NCBI GenBank assembly: GCA_020543525.1
Contig: JAHYIO010000023.1
Span: forward strand, 744,001 to 808,000
Origin: Coriolopsis trogii
Lineage: Eukaryota; Basidiomycota; Agaricomycetes; Polyporales; Polyporaceae
Direction: 5' to 3'
DNA length: 64,000 bases
Part shown: positions 1-64,000 of the stretch, in pieces
Layout: each line of letters opens with the position of its first letter
How positions within the stretch are numbered: the stretch's first letter is position 1
Position numbers and translations under genes: made by a program
The notes under the pieces: model-generated
What the model saw: only the letters and a program-made list of their open reading frames with translations
Told to the model about the DNA's origin: nothing
Databases searched by the model: none

Positions 1-804
1 CTCGAAAGCGTCCAAGAGCCTGGCCCACCGCCCCTCGTCCCATGTCAGCACGTCCTTCCACTCCGCATTGTCCTCTCCCAACGTCTTCTTGAACCACACG
101 AAGAAGCTAGCAACGATGACGTCCGCATACGTGATCCCCTTCTCGTCGCCCATAAAGAACAGCTTCTTCTTGCCATCCGCCTCGAGCCAGCGCACGAGCT
201 TATGCACGTTCCCCTTCGTCGCTGCCCAATGCCCCGCGCGCTTCTCGCTCCCCACCGGCGCGAGCTCCTCAAGCTTCGCTCCGAGAGCCTTCTCTCGCGT
301 CTCCCGGAAGTACGGCTTGCTCTTCTCGCGCAGCTGCGCAAACGCCGCAGGAATAACGATCGGCGCAAAGTCCGGTCGGTTCACGGCCGCCCAGAACGCG
401 TCCTCGAACGCCGCGGTGAGCGCGTCCGCCTCGGGAGGGATAAGCCGCCGCGTCTCGGGGTACGCGCGGTCGAGGTAGCGCACAATGTCGGCAGAGTTCG
501 CCACGGCCTCCTTTGTGTTCGGGTCGTAGATGACGGGGAGGGTGTACAGGGGCGAGCCATCCTTGCGTTTATCGGCGGCCCGTGCGCCGATCTTCTTGCA
601 GACGGCCTCGATGTCGGGATATTCGACCCAGACGGTCTTGTACGGGATGCCCTTGATGTTAAGGCAGAATCTGGTGCAGGTGAGTGAGTTCGAAAGGGTC
701 GAAGGTTGGGTGGATGGGACCTACCTCGTCTTCCAAGTGTTCGGAGACCATGCTTTGCCCTTTGCATGCCCAGGAATATCGTAGAAGACGATTGGGGCGG
801 TCAT
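1..804 (-). CDS. Etherase-like glutathione S-transferase (GSTFuA type), copy 1, 3' end outside window
   Basis: Cytosolic glutathione transferase expected to conjugate or cleave aromatic ethers and xenobiotics. Exons on the minus strand are 804-725 and 670-1, with a 54-bp intron at 671-724. The start is the ATG at 804, giving MTAPIVFYDIPG. The N-terminal thioredoxin-fold half has the family signature WSPNTWKTR at the exon junction, then LNIKGIPYKTVWVEYPDIE. The all-helical C-terminal half includes SADIVRYLDRAYPE and ends in the window at WARLLDAFE. Comparison with the other three copies suggests only about 15 residues lie beyond base 1. WSPNTWKTR matches my memory of fungal GSTFuA enzymes related to bacterial LigE beta-etherases; the subclass is inference, the GST fold is secure. 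It is the first of four paralogues with the same single intron position. Confidence 0.9.
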
Positions 805-1294
805 GTTGATAGAGGAGGCAACGATGCAAGTTCGGTCGAAACCCGTCGTGTGACTCGATCAGTCGGATAGGAGAGGTCGCGTCCCTTAAAGACAATCGTA
901 CTATGAGTGGCACAGCCACATCACTCCTGCTTAGTGATGAGGTAGTGGAAGGCTCTAATTGCGAATTGCTGCGGTACGTGCACGTGTGGGTGTCTTCATG
1001 CTGGAAGGACACCAGGATGGCCGCTCGGTGTGCGCTGCCATGTTACTAGGATTCTGATGACTAAGGACCAAATGAAGGGAGACCAGTTTGACTCAATCAT
1101 ACGGCCAACGACTGGACTTAAGACTGGATGTTGATATACAAAGGACATCAGGAGGTATTCAAAGAGCGAACTCAGTCGTGATTGATGCTCACCGGAACGA
1201 GAATGTGGTCTACGAAAGATGACTCAGGTCGTGCCAGAAAGCAATCGATAGTCGCGCATCGGGACCAAGCACTCCAAAGCTGAAGCTCTGCAAT
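805..1294. other. Intergenic region between GST copies 1 and 2
   Basis: 490 bp holding the upstream region of GST copy 1 and the 3' flank of GST copy 2. I see no further coding exon, tRNA or clear repeat. Confidence 0.6.
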
Positions 1295-2165
1295 TCACTG
1301 CTCCGCGAGGGAACCATCATCGACCTGCTCCCACCGCTTGAACACAAACACCAACGCCGACCACCGCCCCTCGTCCCAAGTCAACAGATCCTGCCACTCC
1401 TCGCTCTTCTCTCCCAGCACGATCCGCACGAAGATCAAAAACGCCGCAAGCGTCACGTCCGCATACGAAACACTTTTCCCGCCCATAACGAGCACCCTCT
1501 CTTCCTCGTCCTCCCCGTTCGCCTCGTACCACCCCGCGACCGCGTGCCACGCAGCCTTCATGCCCGCCCAGCACTCCTTCCGCTTCTCGCTCCCCTCGGG
1601 GGCCATCTCCTCGAACCTCACGCCCAATTGCGCCTCCCGCGTCCGGCGGAAGTACGCCTCGCTCCTCGGGTTCAGCCTCCTGTTCGCCGCCGGGAGCAGC
1701 AAGGCGAAAGTCTCGGGGATCGCATACGCCGTCGCGACGAACGCGCGCTGGAACGCGGCGTGCAGCACGTCCGTCTCCCTCGGGACCAGCCGCGGCGTGT
1801 CCGGGTACGTCCTGTCGAGGTAGCGCACGATGTTCGCCGAGTCGACGACCGCGCGCTCCGTGTTCGGGTCGAAGATCATGGGCAGGGTGTAGAGCGGGGA
1901 GCCGTCCGCGCGTTTCTCGACGGCGACTGCACCGTGTTTGGTGGCTACCGCTTCGATGTCGGGGTACTCGACCCAGACGGTCTTGTACGGGACGCCCTTG
2001 ATGTTCAACGTCAGTCTGGGCTTCCAGAGTCAGCGCGCAAAGACAATAGGGAGAGATGGAAGAAACGTGATCATACCTCGTCTTCCACGTGTTAGGGTTC
2101 CACGCGACGGATTCGCCAGGGGCAGCGTTGCTGGGCAAGTCGTAGAATAGGATGGGTTGCGACAT
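1295..2165 (-). CDS. Etherase-like glutathione S-transferase (GSTFuA type), copy 2
   Basis: Complete paralogue of the neighbouring GST: 269 aa in two exons, 2165-2077 and 2015-1295, with a 61-bp intron at 2016-2076. The start at 2165 (MSQPILFYDLPS) gives the same exon-1 phase as the other copies. Signature WNPNTWKTR is followed by LNIKGVPYKTVWVEYPDIE, then SANIVRYLDRTYPDTP at the start of the helical domain. The acidic segment EANGEDEEERV near residue 200 is longer than in the other copies. Expected to be a soluble cytosolic glutathione-dependent detoxification or ether-processing enzyme. It lies head-to-tail with copy 1, which implies tandem duplication. A TATA-like box sits about 76 bp upstream of the ATG. 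Confidence 0.93.
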
Positions 2166-2240
2166 GACGAAGAGAGATCTACCGATGCGGAGATGGGCTG
2201 AAGTGTCCCCTCCGATCATCCTCGCGACAGCTTGCTCTCG

Positions 2241-2246
2241 TTTATA
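2241..2246 (-). promoter_or_regulatory. TATA-like box of GST copy 2
   Basis: TATAAA on the minus strand, about 76 bp upstream of the GST copy 2 start codon. Spacing and orientation fit a core promoter; no transcript data are available. Confidence 0.45.
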
Positions 2247-2567
2247 ACCCCCGTCGGGAGCCTAAATGGTCCCACAATCGACAAACCGCACTACCTTCGT
2301 TAAACTTGAGGTTGGGGCTTACAGTCATCTTCCGACTCCGAGTCGTCTGCTGAGTCAGAGCGTCGAGCATTGGGTCGGGTCTCGGCCGCGACGACGTCAA
2401 CACTGACCACTTACGTTGTGGACAAACGCTCTACGAAGCATTCGAGTCATTTCCAATGAGATATATAGCTGGAAAGCGTTGCGAAGCACGAGCAAACAAG
2501 ACGGGAACCCAATGAAAGTGTCCACATTACAGCCGTACCGTTGAACGGCACACAGGTTTGGCGTTGA

Positions 2568-4204
2568 TCAGTACACATAAGGCACAATGCGCCATGGGAC
2601 AAGCTTCTTGTACTTCTCCCAGTCCTTGCCGTATCTGTGGTGAGAGGGTGAGCTTGTCTCGTAACAGAACACCACGAAAACGCTTACTTTTTCTCACACG
2701 CCTCAGCATCCCGCCTCTCGCGGTGAATGAGAAGCACAGCGAAATAGATCACATAGAAGTACGTGATAGGAGTGTTGAAGCCCGTAGGAAGAGACCACGC
2801 GAACGCCATGAGAATGTCTCCCCTGCGATGGTATCAACGTTAAAATTAATTAGAGAAGGCGATTCTATAGCCAATGGATAGTAGGACGCACAAGTAGTTC
2901 GGGTGCCTGCTACGACCCCACCAGCCGGATGTCAAAAGCTTTCTGCCGCTCTCGGTGGTCATATACTGGAGGTCTGCACGAGTATCAGCGAATCAAGGTG
3001 TCAAACAAATACACAAACATCTTACTCTTCGGGTTGCGGCCATTCCTGAAGTCATTCTTCTCGCCGTTGGCGGCACGGAAGATGTAGTAACCAAGGAGGT
3101 TGACTGCAACAATGAGGCCAGTGTAGATGGGGCCAAGCTCGATCTGGTTGAAGACAAGGTACCGGGCTTGCAGGGAGTACACGAACGGCACCCAGGCGAG
3201 GTCACCAACTGCCAACATGAAACCAAAGCCGTCCGTGGTGATGTCCATAGTGGTCAAGATCGCAGGCTGCATAGATTGTTAGGCGGGATCACATCGCGTG
3301 CGCTAACCAGGACATACCTCGTTGTACAGTGCATCCACAACATACCAACCCTGGAACGCAAGCACAAGCCACATCGAATCGGTGACGTTGCCACCACGGC
3401 GGACTGCCTGTTCGCATGCCATGCCAATGTCAATCAGGACCCAGAGGATGAGTCCGGGGCGGAGCTCATTGAAAGACTTCAGATCAAAGGAACCAATCGA
3501 TGGGTTCAGCTCGCGACCGATGTAGAACTGCAGGAAACCATCAGTCAGCCACGGTTACGCGGAGGCAGAGGGAAGCATACATCGTAGATGGGGTTGCCGC
3601 TGTTTCCACCGAGCGCGAGAAGCGCGCCTTGACGGAACGATCCAGCGTAGCATGCGAGGGCTTGGAAGACAGACATGAGAATGGAGGCAGTGACGAGACC
3701 AACCCAGTGCTCGTAAATGAACGTCAGGGGCTGGGGACCATCGCGGTAGATGGTGCCAGCAGTCAAGCCGAGGGCCAAAAGCAAGGTTGAGAAGGCTACA
3801 AAGGCAGAGCTTAAGCACCACCCGCTGTGCACAGAAGCGAACTACACACCGTTGATTTTGTACTTCTTGGTCTGACCATTGCGCATGGTGGTACCCTCGA
3901 CCCAGTCTCCAGGGAGGATGAACCAAGCGACGACTGTGAAGGCATACCACGCGAGGTACGCGAGCGCAGCTTGCGTGTCCCATAGGCTCTTCCACCACGA
4001 CAAGTCCGAGAGCGAATCTAGGATTACTGCGGTGTCGATGGGAGGTGGGCAGCCACCGGTATGCTCGGAGCAGCCGAAGTATAGGGCGTAGGTCATGAAG
4101 GGGACACCGATGGTGATCGCAAATGCCCCCGGAGGCCCGAGGAACTCATAGTGAGTCGTGCGCGGATTGAGGTCCGACGTGGCCTTGACGGGGGATGAGG
4201 ACAT
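2568..4204 (-). CDS. ERG24: Delta(14)-sterol reductase (ergosterol C-14 reductase)
   Basis: Reduces the C14=C15 double bond left by CYP51 in ergosterol synthesis; NADPH-dependent and multi-pass in the endoplasmic reticulum. Seven exons on the minus strand: 4204-3850, 3795-3581, 3527-3318, 3266-3026, 2973-2892, 2822-2688 and 2634-2568, total 434 aa, against 438 in yeast Erg24. Family landmarks in order: an N-terminal [15 protein letters not shown], then [61 protein letters not shown] and a C-terminal [14 protein letters not shown] ending PYVY. Introns are 51-69 bp. The first intron (3796-3849) has a shorter alternative acceptor in another phase; the 54-bp version fits intron size and the yeast alignment better. 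It is divergent from the next gene and unrelated in function to the flanking GSTs. Confidence 0.95.
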
Positions 4205-4455
4205 GGTGGTCGTGAGCAGAGGACGTGAGAGCGCGAGTCTGGGACGCGTCGCGCGGTTGTGGCCTGATCATGGCCGCCTCAATTTCCCCACTCGGCTATG
4301 CGGTCACGCGTGACGCCCGTGACGCTGATGTGACCGTGCTCGCTGTTGAGCGGGACGGCGAGGACGAGCACGGCTGTTTCGCAACAACCAGCATGCTCTC
4401 ATGGGGTTTTTCTCTGCCAGGCGGACAGACGATCTCCACACGCCCATCCGACAAG
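4205..4455. promoter_or_regulatory. Divergent promoter region, ERG24 / coiled-coil gene
   Basis: 251 bp between two divergent start codons, so it must carry 5' regions of both genes. No specific sterol-response element was recognised by eye. Confidence 0.5.
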
Positions 4456-6941
4456 ATGACGCCTCCGTCGTGCGAGTCATTCGCTCCAGATTCGTGCGTG
4501 TCTCTCTCGTTCCCCCTACTCCCCCTCTCACCCGCGCACTCGCTCTCAGTACGGCAAGGCGAAGGGCAAAGAGCGCGAGGTAGAGTCCGACACATCCCAC
4601 ACGCCTTATTCCTCCCCCTCTCTCGCCGCCTCGAGCGCGTCATTCGCCACCAAAGCCGCCGACAAGCGCTCCATTGTAGGCTCTATCCGCGGTCCTCGTA
4701 CAAGCACCTCCACGTCCCGGAACTGGTCCCTAACATCATCAACGCCTTCAAAGCGCAACGGCAATGCCAGCGACATGACAGGACCCCGCACGTCCACAGA
4801 CCTCATAACGTCAGTGACCTTTCACGTCTGCCACCATCTCCCCTTCACAGACACCGTGTAGGGTAACACTCGCTCAACGACTCAACGAACTTGCTACGGC
4901 TAACTCGGAGGGACTGCTCAGGTGAGTCTCTACCCTTGGAACGCGGCCCACTCTCTACCATCCATCATTCCGTGACATGGAGCGCCAAGCATACACATCC
5001 GTCATGCGCCAATCCATAGTCATAGCCCATGAGACTAGCGTGTAAGGGAGCTATAATCGTCCCTGGTACAAGAGAACAGAGCGTTCTTTTCCTTTCCGTT
5101 TCCGTCATGATATGCGCAGACATAACTGTTGGCGTCATACCTGGCCTCTGGGTCTTCGTTGATTAGAGCTCATAATGCTAGGCTATGAAGCTTTTGCGAG
5201 ACACACGTGTCAGGGTGAAACAGTCACAGCTCAAGCCGGGGTGACTTGCGAGTACGCTCGCCTCCAGACACTAGTGGGAAGGCTCTGTAGCAGACCCTCC
5301 AGGGAACCCATTGTCCACCGTGCCTTCGTGGGTGCAGACCCCACGTCATATGTCTTTGAGGCTCATACCTCAGTACGATGAAACTCTTACACTGCTTGGG
5401 ACCGGTGTTGAACAGATGAATTATCATCTTGTGTTTTGCTATACTCACTAACGCACCACATACTGATATGTGCACATAGTGACGATGAGTATCGTCTTCT
5501 CCGCCAAAATCTCTTCGAACGATTTGCCAGCGGCTCGGCTGTGCCTACGGAGGCCCCTTTGGTCCCAATGTCGCGCTCAACACAGAACGCCGCTGATTCA
5601 CGAAGTGAGTACGATGTATCCAGTACCGTGGAATCTCACTGATTACTTCAAGATTCTCCATCTCACGGGCGTCGTTCCTCATCCAACTTCCATGTACAAT
5701 CTGGTTCTGTTCGGAGTCCCTCCGTTTCCTCCAAGAGGTCCATCTCTTCCACCGTCACCGGGCTCCTGAAGCGCGCAACGAGTCGTCGCGTTGTGTCCAT
5801 GCCTGCGGACTCAAATGGCGACTCTATGAGCGTTTACTCCATGGTGTCGAGCCCTTCTGAACGAGTCACACTCCCTCGAAAGCTCTCCAAACAGACGAGC
5901 GACCTCTCTCTTCGCACTGAACCCTCATCCTCGCGACTATCACAGACCTTTACGCGCAGAACCGTTATCGGCAACCATACCTTTACCCCTACAGACCCCG
6001 ACGTGCCTCGTACGAGAACCCGATCGGGGAGCCGCTCTGCCGCACCTCCATCTTCATTCCCTAGCTCGTCCTCCAGAGGGGCTGAGTCAACATATACCCA
6101 CATCAGCATGAGCGATATACCAAACGATGACCAAGTCGAGTCTGTGCAAGATATCCGACACCAAATAGAACTTGTAGAAGCTGAAGGCCGGCGACTACTA
6201 GATGCTTTTAACGGCCTCGAACTGTCAACGCTGACACGACAACGACAGCTGAAACCCCCCGTTATACCCCCACTTCCCTCCCATGGTTCGCTCAACGATG
6301 GACACTGGCCATCCGGTACACTGCGTCCCGGGAAGGACATGGACGCGCTCTCGTTCAAGTCAAGCGGCTCCGCGCGGACTGCACGGTCACTGAAACGCAT
6401 GCCGTCCGCAGGAGCGAAAATCCGGACGGCCTCCTCGTCGAACACGCTCGGGACCCCGTCTGCGGTCGTCCGCAAGGGGTCCATGTCTTCAGTGTCCTCT
6501 CGAGGCCGGACAGCTCCGTCATTCCCTACCCTCGCTGGCCACCTGGGACTCGCGAGCAGCTCGAGCGTCAACCTGGCGCGAAGTACGGGCCACCTACCAT
6601 TAGAGACCGTGGAAGAGACGGAGGGCAGGGCGGTGCAGCCGAGCTCGAGTCGGAACGGGAGCTCTCGCCGGGAGTCGAGGTGGGGACCTGGGGACAGTCT
6701 CGCGAGCCCCTTGTCGCCGTCGGCCCCGTCGGCCCGATCTGAGGTGGGCTCGACGGGCTCGGGCAGCAACCGCGGAGGAGTGGCGCAGATCGACGACGAG
6801 GAGCTGAGGCGCATGGAGGCCGAGCTGGCTGACATCCGGCGGCGGCGGGCGCAGGTGACGGCGAGGTATGAGGGGCGGCTGGAATACCTCCGTGCGCGAT
6901 TGAAGGGGGCGGAGCTTCGAGAGAAAATCTTGAGGAAGTGA
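4456..6941 (+). CDS. Conserved fungal Ser-rich coiled-coil protein, function unknown
   Basis: Function not recognised. Five exons: 4456-4497, 4550-4809, 4862-4921, 5480-5604 and 5653-6941, giving 591 aa. An early helical block, LAQRLNELATANSEGLL then SDDEYRLLRQNLFERF, resembles a motif I have seen in uncharacterised basidiomycete proteins and supports the joins. The centre is low-complexity Ser/Thr/Pro/Arg sequence rich in possible phosphosites. There are two further helical stretches: IRHQIELVEAEGRRLLDAF near residue 280 and a C-terminal coiled coil (LRRMEAELADIRRRRAQV to EILRK). No signal peptide or membrane segment is visible. Intron 3 (4922-5479) is 558 bp, about ten times the usual size here. 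The start exon of only 14 codons is the least certain part. Confidence 0.75.
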
Positions 6942-7264
6942 ACGTGCGTGGGCGGGCTCCTGTTGTATATCCCCCTCCTGTCGCGCTCTACTTGTTTGCT
7001 GTTGGATGTCACCTATCCCGTCTTGGGCTTGCCCTCCTTTATGACTGCGCTCCGTTCCTGTACACACTGTCCACTACCAGCGCGCACTACGAGTGCTGTC
7101 CGTTCGTTTAGTTTCACGCGTCAGCCATGTCCATCAAGCATATATACACGCCATACCATGGCTTAATGGGATGTACTCTACTTCGATCGCTCTCTAATTG
7201 TCACTCGTTTGCGCTTTCGTGAAGTCTATTCTTGTGTGTTGTACATGTTACATTGGACGTTTGC
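6942..7264. other. Convergent 3' intergenic region
   Basis: 323 bp between the 3' ends of the plus-strand coiled-coil gene and minus-strand GST copy 3. It probably holds both 3' UTRs; no coding signal is seen. Confidence 0.55.
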
Positions 7265-8130
7265 TTACAACTCCACCAGCGACCCAGCGTCGACCTGCCG
7301 GTACTTCTTGAACGCAGCCACGAGCTTGGCCCACCTCCCGTTATCCCAGGTGATCAACTCCTTCCACTTCTCGCTGTCCTCGCCGAGGGTGAGCTCGATC
7401 CAGGTGAGGAACGCGGCGAACGTGACGTCGGCGTACGCGATGTCGTCCCCGCCGAGCACGAAGAGCTTCTCCTCGCCGTCGGCCTCGAACCACTCTGCAT
7501 ACGTGTGGAAGACGGCCTTGGTGCCCGCCCACGCCTTCTTCTCCTTCTCGCTGCCCGGGGGCGCCAGGTCCTCGAGCTTGGAGTTGAAGAAGACCTCGCG
7601 GGTCGCGCGGAAGTACGCCTCGGAGCGCGCGTTCAGCTTGTCGTTCGAGGGGGGCATCATGATCGCGGGCACGTCGCCCCCGCCGAAGAGGGTGGACAGG
7701 AACGCGCGGTTGAACGCGGCGTGGAGCGCGTCGGTCTGCTTCGGGACGAGCGTGTGCGTGGACGGGTACGTCTTGTCGAGGTAGCGCGCGATGGCGGCCG
7801 AGTCGGACACCGTGCGCTTCGTGTTCGGGTCGTAGATCACGGGGAGCGTGTAGAGCGGGTTGCCGTCGGGGAGCGTGTCCGTCGGGGACGCGCCGATCTT
7901 CTTGCAGAGGGGCGCGACGTCGGGGTACTCGACCCAGACGGTCTTGTAGGGGATGCCCTTGATGTTCAGGGTGTATCTGCGACGTGGTGAGAGCGGTATC
8001 AGGCTGTGGGGCATGTGTGGGGCGAAGCCAACTGTTCGTACCTCGTCTTCCATGTATTGGGGTTCCAAGCTTGACTCTCGCTTGGCCCGACGTTGCGAGG
8101 GAAGTCGTAGAACACAATGGGCTCCGACAT
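7265..8130 (-). CDS. Etherase-like glutathione S-transferase (GSTFuA type), copy 3
   Basis: Complete GST of 266 aa in two exons, 8130-8042 and 7976-7265, with a 65-bp intron at the same place and phase as in the other copies. The start is MSEPIVFYDFPR. Signature WNPNTWKTR precedes YTLNIKGIPYKTVWVEYPDV. The helical half contains DSAAIARYLDKTYP and ends KKYRQVDAGSLVEL. Expected role is cytosolic glutathione-dependent modification of aromatic or xenobiotic compounds (family inference). It is separated from copies 1-2 by ERG24 and the coiled-coil gene, and from copy 4 by the helicase transposon, whose left end starts 438 bp upstream of its ATG. Confidence 0.93.
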
Positions 8131-8558
8131 GGTTGTATAGTTAGAGGGCAAGTGAGTGGGCAATGGACCGTGTCGTGGTCCAACGAGTACCTCCGCATCG
8201 TCGCCTATATAATACTCACGGAACAGTACTGTCCTCTCCGCGCCGAGGACAATATCCCCATATCTTGTCTGATCGTTCCCAAGATACTGCTTCCTGAGCA
8301 GGCGCCATATGTGCTGACTATCGCAGAGCAATGGAAGAGTGAACAGGAGGCACGAGGCGTGATCAAACGTGAGAAGTCGGGAAGGTTCACTGTAGGTCAA
8401 GCATCACGCGCACGCGCCGCCGGGACCTGATGCTTGTCAATGTTAAGCCTTTTGAAGAGGGCACCTTGCTGGTGCTGATCTGGGACGTGCATTGGGAGCT
8501 GTTGCAATACGAATTCACGGAGCAGCCAGGTGATGATCGTTGTGATATGCTAACTCCG
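8131..8558. other. 5' flank of GST copy 3 up to the transposon insertion
   Basis: 428 bp containing the GST copy 3 promoter. The left target duplication of the transposon begins immediately after. No coding exon is seen. Confidence 0.55.
8216..8221 (-). promoter_or_regulatory. TATA-like box of GST copy 3
   Basis: A TATATA run read on the minus strand, roughly 86 bp upstream of the GST copy 3 start. Position is similar to the TATA-like box of copy 2. Confidence 0.4.
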
Positions 8559-8567
8559 AGGTCACGC
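8559..8567. repeat. 9-bp target-site duplication, left copy
   Basis: AGGTCACGC directly abuts the left inverted repeat. The identical nonamer abuts the right inverted repeat at 14543-14551 in the same orientation, as expected for staggered-cut transposition. Confidence 0.9.
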
Positions 8568-8776
8568 CAGGCTCCTGCCCATCCGTCGTTCGGGTTGAGG
8601 CAGAATCTCGAGGCGAAGACAAGGCTGAGATGAGTAGGCGCTACTTGGTGGAAGGTGGTGTGAGTCACGTGCTAGAGTGTGTTGGGCCTCAACCCTCACA
8701 GACGGCTGGCACCAAACACATGTAAATAACGGAGCCTCGGTTGATAGACGCCCCCGGTGCTACTCCGTTTGGTAGC
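8568..8776. repeat. Left terminal inverted repeat of the helicase element
   Basis: 209 bp that pair with 14336-14542. The inner 101 bp (8676-8776) are identical to the reverse complement of 14336-14436. A diverged middle part follows, then a conserved outer tip of about 38 bp beginning CAGGCTCCTGCCCATCCG. Confidence 0.93.
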
Positions 8777-8847
8777 TCCGCCGCACCCCCAAGAGGCTAT
8801 TGATTGACTTCGACTCTCCGGAACGCGTCGTTGACTTATACGCGTCG

Positions 8848-11612
8848 ATGAGCGCGCCCGCATCCCCTCTGCTTGCTCTCCCTAGTATCACCGACATAAG
8901 AGAGAAGACAGAAGAACAATTCAAGGTTCGCCCATGTCTCTGGCAATGCGAAGTTGCGCAAGCTCTTCTGGAAGGGAAGGAGGATGTAGTCTGCATTTCA
9001 GGTACGGGGTCAGGCAAGACTCTTCCGTTCTGGATGCCTCTGCTCTTCAGACCCGAGGGAGTTCAAGTTGTTGTCACGCCTCTCAACATCCTTGGCACAC
9101 AAAACAAAAATCGACTAGAGGACCTTCGGCTCCCCGCAATTAGCATTACCGCAGATACAGCAACGCTGCAGAATATCAAGGTAACACAACTGTGCAGTCA
9201 GATATGTGAGTACGTCACTCATTGGTACCATAACAGGACATACTTGCTTTCAAATACCGCGTCGTCGTCGTCAATCCCGAGATGGCATTCAAAGCCGGCG
9301 GGGTCTTCGAACCTGTGTGGCGTAATTTAGCGTTCATGTCACAGGTGATTAGCGTTATATGGGATGAAGCGCACCTCATGAAGGCATGGTCGTCATTCCG
9401 ATCAGAGTTGGGGCAAGCAGGACAACTCCGTGACATGATGTGCACATCTACGAGGTTCCTGTTGGCTTTGGCAACGTTGCCAGAAAGTGAGTTGGGAGAT
9501 GTCATGGAGTTGGCAGGGATGCAACAGAAGAACGTCAAGATTGTGCGCCGATCGAACGACCGTCCGAACGTCTATCTCACCGTACGCAAGATCCAGCACC
9601 CATTGGGCACATTTCGAGACCTCAAGTTCCTTGTCCCAGAGGACTGGGTACCAGGAACCCGATTCCCGCACTTCCTGGTGTTCTTCGACAACATTGAGGA
9701 GTCGATTAAGGCAGTCAACATTCTGCGTCTGCGCCTCCCCCCGGCCTTTCGTGACCGTCTAGTCTGGTTCAATGCCGACAACACGGCTGGGTTTCGTGAA
9801 AGGGCAACAGCCGAGTTTCACAAGCATGGCCGGTTCGGTCTGTTTTGCACAGACACGTTCGGGATGGTACGTACGTGCTATGTATTTACTTGATACTCAC
9901 TCACTGTATGCTCCAACAGGGTGTGGACATCCCAGATGTGGATGTAGTGGTCCAGTGGCGCCTAGGGTCTTCGTGCTCTATGAACACCCTTTGGCAGCGG
10001 TTTGGTCGAGCGGCACATGATCCTGAGAAAGAGGCTATTGCGATCTTGTTCGCTGAGTCCAAGTACTTCGATGATGAACGTGCCGCAGCCGCAAACCGAG
10101 CGCAAAAGAGAAAAGAGAAGGAGCAGAAGAAGGCAACGGAGAGTGAGTTGAGGAAACGCAAGCAGAGAGGAGGCGGCGGCGAGAATGCAAGTGGGAGGAT
10201 GCACAAGAAGCGGAAGACACATCGGGAGGTGGGCGACTCGGAGGATGTCACGGCTGTCACAGCGCTGGCAGATAGCCGCACGCAGAACTCGCAGGTGGCT
10301 CCGTACGAAACCCGGGAGCCGGGGACCGGTGTTCTCCTGTCTGACCTCGAGAAATTGCGAGTCCATTATCGAGAGTTGTCGGGTATACAGGGCGGAAAGG
10401 GAGGACCAGGACGAGCTAGGAATGTGAAGCAGAGCACAGCCCCAGACGACGGTCTGGCGCCCGAGGTCGACAGCTTCGTGAATGCTGGGAGTCGGGAGCT
10501 TGTTCGATGCTATCGAAAGGCTTTTACGGCATATTATGAGAACGACCGCATAGGTATGCTTCCCTTAAGGTTCTCCGTTCACGGAAACTTACTTTTATTA
10601 CATAACATAGGAGGCACAATAGAGAAGGGAGCATGTCGCAGGAATAGTGCGGCCTGCCCTCGGTGTATACCATCCCCGTCACCCGTCTGCTGCTCTCTCT
10701 GCTCGCCCGACGATCCAATCTGGCGCCCTCTCTCTATGCTTGACACAAACTTGTCAGACAAGCCGACCATTCCCCGCATCTCGCAAGTGGACACCACTGC
10801 ACCGCTAACTTCAACCGATATCGCATTCCGCGATGCTCTCCACACGTACCGTCGCGAAGAGACGGTGAGGCAGTACGGTGAGGTCCACCTCTTGAACATC
10901 GGGCCAGGTGCTGTGATGGGAAACCAAGTTCTCAAACGAATCGTATACTGCGCGCGAGCCAACAAGATCCGCTCGGCGGAGCAGTTGTACCGCGAGATGA
11001 AGTGGCATTGCGTCCGCGACCTTGGAGATGGTGTCCTCCAATTGATTGATAAGTGCGTGTTTCCCGTTTCCATATTGGCCTCTTAGCTTATGTTTTGCAG
11101 GTTCTATCCAGTTTCGAATGTGGCGCAACAGGAGCTAGGACGGGAGGGACATGTCGAGGTTCCTAAGGGACCCCTAGTACGGACATGTCGGTCGTGTGGG
11201 GGAACTGGCCATATCAGTACGTGCCCCACTTCCTGTGCCCGCATACTCAACGCTTAACCCAAGATCATTCTCCTCAGGTTCAAACCGTCTTTGTCCCAAG
11301 TTCAGGTTGAAACAACATCGTGACGGGAAGGAAAACAGCTCAGTGGCCGATGTCCATCGGGACGAGTTGGATTGCGAATGCTCGGCGAGTACCTCAGATG
11401 CGCAGAATCCCTCAGCTAGTAGGGTGGACAGCTCTGCACGATGGCATTCAGGGTACGATGACTTTTGGACCTCGTCTCTGTTCAGCACTCCCACATATCG
11501 GTGTGTTGCTGCCACCCTTCCCGTTCAGAACGGTAAGCCTCACATTGAAGTCTCAACAGCTATGTCCTCAGCAGTAATCTCGACGTCTAATATTTCCTCA
11601 TCTAGTGCATGA
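8848..11612 (+). CDS. RecQ-like DEAH-box helicase of the transposon
   Basis: SF2 helicase, 829 aa in six exons: 8848-9180, 9237-9866, 9920-10553, 10611-11052, 11101-11216 and 11278-11612. Visible motifs: Walker A GTGSGKT at residues 52-58, motif II DEAH at 154-157, motif V GVDIPDVDVVVQW at 322-334 and motif VI QRFGRAA at 347-353. The last resembles the RecQ QRxGRAGR form with the second Gly changed to Ala. After the motor come a Lys/Arg-rich nuclear-signal-like stretch (about 385-430) and a long cysteine-containing tail ending in a zinc-knuckle-like CX2CX4HX6C near residue 710. No HRDC domain is recognised. Intron 3 (10554-10610, 57 bp) is in frame and stop-free, so retention is possible. It probably unwinds ends or intermediates during transposition (inference). 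Its last 73 coding bases overlap the 3' end of the opposite gene. Confidence 0.88.
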
Positions 11613-14291
11613 TCACCTTCAGCCGCTCCCCCATCCGGATCATATCCCCAGCCCTTCCGCCCCTCCTCCTGCATAAATAGCTCCTCCCCGTTGTGTACAG
11701 CATCAGGTATTAGGTATGATGATGATCGTCCGCCTATATATTCATTCGCCTGCCATCTCTTGAGGTAGTCGAGTACGACTGCAAATGTTGCACGCATATC
11801 GCGTGTGGCGTGTTTCTGTGTGAGTCCAACGAGGGCAAAATTACCCTCGAGGTTTGCGTGGCTGTTGCGGAAGATCTGAATGAGTGGCGACTCTTCAATA
11901 ATGCGTGCTTTGGTATGGTTTGAAGCGTCTCCTCCATAGGTCACCTGTGGCTGTATAGAATGCATAGTATCCTAGATTGACCATGAAGATGACGTGGAAC
12001 ATACCTTTGACAACAAATTCTGCAGCTCTAACATCCAGTCAACCGCACGGAACTCTCCAACTTTCCCGCTTGGGTTGACCAAGATGTTATAGCGGATAGC
12101 ATGACTGTGGATCCCCGTTATTGAACACATGAGTACTTTAATCAGCTCTCAGTAGTATTTGAAACTCACCGCAACCCATCCGGGTACACAAAGTACAGAG
12201 CATGCATGAATCGGAGAGTATGTGTTGCGTACTTGTGTTTCCCGCAAGCCCGGAACAAACTGACCCATGGTATCAGCAGTGTCTCTACCCGCCCAATGTC
12301 CCCCATGTTGAGGGCGAATGTAAGCTCTTCGTAAAGAAGGAGGTAATGCATGGTACGCATTGTATTCTCGCGCACTTCGTCCCGGTCTGCTTTCGGCCGA
12401 CACTCGTACTTGAAGAAATCCGCCCCCTCGCCTTCAATGTAGTTCCGTACTAGAGACGACGCGATTTCATCGATAGCTTCTATTGAAGGTTTGCTTTTCG
12501 CCCATTCGTCAAGAGATTGACCGTTCATCCGCCTCGAAACCTCGACTTGCCATGCATCTATGACGAGTACAGCGAGAACGTGGTGTATCAACTCGTGCTG
12601 CTGCCGGAACTTCGCGTGGACCAGCTTTGAGCTCTCCTTCGGTCTCAGCTTCCCAATGATTGCTCGAAAGCTCGTTGGATCTGCTGAGGTCTTTGGTGGG
12701 ACCATCAGGATGCGCCATAGAGCGTCTGCCGCAGCCATCTTGAAGTGGAAGAGGCCTGGAACGAAAACGACTGATTGCAGTCTATCGTGAGGTGTCTCTT
12801 CAACTGAGCACCACCTGCGCGCTGAGAGGACCCGCTTATACGTCCCAAGGTCGCCGTGAACTACTGTGACAAATTCCGCAAGGTCGATGACATCTTGGTG
12901 TCCGGTGCTGGGATCCCCAACGCCTGCTTGTGCGAACATGTCCTGGAGCGCTGCAATGTTTCCAGAGACCTTTGACTGATTTAGGTCCATGGTGCGTAGC
13001 GGCCTGTGCTCCAGTTTCGTGGCCGGGATGGCCTCAACGGACTCCGGGTTAGACAGGGAATCTGCATATGTTGCAAGGCCGGAGGGACCATGTTCGTAGA
13101 GGAGCTTCTTCAACACCCAGGCACGGAAACGACCACGACGGCTTAACTCTCCGGGACGATACAGGCGGTCAGGGTGCAAAGCATACAGGTGGGAAAGTGT
13201 CTTGAATGGGTCAAAAGGGCGGGGATCTGTAGCGTGGATGTTGAGCTCCGACCTGTCCCAGAGGAGACGAGAACACTGCAGGTCTTCGAGTGAGACGCCA
13301 TGCTCAAGGCGAAGCAACATTCCGGATGTGAGATGTACCAGGCCCTCGCCCGGCTTATTGACAGTTGATATCCCAACATTGAGCTGGAACTCCATGTTGT
13401 CGTATGCGTAGCTTGCCAGGAGTGTCTGACCCAGAGTCTGGATATCGTTGCGGCTCTCTATTGAGAGTGATTTGATTGCGCGGTGAATCGAGCTGAGCGA
13501 GATAGATACTCCCATTCGCGACAGTAGTTTCATGACCTTCTCGGGCGCATTGGCAGCATGGAGGAAGATTCCAATAGTACTTTGTAGAGCGTTACACGGC
13601 TGACATTGTGATAACATGAGGATGGAGACAATTGTCACCGTACGCTAGGCAGGATAATCGAGTTCAATAAACTTGGGACTGCGGTCTTAGGGCCATCATC
13701 AGGACCTACAAGCTTGATAACTTCATCGTAACTACCCTGCCTACTCCCTCGTCCTCGACCCCTCCTGAGCGTTGGCACTGATTGACCCATATCCTCATCC
13801 CAGTACTCTGCATCTGAGTCGGAACCTCCATCGACAGCACCAGTCTCCTCCATTTCGACGTCATCGTCTGTCTTCACCGGAGGCCATCGAAGTCCTCTGA
13901 GGAGGCGCTGCACGAGAGTCCAGACATCTGGCGCACTCTCTTGCATGCGCGATGCCATATCCCCAATTCGAAACTCGCGCACCTGGGCGGGCTCGGCAAA
14001 TGTAGCCGAGAAATGCCACCCATGCTCAGGTCGGGAAAGGTCGAAGACTTGCTTCGCATATTGAGTGCACATCGCATCGTGGGCCCATTCACGTGTAGCG
14101 GCAGCGGTTGCAGGGTGGTAGTACAGACTAGACAGAATACTCTTCACATTGAGAGTGAGGTCGTGGTAGACCAAGTACTCCGGGTTGTTGCGTTCCTTCG
14201 AGACCAGCAGCAGGAGAATAAGCTCAGTCAAAGTTATATTGTGCGACTCAAGATACGCGAGCATGTTGAGAAGGACTTCGCGGCGCACCAT
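11540..14291 (-). CDS. DUF6589-like protein, candidate RNase-H-fold transposase
   Basis: 855 aa in four exons: 14291-13710, 13644-12170, 12104-12005 and 11950-11540. I recognise it as like the abundant basidiomycete DUF6589 proteins, which to my knowledge have no assigned function. Family blocks: VTIVSILMLSQCQPCNALQS then GIFLHAANAPEKV near residue 200, SYAYDNMEFQLNVG near 276, VVHGDLGTYKRV near 459, FHFKMAAADALWRI, GKHKYATHTLRFMHALY, and AIRYNILVNPSGKVGEFRAV to YGGDASNH near the C-terminus. The isolated acidic residues D276 and D459 in hydrophobic-strand contexts look like RNase-H-fold catalytic aspartates (inference). As the only non-helicase gene between the repeats it is the best transposase candidate. 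The first intron (13645-13709) was chosen because it joins the conserved ILMLSQ block in frame. No membrane or secretion signal is seen. Confidence 0.85.
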
Positions 14292-14335
14292 AGCAGAACA
14301 GAAGTGGCAAGTCGTCGTGAGCAAGTATCGGAATC

Positions 14336-14542
14336 GCTACCAAACGGAGTAGCACCGGGGGCGTCTATCAACCGAGGCTCCGTTATTTACATGTGTTTGG
14401 TGCCAGCCGTCTGTGAGGGTTGAGGCCCAACACACTTATACACGTGACCTCCTCCTCTCCTGTGTCCAGCGCTTCATGACTTAGCCTGTCTCTCGCCTCA
14501 GGATTCTGGCCTCAACCCGAACGACGGATGGGCAGGAGCCTG
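14336..14542. repeat. Right terminal inverted repeat of the helicase element
   Basis: 207 bp that pair with 8568-8776, identical over the inner 101 bp (14336-14436) and ending in GGAGCCTG immediately before the duplicated target site. Confidence 0.93.
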
Positions 14543-14551
14543 AGGTCACGC
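14543..14551. repeat. 9-bp target-site duplication, right copy
   Basis: AGGTCACGC, identical to 8559-8567, directly after the right inverted repeat. Confidence 0.9.
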
Positions 14552-15070
14552 TGTCTTGGCTCGAGGCCAGGTACAAGATTTTATCTCGAGCATCGATGTT
14601 GCATCAGATCAAGGACGTAGTATGTCGATGCTGCGGTATTGGGAGTCGATACCTAACGTTGCAATGTACCTGGGAGACAGGTTGATTATTTGTAAGAGAT
14701 ACGACGTCGCGCAGGTGCACGCGCAACGTTGTGAGACGTGCATAGGTACCTATTCATCTGCAAGTGCTATTAGTCAATCTGCAGCAGCATAAGATCATGT
14801 CCCTGTCGTGACTTGCCACAACCAAAATGGCACACAGTGGTGACTTGCGCTAGATATGAACCCCGAGTCCGTATGACACAGAGGAGCAAGGTATCCATTC
14901 TAATTTCTGTGCAGACGCGGGCCTCCAAGTGAGATGTGGAGAGCGCCGGAGAGCTAGGGAAGGGCGTGGGCCGCGGGCAGGTTCTCAGAACGAAGATTCG
15001 CATTGAAGTCGTCCTCCTGCTCTTCATGGCTTTCACCAACGACCAGGTCCTCTCGTATGAAGTAAAGCTG
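14552..15070. other. Intergenic region between the two mobile elements
   Basis: 519 bp between the right target duplication of the helicase element and the left flank of the 534-bp inverted-repeat element. It is presumably native sequence of the GST cluster; no coding exon is seen. Confidence 0.5.
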
Positions 15071-15076
15071 TTCGGA

Positions 15077-15610
15077 CAGGACCCCTGAATATACTATTCG
15101 AGCTCATATCCCATTTTGACCTCAAAACGGTCATTTTCGGTGGTGGGCTCTGAGGTGAAATTCGGTTATTTTCCTATGACCTACCCTCCATGGGCCAAAA
15201 ATCGGTTAAAATCGGCATATATCGTCAAAAAAGCGCCCAAAATTCCTTCGGGCGCCTAAACTTACGCGCCGTACTACGGCCCGTAGCAGGCGCATGAGCT
15301 ACTTTTCCGGAAACTATCATGGTAATGGGCTGCATTGCACAAAGGATAAATGTCTACTAAGATGCTACTTATGCTGAGTTCTTATGCGGACTATCTGCAT
15401 CACATGAAGTCAAAGGCCCAGCGCCCGGGTTTTCGGTTATCCGGCCTGTGACCTGACCAGCTGAGGGCCGATTTCGGGGCTCTTTGGCCTGTCAGATTTG
15501 ACCGTCCAGAGCCCAATTTTCGGTGATTTGGATGTAAGTTCGCCGGCCCTACGAGCCCATTTTCGGCGGTTTGGGCCTATGAGCTCGATATAGTATATGC
15601 AGGGGTCCTG
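15077..15610. mobile_element. 534-bp non-autonomous inverted-repeat element (MITE-like)
   Basis: The ends are CAGGACCCCTG and its complement CAGGGGTCCTG. The inverted match continues inward through ATATACTAT and CGAGCTCATA with small differences. TTCGGA flanks both ends (15071-15076 and 15611-15616) as a probable 6-bp target duplication, though its exact length is ambiguous by a few bases. The interior has no coding capacity and is rich in short TCGGTTA/ATTTTCGG-like motifs. It lies upstream of GST copy 4. Confidence 0.75.
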
Positions 15611-15706
15611 TTCGGACCGAGCAGAAGCGACGCTGCATGAGCGCAAAGTCTGCCACGACTATCCCGGATATACTATAAGTAGACGGAACGTGACTAATCG
15701 GGAATG

Positions 15707-15714
15707 ATATATAG
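15707..15714 (+). promoter_or_regulatory. TATA-like box of GST copy 4
   Basis: ATATATAG about 65 bp upstream of the GST copy 4 ATG. Plausible core promoter by spacing only. Confidence 0.35.
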
Positions 15715-15778
15715 CTTGAAGCTTGCTTGAACACCGGAAGTCTCACTCGCCTTTCTCCTGTTCGCCTCAAAACTCCTG

Positions 15779-16633
15779 ATGCCGAAGCCCATCATCTTCT
15801 ACGACATTCCCTGCAAGGTGCAGGGGAAAGCCTGGTCGCCCAACACCTGGAAAACACGGTGAGAAGCCCACACACCCTGCAGCAGCCCCGAGTCATCTCA
15901 CAAGCGCGCAACGCGGCATCGTCACAGTTATATCCTGAACATCAAGGGCCTCCCATACGAGACCGTCTGGGTCGAGTTCCCTGATATCGCGCCCCTCTCC
16001 AAGAAGCTCGGCGCGCCTCCTTCCGCCCGCAACCGGGACGGCTCCCCTGTCTACACCGCGCCGTTCATCTACGACCCCAACACGGAGACGTTCGTGACAG
16101 AGTCGGCCGCAATCGCCCTCTACCTCGACAAGACGTACCCGGACACGTACCAGACGATCCCCGAAGGCACCGAGGCTCTCCACGCCGCGTTTAACCACGC
16201 GTTCAGGAGCCTGCTGCTGGGCACGGACATGCTGTCCATCATGATCCCCGCGGTGCACGACGCACTCAACCCCGCCGCCCAGCCGTACTTCCGCCAGACG
16301 CGGGAGAAGCTGCTGGGCAAGCTGGAGGACTGCGCGCCGGCGGGCAGCGAGAAACGGGCGAAGCACTGGCAGGGCGTGCAGAAGTCGTTCCACACCATCG
16401 CCGAATGGCTCAAGAACGGCGGCACGGAGAGGCAGTTCTTCGGGGGTGCGGACAGGATCTACTATGCGGATATCAACGTGGCCAGTTTCTTGGCCTGGAT
16501 CAGGGCGATATATGGTGAAGAGAGCAAAGAGTGGAAGGACGTCCTGGACTGGGACGGTGGGCGGTGGGGGAAGTTCATGGACGCGATGAAGAAGTACGAA
16601 GCCGTCGATGCTGGGACGCCGGCCAAACTCTGA
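15779..16633 (+). CDS. Etherase-like glutathione S-transferase (GSTFuA type), copy 4
   Basis: Complete GST of 261 aa on the opposite strand from the other three. Exons are 15779-15858 and 15928-16633, with a 69-bp intron at the shared position. The start MPKPIIFYDIPC is followed by WSPNTWKTR, YILNIKGLPYETVWVEFPDI, ESAAIALYLDKTYPDT and the C-terminal KKYEAVDAGTPAKL. The last block lets the missing end of copy 1 be predicted. Likely a cytosolic glutathione-dependent detoxification enzyme. The inversion relative to copies 1-3 and the two mobile elements between copies 3 and 4 suggest local rearrangement of an originally tandem cluster. Confidence 0.93.
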
Positions 16634-17137
16634 TAGTCTAACTACGGATGCATGTGAGAACCCGGAGAACCTTGATGCAAAACATCCATACTCTGATGAC
16701 CTCCACAGCCTGCCCATTTGGATCCGGATACTGTTTTGACTCGGTACCGGCGAAGGTTGACGCGCGTCTCCTCTGCACGATGTATCAGGGTATACCGCAG
16801 CTGCGTATACAGACTTCGTGTCTTCCTCATCGATGTTTGTCTGTACCGTCGCCTACGCATACAGCTTCCACGGGCCGAAAAGCCTTGTAGGACACATGGT
16901 CCGCAGCGAAGACGCTGCGCAGTGCAACGCCTTGACATCTCACACCTGCGGTAGGTCACGAGCGCTCCTGCACCTATAAAGCCCAGCGAGGACGGACCAT
17001 GCCTGGTACCTACCGTACCTGCGTTCGTATCCTCTGCCCGAGAAAACCCTCAGACCAGAGTGAGCCATAAAGTGTCCCGAAAGCCTCACAAGTCGTCAAC
17101 TCACCTAATCTCGACCTTCCAGTCAACTCAACCTCCC
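16634..17137. other. Intergenic region between GST copy 4 and the GNAT gene
   Basis: 504 bp containing the 3' flank of GST copy 4 and the promoter of the acetyltransferase. No exon, tRNA or repeat is recognised. Confidence 0.5.
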
Positions 17138-17665
17138 ATGATCATCTCCACTCCCGTCGTCCGCCTCGCCTCCAAGTCAGACATCCAAGTGCTGGCACCG
17201 CTCTTCGTCTCATCACTCGACACAAGTATCCCCGGAGTCAAGTTCTCCACTCTACCGCTATACGCACCCGACAAGGTAGCCCCAAGGCTGCTCGAGCGCC
17301 TCTTCCCACCGAGTTCCTATAAAACATACGTTCTCGAGCTCCCCACCGGGGATATCGTCGGGTACGCGAACGTAAAACCCAACGGCGGACCGAGGGGTGT
17401 CGAAGACGAACTCGACATGTTTTTTGTGAGGGCCGACCTGGGTGGACGAGGGTACGGTGGCCAGCTCATGAAAGCTATCCAAGCGGACTGGAGTAAACGC
17501 GGCCTGTGTTTGCGGGTGTTCGAGAGGAACGAACGAGCGAGACGGTTCTACGACAAGTGGGGATTCCGGCTGGTCGAGGGCGCCGAAGAGAAGGTGATGT
17601 TTAGTCTGGCCGATGGACCGAGAGAGGAGACGGCATGCTTGATGCGGTGGTCAAATACCTCGTGA
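17138..17665 (+). CDS. GNAT-family N-acetyltransferase
   Basis: Intronless, 175 aa. The start is the ATG at 17138 (MIISTPVVRLASKSDIQ); an in-frame GTG at 17060 extends upstream but has no coding look. A single GNAT fold is visible: beta-strand YVLELPTGDIVGYANVKP near residue 65, the acetyl-CoA loop VRADLGGRGYGGQLM with the R/Q-x-x-G-x-G/A signature near residue 105, then LCLRVFERNERARRFYDKWGF near residue 130. The NxxARRFYxKxGF pattern is typical of motif B in GNAT enzymes. No targeting signal is seen, so it is probably cytosolic. The substrate cannot be assigned. It converges on the kinesin gene with 320 bp between stop codons. Confidence 0.88.
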   Translation: MIISTPVVRLASKSDIQVLAPLFVSSLDTSIPGVKFSTLPLYAPDKVAPRLLERLFPPSSYKTYVLELPTGDIVGYANVKPNGGPRGVEDELDMFFVRADLGGRGYGGQLMKAIQADWSKRGLCLRVFERNERARRFYDKWGFRLVEGAEEKVMFSLADGPREETACLMRWSNTS

Positions 17666-17985
17666 ATGTGTACGAATGGTTTCAGTCATATTGATGATCT
17701 TGGGTAGGAAGGAAAGCGATGTGAGCATGCATAACACGAAAGCGAAGAAGACTAGTGCAGGGCCGATCATAGCAAGTCGTGTACAGATGGAGTATCGTAG
17801 AGGCAAGTCATGAGGTGGTGGTATGTGTGGTACATGGGCGCTCTGCGCACTTGATGCATCATCCATAGCAATAAATCTAGCATATGCAACACAGTCAAGT
17901 TACTGGCGTTGGAAGCACAGAAGACGGGGGCAGGACGGACCTTAGCAGCAGCAGCAAAGCGAGTCCGAAAGCTGACAATTAAACA

Positions 17986-20899
17986 CTATACAGGCAAGTT
18001 CTCCTTCTCACCCAGAACTCCTCTTACCGGACTCTGTGACCCTTTCCGCGCAGCCAGCCTTGAGGGAGACAAGCCGCCCTTCTCGAGCTCGATGCTCACG
18101 TCCTCGCCGCCGTCCCACTCTTCTTCGAGCAGGCTTGGCGCTGCGGGCTCGCTAGCTAGACGGAGGGGTGACTCAGTCTCGCTGACTGGTGGCATGGAGA
18201 GCTCAGTCCGCGTAGAACCCCTACTGATCTGGCGCTGCGCAAAGAGCGCCGCAGCTCCTCCAGGAGTAGGCAATGGCGGGTTCAGCTTCGACGCGGGAAA
18301 GACAGGGCCGCCCAGTCCGAGAGAGTCAAACTTCTTGACGAAGGCCGCGAGAGCCTGGCGTTCCTCCTCGAGCTTCAAGCGCATCTGCACACGTCGTCAG
18401 CACAGGCCGAAATACCAGAGCCATAGCATTGACCCACCTTACGCTCCTTGTCGAGTTGTTTGACGAGTTCGTCTGCCCAAATCTCCTTTTCTTCTCTCGC
18501 TTTCACTTCCGCCTCAAGCTTGCCGATCCACTCCTTCTCAACATCCTCGCGCACGGCGCGGAGCGGCTCACCGAGGTTATCCTCGTACCCCTTGACAACT
18601 ATTTCAAGCTCACGGATAGTCTTCGCTTGATCCACCAATAACCTATCCTTGTCGCTTTCCGGAGCATCAGGAGGCAGTTGAGGCCGCGCAAGCAGCGCCG
18701 CCTCGAGGGAGAGAATCTGGTTCGCTTGCGTCTCGATTTGCCGCCGTGCTGCGAGGAGCTCCTGTTGCAACTGCGGTAATTCATGTCAGCAAACATGATC
18801 CGTACGCGCATACACGCGTCTGCGCACCTGATAGGGGGACATATCGAAGTCGATCTTCTGAGGACTCGCAGGACGCGACTCGTCCCCCTTGTTCTCGTCT
18901 ACCGTCTGACTCGTCAGGATCAGCTTCGTCAGCTGTCTGATACGGGCGTTGAGGTTCTCCATCGCGAGACTCTCATCGAGCTTCTCGCGAGCGGACAACC
19001 TGCGACCCTTGACGGGCGAGTCCTTCTCCTTATCGGCGAGGCGCTTCTTGAGTTCTTCAATTTCCTTGCGGTATCGCTCAAGGAGGGCGTCGGTGTCGAG
19101 AACCTCTTTCTTCTGTGCATGCAACTGGACCTTTTTAATACGCTGGGCGAATAAGAGGGTACTGGTGGACTCGGGGACGGCGGAGACATCGGGATTGATT
19201 GTGCAGATGACGGAAATCCTGGCATTGCCGGACAGTGATGGCTGGAGCATACGCGTCAGCTTGGAGTTTCGGAAGGGTACATGGTCACTGTTGACGAGTG
19301 TCATCATCAGCATTTTGAGCAATGTTACGATAGTGTATGCGTACCTCTTGTTCTTCGCAGAGTTCTCTGCGAGTGTCGATATGACCGACCCAAGGGTCAG
19401 CAAACTGCACGTATGTGATTGTCATCAGGGAGTCAGTGCCACAAGGAGTCCAAACACGGTACATACCTAGTATTGATGTACTTGCCTTCTCGTGTTCGTT
19501 CCTTATCCGAAGTTGCCTTCTCGGACCCCGCTAAATCGATGAGACTCTGCAGCAAAGTAAGTTCCCATGCATTCTCCGAGATCAGTTCGCAACCACTTAC
19601 CAATACGGATGTCTGGACACTTCGACCACCACGGGCTTGTAGCCTGGGACCACCAGGAGTGGGTGGCCGAAAGCCAGGCGTGGTCCTGCCACTTGGCATG
19701 TCTTCTCCGCCGCTGCCCCGTTCTCTACTCTCGATGACCAGCCGGAAGACGCTGTGACTCCGGCTACTGCGCTCATTCCAGTCCGTGCTCGCAGTGCGGC
19801 GATTGCTCTCGCCCCTCTTGAGCACCTCATGCACGCTCTTGAGACTCGTCACGACTTCCTCTCTGAGTGGGGTGAGAATGACGTTCGCGCCGGAGCCTTG
19901 TATCTGAACGGGTTGAGAGACGGAAGAAGATGGAGGCGCAAGAAGGTCGTGGATGTTCTCGTTGTAGATCTCAAGGTAGGAGCAACGCAGGAGGTATTCG
20001 CGAGATGGAGTGCGTTTGATATATGCGAAGACGTCTTTCATGGCACGTGGAATTATACCTGGCTGATCCTCGTCTCCGGACTGAAGGGAATGTTACACAA
20101 AGGCGCATATAGTCAAGAATGGCCACTGGACGTACGAGGGTGAAGGTCTTGCCACTGGCCGTTTGACCATAAGCAAATATGACGGCGTTGTAGCCGTCCA
20201 TGGCTGCGCATACATGGCTGCGAGCTACGGCAGTATAGACAGGCTTGTTCTCTGAGCCAGTCAAAATCTCATCAAAGCGGAAGTCTTGGGGTGTAGTGGC
20301 AGCGGATTTCATATGTTGTTGCTGGAGTTTGATTGTCTTAGGGTGCGTTGCTGTCATGAGGTCCCATGCTGATGGATTGTCCGAGGGTCGTACTCTGTTC
20401 GTCTTCAGTATACATCCTCTGATCTTTCCCGACGCGGCTCGTACCTGATAGACACCAAGACCTTGTCCTCCTTCCCATACTCATTCCGCAACATAGCCTC
20501 GTCTATCTCTACCGAGATGTCTCCTGCCTCCACGGTCTCGAAGTCCACCAGCGCTTCCTCTGGGTCCACCCTGCTCACATCCATCTCGCTCACTTGGGGG
20601 AAGAGCAGAGGGCTCTCTGTCCCCTTCCGCGGAGACACGGGCGTCTTTGGACGAGAGCCATCTCTGCTCTTGCTGCGCGAAGGAGTCGGAGGTACAGAGA
20701 GACTTGGTTTCGAGGCGTGCCGCGTTCGGGACTCGGTGGAAAGCGGGGCCTTGTATTTCTTGGAGGAACCGAGAAGGCTGGGAGTAGTCGATCGAGGCAG
20801 ACGAGATTGGTCGTCTTCAACGCCAGTGGCGACCGAGAGAGCGGGCTTGCGTTTGGGAGTGAAGGGCACCGGTCGGACGAGTTTGCTGTTCGCTGACAT
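17986..20899 (-). CDS. Kinesin motor protein, kinesin-7-like
   Basis: Microtubule motor of 841 aa in eight exons: 20899-20445, 20394-20136, 20080-19601, 19546-19467, 19404-19345, 19287-18828, 18770-18438 and 18384-17986. A Ser/Pro/Lys-rich leader of about 145 residues precedes the motor. Motor signatures: SIRVRP, the P-loop FAYGQTASGKTFTL, switch I NERSSRSH, switch II DLAGSEKATSDKERTREGKY, then HVPFRNSKLTRMLQPSLSGN and the neck. Ser in GQTASGKT and the KATSDKERTREG sequence favour the kinesin-7 (CENP-E/Kip2) class. The tail has coiled coils (ERYRKEIEELKKRLADKEK; LQQELLAARRQIETQ) and ends in a Pro/Ser-rich region with possible Cdk sites (SPVKG, SPVRG). A role in nuclear or vesicle positioning or spindle function is inferred from the class. 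Confidence 0.93.
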
Positions 20900-22182
20900 G
20901 GTGAAGTTGCTTGTCGGTTCTTGAGGGGTATCCGTGGGGTATCGAGAAAGGTAACGGACAGTTGGGTCAGTTGAACGCCGCTGCGGGCCTGAGGTAGGTT
21001 CACAACCCCGGACACGGGGGCACGGTTCAACCGTGGAAACAGTCGCGTAGCATATGATCACGTGGTCGCGTTCACGGGCGCCCTCAAATTTCGACAGTCG
21101 CGAGACCGTTCCTTTGCTCTTACCACCACCATTCTCCTGGCGGGTTTCTTTGTGTTCAAGTGCGGAATCGTGTTCCCAGTTGGCGCGATGTATGGGCAAA
21201 TCACAGCATCTGCCAAGACGTAGGACCTGGATTGTAGGTTATTGTCAGTCATGCAGTAATTCGCCTCCATTGTTTCATGGGTTCCGCCTACGGATCGTAG
21301 GTGAGTTTGTCGTTTGCTACGATAGAACTACTGCTCGTCTTACTGACAGAATCATCTTAGGACAATATTTCTCGCAATGCGCATACCACATGTCGCGGTG
21401 CCGCTGCGTGCAGAGATGCCACACTTCTTGCGCTTCACCCAAAGAAGACGTCTTAGCTCCGCATGGCTTCACCCCCTATCCATGGTGAGTCTAATTATCA
21501 CTTGCTCTACCCTGCCTATGTCCCCGTCGATGATTTCTATAACACGAATGATTTAATGAGCCCAACCTGTCTCGAACACGAGGCGGGCGTGACGACCCTT
21601 TTTACGCTGAGACTTCCGTATCGTGCCCATATTCTCTCCTGACTCCTTATCTCGACCTCCAACTCACTCACTCATTCTTTCCCAGGCACGTTGCTTCCGA
21701 CACATGGTGTATCTGAACCGGGCGGCCGGCAGGTGGGTGGCTCAGGCGTGTTGTGAACCCGTGCTTCTGTCTTCCCTTGGCCCTCCTTCGAATTCTCTCG
21801 TGGCTCCACAATACGCTACGCCACATTCACGCTTGCTCAGAGTATGTTCGTCTGAGACATGTACATATGCAAGGCTGTCATGCGGCCCACTGCCAGTATC
21901 AGCGAGGCTCAAGCGTGATGTACCAATTATGTGTGATATTTTTTGATTGTGATGAGTCGATAGTTGTACAAAGGATTACTCATGTTTGCTCCACATGCGA
22001 AGTCCGCTCGTAAGTAATGGCGTCCAATTAGTATCGATGGTAAGACGAAAAAGGTCCTTGACTACGATGGAAATCGTAAGAAGCGGCACAGAGAAAGTCT
22101 GAGTCCATTATCCAGATAGGGTGTACCACGGAGTCGTGAAGGTCATGTACAGTCATAAAGTATGTGGGTTGAGGGAACCTCT
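20900..22182. other. Intergenic region, no gene recognised
   Basis: 1,283 bp between the kinesin start and the 3' end of the Kre9-like gene. Short ORFs exist but lack splice logic or recognisable motifs. It presumably includes the kinesin promoter. Confidence 0.5.
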
Positions 22183-22762
22183 TCAGTTGTCCAGGAATAG
22201 TATAGCTGGAGCGATGGTGAACGGGTCGCTGTCGTTGCCAGAGTCACCGAACACTATGCGGTGCGATCGATGAGAAAGGCTTAGTATAACAATGCAAAGG
22301 GCACTCACAGACTACGGTGTAGTCGGTACCAGGTTCAACGTCAGGGACAGTGATAGTAACGTTTCCATCCAAAATTGAGAAGTTGGAAGCCAAGGGGTGC
22401 TCTGTGACATCGGGCTCAAGGTCAGTATACACCACATTCAAGCAACAAAGGGGCCATACTAAGGTCCAGAATGCCACCCTTGGCCAGTACGATCTCGCCA
22501 GTGGGGTTGGTGATCTGAGAGGGAGCATCCGAGGTGTCCCTGTACAAACGATTTGTTGAGTCGTCTCATCCCACTCGCCTTGCAGATCAGAGACTTACCA
22601 GGTGACTGTCTGCTGCGAACCTACGATCCACACGGTGCCGACGCTCGGGCTTGTCACGGGAGGGACGAAAACATCACGAACGGCGAGTGGGAGAGCGTAC
22701 ACCACGGCGAAGAGGGAGAGGAGGAAGGTGAAGACAGAAAACTGCATGACAGACTTGAACAT
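22183..22762 (-). CDS. Small secreted Kre9/Knh1-like protein, copy 1
   Basis: 135 aa in four exons: 22762-22599, 22539-22460, 22401-22309 and 22253-22183. The N-terminal MFKSVMQFSVFTFLLSLFAV followed by VYALPLA is a clear signal peptide. The rest is one Ig-like domain of the Kre9/KNH N-terminal type: PPVTSPSVGTVWIVGSQQTV, TWDTSDAP, then NFSILDGNVTITVPDVEPG and LFGDSGNDSDPFTI. No C-terminal GPI signal is present, so it should be freely secreted or wall-associated. Family members occur in beta-glucan wall biology; this single-domain protein's function is unknown. A paralogue lies at 57230-57755, and its corresponding internal exon has the same 93-bp length and phase. Confidence 0.85.
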
Positions 22763-24375
22763 GACGGGGGGCGTGTAGTTGTTTGAAGAGGAAGGATAAG
22801 TCGGCGTAAGAGGAACAGCGTAGCAAGTACTCAGAGCTTGGGAACGGAAAGCAATGAGACGGATTCGCTGAGGGAAGGAGGCATTACAAGCCGGGAACGG
22901 TCGCCTATATAGCCACTCTGGGGTATGGGCGTCTGTACTTCAAATTCCGATCCTTGCCGAGATCTCGACAATTGCGTCAACATTTCCGACCACTTGCTGT
23001 GCTGCTGAGAAAGCACCTTCGAGTAAGTACTTCTTTCGACTCTTCTCCACCATGTGCACGAGTCGAGAGCCAGTTTTGGCCGGCAGACGGTTTCCTTGCT
23101 TGGCCGATCTCCCTGTGCAGAAGGCCGGCTGCGCGGGGTGAAGCAAGAAGGCAAGCAGGCTGCATCCCGCATCGAAGACGATCAGTAACGTCGACACTTT
23201 TCGCTGCGATGTTTATACGAGTCGACCATGATATGTGTGGATTGTCGTCACGTCCAGGACGGTCTTCCCCTCAGTGTCGTCTACAAACTTGGCACTGCTT
23301 TTAGTTCAGGACAATCAACCCTTGTGCGTCCGCGCTCACGGGCAGCAGCTTTCCGTGAAGACAGACTGTTTTGCGGAGATAACTCACCGACTAACGGCCG
23401 ATATTACCCTGCGCACAACGGTGGTCATGAAACCAGTGCGCAATGGCGATGTACTCCTGTCGCGGGCCTGCGGTAATTAGAGGATGGCGTCAGTGAGAGC
23501 ACTCGCGCACACCGTACACCCTCCAGAGGCGGGGATAGCCCCTTTGCTGAGCGCTGAGCCACCACCACCTTGAGGACGGCTTCACATCCAGGTACCTGCG
23601 GTAGTGATAGATCCTATGGATTTCGTCCTCAACCTGAAGTCTGCAGGGAGGACAGTTGGAAGATGCTCGATGACATACGGCACGCCACCTCGTGAAACGT
23701 ATGTCCGCTTGCGCAGCGACAACTTTCGATATATGCATAGACAAGCAGTGCATGTACGCAGAATACCGTGGAGCAACTCCGTAATTGATGCACGAGCAGT
23801 TTCAGGGGTGTTTAATTTTGATGACAGCGGCGATTCTATCGACAGGAAGAGACGCAGAGCTAGAGCAGAGTTTCGCATAGCTCCTCCCACTCACTTCCAT
23901 CTCGTTGTCTCAGTTTTCAGTAAGTCAAGCCCAAAAAGCACCCCTGATTGCTGTAGTGCAAGCAGTACATGCTATCACAGCCACTTCATGGTACGTCACC
24001 GAGGATGGGATACCTAGTATATGCATGAAAATCATAATATCTTATGTCGTGGTCTGTGCCATTGCATTGTTGTTCAACCTAGTCTCATGTTCGTATCCTT
24101 CATAGGTGTATTTCTGACACAGTGACAACTTGAAGAAAGAAAGGGCAGTGTAAATAGTCGCTCACATGGTAGCTCACCAGGCTAACACGGGATCCTTGTG
24201 AGCGTCTACCAGGGGGTTGGTAGCCTCGTGTTTTGATGGGACTGCCCGATCTGGACCATGGGCGTCTGGGACGATCCAGGATTTTGCTTGGGCGCCAACT
24301 CGGACTGCAATCACTCATCTCCTGCTCTACGGACACTGACTTTTAGGCTGTTCTCTCGACTTACACGCCTCTACC
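22763..24375. other. Divergent intergenic region
   Basis: 1,613 bp between the divergent Kre9-like gene and NOP12. A TATATA run near 22916 could serve the Kre9-like gene. No other coding exon or repeat was recognised. Confidence 0.5.
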
Positions 24376-26412
24376 ATGAGTCTCTCATCAATTCTCCTTC
24401 CACCATCTGACAAGGGCAAGGGTAAGGCTATAGACAAGGGACTAGACGACTTGTTTCGCACAACGGCTCCCGTAAGTCCTGTCAAGTGCTTACTACTCCA
24501 ATATGTTGTGTGACGCCATTTCTAGGCTCCTGCTACCACTCAGCCCCACCTGTCTGCACCTGCTGTTAGCCAGGCAACCTCCTCCGAGAAGAAGCGCAAA
24601 GCTGCGGAGGAAACGTCGAAGCCTAAGGCGAAACGGTCGAAGTCCGATGCTGCATGTATGTGGTTTTCTTGACGCAAAACATTCAAGGTGTTCATGTAGA
24701 CCGTACAGCCGCCTCCGCCTCCTCCAAGTCTTTGAAACGTGCAGCAGAGCCAGATGATGAAGAGAGCGACAGCAACGACGAGGACAAGAGCTCGGACGAT
24801 GAGGGTGACCCCTCGAAGCTGGTCCACGAATCGCTGCTGAAGGGAGGAGCTGCGAAGGGAAAGTCGCGCAGTGGCCATGCAAAACACGCGCCTTCAGAAG
24901 AGACACCAGCACAGCGCGATGCACGGACGGTGTTCGTTGGGAATGTTGCGGTCGATGTGGCTAAGTCCAGGGTGCGTTCGCATAGTCTACGCGTGTCTAC
25001 AGCGACTCTCTTACCCTCCGACAGCCCAAACAGAAGCAATTGAAGCGTCACCTCCTCTCTTTTGTACCTTCTGCCAAGATTGAGTCCGTCCGTTTTCGCT
25101 CTGTCGCCTTCAAGAAGCCGACGGCTGAGCTTCCGGACGACGACAAAAAGCCGAAACCGAAAACACGCGAACATGTTCGGGAGCGCACGGCAGCATGGCG
25201 TGCAGATGACAAGGACGAGGCAGAGGCTGCTCCACCACAACGTTTCCTTGATACGAAGGAGAAGAAGCGGATCGCATTCATCAAGCACGAAATCCACGAC
25301 CAAGTCGACTCCGTGAACGCGTACGTTGTCTTTGCGCACCCTCTCTCTGCAGAAGCATTGGCCTCGAGACCTGCGAACCTTCCCCCGCCTGCTCCGGTCA
25401 TGGACCCATACGAGGCTGCTAGACAATGTGCGGAGAAGGGTGACGGCAGCACCTTCCTTGATCGCACACTCCGTATAGATGTCGTCAAGAAGGGTGGCGC
25501 ACCTGGCGATAACGGTGATGAGATCACCGGCGAGCATGCTATGGCTGGAGATCCCAAAGCTACGGTCTTCGTCGGGAACTTGGACTTTGCGAGCAAAGAG
25601 GAGGATCTCCGGGCATTCTTCGAGAGCGTGGTCACAGAAGAGAGAGGCAAGCCGGGGGAGAAGGAGGGTAGCGATGACGAGGACGAGGATGAGGATGACC
25701 GTAGCGACGAGGAGGCTGCAGAGGCACGAGCGAACGGAGCGAGCAAACCCCGGACTTGGGTCAAGCGCGTTCGCATCATCCGTGACCGGGACACGCAACT
25801 AGGCAAAGGCTTTGCATATGTCCAGTTCATCGTGAGTTGGCTACCTACTGCACAATCTTGCGACATACTGAGATGCGCGTTCCATAGGATCGTGAATGCG
25901 TCGACGAAATACTCGCACTCGATCAGTCCAAGCTCAAGTTCGCGAAACGCAAACTACGCGTGCAACGCTGCAAAACGCTTCCTGGCGGGCCCAAGCTGCG
26001 CGCGGCCAAGCCACCAGTGCGACCACCCGCCTCATCCGCCACCACCCAGGGCCACCCCAACTACTCAAGAACAGTGTCTGGTTCGTCGCGCCCTGCTCCT
26101 GCGCCCCGGCTTGTCCCTGCGACCCGGCACATGCCCAAGGGCAATCCTGAGCTGGGGGCGAAGCTTGCCCACTTACCCAAGGACGAGCGCAAGAAGGTCA
26201 AATCGACGGATCCTGACCGTGTCGCGCGCCGCCTGGCGAAGAAGCGCGCGAAGGCGTTGGCGGATAAGGGCGTGAAGATGAAGGTGGACAGGGAGCGAGT
26301 GAGGAAGCGGCCGGGCGAGAAGAAGGCGGGTGCTGCGAAAGATAGCTCCTCGAAGCCGAAGAAGAGGGTCAGGAGCGGGAAGGCACTGATGAAGATGAAT
26401 ACAAAGAAGTAG
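24376..26412 (+). CDS. NOP12: Nucleolar RNA-binding protein Nop12 (60S ribosome biogenesis)
   Basis: 606 aa in five exons: 24376-24471, 24526-24655, 24709-24971, 25025-25831 and 25888-26412. Yeast Nop12 is a nucleolar RNA-binding protein needed for pre-25S rRNA processing. Features: a Lys/Ser-rich N-terminus and acidic DDEESDSNDEDKSSDDEG region, RRM1 starting TVFVGNVAVDV near residue 145, RRM2 starting ATVFVGNLDFASKEEDLRAF near residue 345 with RNP1 GKGFAYVQF near 430, and a strongly basic C-terminus (RRLAKKRAKALADKG, KKRVRSGKALMKMNTKK) fitting nucleolar targeting. An acidic insert (SDDEDEDEDDRSDEE) sits within RRM2. The exon 3 acceptor could also be 9 bp earlier in the same phase. It converges on FEN1 with 199 bp between stops. 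Confidence 0.9.
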
Positions 26413-26611
26413 GCTGTTGGCCGGAATGTGAATAGTACTTCGTTCATCCGCTGTGCACATCTCGTCGATGGTGTGATCCAGGTTTCGAATATGTGCTAAT
26501 GATACAACAAACGAGCCATATAGGACGGAGATATATGGTAAGAGCAAGGAGGTCCGCGTGATAGATAGCAGTGCGACAACGAAGTGACCCAACTGAAGAC
26601 CCAAGGCATCC

Positions 26612-28256
26612 CTACTTCTTCGCCTTCTTGCTACTACTTGCCCCCTTCTTGTCCTTGTCATCTGCCTGTGCATTTGTGAGGACAAGGAATTGAGGAGAGG
26701 ATCGTAGACTCACTTTCCGCTTGGTCCCCTTCCCCTTAGCTTTCTCCTCAACTTTGTCCTTCTTGGAAGGGGACGTCTTCGGCTTGACGGCGAAGAATCC
26801 GTCCAGCCGACCCTGCTGCTTCGCGTTCAGAAATTTGGTGAGTTTTTCGCCTCCCTTTCGCACGCGTTCCTCGCTATTCAGGAAGTCAGTGTATGTGCGA
26901 AAGGAAGGGTAGCAGCGAATGAAACGTACTTGAAGCCCTTCTCCTTGACCAAGAAGTCTACTAGACCGTCGATATCTGGGTTTTTCCATTCCAGGTCGAG
27001 CTCATCTGCAGGAGTGACATCTGGCTTCATAAAGAGCTCTTTTGCAGCTTCCCATGGCCATTCCTCGGGGATCTGAATGCCGCCTTTCTTCTTTTTACCT
27101 TCTTCTGCAGCTTCCTCCTTCTCCGCCACCCTACCGGTGCATGTCAACAATACGTAAATACGATCAATCGCAACTGCACTCACTTCTCCTTCAGATGCTT
27201 CAGGACCTCGCCTAGCGTACCATGCTCTCTAATCAGTTTGAGAGCAGACTTCGGACCGACGCCCTTGATGGGTTCCAGGTAGTCGCAGCCAAGCAGTATA
27301 CAGAGGTCGATGAACTGTGGCATGTCCATCTCCAAGCCTTCCAGTGCCTTTTGTAGATTGATCTCGCTAATGGGTGTCTTGCGAGCCTCGGAGAACGTGA
27401 GGTGACGATAGAGTATGGGTGCACCGAATGTCAGGGTATCCATATCTTCTGACCCAGCAGCGTACACCTTTCCGCCACGCGCAAGCTCGGCACATTGGGC
27501 CTCTGCTTCTGAAGGGGCCTACGGGGTAGCATTGAACAGACATAGTCACGGAATATGTAGGGGGCTTACGACGACGAACGGGATGCCCATAAGGCCAAGC
27601 AATCTCCGACACTCCTCGTTGTGTTCGCGGGTAACCTTCACCGTCCGACGAGAGAAACGATCCATGTCCTCAGCGGTACCTGTTGCACCAATGCTCAGTA
27701 TCGCTCAAATAGTACTGAGCGCGGACCACGTACCTGTCTCCTTAGCCTCTTCTCCTTCCTCTTTGGCCTCCTCCCTCCGCTCAAAACGTTTCGAAAGCTA
27801 TCTCCAAATCAGTGGTGACGTTCCGATGTCGAAGTGTATTTGTGCACTAACCACTCCCGACTTCAGCTCTGGAGGCTTACCGTCGAACACATATGCAGGC
27901 TTGATGCCGTTCTCCACCATCCGAATAGTCCGGTAAAAAAACCCCATCAAGTGACTTGCAATTTTGTCTTGAGTACCCAGATAACGCGAGAGAGAACATT
28001 CATTACTCACCTCGTCGTCTCGCCAGCATCATTCGTCAACAACTCTCCATCCTTTTGGCGAACTGCAATAAGGAATTGGTATATTGACATAGACGCGTCT
28101 ATTGCAACTTTGCGACCAAAGAGCGTCTTGATTTCATGTTCCTGATATCGCAACTGGTCAGCATTTGGCTCGCAGAGGGGATGGTCCATGCAGGCTCGCC
28201 TCGAACGCTTTGGGCGCGTGTTCCGCCAGGAGAGCGGTGAGGCCTTTGATACCCAT
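26612..28256 (-). CDS. FEN1: Flap endonuclease 1
   Basis: Structure-specific nuclease (yeast Rad27) that removes 5' flaps in Okazaki-fragment maturation and long-patch base-excision repair. 404 aa in nine exons: 28256-28200, 28141-28011, 27954-27852, 27797-27734, 27679-27570, 27518-27184, 27130-26930, 26873-26714 and 26665-26612. N-domain: [48 protein letters not shown]-domain: [45 protein letters not shown], carrying the metal-binding acidic residues. A PCNA-binding QGRLDGFF lies near residue 370 and the tail is Lys-rich. The first intron (28142-28199) begins GC rather than GT; no GT alternative keeps the reading frame into GRKVAIDAS. It is divergent from the YEATS gene, 190 bp apart. Confidence 0.96.
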
Positions 28257-28446
28257 CTTGCAGCTTAAACTTCAGAAGACTGAGTAGGGATTCTCTTGAG
28301 AATGAGACCGAATCTCCAGAGACGAGTGGAAGCAAGATGGAACCTGGTCAGAGCCGTGAGCGCGGCGCGGAGGCGCCTCGGCTGGTCGTCAGTGTGACCC
28401 AGACGCGTACGCGTGACGTAACGCGTTAGTCACCCCAACTCGTGCC
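28257..28446. promoter_or_regulatory. Short divergent promoter region, FEN1 / YEATS gene
   Basis: 190 bp between divergent start codons, containing ACGCGT-type motifs (around 28403-28425). ACGCGT is the MCB/MBF cell-cycle box in yeasts, and FEN1 is an S-phase gene; the link here is inference. Confidence 0.45.
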
Positions 28447-31400
28447 ATGACGAAAGAGGTAGACGCTCGTACGTTCGCTTGTTTTTCGCCGATCTGCCTC
28501 AGTGCCTGTCCCCGACTTCCCATTACTGCGAGACCCCCTACACACAGATTTGCGCAACATTGATAGGACCAGTCTACCTGCAGAGTTGGCGACAATTATA
28601 TTCCCGCGGGTGTGCATGACAATCATCAAGCAAGAACCTCTCCATGCTGAGCATGCGAACGATGATTTGGAGAGACCAAGAAAGAGACGGAGACTGTCCG
28701 GTGAGTCATTCTCAGCTGGCGCACGACGTTTTCCCAAGGCGTTCCCTGGACATGCTTGTCGCTAGGCTTCATGTTGGCTTGGGTCATAAAGCCTTGAAAG
28801 TCGTGTTGGCTGGAGCCTATTTGTACGCTACAGCTACTCAACGATGCTCGTCTCCGAAGGCACAAGCATTATAGAACACAACCTTTCTTGCCAACAGATT
28901 GTACTCGAAGAGCTGGACCTGGAGATAGCTATACGCGAACGCATCTCGGAAACCATCAGATCTCGTCTTACATGGGCACGGCTGTTGCAAGAGTCTCTTG
29001 GGGACAGCTCTGGACAAGGTAAGCCGCTAAATGCAGTACTTACTCTACCAGCATGTTGAATGAACCACAGGTTCGCAAGAGATCCGATCTGCCTCCCTGG
29101 ATGCCCTGGCTGCCATACAGGAGCCCTGTCACATCATATTCAATCGGGAACCCCTCGCCACGATCCCGACACCACATTTGCCTCCAGCCAACGTTCCTGC
29201 TTCCTCCGACTCGAATGCGGACCTTTTACAGCGTTCTCGCGCTGCAGCTCGATCCACACGCACTCGTGGTCTCCCTCGAGCCCCTCCTACGGCTCCGAAA
29301 CGCCTGCTCTTCTTACGTAATACCAACACCAACCCACCCGAGATAGCCAAGCTCGCTTGCTCTGTGTGCTCTCGCTCTGATTTCTCAAATCTGCAGGGAC
29401 TTCTAAACCATTGTCGCTTACGTCACCAACTGGAGTATGGCAGTCACGACGAGTGCTTGCGGAGCTGCGCAGTACTTGTCCCAGATGAGGATCGCGACTG
29501 GGTTATTGCCAACGGGATCGAGCTTGCAGGCTCCAGCTTGCCTAGTCTCAAGCGACTGTTCGAAATCGCCGTAGGCGCTAGCGACGCTGGCAACATACCG
29601 TCCCTCCCGAGTAAACGTCAGGCTTCTCCGGTTAAGCTTGAGACACCCGAAGCTCCGCTGCTACCCTCCACTGCACCTAGCAAGGCTGAAGAACAACACC
29701 CGCGGACAACGACCGATCAGACGAGTTCTCATGTAGCGCGTACCCTGGGCTATCACGCAGACACGCCTGCGCTCGCACCCTTCCTGGGAAGGGCCCCGAA
29801 GCAACGACGCATCCATGTCCGCGCCAACGAGGATGACAGAATCGACATAGATGACGTATCGGGCGGGTCTGGGTTGCATCGCAAGAATACGTGGCGGAAA
29901 CCATACACCCATCGGAACACCGCTCGGAAGGAGTTGGACGAGATCGTGCCCCTTTCTGAACTCTCCGTGAACGAAGACTCAAAGACCAACAATGATGACC
30001 ACCCAGCAAGCGAATCCCAGCTGGAAGAGAAGTCAGGAAAAATGCTCGCCGGAACACGATTCCATATCGTTGCGCGTGTGGTGGTGGCGGACTATAGTCT
30101 CTTCTCACCAACCAGTATGTATTGTTCCCTTGTTCTTCGCATACAAAACCCCTTATGTATCATTTGCAGATCGGCGTCTTCAGTCCAGGGCCGAGCACAC
30201 TCACCGATGGCGGCTAGCCGTGACATCGCCATCATACGTACGTTCCTCATGTCACTGTATTGAGCGCTACGTAGTGACATATTGCAGTCCCTGCCCATCT
30301 CGTCTGTCCTCAGTAGTTTAACCATCACTTCTCTTACCGATCCACCTCCATCTGCGCTAACGCATCCCATCACGATTCATGAGCCCCCGTTCGTAGTGAC
30401 TAGCACTGCGAACAGTCCGTTTCTGGCTAAGTTAACATTCACATGGGCGGGACCGATGAATCCGCCGACGGAAATTGAACATTGGGTTGAGGTAGGCCAG
30501 CATGCAATTTGAATCAAACGCAGTCAATCTGATTTAACGTCGGCAGCTGGATCCGTTGGAACACACGAGCGCGGTCCTCGGAGACGAACAGGTATTCGAC
30601 GTTGAACTTGACCGACACACGGTGCTCCTACCTGCCCGTGAGGACGTCAGAGAAATCCAGTGGGATGATGAACAGCACGGAGCCGGTGACGCTGTAGCCG
30701 AGACCCAGCTGCCTGTAGTGCGGGAGGAAGAAGAAGAGGAAGAACCTGGTGGGTCAATCATATGCAAGACTCGAGATTGTGCTCATGAATCATGCGACCT
30801 GGTACAGACTATTCAGTGAAGCTCAGAAGTCTACTGCCGCGCTTCCCTATGACGCTGAAGGGTATGGAAGGTTGCTTCTCCCATGTGATACTATATCTCA
30901 CGGCCTTTGTCTAGATACGAAGACTCGCATACCCCCTCAAGTGCCGTATACTTTGGTATCTACGCCGGTACACTTCCAGCAGTTGCATTACGGCAGGCGA
31001 AAGGCCATAGAGGTGAGGCTGGTGTGGAAGCTTGAAAATTGTTTGTCGGTGCTTACCCGTGCCATAGATGGGACGGGCAAGAGCACTGCGAGATGCGTAC
31101 GCCCAGCTCATTTCTCAAAGCCAAGAAGGTAACGGCGTTCCCCTCACTGTCGTGGACGTATTCCACTGGCTGGAGGATGAAGGTTTCTTCGTGCGGTCGG
31201 GCGGGGAAGTGACTTCGAAATCACGAATGTCAAGTACTGGTGCCGTACGACAACGACATATGGCGGCGGATCCCCGCGCTGCCCATTACTGTCGTGCATG
31301 TGGACTGCAGCGCGCATATCATCCGATGGACATGGAAGATGCAAGTACTCCGACGCCAGCGCTCGGTTCCGCCTTAAGCCAGAACCTGACGCTGTGCAAG

Positions 31401-32123
31401 TCCTTCCGAGAAGAGGATGACGAGACAACTCGCCCGCCACTCCTCGATGTCGACGTTCTGCTCAAATTAAGCCGGGATCCGAGGGACACGGTGCCGTATA
31501 GGCTTTGCGCCGCAATCCTTGAGCCTCAAGCACGTCCTCAACCCGTGTCATCACTTCATGCCTCGGATTTGGTGGCGGTCGCGGACCCGGCACTTGTGCT
31601 CGCTATCCAACACATGACGAACTTACCATCTCTTCTTCGACCAGCACCCGCCAAGTCGTTGGGGAGCACCACCGTGTCACGCGAGGCTCTCGACGCGAAG
31701 TCCTCACTAACGCTATCTGGGACAAGTGGTGCCTCCATTGCCGTCATCGACCCTTTGTTACGAGAGCGGCGCATCTTCGTTGATGAACATCTCGGCTCGT
31801 CAGCGATGCTCGCGCTAACAGTCAAAGCGGCCATGCGACACCTCCTTCAATATGGCCTCGACACCCTGCGCCAAGACGAGACGACAGTCCAGCCGATTGG
31901 CAGCGGACGCCACCGCCACGAACGTGCTCGACGTAGTGGAGCGGTCGTCGGCGACGGCCCGCAGCGTCTGCTCGCGCCTGGCCATGTGCTGCGTGGTCTG
32001 ACGCGTCGTGCGGCGGCTGACCCCGTCGGGAGCGCGTTGCTGCTGTGCGTTGCGCGCTTAGGAGAATCTTTGCGACGGACGGCGTCGACGTCAGACTCCG
32101 AGCCCAACCTTAACACACGATAG
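28447..32123 (+). CDS. YEATS-domain chromatin protein with N-terminal C2H2 zinc finger
   Basis: Probable histone acyl-lysine reader, 1,034 aa in ten exons: 28447-28468, 28503-28700, 28860-29018, 29071-30114, 30170-30237, 30288-30491, 30547-30748, 30808-30861, 30915-31012 and 31068-32123. In order: basic RPRKRRRLS, a helix LEELDLEIAIRERISETI, a C2H2 finger CSVCSRSDFSNLQGLLNHC to RLRH near residue 215, a Pro-rich linker, then a YEATS-like domain from RFHIVARVVVADYSLF through HRWRLAVTSPSY to FTWAGPMNPPTEIEHWVELD. After it come LLPRFPMTLKD and VPYTLVSTPVHF, a region resembling YEATS2-type proteins, and CRACGLQRAYHP. Nuclear location is expected. The 54-bp exon 8 was chosen because it restores RFPMTLKD. 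The first intron (34 bp) is unusually short, so the start could instead be the ATG at 28616. Confidence 0.82.
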
Positions 32124-32940
32124 TCAGCTGCTGATAGTGTAGCCGCGACGACCAGGGGGGAATTCATTTAAATCATCTAGATGCGGGGGTATAGACGTTT
32201 CGAGCTGGCTCGAACGAGAAATGATGCCCAGGGAGATGGAGACGGCCGGTCGGAAAGAAGGATTGTGCGCAAGGGTTGGAGACGGTTGCAGTGCTGAGCA
32301 ACCGGAATTCGTATTGCCGGTCAATGGCGTGGATGAACGGGACATATGGCGAGGTGCTTATCGGGCCTTGTGTTCCTGAGGTGCGTCTTCTTTGCTGAAA
32401 TGTGGTACCGCGCGCGATGGAGGAGTGGGAAGAGAAAAAGCTGACAGGAAGAACGGGAATGAAAGTTTCATGAAGACGGAGGCGACGTGGTCGGTGCAAG
32501 TTCGGGCGGAGGTGGTCGATGTAGGATTCGGCACCGCGGTGCGTAACAACATGAAGGAGCTGCGAGTTTGTGATCAATTATCTTAGCGGGAAAGACTGAT
32601 GCCCGGATTAGGCAAGTGCCTCCAGGGAATATGTTGTGCCGTCGATCTTTGGTGCAACGCGCGCCCATCTCACAGTACGTTTCCCCGATCCATCGCAGTC
32701 TATGGCCAGACTTGAGCAGTGGAAGCCCGCTCATCACCGCAGCCACATGCACCGTGAAGCTGCTCGGCGCTCCAGTCATCGTTCTCTTGTCTTGTTCTCT
32801 CACCCCGGTTCCTACGACACCTACCGTCGACAACTCGAACTTGCATTCTGAAGCCCCCACACTCTTTGATAGTTCCACCACACTCCTTGCCCCGCGTCGC
32901 TCTTGCTGGGCTCGTCCCATTCGCCGTCCATATTCATAGG
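32124..32940. other. Intergenic region
   Basis: 817 bp between the YEATS gene and the DUF6534 gene, both on the plus strand. No coding exon or repeat is recognised; it holds the promoter of the DUF6534 gene. Confidence 0.5.
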
Positions 32941-34728
32941 ATGACGAATTCCAACGACAGCACCTTCGGTGCCGCATTCATCGGCTTCGCTGCCTCCAGC
33001 TTGTGCGTCCTCCTCATCGCGCTCACATGCACGATGCTTACTTGGCTCTCTTCCTCAACGAACTTCTTTCAGGTGCCTGGGCATCCTCTGCATGCAAACA
33101 TACTCGTATTACAGGCGGTATCCCTCCGACAAAGCGTTCTACAAACTCCTGGTGCGTCACGGCACACGTGTACTTTCGTTCCCGCCTACCTAACTCCACT
33201 CGCGCACATACAAGGTCGGCGGCCTATGGTGTGTCTTCTCGCGATCACGTCCATACTCGTACGCGCTCATGCTCGCTCGGCGCCAGGTTGCTCGAAGTGG
33301 GGGATCAATGCTTGATCGGACATGCAGTATATAGCTACCTTGTGAGGTCCGTTCCCATCTGCTTCTCTCATCACTCGCAGCTCCTTCAATGCCTTACGCA
33401 ACAGCAACTGGGGTATATTCACCATTCTAGTCGCAAAGCCAATATGGTCCCTCATCGTACGTCCACATGCAAAACATCGCGCCTCCGCGCCTCTTGCTCA
33501 CTTTAGCGCCAGATTCAAATCACGCTTGGTGTAAGTGCAAGGAGAGATGTTCAGGGGTCGAAAGGTGCTAATTGAATGCACGTCTCATGCATAGGTGGTG
33601 ACGGGTACTGTTGTCAAATTGTGCGTCGCCGTTACATCGCTTCTTTCCTATGCTTACGCCCACCGGGTGCTCTCAGGCTCTACGCGGGGCGTGTATGGCG
33701 CTGTAAGGATCTGTTCGCTCACTGTAACGTTATTGGCACTGAGGAATGGCTCCAGTCAGCAACAAAAACGTCCCTGTGACAGGTCTCATCGTAAGATTAT
33801 GCGATCCTTCACCTGGCGGCTAACTCACATGCAGTTGCCCAGCTCCTCCTCACATTCGGAGAACTCGCAGTAGCGTTCTGTACGTAGTGCTTTCCTTACA
33901 TGTTCCCTATATGAACTCACGTGTTCTGTCTAGGGTACACTGTCGCAAGGTTCGTGTCGCCTCGTTTCCCTCTATTCAGAACGTGACATAAACACCTCCG
34001 TAGTTTCCAGTTGGAGAGTCTGGCCGATATCGGGGACATGAAGGGAGTCGGTACCCTTTCGCTGGCGATTGGCGTGGCCACAGATGTCGTCATCGCCGCG
34101 GCGCTGTGCTACTTCCTCCGTAATCTCCGCACGGGGCATCAAAAGTGAGGAGTCAAAATCAAATGCTGAAGAGTACCCAAAGACTGATTGGGAGACGTGT
34201 AGGGATGACTCGATGGTCAACTCCCTGATCATCTATGCGATCAGCACCGGTGGCTTGACCAGGTATTGCATATGGCTGATCCAGTTCCCGCCAGCCTGTG
34301 CTGATAATTCCACGCTTTTGATAGTGTCATTAGTATCACGACATTGATCTTGGTGCGTGGTCTCTTCGTTCCTTCAAATATCGGTGCTAATTGACTTACA
34401 GTACAACTTCATGCCGGATAACTTTATCTTCATGGGGTTCTACTTCGTGCTTAGTAAAGGTACGCGAACGATTTTCGCGCGCCCGTATAGGGACTGACCG
34501 TTCCTGCGCAGTCTACGCCAATTCATTCCTGGCTGCGTGAGTATCATTTGGACTTGTCTATATGTGCTCATGCTGAGGGTCTTCTCCAGACTCAACACTC
34601 GACGAGTCAGTCGCGGACGGGGTACAGATGCAGAGACGACCACCATGCCCACCTTCCTCATGACCGGCAAAGTCACTCAGCGGACAATCAACCTCGATCC
34701 CGAGTCTCATGCAGTGCGTGCACCATAA
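32941..34728 (+). CDS. DUF6534-type seven-helix membrane protein, 17 exons
   Basis: 291 aa, function unknown. Exons: 32941-33002, 33073-33151, 33215-33228, 33287-33346, 33405-33456, 33513-33530, 33595-33620, 33677-33702, 33756-33782, 33835-33879, 33934-33949, 34004-34144, 34203-34262, 34325-34352, 34402-34459, 34512-34536, 34590-34728. All phases close and the translation follows the DUF6534 pattern that I know from basidiomycetes: TFGAAFIGFAASSL, QTYSYYRRYPSDKAFYKLL, GLWLLEVGDQCLIGHAVYSY, YAGRVWRFSNKNVPV, TDVVIAAALCYFLRNLRTG, SMVNSLIIYAISTGGLTS, PDNFIFMGFYFVLSKVYAN and LNTRRVSRGR. About seven hydrophobic helices are evident, so it is a plasma- or endomembrane protein. Several exons are tiny (14, 16, 18, 25, 26 and 26 bp). 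Boundaries of exons 9-10 are the least certain. Confidence 0.82.
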
Positions 34729-35120
34729 TTCAGCTCGCACGTCCATCGTGTGTTGACAGCATTTTGAGTCTACCTCTTCGCCCGTGTCGCCGTACAAGTC
34801 AAAAATGGCGGATTCCAAGGGCCCATTGCCATCTGTTTGTCTCACCGCTATACCCATCGAGATCGATCCCTCACCTTCTGTCTGTAGGAGCATCAATACG
34901 CCGAAGCGTGGTGATCGGCCTGGTGCCCTGCCACTGCAATGAACAGAAGCAACTTGTAACAATACATTGTACGTCGCGTCTCCATCAGCGGTCCATCAGC
35001 GGGAACGATAGCGTAGATCTCATTTTCAGCGATTGTTCAGATCTCATAGCGTCAGCCGTAATTCACATTCATTCCTCTCCCACGTTGTTTCCTTATCGCA
35101 CCCGACTTCTGTTGTATCTT
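34729..35120. other. Intergenic region before the tandem duplication
   Basis: 392 bp downstream of the DUF6534 gene. No gene is seen. Confidence 0.5.
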
Positions 35121-35895
35121 TACCCTTCGCTCCCGTTTCTGTTCAACAGCGGTTCCACGCCTCTCCTGCCGTCTTGACCTGGCTGTGTCGATAGTGTTCA
35201 TCGACTTTTTAACACATTCTTCTCTCACTAGTATTGTTGATCGTCCGCTTGTCCATTTGTCATCTCGCGTTCACCTCTCGTTGTCTGTTTGTCTGTTGTC
35301 CTCGCAGGTTACGATCTAATTGGCTATATCTCCTCCCGGATTCCCTATGGGATTCCTAATCTTGTGCTCTGGTCACTCGAAGCCTATGCATACTGTCGTT
35401 CGAGAGCTATCGCTCACGGACGTGTTCTCGCTGCCGCCTTCCACCAGCTCATCTCGACCTAACACCCTATGGTCACTCGAATCTTATAGGGCTTCTGGTA
35501 ACAGTGATTGTGGATCTCTTCCGCACGATACCGCAAGCTGACCGAGATTGACAGAGCAGCTCTTCTACGTGCCAACAGCACCCGCGTTGACAACGTGCGC
35601 AGGTCGCGATGGTATTGCACTGCGTAGGCTATTGGGGACTAGGAACAGCTGGTGGAAGCAATGAATTTGCACTGCATCGCGCACAGGTGTGGGATCGTCG
35701 CTTGCCCTTACTGTACCGGCAGGTGGGGAGCGCTCCCCAGGAATAGAGGAATGTAAGTCAGTGTGTATTTGGACGTTGACGTACTTGCGCACGGCAGGAC
35801 GTGGTGTTGTCGCGATACCTTATGATGGAATGCAATCCTAGTCCGGAGTCAAGTGCTACCTTCTCGCTCCCCCATCACCCCACGTCACCTTGGAG

Positions 35896-35902
35896 TATAA
35901 AA
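35896..35902 (+). promoter_or_regulatory. TATA box of BRI3-like gene A
   Basis: TATAAAA 82 bp upstream of the ATG. Position and context are conserved in the duplicated gene B (37786-37792). Confidence 0.7.
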
Positions 35903-35977
35903 CCCGAGGCTTGCTGCCCTGAACACACACTTCCTTCGTACTTCCTACGCCCTTGCGCTTTGCTCACCACGGTAGTC

Positions 35978-36564
35978 ATGGTCGACGAAAAGGCCCCCCC
36001 ACCAGTCTACATGTCACCTCCCAACCAACAGTCATACTCTGGTTCGCCTTCGCACCAAGCTCCACAACAAGCGTATCAATCGCCTCCAGCAGGAACAACA
36101 CCCCAAGGGCAAGGTCAGATCTACTTCTCGGGGCCACATTCGCAGGGTCTCGGACCCATGGGCCCCACGGATGGGTATTCGGCGGGATACCCACCGGCTC
36201 AACCCATGATGGCGGGACCTTCACAGGGCGTGCAGTACCAGCAGAGATGTGAGTCTCGCTTGATTACCCTGCGCGCTTTCGTTGCAGTCAGAGACCAGAA
36301 AGCAATGGCGTGCTGAGACCCCTCTCTCCCCAGTGCTGGATATGTGTGCGCAGGGAAACCACGACGTGGTCACCAAGTACGGGGTAGCGGGAATCATCGC
36401 CGCTATAGTGCTCTTCCCCTGTGGTCTATTCGCGCTCATGTGAGTGACCTTTTCCTCGTTTGCGTTTTGAAGGACGTCTGAGGCTGTGGCTCTGACCCTA
36501 TTTCTCCTGTCTTAGTATCGACAGGGAGAGACGTTGCGCACGTTGTGGGGTTCGGCTGGGCTGA
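35978..36564 (+). CDS. Brain-protein-I3-like membrane protein, copy A
   Basis: 141 aa in three exons: 35978-36248, 36334-36439 and 36516-36564. The N-terminal part is Pro/Gln/Ser/Gly-rich and probably disordered (MVDEKAPPPVYMSPPNQQ, QGQGQIYFSGPHSQG). The second exon encodes the conserved core LDMCAQGNHDVVTKYGVAG and one hydrophobic helix GIIAAIVLFPCGLFALI. The last exon gives DRERRCARCGVRLG with a CxxC pair. This architecture matches BRI3-type small membrane proteins of lysosomal or vacuolar membranes; the fungal function is unknown. The ATG is set by the conserved TATA spacing and by agreement with copy B. Confidence 0.8.
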
Positions 36565-37785
36565 GCCTGCCACGTGCTTACCGTGCTACCTCGACACAAA
36601 ACTCGGTCTCGGGGTGCCTCCAAATTTCGGACGTTGCTGGTTATTTCAGGCTGCAAGAAACCGAGGAAATGACGCCGTATACCTCATACTGAAAACACCT
36701 CGTGCAATATGCACTGTCTGTCTGTATCTTCATATTTATATCGCACTAGTATTCTCACGTCATCACCCGGGCGGTGACTTGTGACAGCCCGCCAAACGGT
36801 AGAAGGGCCGGAGAACGTACCGCAGACCCCTCTACCCTTCGCTCCCGCGTTTCTGTTCAAGAGCGGTTCCACACGTCTCCTGCCGCCTTGACCTGGCTGT
36901 GTCGATGATTTTCATCGACTTCTCAACACATTCTTCTCTCATTAGTATCATTGATCGTCCGCTTGTCCATTCGTCATCTCGCGTTCACCTCTCGTTGTCG
37001 GTTTGTCCTTGCAGGTTACGATGTAATCGGCTATATCTCCTCCCGGATTCCCTATGGGATTCCGAGTCTCATGCTCTCGTCTGTCGTTCGAACTTCGAGA
37101 GCTATCGCTCACGGACTGGACTGTGTTCTCGCTGCCGCCTTCCACCAGTTCATCTCGACCGAAAAGTCTACGGTCACTCGAATCTTATAGGGCTTCCGGT
37201 AACAGTGACTGTGGACTTTTTTCGCGCGATACCGCAAGCTGACCGAGATTGACAGAGCAGCTCTTTTACGTGCCAACAGCGCCCACTTTGACAACGTGCG
37301 AATATCACGACGGAACTGCATTGCGTAGGCTATACTAGGAGCAGCTGGTGGAAGCATTGATCAGCGCCTCGAATTTGCACTGCATCGTGCACAGGTGAGG
37401 AACCGTCGCTTGTTCATGAATCAAAACACACTCCATAACAAACCGGTGCTCGGAACTATAGTGAGTTCGTGTTCGCACTGCTGCCCGGTTTAAAATACTC
37501 ATAGAGAAGGATGGAGACCCATCTCAAGCAAGGAACTTCGCTCAGGGCCAACCGCCCGAGCGCTGGCCAAGACTCGAAGCACTGTAATGTCCGGCAAGCG
37601 GGGAGCGCTCGCCGTGAATAGAGGAATGTAAGTCAGCGTGTATTCGGACGTTGACGTACTTGCGCACGGCAGGACGTGGTGTTGTCGCGATGCCGTTTGA
37701 TGGAATGCAAACCTAGTCCTCAAAACCCAGTACAGGGATCAAGTGCTATCTTCTCGCTCCCCCATCACCCCACGTCACCTTGGAG

Positions 37786-37792
37786 TATAAAA
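37786..37792 (+). promoter_or_regulatory. TATA box of BRI3-like gene B
   Basis: TATAAAA 82 bp upstream of the gene B ATG, in the same context as for gene A. Confidence 0.7.
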
Positions 37793-37867
37793 CTCGAGGC
37801 TTTCTGCCCTGAGCACACTCCCCCTTCGTACTTCCTACGCCCCCGCGCGTTTCCCATCACGGTAGTC

Positions 37868-38449
37868 ATGATCGACGAGAAGGCCCCCCCACCAGTCTAC
37901 ATGTCACCTCCCAACCAACAGTCATACTCTGGTTCTCCTCCGCACCAAGCCCCACAACAATCGTATCAATCGCCTCCAGCAGGAACACCACCCCAAGGGC
38001 AAGGTCAGAACTACTTCTCGGGGCCACAATCGCAGGGTCTCGGGCCCATGGGTCCAACGGATGGGTATTCGGCGGGATACCCACCGGCTCAACCCATGAT
38101 GGCGGCTTCGCCGGGCGTGCAATACCAGCAAAGATGTGAGTCTCAATATATCACCCTCTGCACTAGCGTTCTGGTCAGAGACCAGAGAGTGATGGTGTTC
38201 TGAGACCCCCTTCCCCTCAGTGCTCGATATGTGCGCGCAGGGAAACCACGACGTGGTCACCAAGTACGGGATAGCGGGAATCATCACCGCTGTAGTGTGC
38301 TTTCCCTGTGGTCTATTCGCACTCATGTGAGTGACCTTCTTCTCGTTTGCGATTTTGCGGACGTCTGAGGCTGTGACTCTGACCCTGTTTCTCCTTCTAG
38401 GTGCGACAGGGAGAAACGTTGCGCGCGTTGTGGCGTTCGGCTGGAGTGA
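37868..38449 (+). CDS. Brain-protein-I3-like membrane protein, copy B
   Basis: 140 aa, exons 37868-38135, 38221-38326 and 38401-38449, with the same phases as copy A and the same 106-bp middle exon. The N-terminus MIDEKAPPPVYMSPPNQQ and Pro/Gln-rich region are nearly identical to copy A. The core LDMCAQGNHDVVTKYGIAG is followed by a single helix IITAVVCFPCGLFALM and CDREKRCARCGVRLE. Differences are conservative (V to I, I to T, L to C in the helix), so both copies appear functional. Probably a small endomembrane or vacuolar protein; the role is unknown. Confidence 0.8.
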
Positions 38450-38605
38450 GCCTGTCATTTCTTGCCTGTGGGTACCGCGCTGCCTCGGGACATCACTTGG
38501 TCTCGGGGTACGTCGCGAACTGACTCGGAATTTCGAATGTCGTATATCCTGTTACGCACTGTCTGTCTGTATTCTCATATATTAGTACTATTCTCACATC
38601 AGCAT

Positions 38606-39916
38606 CGCACGATTCGCTTCTTTGGTGATGGACTAGTGGATGTGTATTGCAAAGTACGGAATTCGTACCGACACTCATTATGTCCTTACTCGTAGCAGAG
38701 AACCCTCTCGACCGGCGCGGACGATTGTGCTATTCTCCGCACCTAACGGAGCGGCGGGTGTAAGCAGAGACGTTGCGCGGTATGTACGCACATCAATCAA
38801 AACGCATGCTGTCAAGATGGACTGCTTTTGCCGCATTTGTTACGATAGGGCTGCACGTTCCTGGGTCACTGGTGGCCACGAAGCTCAGTACGTGGTCTTT
38901 TCGGATGCTTGCGAGAGGAAGCAAGTTTCCAATGTTGTTCATACGTCAAGATGGAGCCGCATAGAGCAGACTGCGCTAGATATCTTCAGGTTGCAACGCC
39001 ACCAGCAACTACTAGTATGCAGTTGGTTCCTTCCTCGAAATATACTGCGAGCTGTTCATCGCGACCTCAGGGTCTCCATGAGATTGATGAGCAGGGCATC
39101 GTCATGTGCCTATCAAGGTTTCGTAGATACCACCAGTGGCGTCGAACGACAGCCCAAAAGTCCGGTGGACACGCACAGAACTTGCGTTGACCACTGAACC
39201 TTGCGTCGGTGAAAGGCTGTTGAGGTGAAAGAATGAAAGCAACGCACACAATCCGAGGCTACCCAGAGTGTTAGTTGCGATGGACAAGTACGGGAGGTTG
39301 GGTTTCTTGGTCTGTCAACATCGTAAGAAAGCGCATTCATGGCTGAGCCTCAGAAGCCCAATGTGGTGAGAAGATAAGCTTTGCTGATGATCTGTCGCAT
39401 ATAACCTGTAAGTGGGTTCGCGTTGAAACGTATCTTCCGGGATGGTAAGATCATAGTATCCATCTGGCACAGGCAGGTCTATACCTCCGGTCTTCGTACT
39501 TCCAAAGGTGAGCAAGGGCAATTGATATCGCTGGTCAATTTCACCGAAAATGACGGCCGGCGGTGATGTCTGGTGATATCCATGCCATAATGTCAATGAT
39601 ATGCAACTAGAGCGTGTCGGTGTACGTACTGGAGCAACCGTTCCGACAGCATATCCAAATAGCTGTACAGCGTGTATATGCACCGCTCTTTCGTGATATT
39701 GGAATGCAAATACTATCAGGACATATATGAGGGACGCGACAGCGCAAAAGAACTACACACTTTGCTCACCCTTTCCGTGTTCAGCTCCTCCCCATCCTTC
39801 GTGCTCGAATCGACTCCCTTTCTTTCTTTTCTTTCTCCACTTCCTGCATCATCTCGAGCTTCGTCTATCTTTTATATATCCCTTATCACTATCATCTCCA
39901 ACTACACCACGCAAAA
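38606..39916. other. Intergenic region
   Basis: 1,311 bp between the duplication and BRI3-like gene C. A plus-strand ORF at 38640-39197 has no recognisable domain or splice partner and is not called. A TATA-like TTATATATC lies near 39871, just upstream of gene C. Confidence 0.45.
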
Positions 39917-40223
39917 ATGAGCGGCAAGGCTTACCAGGAAAACCGTCAGTACATCCGCGCACTTTCCGTTTCCACACGTCGCCTAACCGTCATCCGACAT
40001 GGCAGTCATGAACATGTGCGCCGCGGGCAACCACGACCTGACGAAGAAGTACGGAATTTGCGGTATCATCTGCGCCATCGTCCTCTTCCCCTGCGGTCTC
40101 ATCTGTCTCTTGTACGTGCCTTCTCCATGCGCAGACTCTGAACCAAAGGCTTACCTCGCTACTGCGTCCCTTCGCAGCACCGATACTGAGAAGCGCTGCG
40201 TCCGCTGCGGTGCCAAGTGCTGA
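39917..40223 (+). CDS. Short brain-protein-I3-like membrane protein, copy C
   Basis: 59 aa in three exons: 39917-39944, 40006-40111 and 40178-40223. It keeps the core exon at exactly 106 bp and in the same phase as copies A and B, but its first exon encodes only MSGKAYQEN instead of the long Pro/Gln-rich tail. The core is MNMCAAGNHDLTKKYGICG, then one helix IICAIVLFPCGLICLL, ending TDTEKRCVRCGAKC with a CxxC pair. Such minimal versions are the common fungal form, so copies A and B probably carry a derived N-terminal extension (inference). It is too short to be found by ORF length alone; shared exon structure is the main support. Confidence 0.82.
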
Positions 40224-40721
40224 AGTCTTCGCGTATCACTCCCATCTAATAACTTCGAACTTGAGGTCTATTGGAGACCGACTTTGAAACATTGTATGGC
40301 GTCCCGTTAATTCTATTCCCCTTGCCTGAGACTTCTTTCGCGGGTTAAGATCCGAGCGGAGCTCATCAGTGATGTGACACATCCTTTTTCATGTACGTCC
40401 ACACACCTGTGCCCATACCTCGCGATTCTTGAGAACCGTTACTTGACGACGAAGTAGTATGTGAGCCGCGCTGAGCCGCTTCCGCATTCAATCTAAATTG
40501 GGCGGCCCGAATTATTGCCACGCACGTCAATGACCTGGTGGTTGAATGAAGATTTCGAAAACGAGACTTCCCAATTACCCACTCACACAGATCAGTGTGC
40601 ACACGCTGAGTACAGCGGTTGGAGAAGGTCACAACGATTATGCATGCCAATTCAGCGAACGCGACAACCGTACCCTATACACACCAATAGTGGACCAACG
40701 AAAGAGACAAGTTGTGATGTC
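40224..40721. other. Convergent intergenic region
   Basis: 498 bp between the 3' ends of BRI3-like gene C and the minus-strand PA-like gene. No gene is seen. Confidence 0.5.
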
Positions 40722-41831
40722 TCAGATTCCTTTGACGAAGACAGTGCCCACCGCCAAGCCAAGAAAAAGCAGGCTGTGCAGACGATAGATCAGCCAAGTG
40801 GCAGAAGGCAACCTTGAGGACGCTACTCACGTTTGAGAATAGACATTATGCAAGCTTCCGCTGCCGTTGGTACCGCCTGCGCCAGTAGCAGGAGTTGTAG
40901 ACCCTGTCGCATCGGCAGGGGAGGTCGCAGCTGACGTAGAAGGGCTAGTGATCGTGCTGGAGAATATTGGCTGCGTTACGACTAAGTTGATTATGAGGTA
41001 GCCCGGATCTACGGAGGTGCCGCTCGAGACGAAGCTGTTCACATTGTCGGCTTCAGAGTCCAGGGTCACTGCGTCGAAGGAGCCGTAGCGCGCTGCGTCG
41101 ATATTGCGAAACTGATCCGCAATCAGCCTGGCATATTTTCAGTTGCAGTGCAACATATCGCTTCGCGTAGTGGCGATGGGCGCACCATGAATTTGAGAGT
41201 GACTGGGAAACATAGACGTCCAATGCTGGGTTTTTGACATATTCGGCGTCGACGACACAAGTGACAGAATGTTCAGAGTATAGAAGCTGTGCCAGATATG
41301 AGATCACGATGCCGTTCGAATGGACGCACTCGTGGCGAACGCAACGCACTGCTGCTACAGCACCCGACTTCTTTGCTAGGGAAAGGATGTCGTCCGTGGA
41401 AGCGTCGGTAGAGTTCGCATCGCACGAAATGAATGCAACCCATGGCGTCTTCGCTGTGGGCATATAGGAGGCCATGAGATTGGTTTCATTACCCCAGAGT
41501 GGCGAGTGGATGAATACGCCACTTACTACTAGCAGCTGACGGTGGCGGGTCAGTATAATGCACCAGCGCTCCCTGAGTACAAAGCATAGGTTATTGTGTT
41601 AGGCACATCGAAAGTAAGATGGCAGACCATAGATATTCCCTCGCTACCAGGAACGAACGCCTGACGTAGCAATTGACTGCTATACCGTCCCTCGCCGCGG
41701 TTGAAGAACAAATTCATGATCGCATTCTGCGAGCCTACAACACCTTCTGTCGCATTCGAAGTGGTGGCAGGAACATACGACTGGGCAGAAGTGACGAGGA
41801 GGGACAGACAGACGGCAATCGCGGACCACAT
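40722..41831 (-). CDS. Secreted PA-domain-like protein, probably GPI-anchored
   Basis: 288 aa in five exons: 41831-41628, 41572-41527, 41453-41186, 41127-40831 and 40773-40722. The start MWSAIAVCLSLLVTSAQS is a clean signal peptide. The middle resembles a protease-associated (PA) fold seen in fungal RING-E3-type membrane proteins: GALVHYTDPPPSAAS, KTPWVAFISCDANST, LAKKSGAVAAVRCVRHEC, then SWLIADQFRNIDAARYGSFD. A Ser/Thr/Gly/Ala stalk (STITSPSTSAATSPADATG, TGAGGTNGSGSLHN) precedes a short hydrophobic C-terminus (TLLFLGLAVGTVFVKGI), consistent with GPI anchoring or one membrane helix. No RING follows, unlike the related E3 ligases. The PA assignment is moderate; secretion is well supported. Confidence 0.72.
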
Positions 41832-42604
41832 GACGCGGGGCCGAGTGGAACAACCAGAGAACGACGTTTGGATCAAGTTGAACGTTCAAGTTGAACTGCA
41901 AGCGTGCGTTCTCGAGACGCTCGTAGCAACTGTCTCGGCCCGAGAACTTCCGGAGACCCAGATTTCAGCCGGAGTAACACCCCAAGCGCCGCGGGCTGTT
42001 CCACGGTATGTAGCCACGGTCTCAAAAGTTGCAATGGGGCTACTTCGAGATGAATTGAATGATTACCATTCTTGCGCAAGGAACCGTAAGAGCACTAGTG
42101 TTACGGCCTATCGCCACACTCTATGATATCAGTACCACATATCCAGTTGAACACTAGTTTCAATAGTTTGCGGTCGGACTCACGACCTGCGGGTTGAGCA
42201 GATTTTCGGTACTCGGTGTGTCAGCTTTCAATTCTCTCACCTCACAGTTACTCCGCTGCGCGCCTCGTGCTGAAACAACTTAGACGAGTGTTCAGCTGTC
42301 GGTCGTGTTGTATGTGTCACCTATATGTCGATGGCAGCTGACTGTTGTTCATTTGCTGGGCAGTACAATCCAACTTCACGAGTGGGAGTACAGGACCTTG
42401 AATTGGCAGTTTGCCCTCGGAGAACCACAAGACACCCACGCAAGCTTCTCGGCACCTATAGTCGTGCGTGGACTCTCAACTTTCTCAAGACGGCCTACAC
42501 ACCTATATCGCACAAGTACATAAACCCAACGGATCAGTGCCATCTCCAGCACATCTCCTTCCCATCTAGACGCAACCAATACTTCACGACTCACCGGTAC
42601 CGCT
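41832..42604. other. Divergent intergenic region
   Basis: 773 bp between the starts of the PA-like gene and the FAD oxidase. It presumably holds both promoters; no extra exon is recognised. Confidence 0.5.
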
Positions 42605-44421
42605 ATGGCCGATTTCGCACAGTTCAGAGCCTCTTTCAAGGGCGACATTGTCCTTCCCAGCGACCCCGGATACAACCAGGCTCTCGAGCGTTGGGCGAAG
42701 AATGCAGCCCGCAAGGCAGCCATCGTCGCCTTCGTCAAAGACGTGGAGGATGTCTCTCGAGCGATATTATACGCAAAGGCCGCCAAGCTGCAGATCGCCA
42801 TCCGCGGCGGCGGGCACAACCCGTCGGGAGCCTCTTCGACCGAGGGTGGACTCGTTATCGATCTCTCGAGATACCTCAACACCGCGAAAGTCGACGCCGA
42901 GAAGAAATTGGGCTACATCGGTGGGGGTGCCATCTGGGAAACCGTGGACAAAGCTGCGATCGAGCATGGACTGGCTACCGTCGGCGGCACTGTCAATCAC
43001 GTAGGTATCCGTGGAGATGTAGATGTATCGTCCTGACGTTTGACTGATATGCTTCGTCCACTTGACAGACCGGAGTAGCCGGGTTAGTATCTAGACGGGA
43101 CGACCACACAGACGGTTGCTAACGCAGTAAACCGCGCAGACTCGTACTTGGGGGAGGCTACGGATGGCTCAGCGGAGCATACGGTCTTGCCATCGATAAC
43201 CTTGTTCAAGTGCGCAGTTCCAGGTTCCGCACTCAGATTGCATCTATTCCATTAACTAAATATTTTGGATAGGCAACGGTCGTGACCGCAGATGGGAGCA
43301 TACTGACAGCCAACGAGACGGAAAACCCTGACCTGTTCTGGGGCATCCGTGGAGCGGGCTCGAATTTCGGCGTCGTGACCGAGTTCGTGCTCAAGCTCTA
43401 CCCGCAGCGCCGCACCGTCTTCGCGGGACCCGTCATATTCTCCCCGGACAAGCTCGAGCCGCTGATCGACGTTGTGCAAGCATGGTTCAGCAACGGCCCC
43501 TCGGAGAAAGAGGGCATGATCCAGGCCTATACTCGTGGCCCTGGACGCCAGGTACGCCTCGAGTCCTGTGCCGCCCACTGCACAATGCTCATACGGCGGA
43601 CAGCCTTGCATTGTGTTGTTCTTGTTCTACAATGGCTCGGAAGCGGAGGGAAGAGAGAACTACAGGGCGTTCTTCGATCTTCGTATGCCATCCTCACTTC
43701 CAGCGTCACGGTTACGGATGCTCACGAGATGTCCCGTAGAACCGATCGCCGACATGGCCAAAGAGATCCCCTACGAGCAGCTCAACACACTTCAGGTAAC
43801 CCCCTCCGATCGTCAATGATCCCAATGCACAAGTCTGACCGATACCCTGCCGCCTCAGAACGAAGTCGCGCACCCAGGGCAGAACGTGTACATGAAAGGC
43901 TGCTTCATCCCTTCGCCCTACCCGCGCGCGACCATCCCGAAACTCTTCCAGCGGATCGTCGAGCTCTCCGCCGACCCCAAGTACGACGTCACGATCCTCC
44001 AAGAGTACTTCTCCCTCAAGAAGGCGAACGAGGTCGCGGACGACGCGACCGCGTACCGCCGCGGGCTCTCCCCGAACGTCCTCTGCCTCGTCATGGGCAA
44101 GGGCGAGCCGGAGGAGGTGTTCGAGTACTCGCGCGACGCCGCGCACGAGCTCATCGGACTCGTCGCCGGGACGGACGGAACTAACTTGGGCTACGGGAAC
44201 TACAGTGCGTCCGTCCTTCGCCCTCTTTGAGATCACTCACGCATGGATTGCGCCGTCTGGTGGCAGGTCCGGACAGTGAGGCGCTGCCCACGGAGGGCTC
44301 GGTGCCCGCGAGCAAGGCTGCGGTCAACTTTGGGGGCAACTACAAGCGGCTGCGGGAGATCAAGAAGAGGTACGACCCCGAGGTCGTGTTTAACAAGTGG
44401 TTCGTTATCACCCCCGCGTGA
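42605..44421 (+). CDS. FAD-linked oxidase, berberine-bridge-like (PCMH/BBE type)
   Basis: 464 aa in eight exons: 42605-43000, 43069-43082, 43140-43209, 43273-43551, 43604-43682, 43740-43795, 43859-44204 and 44267-44421. Exon 2 is only 14 bp but encodes TGVAG of the flavin-binding loop. The PCMH FAD domain shows IRGGGHNPSGASS, whose His is the usual site of covalent flavin attachment, then LVLGGGYGWLSGAYGL and WGIRGAGSNFGVVTEF. The C-terminal BBE motif is NYKRLREIKKRYDPEVVF. The second covalent Cys of bicovalent members is replaced (VGGTVNHTGV), so single attachment is expected. No signal peptide is present, so it is probably intracellular. Substrates of this family include sugars, alcohols and secondary metabolites; none can be assigned here. 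Confidence 0.92.
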
Positions 44422-46984
44422 AGAGGCATTTATGCCGCTCCACGGCAGCTTTTGACGGGCTTTCGGGCTGCGATGCGATGCGAAGGTATAGCACAAATGA
44501 CGCACCGCTCAGTCGGGAGGATGTACGATATGTAGGTCGATGTCAATGAATAGGGAACTAGGGCATGGTACGACATCGATCATGGCTCGTCCTCGCTCGT
44601 CTCTCTGGCGTACTATATCTCCGAGGAAAACTGGAGGGTGGTTAAGAGATGGATCTTGCGAGAACAAGAAGCGTGCCAGGTGGTTCGTAACCGCGGACAT
44701 GGCCAGCAGTTCAACACGAGGAATCCGCGTTCCTCCTGATCGAAACCCTGCCTTTCCCTCCGGGGCCTTCCTAACAGCACGAAATGTCACGCAATGCTCA
44801 GTAACAGAGCTCTGTCAAGTCCGCATAGCTCTTTCGGACGACCCGCATCCCAACAGGGCCTAGATGCGGGCGGCGCGCCTTGGACTCCATACCGAGGGAC
44901 TGGGGGCCCTCATACATGCGGCGTATGCACCGCCATTCCGCAGTGTCGCTGTCATCTTCAAGCTTACATTTGACGGGCCAAGAAAGCCAAGCTGTAGCAC
45001 GAGGGCAGTACGAAGGCTACCTGAACGCCGTCTAGGTCACCGGGCGCTCCTATTTCCTTTCTGGATAGGCGCACTCCCCGATCGGGAAGTCTTGGCGCAC
45101 CAGTTGTACGAAGCCTCGACGGATGCGTCTGTCGGGGCACAGCTCAGGGTCTCGGGCATTTCGCCGCTTCTTGCATGCTCGAACGCAATATGAAGCGTCC
45201 GAGCCTGCAGGGCCCAGACTGTGATCGTCAGGATTGGCTGCTTGGTGGGTAATGTCCGCGGTAAAACGATCATAGCATGCGCAAGTCCGTGTCAGGGCAT
45301 GGGACAGGAATGTATGCCATTGCTATTGCGATCGATGGTGGTATCGGTAAGCAGTAGCCAGTACGTCCAACCATGTAAGGGAGGGACAGCGAGTCTCGTT
45401 CCGAGGATTCACCAAAGCACCCGGGTCTCGCTAGCGCAGAGGGGCGGAGAACGTGATAGCCTCTGACTCGCTCACGCTGTCCTGCACTAGTAGCGCTCTT
45501 TGCTCAACGTGGTGGTCTTCAACACTTCTGAAGCCCCGCGCCTTTCTTTGGGGAGGAGCTTCGGCTTCTGAACTCGCACGTTCGTACTGCATGAGCGTGC
45601 TTGTCATAGAGTTTCGCGCTCTTCGTTCCTGGAAACTCCTCGTGTCGCAAACATCACAAAAGAAAGAGAAGCGAGGCATCAACACGCCCCAGATGCTACG
45701 TACTGGGCTAATCTATGCTTTGCGGAAGCTTGACGGAGCGAAATCGACGAAGACCCCCGTCGGGACCAGCTCGAAAGAGACCGAACGATACTTTGCTATG
45801 ACTGCGATAAGACCCGAGATCGAGCCCTCGTGTTGAAGAAAAGTGATCTAATTACGGCACGAAGACGTGCGGGGGTCGTCAGGTTTGAGATATGAGTCGG
45901 AAGACCCTCCGCAGCGCAAGAAGCTCCGTGCAAAGTAGGCTGCCCCTTTGTGTAAAGCGGTTGAGAGGTGTCGAACAGTGTGTATGAACGTACCTGGCAT
46001 GGGCTCGCCATCGCGTACACGCGCAGAATGCAGATTACCGGCAGAGGGCTAGAGCAGCAGGATGAAAGAGCCAAGGCGTTACAGATGTAGGCTCACAAGG
46101 ACGTTGGACGAGTAGCGAGCTGGGTGGGATTCCCACAGGGTGAGCATGCACGGGACGCACACCCAATCACGTCGCTCGGTGGGCGGGGCACCGAGCACGA
46201 CCTGGGAGGAGGGCCGTACGCGTGTTTGGCGTGTGATCTGGAGTACGAGGCGGCTGTCAGGGTGCGGTTCCCATGGGTCGCGACGGAGCGCTGCAGGAAT
46301 ATGAGCGGTGACAATTGCTCAGAAAGAACGGCTGGGCAGAGAGAGAAGGCGGGAGATTGCAGCAAGGAGGTTAGAGAGGGCAGCAGGTTAAAAGTTGACG
46401 ACGGTGGATGTGGTCGACGCTGCGAACAACGTTGTGGACGTGATGAGGATGGGCTTGGCTCGCAGACGCTGACGGCATCGAGTGGGGTTGCCTTATCCGG
46501 TTGCCGGTCACGCGACTGGGCCCTTGGGCAGAGGCGCTCCGGTGGCTGGCGGTCTGCCTGCCGCACTTATACTTAACACCCTCTCCCCGCGTCCAGACGC
46601 GTCCGTCGTCGTTTCCCCGCCCACCGAGCCCGACCTCCAACTCGTCTGCGAGTGCTGCGCTAGAGACCGCAGACAACGCCGAGCAGGAACCAACTCCCCC
46701 TCGACTGGTCTCGGCATCTGCAAGCAACGATCGGCTGGGCACAGCGCCGCTCGGCATCCGAAGGGGCTTACCGGGCGTATGTTCACGAAGTCTCTTGGAA
46801 CCCCGTTATCGTCTCCACTCCCAACTCTTGACCTCTTCCTTGACGCTCCTCACGTCCACCACCTTTGACGACCAAGCCTACCGCCTCGCGACCGCCCAGC
46901 GGTCTCTTTCTCGCCGCCGCGCGCAATAGACGACTCTGAACGTTCAGAACACACGAGACACACGACATTGATTCAGTTTCCATC
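44422..46984. other. Long intergenic region, no gene recognised
   Basis: 2,563 bp, the longest gap in the window. Several ORFs over 100 codons occur on both strands (for example 46124-46576 and 46501-46929), but they overlap one another, have no recognisable domain and lie in GC-rich sequence where long open frames are common. The 3' part is probably the 5' UTR and promoter of the antiporter. Confidence 0.45.
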
Positions 46985-49900
46985 ATGAGATTCGACCCAG
47001 TGAGTGCTTCTCTCTCTCTCGCAGATCTCCAGACGTGCTCAATGGTCGGCAGTTCGAAGTATCTATCCCGCACATCGTCTATGCGGCGCTGGGCGGATTC
47101 GTGGTCCTGGTGAGCATCGCTCTACGTTTGGGAGGTTCATGACCTCATCGCGCTATCTACAGTTCGGCATGTTCTCCCTCTTCATCCGAGAGAGGCTGTA
47201 TGTTGGAGAAGCCATCTGGGCCTTCGTGTTCGGTGTTGTGATAGGTGAGTGCCGCTATTTCGCACAAGACGATCCATCCGCCGCAAATCCGGATCCTGGT
47301 AGAGAATAGTTGCGCTTCCAAGCGAATGCCAACTCTTATTCCGCGCCCGCGTCTTCGCCACATCTTCCGTCAAATCAGAGCATACATCCGTCGCGAGTTG
47401 CTTCCCTTGGGCAGGCGACCCGAAACGGACCCCTTTGTCGGCTGCTGAATTCTCTGGGCGTCGCGGGCGTCTGTCATGTCCGCTCGGGTACTAATGCAAT
47501 GATGTCAGGACCATACGGTGCAAACATCTTCGACCCCAGAGGATGGGGAGGAGGGCATCGAGACGTCACCAACACAATCACTCTAGAGGTAACCCGAGTC
47601 ATCCTCGCAATAGGAGTTTTCGCCATCGGAGTCGAATTGCCGAAAGCCTACATGCAAAGGCATTGGAAGAGTCTGCTCTTCCTACTTGGTCCCGTCATGA
47701 CATGGGTGCGTACTGTCTTCTACCTACTTCCGAAGTATCTAGTAACACACTTTACACCAGGGCTGGTTCGTATCTGCCGGGCTCATATATGCGTTTATAC
47801 CCGGCCTTAACTTCCTCTCTTCTCTTGCCGTCGCCGCTTGCCTCACTCCTACCGACCCTATCCTCGCCGCCGCGGTTGTAGGTGGCAAATACGCAGACAA
47901 ACATGTCCCGGCACATTTGCGACATCTTCTTGCTGCGGAGAGCGGTTGTAACGACGGAGCAGCGTTCCCCTTCCTTTTCATCGCTCTCTATCTTATCAAC
48001 GACCCAACAACAGGAAAAGCAGTTTCTGACTGGTTCCTCCTCCTCTGGCTTTGTACGTCTGGTCTCACGCTACACACCCGTTCACGCAGTAGCACTTACC
48101 CATCTTCGACTTGCAGATCAGGTCATCATGGGCACTGTCTTTGGCGCACTGCTAGGATTCGGCTTCCGACATCTCATGAAGTTCTGCGAGAAGAATGATC
48201 TGATAGACAGGCAGTCGTATGTCGCCCAGTATGTTTCATTGGCCATGCTCACGATCGGCGCGACGACTCTTCTCGGCTCCGATGACCTCCTCGCCGCATT
48301 CTGCTGCGGAACCGCCTTCGCCTGGGACGGTTTCTTCAACAAGCAGACAGAGGAGTCTGTGTTCTCGTCCGTCATCGATCTGTTGTTCAACATCGCTGCC
48401 TTCGTCTTCGTCGGCGCGTGGATGCCTTTCAGCGACTTTGCCAACGCCGAGCTCACGCTCTCTCTCTGGCGGCTCTTCGTGATCGCAATCCTGGTCATGG
48501 CCCTGCGTCGTCTGCCAGTTGTCATCGCCCTCTACAAGTGGATCCCCGACATTAAGACGTTCCGTGAGGCGATCTTCAGTGGACACTTTGGTCCCATGGG
48601 CATTGGTGCGTACATCATATGCAGTTCTAACAGGAGCACAGATGACTGATCTGCAGGTCTGATGTAACCAGGCGCGGTCTTCATCTCCACGCTCGCCGCC
48701 GAGCAGCTTCCGGAACCCGAGAGCCCGCCAGAAGGACAGCAGCAGATGCTGGCCGCGACCATTCAGCCGATCGTCGCGTTCATGGTACTCATCTCTATTG
48801 CGGTTCACGGCCTATCCATCCCGTTCTTCACCTTCGGTCGCCGCGTGCACTCCGTCTCGCGCACCTGGTCACGCCACGACACGTTCGGCACTTTGGGACG
48901 CCGGACGCTCTCGCGGGGCGTGCTTCCCGAATGGACGACGCAGATCCGGCACGTGCAGCCTGGTGAGGAGATCGTGGTCAACCGCGACGAGCGGGAGCAC
49001 GCCGACGGGCGGGAGCCAGCGGAGAGCATTACGCCGGTGGAAGGTGGCTCCTCGCAGGATGAGAAGCACGAGGAGGACCTGCACGAAAAAGGCGAGGTGC
49101 GAGGTGGCAACCCGCCTGATGGCGAGGAGCTGGTGCAGGAGTGGAAGGAAGGCCCGCACAAGGTCATTGAGCGGCGCGATGGACCAGGCGCCGAGGTGAG
49201 TTTCGCGTGTTTCAGCGTTCTCATGCGTAGAGAGCGACCGCTGATCGTCTGTCTCGCCGAAATTAGGTCGAAGTCGAGATCCAGCGCAATGCGTATGCCC
49301 CCGCGGAGACTACGACGCACACGATGCGCGTCGCGGGTGACGCCTCCCGCCACGTTGTGAACGACGTTTTGCAAAAGTTGCGACATGCGCCCGAGGAGCT
49401 CGAGCGGGTCGTGAGCGATACGGAGAAGGGGATCCAGCAGGGCGCACACGAGGTTGGAGAGGCGACGAAAGAAGCGGGGCACGCTGCCGCGCAAGCACTG
49501 GGCCAGGAGAGCCGCAGAGAGAGGCAGGGCGAGGGGCAGCAGGAAGAAGAAGACGAAGGGTGGATGTCCGACCAGAGCGCGGGGGAGCCGTCAGGGAGCG
49601 ACCGCGGTGGTGATGCGGGGTCGAAGCCGCGCGGGAAGACGTCGAAGGTCAAAATCCCAAAGGTCGTCGTCGGCCACGGCCACGGTCAGCAAGGCTCAGG
49701 GTCGCGCAAACGGTCGATGCGCCGCGGCGTCCTCGGCCAGCGCCCACAGACGATCCACCGTTCGCAGAGCGAGGACTTTGGGGCGCGGCGGAGCCCCGCG
49801 CACAGGAACGAGGAGGACGAGTCCGGGTCGGGCGCGCAGACGCCGGAGGAGAGCGAGAGGCGGGGACGGAGCTCTGCGATGCGCGTTGGGTCGCCGCCGG

Positions 49901-50235
49901 CGTCGGGGACGGCGACGCCCTTGCACCTACGGCCGACGCATAGGCGCATCGACTCGATCCGCTCCGGGGGCCCGAGCCGCGAGATGTCCCCCGCGCGGTC
50001 GGTGCGGTTCGTGGACGACGGGAAGGGGCCGCTGTCTCCGCGGTCGCCGCCGACGAGTCCGACGGCGCCGGGGACGCCGATATTGGCGACGTCGAACTCG
50101 GAGGACAGCCAGACGCAGACTCAGACGGAGACGGACCAGCAGGGCGAGGATGATTCGCCGCGGAGCCAGGTGCGGTTCAGCCTGCCTGGGCCTGGGGAGG
50201 TGAAGCACCATGGCCATCATCACCACCATGAGTGA
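46985..50235 (+). CDS. NHA1: Plasma-membrane Na+(K+)/H+ antiporter, NHA1 type
   Basis: Exports alkali cations in exchange for protons. 874 aa in eight exons: 46985-46999, 47053-47109, 47163-47244, 47509-47705, 47761-48052, 48117-48605, 48672-49195 and 49267-50235. Exon 1 encodes only MRFDP and splices to FEVSIPHIVYAALGG, matching the conserved fungal N-terminus. About twelve membrane helices follow, with LTPTDPILAAAVVGGKYADKH and AAESGCNDGAAFPF carrying the essential acidic residues of the CPA1 fold. The 400-residue hydrophilic C-terminal tail is acidic, Gln-rich and Ser/Pro-rich, ends in a HHGHHHHH run, and probably serves regulation as in yeast Nha1. Intron 3 (47245-47508) is unusually long at 264 bp. 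Confidence 0.93.
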
Positions 50236-50934
50236 GTGAGGGAGGGGTGCTGGGTGCGGGTTGCGGATCGCGGATCGTGTTCCTTGGAGGAGGGCACACA
50301 CAGTGCTCTGGATGGTTGCCTGTCGCTTTCTTGTTTGCATGCTGTGGATTAGACGGACGATGCCAGCGCTTGTTGCCGGGTGCGTCGCGGATGGGTTGGA
50401 GTCGGGGCTCTCTGCGTAGAGGTATATCACACGTCCGCGTTTTCATGTGTCGTAATGAGTAATGATCTTTTTTCACGTCCTCCGAGCTGCATGTGTATTA
50501 GGTAGCAATCTCCCTTTTGTTTTTCTGCATGTTTCGTTTTTCGTCTTGATTTCCTTGTCGAACTTGTGTATGATGTTTTGTGTTCAATGTGTATACGTCT
50601 AGTCATGTTCGCATTCACAGCTTGGCATACTACTGGCCTTTGTCGCAATCATCATTGGCTGCATCGGTGTGCATGGACTTTCTGAATATACACATAGATA
50701 CGTACTGGAGTCTGACCCGGCTCGAAGTAGGAAGATCGCATGTACATACCGACACTGTATGTAAGTATGTTGCGCACACTCTGTCTAGTTGTCCGATGTA
50801 CCAGTGTACATATCGAGCTTCCAGCACCAAGGCCTGTCGCCCGAACCTCCAGGATCCGAGGTACTTATCTCCTCCCCATCCTCTCACCATGTCACGCACG
50901 CCAAGCTCGGATTCCTCACCAGAAGACACTCTAG
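50236..50934. other. Convergent intergenic region
   Basis: 699 bp between the antiporter stop and the stop of the FAD protein; it should hold both 3' UTRs. No gene is recognised. Confidence 0.5.
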
Positions 50935-53264
50935 TTACTCCCCCTTGCGCTTGTCGCTCCCATTCTGGCTCATCGACATCGGCTTGGCCCCGGACCCAGA
51001 GATCCCATGCCCCCGCCGGGCGTCCAGGTGCCTGAGATCCGCGAGCCCAAGAGCCTCGACCGCACGACGCAAGAGAGCCAAGGCGAAGACGAAGAGCGAG
51101 CCAAGCACGTACGCCGCGCCCGAGGCCTCGAACGCTCTGAACGCGCGCGCGAGGTAGACTGCGCTGCGGTCGGGCGCGCGGTCGGCGGGCACGATCTTGA
51201 ATGGGAGCTTCTTTGCTGGGGCGGGGGCGGAGGTCGAGGCGGGGATGGAGCCGAAGGTGAGCGGCGTGCTGGCCGCAGCGGGAGAGTCGAGCAGCGCGGC
51301 TGCGGCGCGGAGCCCGGACGTGAAGCCGTCTTCGTGGAAACCGTATTTTGTCCATGCGCCGGCGTAGGAGATACCGCGCGTGCGTTGGATGGAGGGCAGC
51401 TCGTCTTGGGCGCGGATAGCCTATGGTGAGCGCTCGCGATGAGCGAGAGAAGTGAGCTACGTGGTACAGAGAGGACAAGCGGGAGAACTTGCCTCGTCGC
51501 TGAGAATGGGATGATCGTACTTGTATCGTCCGAACTCGAGGGCGGGTTCGGGGTCAAAAGGGGGGTTCAGCGTCACGAGGACGGGGCCGTGGTCCTTCAT
51601 TGACAGATGCTGGAGCTCGTTCATCCAATCTGGAGGTACGTCAACCCGGGTCAGTTCTCCATATGACAACAACTTGATAGATAGCACTTACATGTCCTGT
51701 ACAGGATGTACAGATAGGGAGGCACGTGAGAACCACGCTGAGGGCAAACTTGCCAACAAACAACTCACAGCGATACTTGATTGACATTCGGCAGATAGTT
51801 CCCGGCGGCGTCTTTGACTGACTTCGTGAGGTAGTTCCAACACGACCATGCGAGACGAGACTTTGGCATGAGCTGGAAATTCAGCACCGAGGAAGGTGAG
51901 TTCATACTCAACCGAGGAGGAGCAGTTCCTACCTTCTCGTCACAATGCAGTACAGCTTCATTCCTGTTCCACAGGAACGCGCCCAGAATGCGTTCCTCTT
52001 CGGGACTCACGCCTCCGCCGGCTTTGAGAATGTCAACGGTCGTATCCGTATGGCATGCCATAATGACATGGTCGAACGTCAGGGTCTCCCCAGAGCCAGT
52101 CGTAAGTTCAACACCCGTGGTTTTCTTAGGCTCGTCGGGTTCGGTCACCGACCTCAAGGAGCGGATGGGGGTTGAGAGGTGGAGCTGAGATGACGGGAGT
52201 GTAGATAGAATCTTCTGGACGTATGTTCGGCTGTAAGAAGGTTCAGAATGCGGGCTCATCGCTGTGGAGGTGCATATATTCGCGCATACACCCACCTTCC
52301 GCCCCGGAGGGTCAACCATTTCGGTTTGCCAGTAACTTGGAGGAGGTGATGGTTGTGCATAAATTGGATCTGGATCCGAGTGGTCAAGTCCGGATAGTGG
52401 AGAGGTCCCGACCATGGGCACGTACCAACGTTCGCGCAGGGAAGTCGAGAGCACACTTGTCTGGGGGTGTACTCCAGATAGCAGCTGTCATAGGCTACGG
52501 TCGCAAAGTGGTGAGTTTAGACATATAACTCGCAGACTAACGCGCATACAATAAGGTAGTTGTCGCGGAACGACTCCGAATATCCATGCTGGTCCAGATA
52601 TGTTCCTATTGACACTTCTCCGGTGGCACCCTTGCGCTCGAGCTCTATGATATACGCCTGCGCGTTGGCGTTGAAGCGCAACACGTCATAGAGAAGGCGC
52701 CACATTTCAAGGTCCAGGAGGCGTGAGGGCTGGCAGAAGACGGTCATGAGATTGTTTCCGGCCCATTCGAACGCGCCCATGTCGCGCGAGACCGCGAAGG
52801 TCATTTCTGTCGGGAGGATGCGGTCTGCCAAGTCGGGATACTGGTTCAGGAAGTTGATGAAGTTTGGGTATGTGCTTGGATTAAACACAATCTGATGGTC
52901 GTTTGCCAGCTGAGTACATCTTTCTCGTTGCCTCAGAGAGGAATGTAACGGGCACTCACAAAGCCACTGTCGACAAGTATTAGTTTCCCAGAAGTCAGAC
53001 ATGCATTCATCCTCGAAACACTTACGTATCAACGTCGGCGGGTTTGTACCCTTCGCGCTGAAATACTTGGGTGTTCGCATGCCCTCCTGGGCGAGATTCA
53101 GCCTCGAATAGGTGGACCTCATGGTCCGTATACTCGTTTAGAAGCTATCGAAAAATCCTGACATAAGACGCGTTGACCCTTAAGGCGAGTCTTGTGAGGG
53201 TCAGAATCCTTACCCATGTCGCACCGAGTCCAGACACACCAGAGCCGACCACGGCGATCTTCAT
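50935..53264 (-). CDS. Amine-oxidase-like FAD/NAD(P)-binding protein with 5- and 7-nt microexons
   Basis: 563 aa in eleven exons: 53264-53214, 53144-53026, 52966-52960, 52891-52550, 52494-52426, 52369-52296, 52230-51933, 51872-51769, 51696-51692, 51629-51493 and 51420-50935. N-terminal Rossmann motif VVGSGVSGLGATW, then LFEAESRPGGHANT, VDTGFIVFNPSTYPNF, MTAAIWSTPPDKC, NEAVLHCDEK, SLTYWMNELQHL, VLVTLNPPF and GISYAGAWTKYGFHEDGF; this matches the COG2907-like flavoprotein family. A hydrophobic helix near the C-terminus (YVLGSLFVFALALLRRA) may anchor it to a membrane. The 7-nt exon supplies TGF of VDTGFIVFN and the 5-nt exon supplies LTY of SLTYWMN; without them both conserved motifs break and the frame is lost. 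The intron at 51421-51492 uses a GC donor. Substrate unknown. Confidence 0.9.
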
Positions 53265-53763
53265 GGCGGTTATACTGAGAGTTGCGAATTATCCAGCACG
53301 TTGCTGGCAGTGAGCGTTGTCAACAAGATGTTGACGTGGCTGTGCCTCGCCAAATCAGGCTGCACGGCTAACCGAACAGGAAGTCTGGCATTCGCTCAAC
53401 GCTAATATGTGGGCCTTCTAGTTGCAATATCCCTGTGCTACAATGTAGTAAATATACTTCAACAATTGCCAGTACAGTGAAAGAGCACTCCGGACAAACC
53501 CAGCAAAGACTGGTCGAGTGCGGGCTGTGCGGCCATCTCGGAGACGACTGTTGGCATAGGGAAAATCGTGAGAATGCCCACTAGTGCAGAATAGACGTCG
53601 GTCGTCGCTGCACACTCATGTGCCGTTCCAAATATGCCGTCTGACGCGGTCATTCAGGTGGAAAGAATACTAAATAAAATACTCTCATAACAGTACTAGA
53701 CAGCCTTTAGTACGCAAGTCGAGAGACGGAATCCTTCAAGTCAAGTCAAGAAATACGGCACAA
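53265..53763. other. Intergenic region
   Basis: 499 bp between the FAD protein start and the 3' end of the P450 gene, both on the minus strand. No gene is seen. Confidence 0.5.
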
Positions 53764-56102
53764 TCATTCTTCGTCGTATGCAGCAATCTTCTCGCGCAAG
53801 TTGCTCACACGCGGCTTGAAGCGTACGACAAAGTCCTCCGGATGTGCGAGAGCACCGTCCTTGATGGCCAATGTGTCGATAGGATGCTTCATATCCTCCG
53901 AAATTTCGAAAGCCCAAAGCGTGAGTGCGACGTTGATGAATACGGACCTAACCAGGACGGTAAATTTGTGCGCGTCGGTAAGCCGGGGAGTGCACACACC
54001 TGTCAGCAAGATGCTGTCCTGGACAGATCCTGCAGACAGACTCGGAAATGAGTGGCGAGGAGAACGGATTCGTGTCAGATCAACTTACCTTCGACCAAAG
54101 CCCCAGTTAAAGAACTTTATGTCCTCCCTCAAGTGCCCTTTCTCATTCAACCATCGGATAGGCTTGAACGCCTCTGTATCAGGGAATACGTCGGGATCGC
54201 GTGCAATAGCCCTGTAGCGCCATTAACCTCGGATCCCAGTGTCAGCAATAAGAACTGCACGGACGTACCAGTGGCATCCTACAACTTCCGTTCCTGCAGG
54301 GATCACGTAGTCTTTCTGTTTCATGTCAGAACAAGCGGACCATAGGCCGCTCAGCACATGCGCACCCAAACGATGTCCTGCGTCGCACTATGCGAGATAC
54401 CTGCGGGACGTTTCAGTGAGCACGGCTGCTGCACTCCACATAAGCAGTGGTGGCGGTGGTCTACCTCCTGGCACCACTGGCCGCCATCTGTATAACTCTT
54501 CAATCCATGCCCAAACTTCGGGAAGCTTGTCTTGGTCTGTAAAGTTTGGGACTGCGCTAGACTCAGCACACGGCCTCATCAGGAATCAAAGCAAGCCAAC
54601 TCACTTCGGTCGCGTCCAACAACAGCGTCCAGCTGCGCCTGGACTCTCTTCTGCGCCTCTGGATAGCGTGCTGCTGCCATGATGTGGAATGCGATGACCC
54701 CGTACGTCTACGTCGTTCATCAGCCGAGTGCGCACTGCTTCATGGGTGACAAGAGACTGACGGTATCCGATCCGGCACCGAACATCGATCCCGCGAGATA
54801 TGCGAGCTCGTCGTCCGACAAGCCGGATTGCTCTTGCTTCTCCAGCAAGTACGTCACGAAGCACGGATTGACTTCATTTCTCGCCTGAGCTCGCGCCGCA
54901 ACGACAATCACAAATCATGAGCCATCATATGGATTCAGTACCCACAGAAGAACCTACTTGGCGTCTCTTCACTTCCTCCACCTGGCGGGTATACAACGCT
55001 ATCTCCTCCTGATGGTACCGCTTCAGTTTGGACGTGAAACCAGGAATATACTTGAGGAATGGATATGTGTCGACCAGATAAGCTCCGGGTCGGAGGGCAC
55101 TTCCAAGCCGCTCTGCGACCTTGTTGATCTGCAATACCTCTGGATCGGAGTATGAAGTCGGGGTCGCCTTTCCGTATGTCACGGTCATTATGACGCTCGC
55201 GGCATACCTGCAACATTTGAATCAATACGACGCGACGACGCGTGCCAGCGCGAAGGTACGCACCGCCTGGCATGGTCAATGTGTCGCTCGGGGTTGTCGA
55301 GGATGTCCAAGACGAAGTTCCGCGCATTCTGCATCTGGATAGGCTCGTACTTCGCGGAGCTCTGAGGCTGAAGCGCCGCATGCAACGAGCTGCCGTTCCG
55401 ACGGAGGTCCGGCCAAGTTGAGATCCCACGAGGCATGCAGAAGGCACAATGTCGACATGGTGAGAGTCGCACGCCGAGAGGACATGATAGACCGAAAGCA
55501 GAAGGAACCGACGTAAATCAGTATAGTCAATACGGTGTTGCCCTCGGTCGGTGTGGGAAGGTCGTGGAAGAACCTTGCGACTCACCTTCTCAGTCTTCTG
55601 AGACGGTCCCCAGCACCCACAATAAGCACACGCATGCCCTCTGAGATTATTTCTCCTGCTGCGACGTAGCGTGGTCGATCGGCCAACTTGTGCGATTGCT
55701 TAACCATAATATCTACCGCGGCCTGCACGCCGTAGATGTGCATGAGTATAAAAGAGGGAACGGTAGCGCAAGGGACTATGTACCTGGTGTCTTCCGATGA
55801 CGCAGACACGTCGGGTCCCATATCGCATCGTGAAGACGGGACCGTAGACCTCCGCGATGTCGGCGTAGTGGCGATAACAGCTGAGGGGTGATATTTTAGC
55901 ATGCCATTACCGCTCGTGCAACCTGGACCTACTAGGATGTGGGAGGAGTGTTTCCGAATAGCCAATGGCCCGGAGGACCAGGCGGGAGTCGGTCGAACTT
56001 GCTCCATCCCACCGTGCGGGCAGCAAGACGGATGAAGAGACCCAATAACCCAAAAAATACGGCACCTACAACAAGCTGCTGTATGTTCAAACTGTCTAAC
56101 AT
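53764..56102 (-). CDS. Cytochrome P450 monooxygenase
   Basis: Microsomal haem monooxygenase, 498 aa in thirteen exons: 56102-55933, 55880-55784, 55722-55586, 55389-55264, 55207-54958, 54884-54762, 54707-54605, 54536-54465, 54400-54366, 54315-54269, 54211-54089, 54029-54000 and 53947-53764. N-terminal anchor QLVVGAVFFGLLGLFIRLAA is followed by the Pro-rich hinge RLPPGPPG. The I-helix oxygen-binding region is FGAGSDTTYG, the K-helix ExxR lies in EELYRWRP, the PxRW-like element is FKPIRWL, and the haem loop is FNWGFGRRICPGQHLADR with the ligand Cys. Intron 3 (55390-55585, 196 bp) is longer than the others and its acceptor was chosen to join RRLRS to SLHAALQ. The pattern resembles the large basidiomycete clans (CYP512/5144-like), but the family is not assigned. 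Substrate unknown. Confidence 0.93.
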
Positions 56103-57229
56103 GGTTGGTGAGAGGACTCGACAGACGCAGATGTGAGGGAGAGGAACGCACCCAGAGACCCGAGGCTCTCACCTATTTGTAGGACCGCACAGGACCCTTC
56201 GCTCCCCATTCGCTCCCCCCTCGCTCCCCTGCCCTGCTAAACCAAATAGCAGAGGGGCGGCAAACAGCACGCTGTGAACGTACGAGCCCAAGAAGGAGAG
56301 CGCGCCGCCAAGCGCTATTGAAGCCATGTCCAATTCCTCGATGGAGAAGGCGCAGTGCCTGTCTTCACGCATCACCGCTCGGGTCATGAGAACAGCAAAT
56401 AGGTGTGACCTAGAGATGTGGTTGGCCTTTGGTCCCTTTTTCAAAATGAGTCTGTGTCATCGACTGCTGCAAGGGGGGTGCTTCTGGACGTTCACGAGAT
56501 GAAGAAGTGGGGGTTGGACGCTCGATGTAGCGTCACTTTGGCCGCCGACGGACAATTCGGGTCTAGAGACATACGAGAGGAGCAAACTTTATTGCTTGAA
56601 CCTTTCAACCTGTTGTGGCGGAGCCTTGTGAAAATGCGTTAGGATGTAAAGGTACCCGCCTCGTATCTTTGAACTTATGGCCCGGGGTCTTAGCCATGTC
56701 TCCTGAGTGCTAGTAAGTCTCCTACAAATAGTATACATTTTAATAACGGGTTACGTGCTTGCCAGCCGGTCGAGAGCCAGGGATGGCATGGCTCTGCAGG
56801 CCCATGGGGAAGCCTGCGGTGGATCAGCAGCTGACCTTTGTCTCGACGCCGGCGCACGGCAGTGGTCGTGTCAATGCCGTCACTTTGTAAGCCATCTGCT
56901 CCGAGTGTTGACTTGAGCTTCTTAACGCCATTCGAGAGTCAGTGAGCAGCGGGTAAGATGACGTTCAAGAAGAGGCACAAGTCCGGCAAATACGGACACG
57001 CAGGCCCTTCAAGCTCCCTCTGGCGCCCAAGCACTTTACTGCACCCGTCCGACCGTGGGTTCGGACCCCACTGGAGCCAACGGATCAAGAATGACAGAAC
57101 CTCAGCAGACAGCTGGCAAACAAGCATCATGGCGATTTCGGGTACTATTGACTAGTCAATAGGACATGCTCATTACACTCATTGCCTACACGAACGCGAA
57201 TGAACATGAGGATAACAGGACTGTCGACG
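56103..57229. other. Intergenic region
   Basis: 1,127 bp between the P450 start and the 3' end of the second Kre9-like gene. A tRNA-like T-arm near 57050 was examined and rejected. No coding exon is recognised. Confidence 0.45.
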
Positions 57230-57755
57230 TCAGTTCGTGATTGTGAACTTGGGCGAAGTGTTGCCGGAGTCACCGAATACTATAGCGGAGTCAGCCACTG
57301 TTTGTACGGTTCCCTCACAGCATGTAGAGTACGCACGGACAACAACGTAGTCATCACGAGCTGCCACGCCGGGAACGGTCACATTGACAGCACCATCTGT
57401 GATCTGGAAATTGGCGGCGAGCGGGTTCTCTGCGTAAGTGGGAGATCAAGTTAGCAACTTGTCCATGGAATCCATTCCACAGTTGTGTAGACATACTGGT
57501 GTCGAGGTGCTCATCGATGCTGCCATCCTCAATGAAGCCGAGGAGAAGTAACCCAGTCTCACCCTGGTTGGAGGGCGGGATGGAGGACGTATCCCAAGTG
57601 ACTGTCTGCACGGAGGCGACAGCCCACACGTCGCCAGCATGAGGTGCAGTGACCTGAGGACTGAACACGTCGCTCGCAGCAGGAAGGGCAATGGCCCCAC
57701 TGGCAGCAGCCACAACGGCAGTGAGAATGTAAAAGAGGTTCGTGGAGAACATCAT
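57230..57755 (-). CDS. Small secreted Kre9/Knh1-like protein, copy 2
   Basis: 133 aa in three exons: 57755-57497, 57429-57337 and 57279-57230. Signal peptide MMFSTNLFYILTAVVAAASG to AIALPAA, then the Ig-like domain: SPQVTAPHAGDVWAVASVQ, TVTWDTSSIPPSNQ, GLLLLGFIEDGSIDEHLDT, NPLAANFQITDGAVNVTVPG, DYVVVLFGDSGN, ending SPKFTITN. No GPI signal. It is a paralogue of the protein at 22183-22762: the 93-bp exon has the same length and phase and encodes the same strands, but copy 2 lacks the intron after TVTW. Expected to be extracellular or wall-associated; function unknown. A TATATAAA sits about 92 bp upstream. Confidence 0.85.
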
Positions 57756-57846
57756 GAACGGCGTGAGATTGGCGTTGACTGAGGAAGAAGCTAGCAGGGA
57801 AGAATCTGTGACTGCTCACTGAGTTGATCGCTACCTTTTGCAGACC

Positions 57847-57854
57847 TTTATATA
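57847..57854 (-). promoter_or_regulatory. TATA box of Kre9-like copy 2
   Basis: TATATAAA on the minus strand, about 92 bp upstream of the ATG at 57755. Confidence 0.5.
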
Positions 57855-58042
57855 CACCCTGAAATCGGGCGTTCATAGGTGAGAAGTTGATTGCTATGCG
57901 AGGTGACGGCTCTGAAGTGAAGGGTGCCAATTAGGTGGTGTTCTAACGTAGATGGTAAAATACGCGTACCCTATGCGAGCCGCCGATGTATTGAGTACAG
58001 AAGCCTCCCTCGGTGAAGAGCACTATCGGATCGTGATTCATA

Positions 58043-58387
58043 GGGCATAACACGGGTCGGGTGCGGTTACATGAGAGGGACCCTACCCGTACCCGCGAGT
58101 TGCGGGTACGGGGTGCGTATACGGGAACGCGATAGCCAGACCTGGCGGCTGTCGGGATGCGATCTCTCTGTAGTGTCAGGCCTTAAAATGCGAGAGATGT
58201 CAAGACTCAGCATATGTAGACCTCGTTTGGATCGATCTTAAGGCATAGGAGAAGTCCGCTGCGCGAACATACGGAGGCTCTCACGGATACGGGTTTTTCG
58301 CGGGTTACCTGTTCCTCGACCCGTACCCACACCCATACGGGTATATGCTCGTAACAGATACGGGTTCACCCGATCCGTGCTATGCCC
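58043..58387. mobile_element. 345-bp TA-flanked MITE-like element
   Basis: The ends GGGCATAACACGGGTCGGGTG and CACCCGATCCGTGCTATGCCC form imperfect inverted repeats with two mismatches over about 20 bp, each bordered by TA (58041-58042 and 58388-58389). The interior is rich in ACGGGT/ACCCGT words in both orientations and has no coding capacity. TA flanks suggest mobilisation by a Tc1/mariner-like transposase (inference). Confidence 0.72.
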
Positions 58388-58389
58388 TA

Positions 58390-59105
58390 AAATTCATACA
58401 GACATTTATATTAGCAACGTTGATAATAGCAAACCGCTCAAATGGGGAAGGCATACTCATCATACTGATGAAAAATGCTGGGAACGTTGATGTCTCGACG
58501 ATACCGCCAGAGTCATAGTTACCGTACTTTGCGAAGAGCAAAATTGCAAAACTTGAACCAATGTTGGAGGTCACAATCATCCGCTGCGCACTGGCGACTC
58601 CACTAGATGGATTACCTACCCCAAGTACAAGGTCGCCGTGACTACCCTGGCGCCAGAGCGCACCGTTCAAGCGTGAGTACTCAGGACACCCGGCCCTCTC
58701 TAGCTAAGCACTGAAGTGAGGTAATCGGCAGCCAAAGAATAGGATACCATAGAGCAGGGTAGCCCATTAGTCCATATAGCGACGGTGGATAACCGTATGT
58801 ACGTAGCACTGAGCCCTGCAGTGGCAGAAGACTGAAGTTGTCGAAGACAGGAAGACACGGGCGTCTGGAGAACAATGCGAGGCAACGCGACCCACGTGAC
58901 CGACGCGTCAACAAAAGCGCGTCAACAAGGCCAAATATCTCATTAGGCGCGGATAGCGCGGTGACGCTGGTCCCTTCACATCCTTTCACCACCAATCACC
59001 CCCCATCGTCGTTCAACGCCTTGCCGTCGCCGACGTCGTCGTTCTTGACAGCGTTTGCCTCGCGTTCCTTGGCGTTCTCGCTCAACACATCGAGGATCTC
59101 CTACA
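58390..59105. other. 5' flank of RIF1
   Basis: 716 bp between the MITE and the RIF1 start, presumably containing its promoter and 5' UTR. ACGCGT-type words occur around 58900-58920. No other gene is seen. Confidence 0.45.
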
Positions 59106-62100
59106 ATGAGCCTCCCCACACCCCCGAGCACGTCCCACAGAGACGAGAAGGAGAGTCGCCCTCGCTTTTCACGCGTCTCGTGGTCCGAGGCGACCCAGTA
59201 CCACACTATAACCAGCAGCCCTCCTCGTACGCGTCGAACACAAACTACATCCTCCATTGCTGGTCCATCGCGGTCAATTCTCAAGAAGACAACGTATCCC
59301 ACCTTACCCCCACTCAATGAGGAAACGAAGGAGACAACCCCCGAGCCTGATGATCCTCTCGCCGACCTCCACTACCTGGACCATCCTGTTGCTCAGATTC
59401 TCGACGCGAACGCGTCATTACGCGACCACACCCAAGCCTACTCGATCCTTTCAGCACGTCTGAGGAGCTGTTTAAGCGGGAACAGCGATGCCGACGCGTC
59501 CTGGCCTGTCTTCCAACCCCTACGAAAGAACCGTGAAGCGTTTGTTGAAGCCATAGTACGCGATCTACGTCTAGCTCTCGTCGACCCACTAGAGAGTTCT
59601 GCACCCCCAACCGACTCGCCCACGTCAACACGGGAAGCGCTGCCGTCCTCCTCCTTGCCCTCTCCAGAGAAGAGTCCGAAGAAAAAGAAGGGGGGCCTAT
59701 CGGCGGAGCAAGTGAAGCACGGACGAGATTTGAGTGGGGTATGCAACGCAGCGATGAGGTTTCTCAGCATGGTATTCATCACGCCTGCGTTGTACAACTT
59801 GTTCGACGGTGAGCGTTAACCACTTCGTAGCGCCCTGGTTGCTGAACGTTGGCGCAGAGAAAGAACTTGGCTTCCTACTGACACAAGTACTTTCCATTCC
59901 CCTCGCAAACGAGCTTCCAACACCGAACGCACGCAAGACATGCGCGTTAGCCATATCGGTGATTCAGATGCAGCGATTGCCTGCCGAGGTCCTGGAGCCG
60001 GCCAAGGACCGCATAACGTGTGCAATCCGTCGCGGTATCAAGGGTGAGCTTGGAAAGGAGGGCAAGAAGGGCTCTCTGGGCGACGGTTTGAAGGTATGTG
60101 CGGTTATTGCCCTAACTATATGCGCTGACTCGTTCCTGCAGGCAATCCACGACCTCGCGTTACACCAACCAGCAATCTTCGTGCCAGCCTTCGCGGTACT
60201 GCTCCCCCACGTAATTGCTCACCTTCTTGCTCCCACTCTGGTCATCCGTAACCAGGCATGCCATGCCCTTGGAGGCCTTGCTCTTGCAACTGCCTCGCTA
60301 CCCCCATGCGACGCTCATACCCGCATGGCACGCTATGTGGCGTCTCGCTTGGTCAACTCACCACCTGCCCCCACAACACCGACCACACCGTCGCAAAAGC
60401 GCGTGGACATGAGTCCTTCCAAGGACCCGATACTGGTGCGCACGTTGCGTACAACATTACAAGCGGATGAGCCGAAGCATGCCGCGGCGGGTCCGGTGTG
60501 GGCCTTCAGCGTCCTCGCGCATCTCATCGTGCTCCTCGGCCCGACTGTATACTGGCATGCAGACGTGACTCGTACAGTTATCGCTCTCTTCACGCTAGGC
60601 ATGCGGCATCCAAAGACGTCAGTGCGAGGGCTCGCTTGCCTTGCGTGGCGTTCCATGACGTGGGCCTTTGTCCGTCCAGAACACGACCTACTCCCAGGAG
60701 AGATCGAGGTTGAGACGGAGATAGACGCGGACCAGCAGCAGGAGACCAATCGCAACCACATTCGGGTGCTTGCATCCGTGGTGGATATGGGAGCTGGCGT
60801 GTCGAGTGTCGCCGCGCTCCTTGGATACGAAGTCTTGGACGACATCCTCATATCCTGGGCACTGCAAATCCTCCGCACCATGAGCCGAAGGGGCGGACAG
60901 TCGTGTGTGGACGCGTTGCAAGTTCTCCTCCGGTTGCTGAGCACGGCTTCACATGGCACAGAGGAGGAGAACGAGTGGGACTCGCGCAAGCTCCTTTCTC
61001 CTGACTTTTTCTCGGCCAACCCCGGCCTGCTGACCGCGGAATGGAGTACCGTCCCTTCTATTTCAAAGGCTCTGCTCGAGCAGACACCACAGATCAGCGA
61101 CATCCGGACGTTGACTGTCGAGGAGATTGCGTCGCAAAAGTGGTGGGACGATCTCCTGGCGATATGGCTGGATGGCGTGTTCGTCTTGAAAATGTCGTGG
61201 GGGAAGGAAGAAGTCCCGGTATGTGGCTCACGTTTCCGCGATGTATAACGACTAACTGTACGCAGTCCGAGCTTAGGGAAATTTGGTTCAACCTGTTGAA
61301 GTGCTTCGCGTCGGTGTTACGTGGTATGTCAGAGGTCGTTACCTTCTAGCCACCTACTCACACTATATGGATGTCAGACAATAACGACCAGATCGGGCTT
61401 GCCACGTTGGCGAGCAATTCTCGCGACGTCCTCCTCCGCATTCTCGGCGACACAAAGACGAACTTTGGTATGCCCCTAGCGAAGAGGGGTGACGATGCGC
61501 TGGCATCCCCCGCCAAGTCTCGCAAGAGGACGAAGGGCAAAGATTCCTTGCCACATGCGCGATGGAGCTACGCCGTGAAACTCTTTCTCGTTCGCGACCT
61601 CTTCTCGATTACGCGGGCCATATTTCACGCCGAAGTGTTTGCCGATGTCGCCGAGGCCATTCTGGCGCACCTGAACGCGAACGAAGAAGCTCTTGTCGGT
61701 GATGTTGAGTCTGACGATGAAGTACGGGAGCAGTGGGCATGCCTATGCGCTGAGGCAACTTTCTCCTGCGATACCTCCGTCTTGCAAGCATTCTGGGAGA
61801 ACTCACTCCGCGGTGGACAACGCCACACAGAGTGGAACGCGCATGTTCGTTCCTTGGTGTGGCAAACCTTCGTCGAACGCTGGCAATCGACTGACGTGTC
61901 CGTCTTCCCTGAGTGGGAAGGTGCCGTTGTCCTCCTTTGCGCACCTCACATCGAGCCGAGCATCTGGGAGATGTCCAGCGACGACATGGATGTCTGGGAT
62001 GGACTCCTCCGACGTGCTATCGACGCCGCTCTCGATCATGGCATCGACTCGACAACGTTGGTCGACCAGGTTGCTGGTGTCATCGCTGCGAACCATAGCC

Positions 62101-64000
62101 CGTCGTCGGTCTCGGCTGTTCGGGTTGCCGATCTGTTGCTGTCGAACGTCGAGATTATGGAAGCGCGCCAAGTGCCGACGGAGGCGTTCGAGTTCGCAAA
62201 CGACGTCCTCAACGGGGCGTATCCCCCAGCCCCGAGGCACAAGGTGATGTGCGTGTGGCTTATTCGCTCGCTCACCAGGGTGATCGATGGGTGCCCGCAT
62301 GAGCTTTGCCGGGCGATGCTAGAGCTGCTGGTGGATGGCCTCCAGACCTGGATGGTGGACGAGTTCGAGGTCTTCACTGAGAACGACTACTCGAATGAGG
62401 TTAGTGTATCCCTCAGTTCCTCGCCATGTATGATCACTTGCTCACGCGCCTCACAGATCCTTCCCCTGTATCAGACAGTCCTCATCACCATTCAGTCGCT
62501 CTCCCTTAGCACCCAGACGCTAGAGACATTTGGCCCGATCTTGGCGGCACCGTTTTGTGGGAGAAGGGATAAGCACACGGGAGCTGTGGATGCATTCGTG
62601 GAGTTCTGGGAGGCGACTTACGCTCAAGTCCCAGAGCCGCCTTGCGGATATCCTGAATCGGTCGTCCAGTGCCTTGATGCTGTCGCCCAGGCGCGCCTCG
62701 AGGAGCAGGAGGACGAAGCGAAGGTGGAGAACATGATGGCTGTCGATTCGGACGGCACGGAAAGTCCAAAGAGCGTGTGCAATGTCCCGGCCAAGGACGT
62801 GCTCGCGAGCGACGACGACGAGTCGAGCTGCGAGAGCGAGGATGAAGGTTCTGTCGTTATCCCCTCACCTGGCACCCTTGCCCGCACCTCGGCTTTCGCG
62901 ATATGCGATGCGCCAGTCACGTTTGTTCCTTCCACACCCAAGACAAGTCCCCGCAATCGTTCAAGCCCTGTCCGTCCGCAAAAGTCAGCCGTCAAGGATT
63001 ATGGGACAGCACTTTTCGACGCTTCGTCTCCATCTGGATCGTCGACGATGGGATCTTCTCCTCTGCGCGCCCCTACGACTCCGAAGCGCTCACCAACCAA
63101 GCAATCGAACGGGGACAAAGAGAACGCTTCTCCGCTCCCTCATCTATCTTCTGTCACTGAACGCTTGGCCATGCGGTCTCCGCTCCTTCTTGAATCGATC
63201 CTCGGAAAACGTTCACGCAGTGACGACGCTGAGGACCTGGCGATGTCGGATGAGAAGATTGCTAAGAAGGGTCGCCTCGCTGCCTCGCCTCTTCTGGACT
63301 TTGACGCGGCCATGCACGATAGTACCAACGTGCTGAAGCAATGGCCCTTGCATGCCGCCGCTTCTACCGACATCTTTGAACGTACTGGTAAAGAGACGCA
63401 GCAAGATGCCCGGGGAAGCCCGACGCCGTCGGCGCGTAAGCGTAAGGGTGTCTTCCTCGATGCTGTTGAAGTCCCTCCCGTGGATGAAGTCTTCGCGCGT
63501 CGTCGGGCGAGCCTCCAAGAAGGCTTGTCGACAGTATCTTGCTCCGAGCCAATCGGGTCCCAGCCGCCACTGAGGCGTACGCGCTCTGCTACCAAACTGA
63601 TGGGACAAGAGGCCGACTTCGAGAAGCTGAGCTACTCTCCGAAGAAGAGGCGGACACATCGTGTGCGGCAGCTGCGAGACGAGGTGGCGGAGATGTCTTC
63701 CTCTCCGCTCCGAGCGATCCGCGACGCGCCAGTATTTGGTAGCGGTAAGTTCACATTCAATTGCATTACGAAGGTCATAGCGCTTACCAGCATACCTCAC
63801 AGATGATTCCATCATTACCGCCACTCCCGCTCACCTCCGCGACTTGCCACCGTCAGACGATGAGCCCCATATGGGACAAGTGACCCCCCACCGCCTGGTT
63901 TCGCCCTCGCTTCGCCGGGTGAAAGGACTCGAATTCGACTCGGACCCTCCGAGCGACGACTCGGTGATGTCCAACAGCCCGTCGAGCGAGCGTGTGATAC
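59106..64000 (+). CDS. RIF1: Telomere/replication-timing regulator Rif1, 3' end outside window
   Basis: Rif1 recruits protein phosphatase 1 to limit origin firing and acts at telomeres and double-strand breaks. Exons seen: 59106-59808, 59858-60093, 60142-61218, 61266-61323, 61378-62399, 62457-63744 and 63803 to the edge, over 1,500 residues. Near the N-terminus are two classical PP1-docking motifs, RVSW (within RPRFSRVSWSE, about residue 25) and SILK (within PSRSILKKT, about residue 57). A long helical repeat region of the Rif1 N-terminal HEAT type follows (for example KCFASVLR, ARWSYAVKLFLVRDLFSITR, LVWQTFVERWQ). After about residue 1100 it becomes acidic, Ser/Pro-rich and probably disordered, with many SP/TP sites and basic patches (ARKRKG, SPKKRRTHR). 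No obvious break is present; the gene continues past 64000. Confidence 0.9.

What the first reader, a model, noticed from the sequence alone, without database searches (positions are those of the whole stretch)
8559..14551. Complete DNA transposon pairing a RecQ-like helicase with a DUF6589-like candidate transposase
The sequence directly shows 207-209 bp inverted repeats, a perfect 9-bp target duplication (AGGTCACGC) and exactly two convergent, uninterrupted genes inside. One is a RecQ-like helicase with all main SF2 motifs; the other belongs to a widespread basidiomycete family of unknown function. I know no superfamily that carries this pair. If the pairing recurs, DUF6589 proteins would be the transposases of an unrecognised fungal transposon class whose mobility depends on a helicase.
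Basis: partly seen in the sequence, partly recalled or inferred. Interest (0 to 1): 0.93.

Follow-up and report, generated by a model that had tools for sequence, protein, structure and literature searches.

The report
AcademH-like helicase-carrying fungal DNA transposon
A complete mobile DNA element in a mushroom-forming fungus carries its own DNA-unwinding enzyme together with a protein whose family had no known function and which looks like the enzyme that moves the element; it closely matches a kind of jumping gene, AcademH, that has already been described.

Summary
Window 8568-14542 is a 5,975-bp DNA transposon with 207-209-bp terminal inverted repeats, a perfect 9-bp target duplication and two convergent, intron-containing, uninterrupted genes: a RecQ-like helicase (829 aa) and a DUF6589 protein (860 aa).

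The pairing recurs. In the same genome all 10 places matched by the helicase query lie within 4 kb of a DUF6589 match (12 DUF6589 places). Of 21 elements examined, 16 have perfect 9-bp duplications; two insertions have uninterrupted empty sites. In public proteins, 28 contig lengths are shared by DUF6589 and helicase hits.

DUF6589 is very probably the transposase: models of two homologues show an RNase H-like core with a conserved D-D-E triad and an alpha-helical insertion, nearest to Hermes, P element and RAG1.

'Unrecognised class' is not supported. AcademH, a described Academ lineage of fungi and animals, encodes a helicase and makes 9-10-bp duplications. Its defining paper was not held and no Academ sequence was at hand, so homology to the Academ transposase is untested. 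What may be new is the identity of DUF6589 (0 held papers name it) and two sublineages with different ends and gene order.

The parts
8559..8567 (+). left copy of the 9-bp target-site duplication AGGTCACGC
8568..8776 (+). left terminal inverted repeat (209 bp), begins CAGGCTCCTG
8848..11612 (+). RecQ-like SF2 helicase gene, 829 aa; exons 8848-9180, 9237-9866, 9920-10553, 10611-11052, 11101-11216, 11278-11612; PF00270 + PF00271, cysteine clusters and a CCHC-like knuckle (below Pfam cut-off) towards the C-terminus
   Evidence: splicing by hand; Pfam; nearest solved sequence WRN 8pfp_A E=1.4e-15; motif conservation
11540..14291 (-). DUF6589 (PF20231) candidate DDE transposase gene, 860 aa; exons 14291-13644, 13599-12170, 12104-12005, 11944-11540; proposed triad D283 (codon 13401-13399), D466 (12852-12850), E719 (12028-12026)
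   Evidence: fold of homologues
14336..14542 (-). right terminal inverted repeat (207 bp), ends CAGGAGCCTG
14543..14551 (+). right copy of the 9-bp target-site duplication AGGTCACGC

Best explanation
This is an autonomous DNA transposon of the AcademH kind (Academ superfamily). The DUF6589 protein is the DDE transposase. [quoted passage not shown] Inferred: it binds the long TIRs, cuts next to the CAGGCTCC ends, and joins the ends to target DNA with a 9-bp stagger, which is repaired to the 9-bp duplication. Inferred: the RecQ-like helicase encoded in cis helps by unwinding the transposon ends or by processing gapped or branched intermediates. Shown: shorter elements with the same ends and mostly the same 9-bp duplications exist in the genome, one of them carrying a helicase exon-1 remnant. 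Inferred: these are moved in trans by the two proteins.
Confidence: 0.83

Rival explanations
1. A separate DDE superfamily, not Academ: DUF6589 would be the transposase of an unnamed superfamily that took up a RecQ helicase independently and happens to make 9-bp TSDs like AcademH.
For: Direct homology to Academ was not testable. DUF6589 occurs in no held paper. No PDB relative by sequence. Listed homologues with names are all Agaricomycetes.
Against: The described AcademH features that could be tested match: helicase, 9-bp TSD, fungal host at low copy.
Confidence: 0.11
2. KolobokH or another helicase-carrying Kolobok element.
For: RecQ helicase and fungal host; the same paper notes one Kolobok element of a red alga with a RecQ helicase on the complementary strand, as here (PMC9587614 passages).
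Against: [quoted passage not shown] The Kolobok signature C/DxxH is absent: the residue three before conserved H464 is G461 in 205/210. The TSD is 9 bp and varied; Kolobok's TTAA is recalled.
Confidence: 0.02
3. Non-autonomous carrier: the TIR element is moved by something else and DUF6589 and the helicase are passengers.
For: Transposition itself was not observed. Short elements with the same ends carry neither complete gene.
Against: Both genes stay together in two sublineages with different ends (CAGGCTCC / TAGRCTCG) and different gene order, each with 9-bp TSDs. DUF6589 homologues have a DDE fold. The two genes fill most of the element, and Pfam on six ORFs and both spliced proteins named no other transposase.
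Confidence: 0.03
4. Ordinary single-copy host genes, with the repeats a coincidence.
For: None found.
Against: Multi-copy, TSD-flanked, two copies with empty sites.
Confidence: 0.01

Closest known systems
AcademH (lineage of the Academ DNA transposon superfamily; Kojima 2020, Mob DNA 11:15, not held; known here through PMC10045372 and PMC10799480)
   Same: Helicase encoded with the transposase, 9-bp TSD (AcademH 9 or 10 bp), fungal host; helicase domains PF00270/PF00271, which attributes jointly to AcademH, KolobokH or Helitron
   Different: Transposase homology not tested. The DUF6589 name, the two end-types and the two gene orders are not mentioned in the passages seen.
Non-autonomous Academ elements of the mushroom Marasmius oreades (PMC8290104, methods section part 1 and passages)
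   Same: Short elements of a basidiomycete assigned to Academ by end motifs and TSD length
   Different: Their end sequences and TSD lengths are not given in the text seen, so they could not be compared
KolobokH (Kolobok superfamily)
   Same: RecQ helicase in a fungal DDE transposon (PMC9587614 passages)
   Different: Helicase lies downstream of the transposase domain there; here separate convergent genes, 9-bp TSD, no C/DxxH signature
hAT (Hermes) and P element transposases
   Same: Nearest folds: RNase H core with an alpha-helical insertion
   Different: No sequence match to solved structures, no C/DxxH, 9-bp instead of 8-bp TSD (8 bp recalled), extra helicase gene

Membership tests
AcademH | encodes a helicase in addition to the transposase | tested here: met
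   RecQ-like helicase 8848-11612; feature from PMC10045372
AcademH | 9- or 10-bp target-site duplications | tested here: met
   9/9 at the window element; 16 of 21 elements; feature
AcademH | Academ-type DDE transposase by sequence homology | not testable with these tools
   No Academ sequence held, primary paper not held. A DDE fold and triad are predicted for DUF6589, but not which superfamily.
AcademH | terminal inverted repeats | tested here: met
   207/209 bp, (that AcademH bears TIRs is recalled)
AcademH | found in fungi, including Basidiomycota, at low copy | tested here: met
   12 DUF6589 places in this genome; named homologues are Agaricomycetes; feature from PMC10799480
[quoted passage not shown]
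   Separate genes on opposite strands; feature from PMC9587614, which also notes one red-algal Kolobok with the helicase on the other strand
[quoted passage not shown]
   G461 three residues before conserved H464 in 205/210; feature from PMC9587614. That H464 is the counterpart of the motif's H is inferred.
KolobokH | TTAA target duplication (recalled) | tested here: not met
   varied 9-bp TSDs
hAT | 8-bp TSD (recalled) and C/DxxH signature | tested here: not met
   C/DxxH for hAT
DDE transposases in general | RNase H-like fold with three catalytic acidic residues | tested here: met
   by prediction only, on homologues; no activity measured

The most novel reading that the evidence does not exclude
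The DUF6589-helicase elements are a DDE superfamily of their own, parallel to AcademH and not part of it. In that reading at least two unrelated eukaryotic transposon lineages independently paired a helicase with a transposase that makes 9-bp staggered cuts. At least two sublineages, with different ends and inverted gene order, would share one helicase-dependent mechanism.
Probability: 0.12. Interest if true: 0.7.

Novelty: new member of a known kind. Interest (0 to 1): 0.42.

Why it matters
Hundreds of mushroom-fungus proteins are filed under a family of unknown function (334 hits, 177), and one Ganoderma DUF6589 protein is named as an RNA helicase in UniRef (P0020). If DUF6589 is the transposase of helicase-carrying transposons, those genes should be counted as mobile DNA, not host genes. 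The TSDs and empty sites also give a defined substrate for testing why a transposon would carry its own helicase.

Tried and rejected
Host genes: rejected by copy number, TSDs and empty sites. KolobokH: rejected by gene layout, signature and TSD, though one search also mentions a red-algal Kolobok with an opposite-strand RecQ. Nested in a larger inverted-repeat element: the outer 96-bp inverted repeat around the insertion (7889-7984 / 15920-16015) lies in or beside two oppositely oriented glutathione S-transferase-like genes, so it is read as paralogous genes, not a transposon.

Led nowhere: the Kojima 2020 paper was not held by DOI or PMC id. Paper searches: 'DUF6589' 0 papers, 'Academ-H' 0, Academ + XPG + transposons 0, Academ + Basidiomycota + transposase 2, RecQ helicase + transposon + basidiomycete + terminal inverted repeats 1, on Helitrons, not opened. 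PMC12210899 and PMC9970103 (passages) name AcademH only in reference lists; PMC10294476 (passages) treats Academ of bivalves without its anatomy. A profile of 71 DUF6589 sequences matched no PDB sequence at E<=1. BFVD gave no match at E<=0.001; its best row (E 0.048) is a hAT-like Pandoravirus protein. A protein search with a distant copy gave only Agaricomycetes among named hits and no animal homologue in the 120 listed of 177. Academ is not among the folds listed. Empty-site search: 15 elements were prepared, 1 was dropped for a missing flank, and 2 of the 14 sent gave an uninterrupted site; the window's own joined flanks, sent apart, gave none; C36:453120, C25:641248 and the three elements were not tried. 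The TSD count leaves out C28:2526851-2533254 (one end found) and C30 (no ends found), and six lone TIR matches. The boundary of C3:3537823-3543780 was found by a +-12 scan; the ends of C28:2252485, C20:30267, C3:1145810 and C36:453120 were chosen by eye before testing, so they are less independent than the rest. For the contig-length count 119 of the 120 listed DUF6589 proteins had a contig length; the organism names of all 28 pairs agree by eye, but for the 48,966-bp contig (P0017/P0145) the printed scaffold names differ. The motif count used 82 of the 84 helicase hits.

Full report
Observation. The sequence shows the 9-mer AGGTCACGC at 8559-8567 and 14543-14551, directly abutting ends that read CAGGCTCCTG inwards. 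The TIRs are 209 and 207 bp, 87% identical, with a 113-nt inner arm at 96% complementarity. Hand splicing with GT-AG introns gives a + strand helicase of 829 aa in six exons and a - strand DUF6589 protein of 860 aa in four exons. Neither predicted frame is broken, and their 3' ends overlap by 73 bp. Pfam finds DEAD and Helicase_C in the first, and DUF6589 (1.4e-95) in the second. These are predicted gene models; no transcript was available.

Recurrence in the same genome. The window lies in a 38.8-Mb assembly of 39 contigs. DUF6589 matches fall into 12 places (21 exon matches, grouped by eye). The helicase query (the 203-aa ORF that covers most of exon 2) matches 10 places at E<=0.001, and all 10 lie within 4 kb of a DUF6589 match. 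The 2 unpaired DUF6589 places are a short deleted copy (C3:1145810-1147486) and a degenerate one (C7). The left TIR finds 34 matches; 18 of them are the paired ends of nine short elements and six are lone.

Target duplications. I tested the bases flanking both ends of 21 elements: 8 that hold both genes and 13 shorter ones. 16 have a 9/9 match at exactly 9 bp, 2 have 8/9, 1 has 7/9 and 2 have none (C25:641248-642001 and C36:453120-460048). Random 9-mers from the same loci match 9/9 in 6 of 400,000 draws. Of the 10 helicase-DUF6589 loci, 8 have both ends identified and 7 of those 8 have a perfect 9-bp TSD; one (C28:2526851-2533254) has a single recognisable end, and C30 has none found.

Empty sites. 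Joined flanks of 14 elements were searched in the same genome. The element C1:3870141-3876206, which holds both genes, sits in a repeat whose copy at C33:1332464-1332599 aligns gaplessly across the junction with one copy of ACACCGGTC (134/136 identical), and six further copies agree at 92-93% with one base changed in the 9-mer. The short element C3:1586039-1586759 has an uninterrupted site with one copy of GCTCTGAAC at C1:261031-261139. The other 12 gave no uninterrupted site, nor did the window's own element. For the two, the 9-bp repeats arose on insertion.

Short elements. Elements of 91 to 829 bp, and three of 1.7 to 2.1 kb, share the ends (for the TAGRCTCG one) and, but for C25, a TSD of 9 bp with at most two differences. 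One, C28:1330435-1331263, carries a piece of helicase exon 1 (residues 16-56, 71% identical), which suggests that it arose by internal deletion of an element that carried the helicase.

Two sublineages. In the window's lineage the genes converge and the ends read CAGGCTCC. In C28:2252485-2260134 and C20:30267-38713 the genes diverge (positions) and the ends read TAGGCTCG or TAGACTCG, again with perfect 9-bp TSDs. The two genes thus stay together even where order and ends have changed, which speaks for a functional partnership.

Recurrence in other fungi. The DUF6589 search returned 334 proteins and listed 120; the helicase search returned 84. Comparing the 'longest contig' lengths of 119 and 84 proteins, 28 lengths are shared, 7 of them under 100 kb, including an 8,496-bp Ganoderma leucocontextum contig; the organism names agree in all 28, though for one T. 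cinnabarina pair the printed scaffold names differ. Gene tags are neighbours in Trametes cinnabarina (scf184970.g97/g98), T. pubescens (TRAPUB_13660/13661) and Cerrena zonata (QCA50_004608/004609), and two apart in Phlebia brevispora (NM688_g2636/g2638). Both lists were cut, so the counts are not complete.

The helicase. Its nearest solved relatives by sequence are WRN, RECQ5 and RecQ. Over up to 83 aligned sequences, GK of Walker A is invariant (73/73) and DE of motif II is 80/80. In motif VI the window copy has H354 where 75 of 82 have R, so this copy's helicase may be weakened; that was not tested. The family has conserved cysteines (C541-C563) and a CCHC-like knuckle (C709-C724; Pfam zf-CCHC below its cut-off).

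What it is. The helicase, the 9-bp TSD, the TIRs and the fungal host together match AcademH. PMC10045372 (2023, passages read) states that AcademH makes 9- or 10-bp TSDs and AcademX 3 or 4, and says that the difference seems related to their helicase and nuclease. PMC10799480 (passages) says that AcademH occurs at low copy in Basidiomycota, Ascomycota and Mucoromycota, and attributes DEAD and Helicase_C domains jointly to AcademH, KolobokH or Helitron. The defining paper (Kojima 2020) was not held; I recalled it and know it here only through citing papers. PMC9587614 (passages) describes KolobokH, the only other helicase-carrying DDE lineage of fungi that I met; TSD and signature exclude it, and its layout differs, although one red-algal Kolobok with an opposite-strand RecQ is mentioned there. 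I therefore file the element as a probable AcademH family with one defining feature, homology to the Academ transposase, untested.

Novelty. A new family of a described kind. No held paper contains the word DUF6589, so the identity of that Pfam family as a transposase may be unstated in print; subscription papers, Repbase and Pfam pages were not searched.

Noticed in passing
window 7265-8068 (-), 16094-16633 (+): The element is inserted between two oppositely oriented (divergent) glutathione S-transferase-like genes (PF22041; PF13409 in the left one), in their shared upstream region; similar DNA also occurs at 515-673 and 1856-2166.
   Followed up: partly
G000:C36:1947477-1954853 (L048, L054, L063, L007, L047): A copy with both genes that is about 1.4 kb longer than its relative on C34, with about 1.4 kb of extra sequence between parts of the helicase gene; its left flank is the end sequence of the other (TAGACTCG) sublineage.
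   Followed up: partly
G000:C30:729685-733775 (L002, L061): A DUF6589-helicase pair for which no terminal repeats were found; either a degraded element or a pair that no longer moves.
   Followed up: partly
window 10016-10018, helicase residue 354 (motif VI, exon 3): The window's helicase has H where 75 of 82 aligned sequences have R.
   Followed up: no
window 17060-17665 (+): GNAT acetyltransferase-like ORF downstream of the right glutathione S-transferase gene.
   Followed up: no
window 16204: A lone CAGGAGCCTG, identical to the right end of the element; no second left-type end CAGGCTCCTG is in the window.
   Followed up: no
protein P0020 (Ganoderma boninense, UniRef): A DUF6589 protein carries the name 'ATP-dependent RNA helicase CshA', perhaps a misannotation or a gene-model fusion with a neighbouring helicase.
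   Followed up: no
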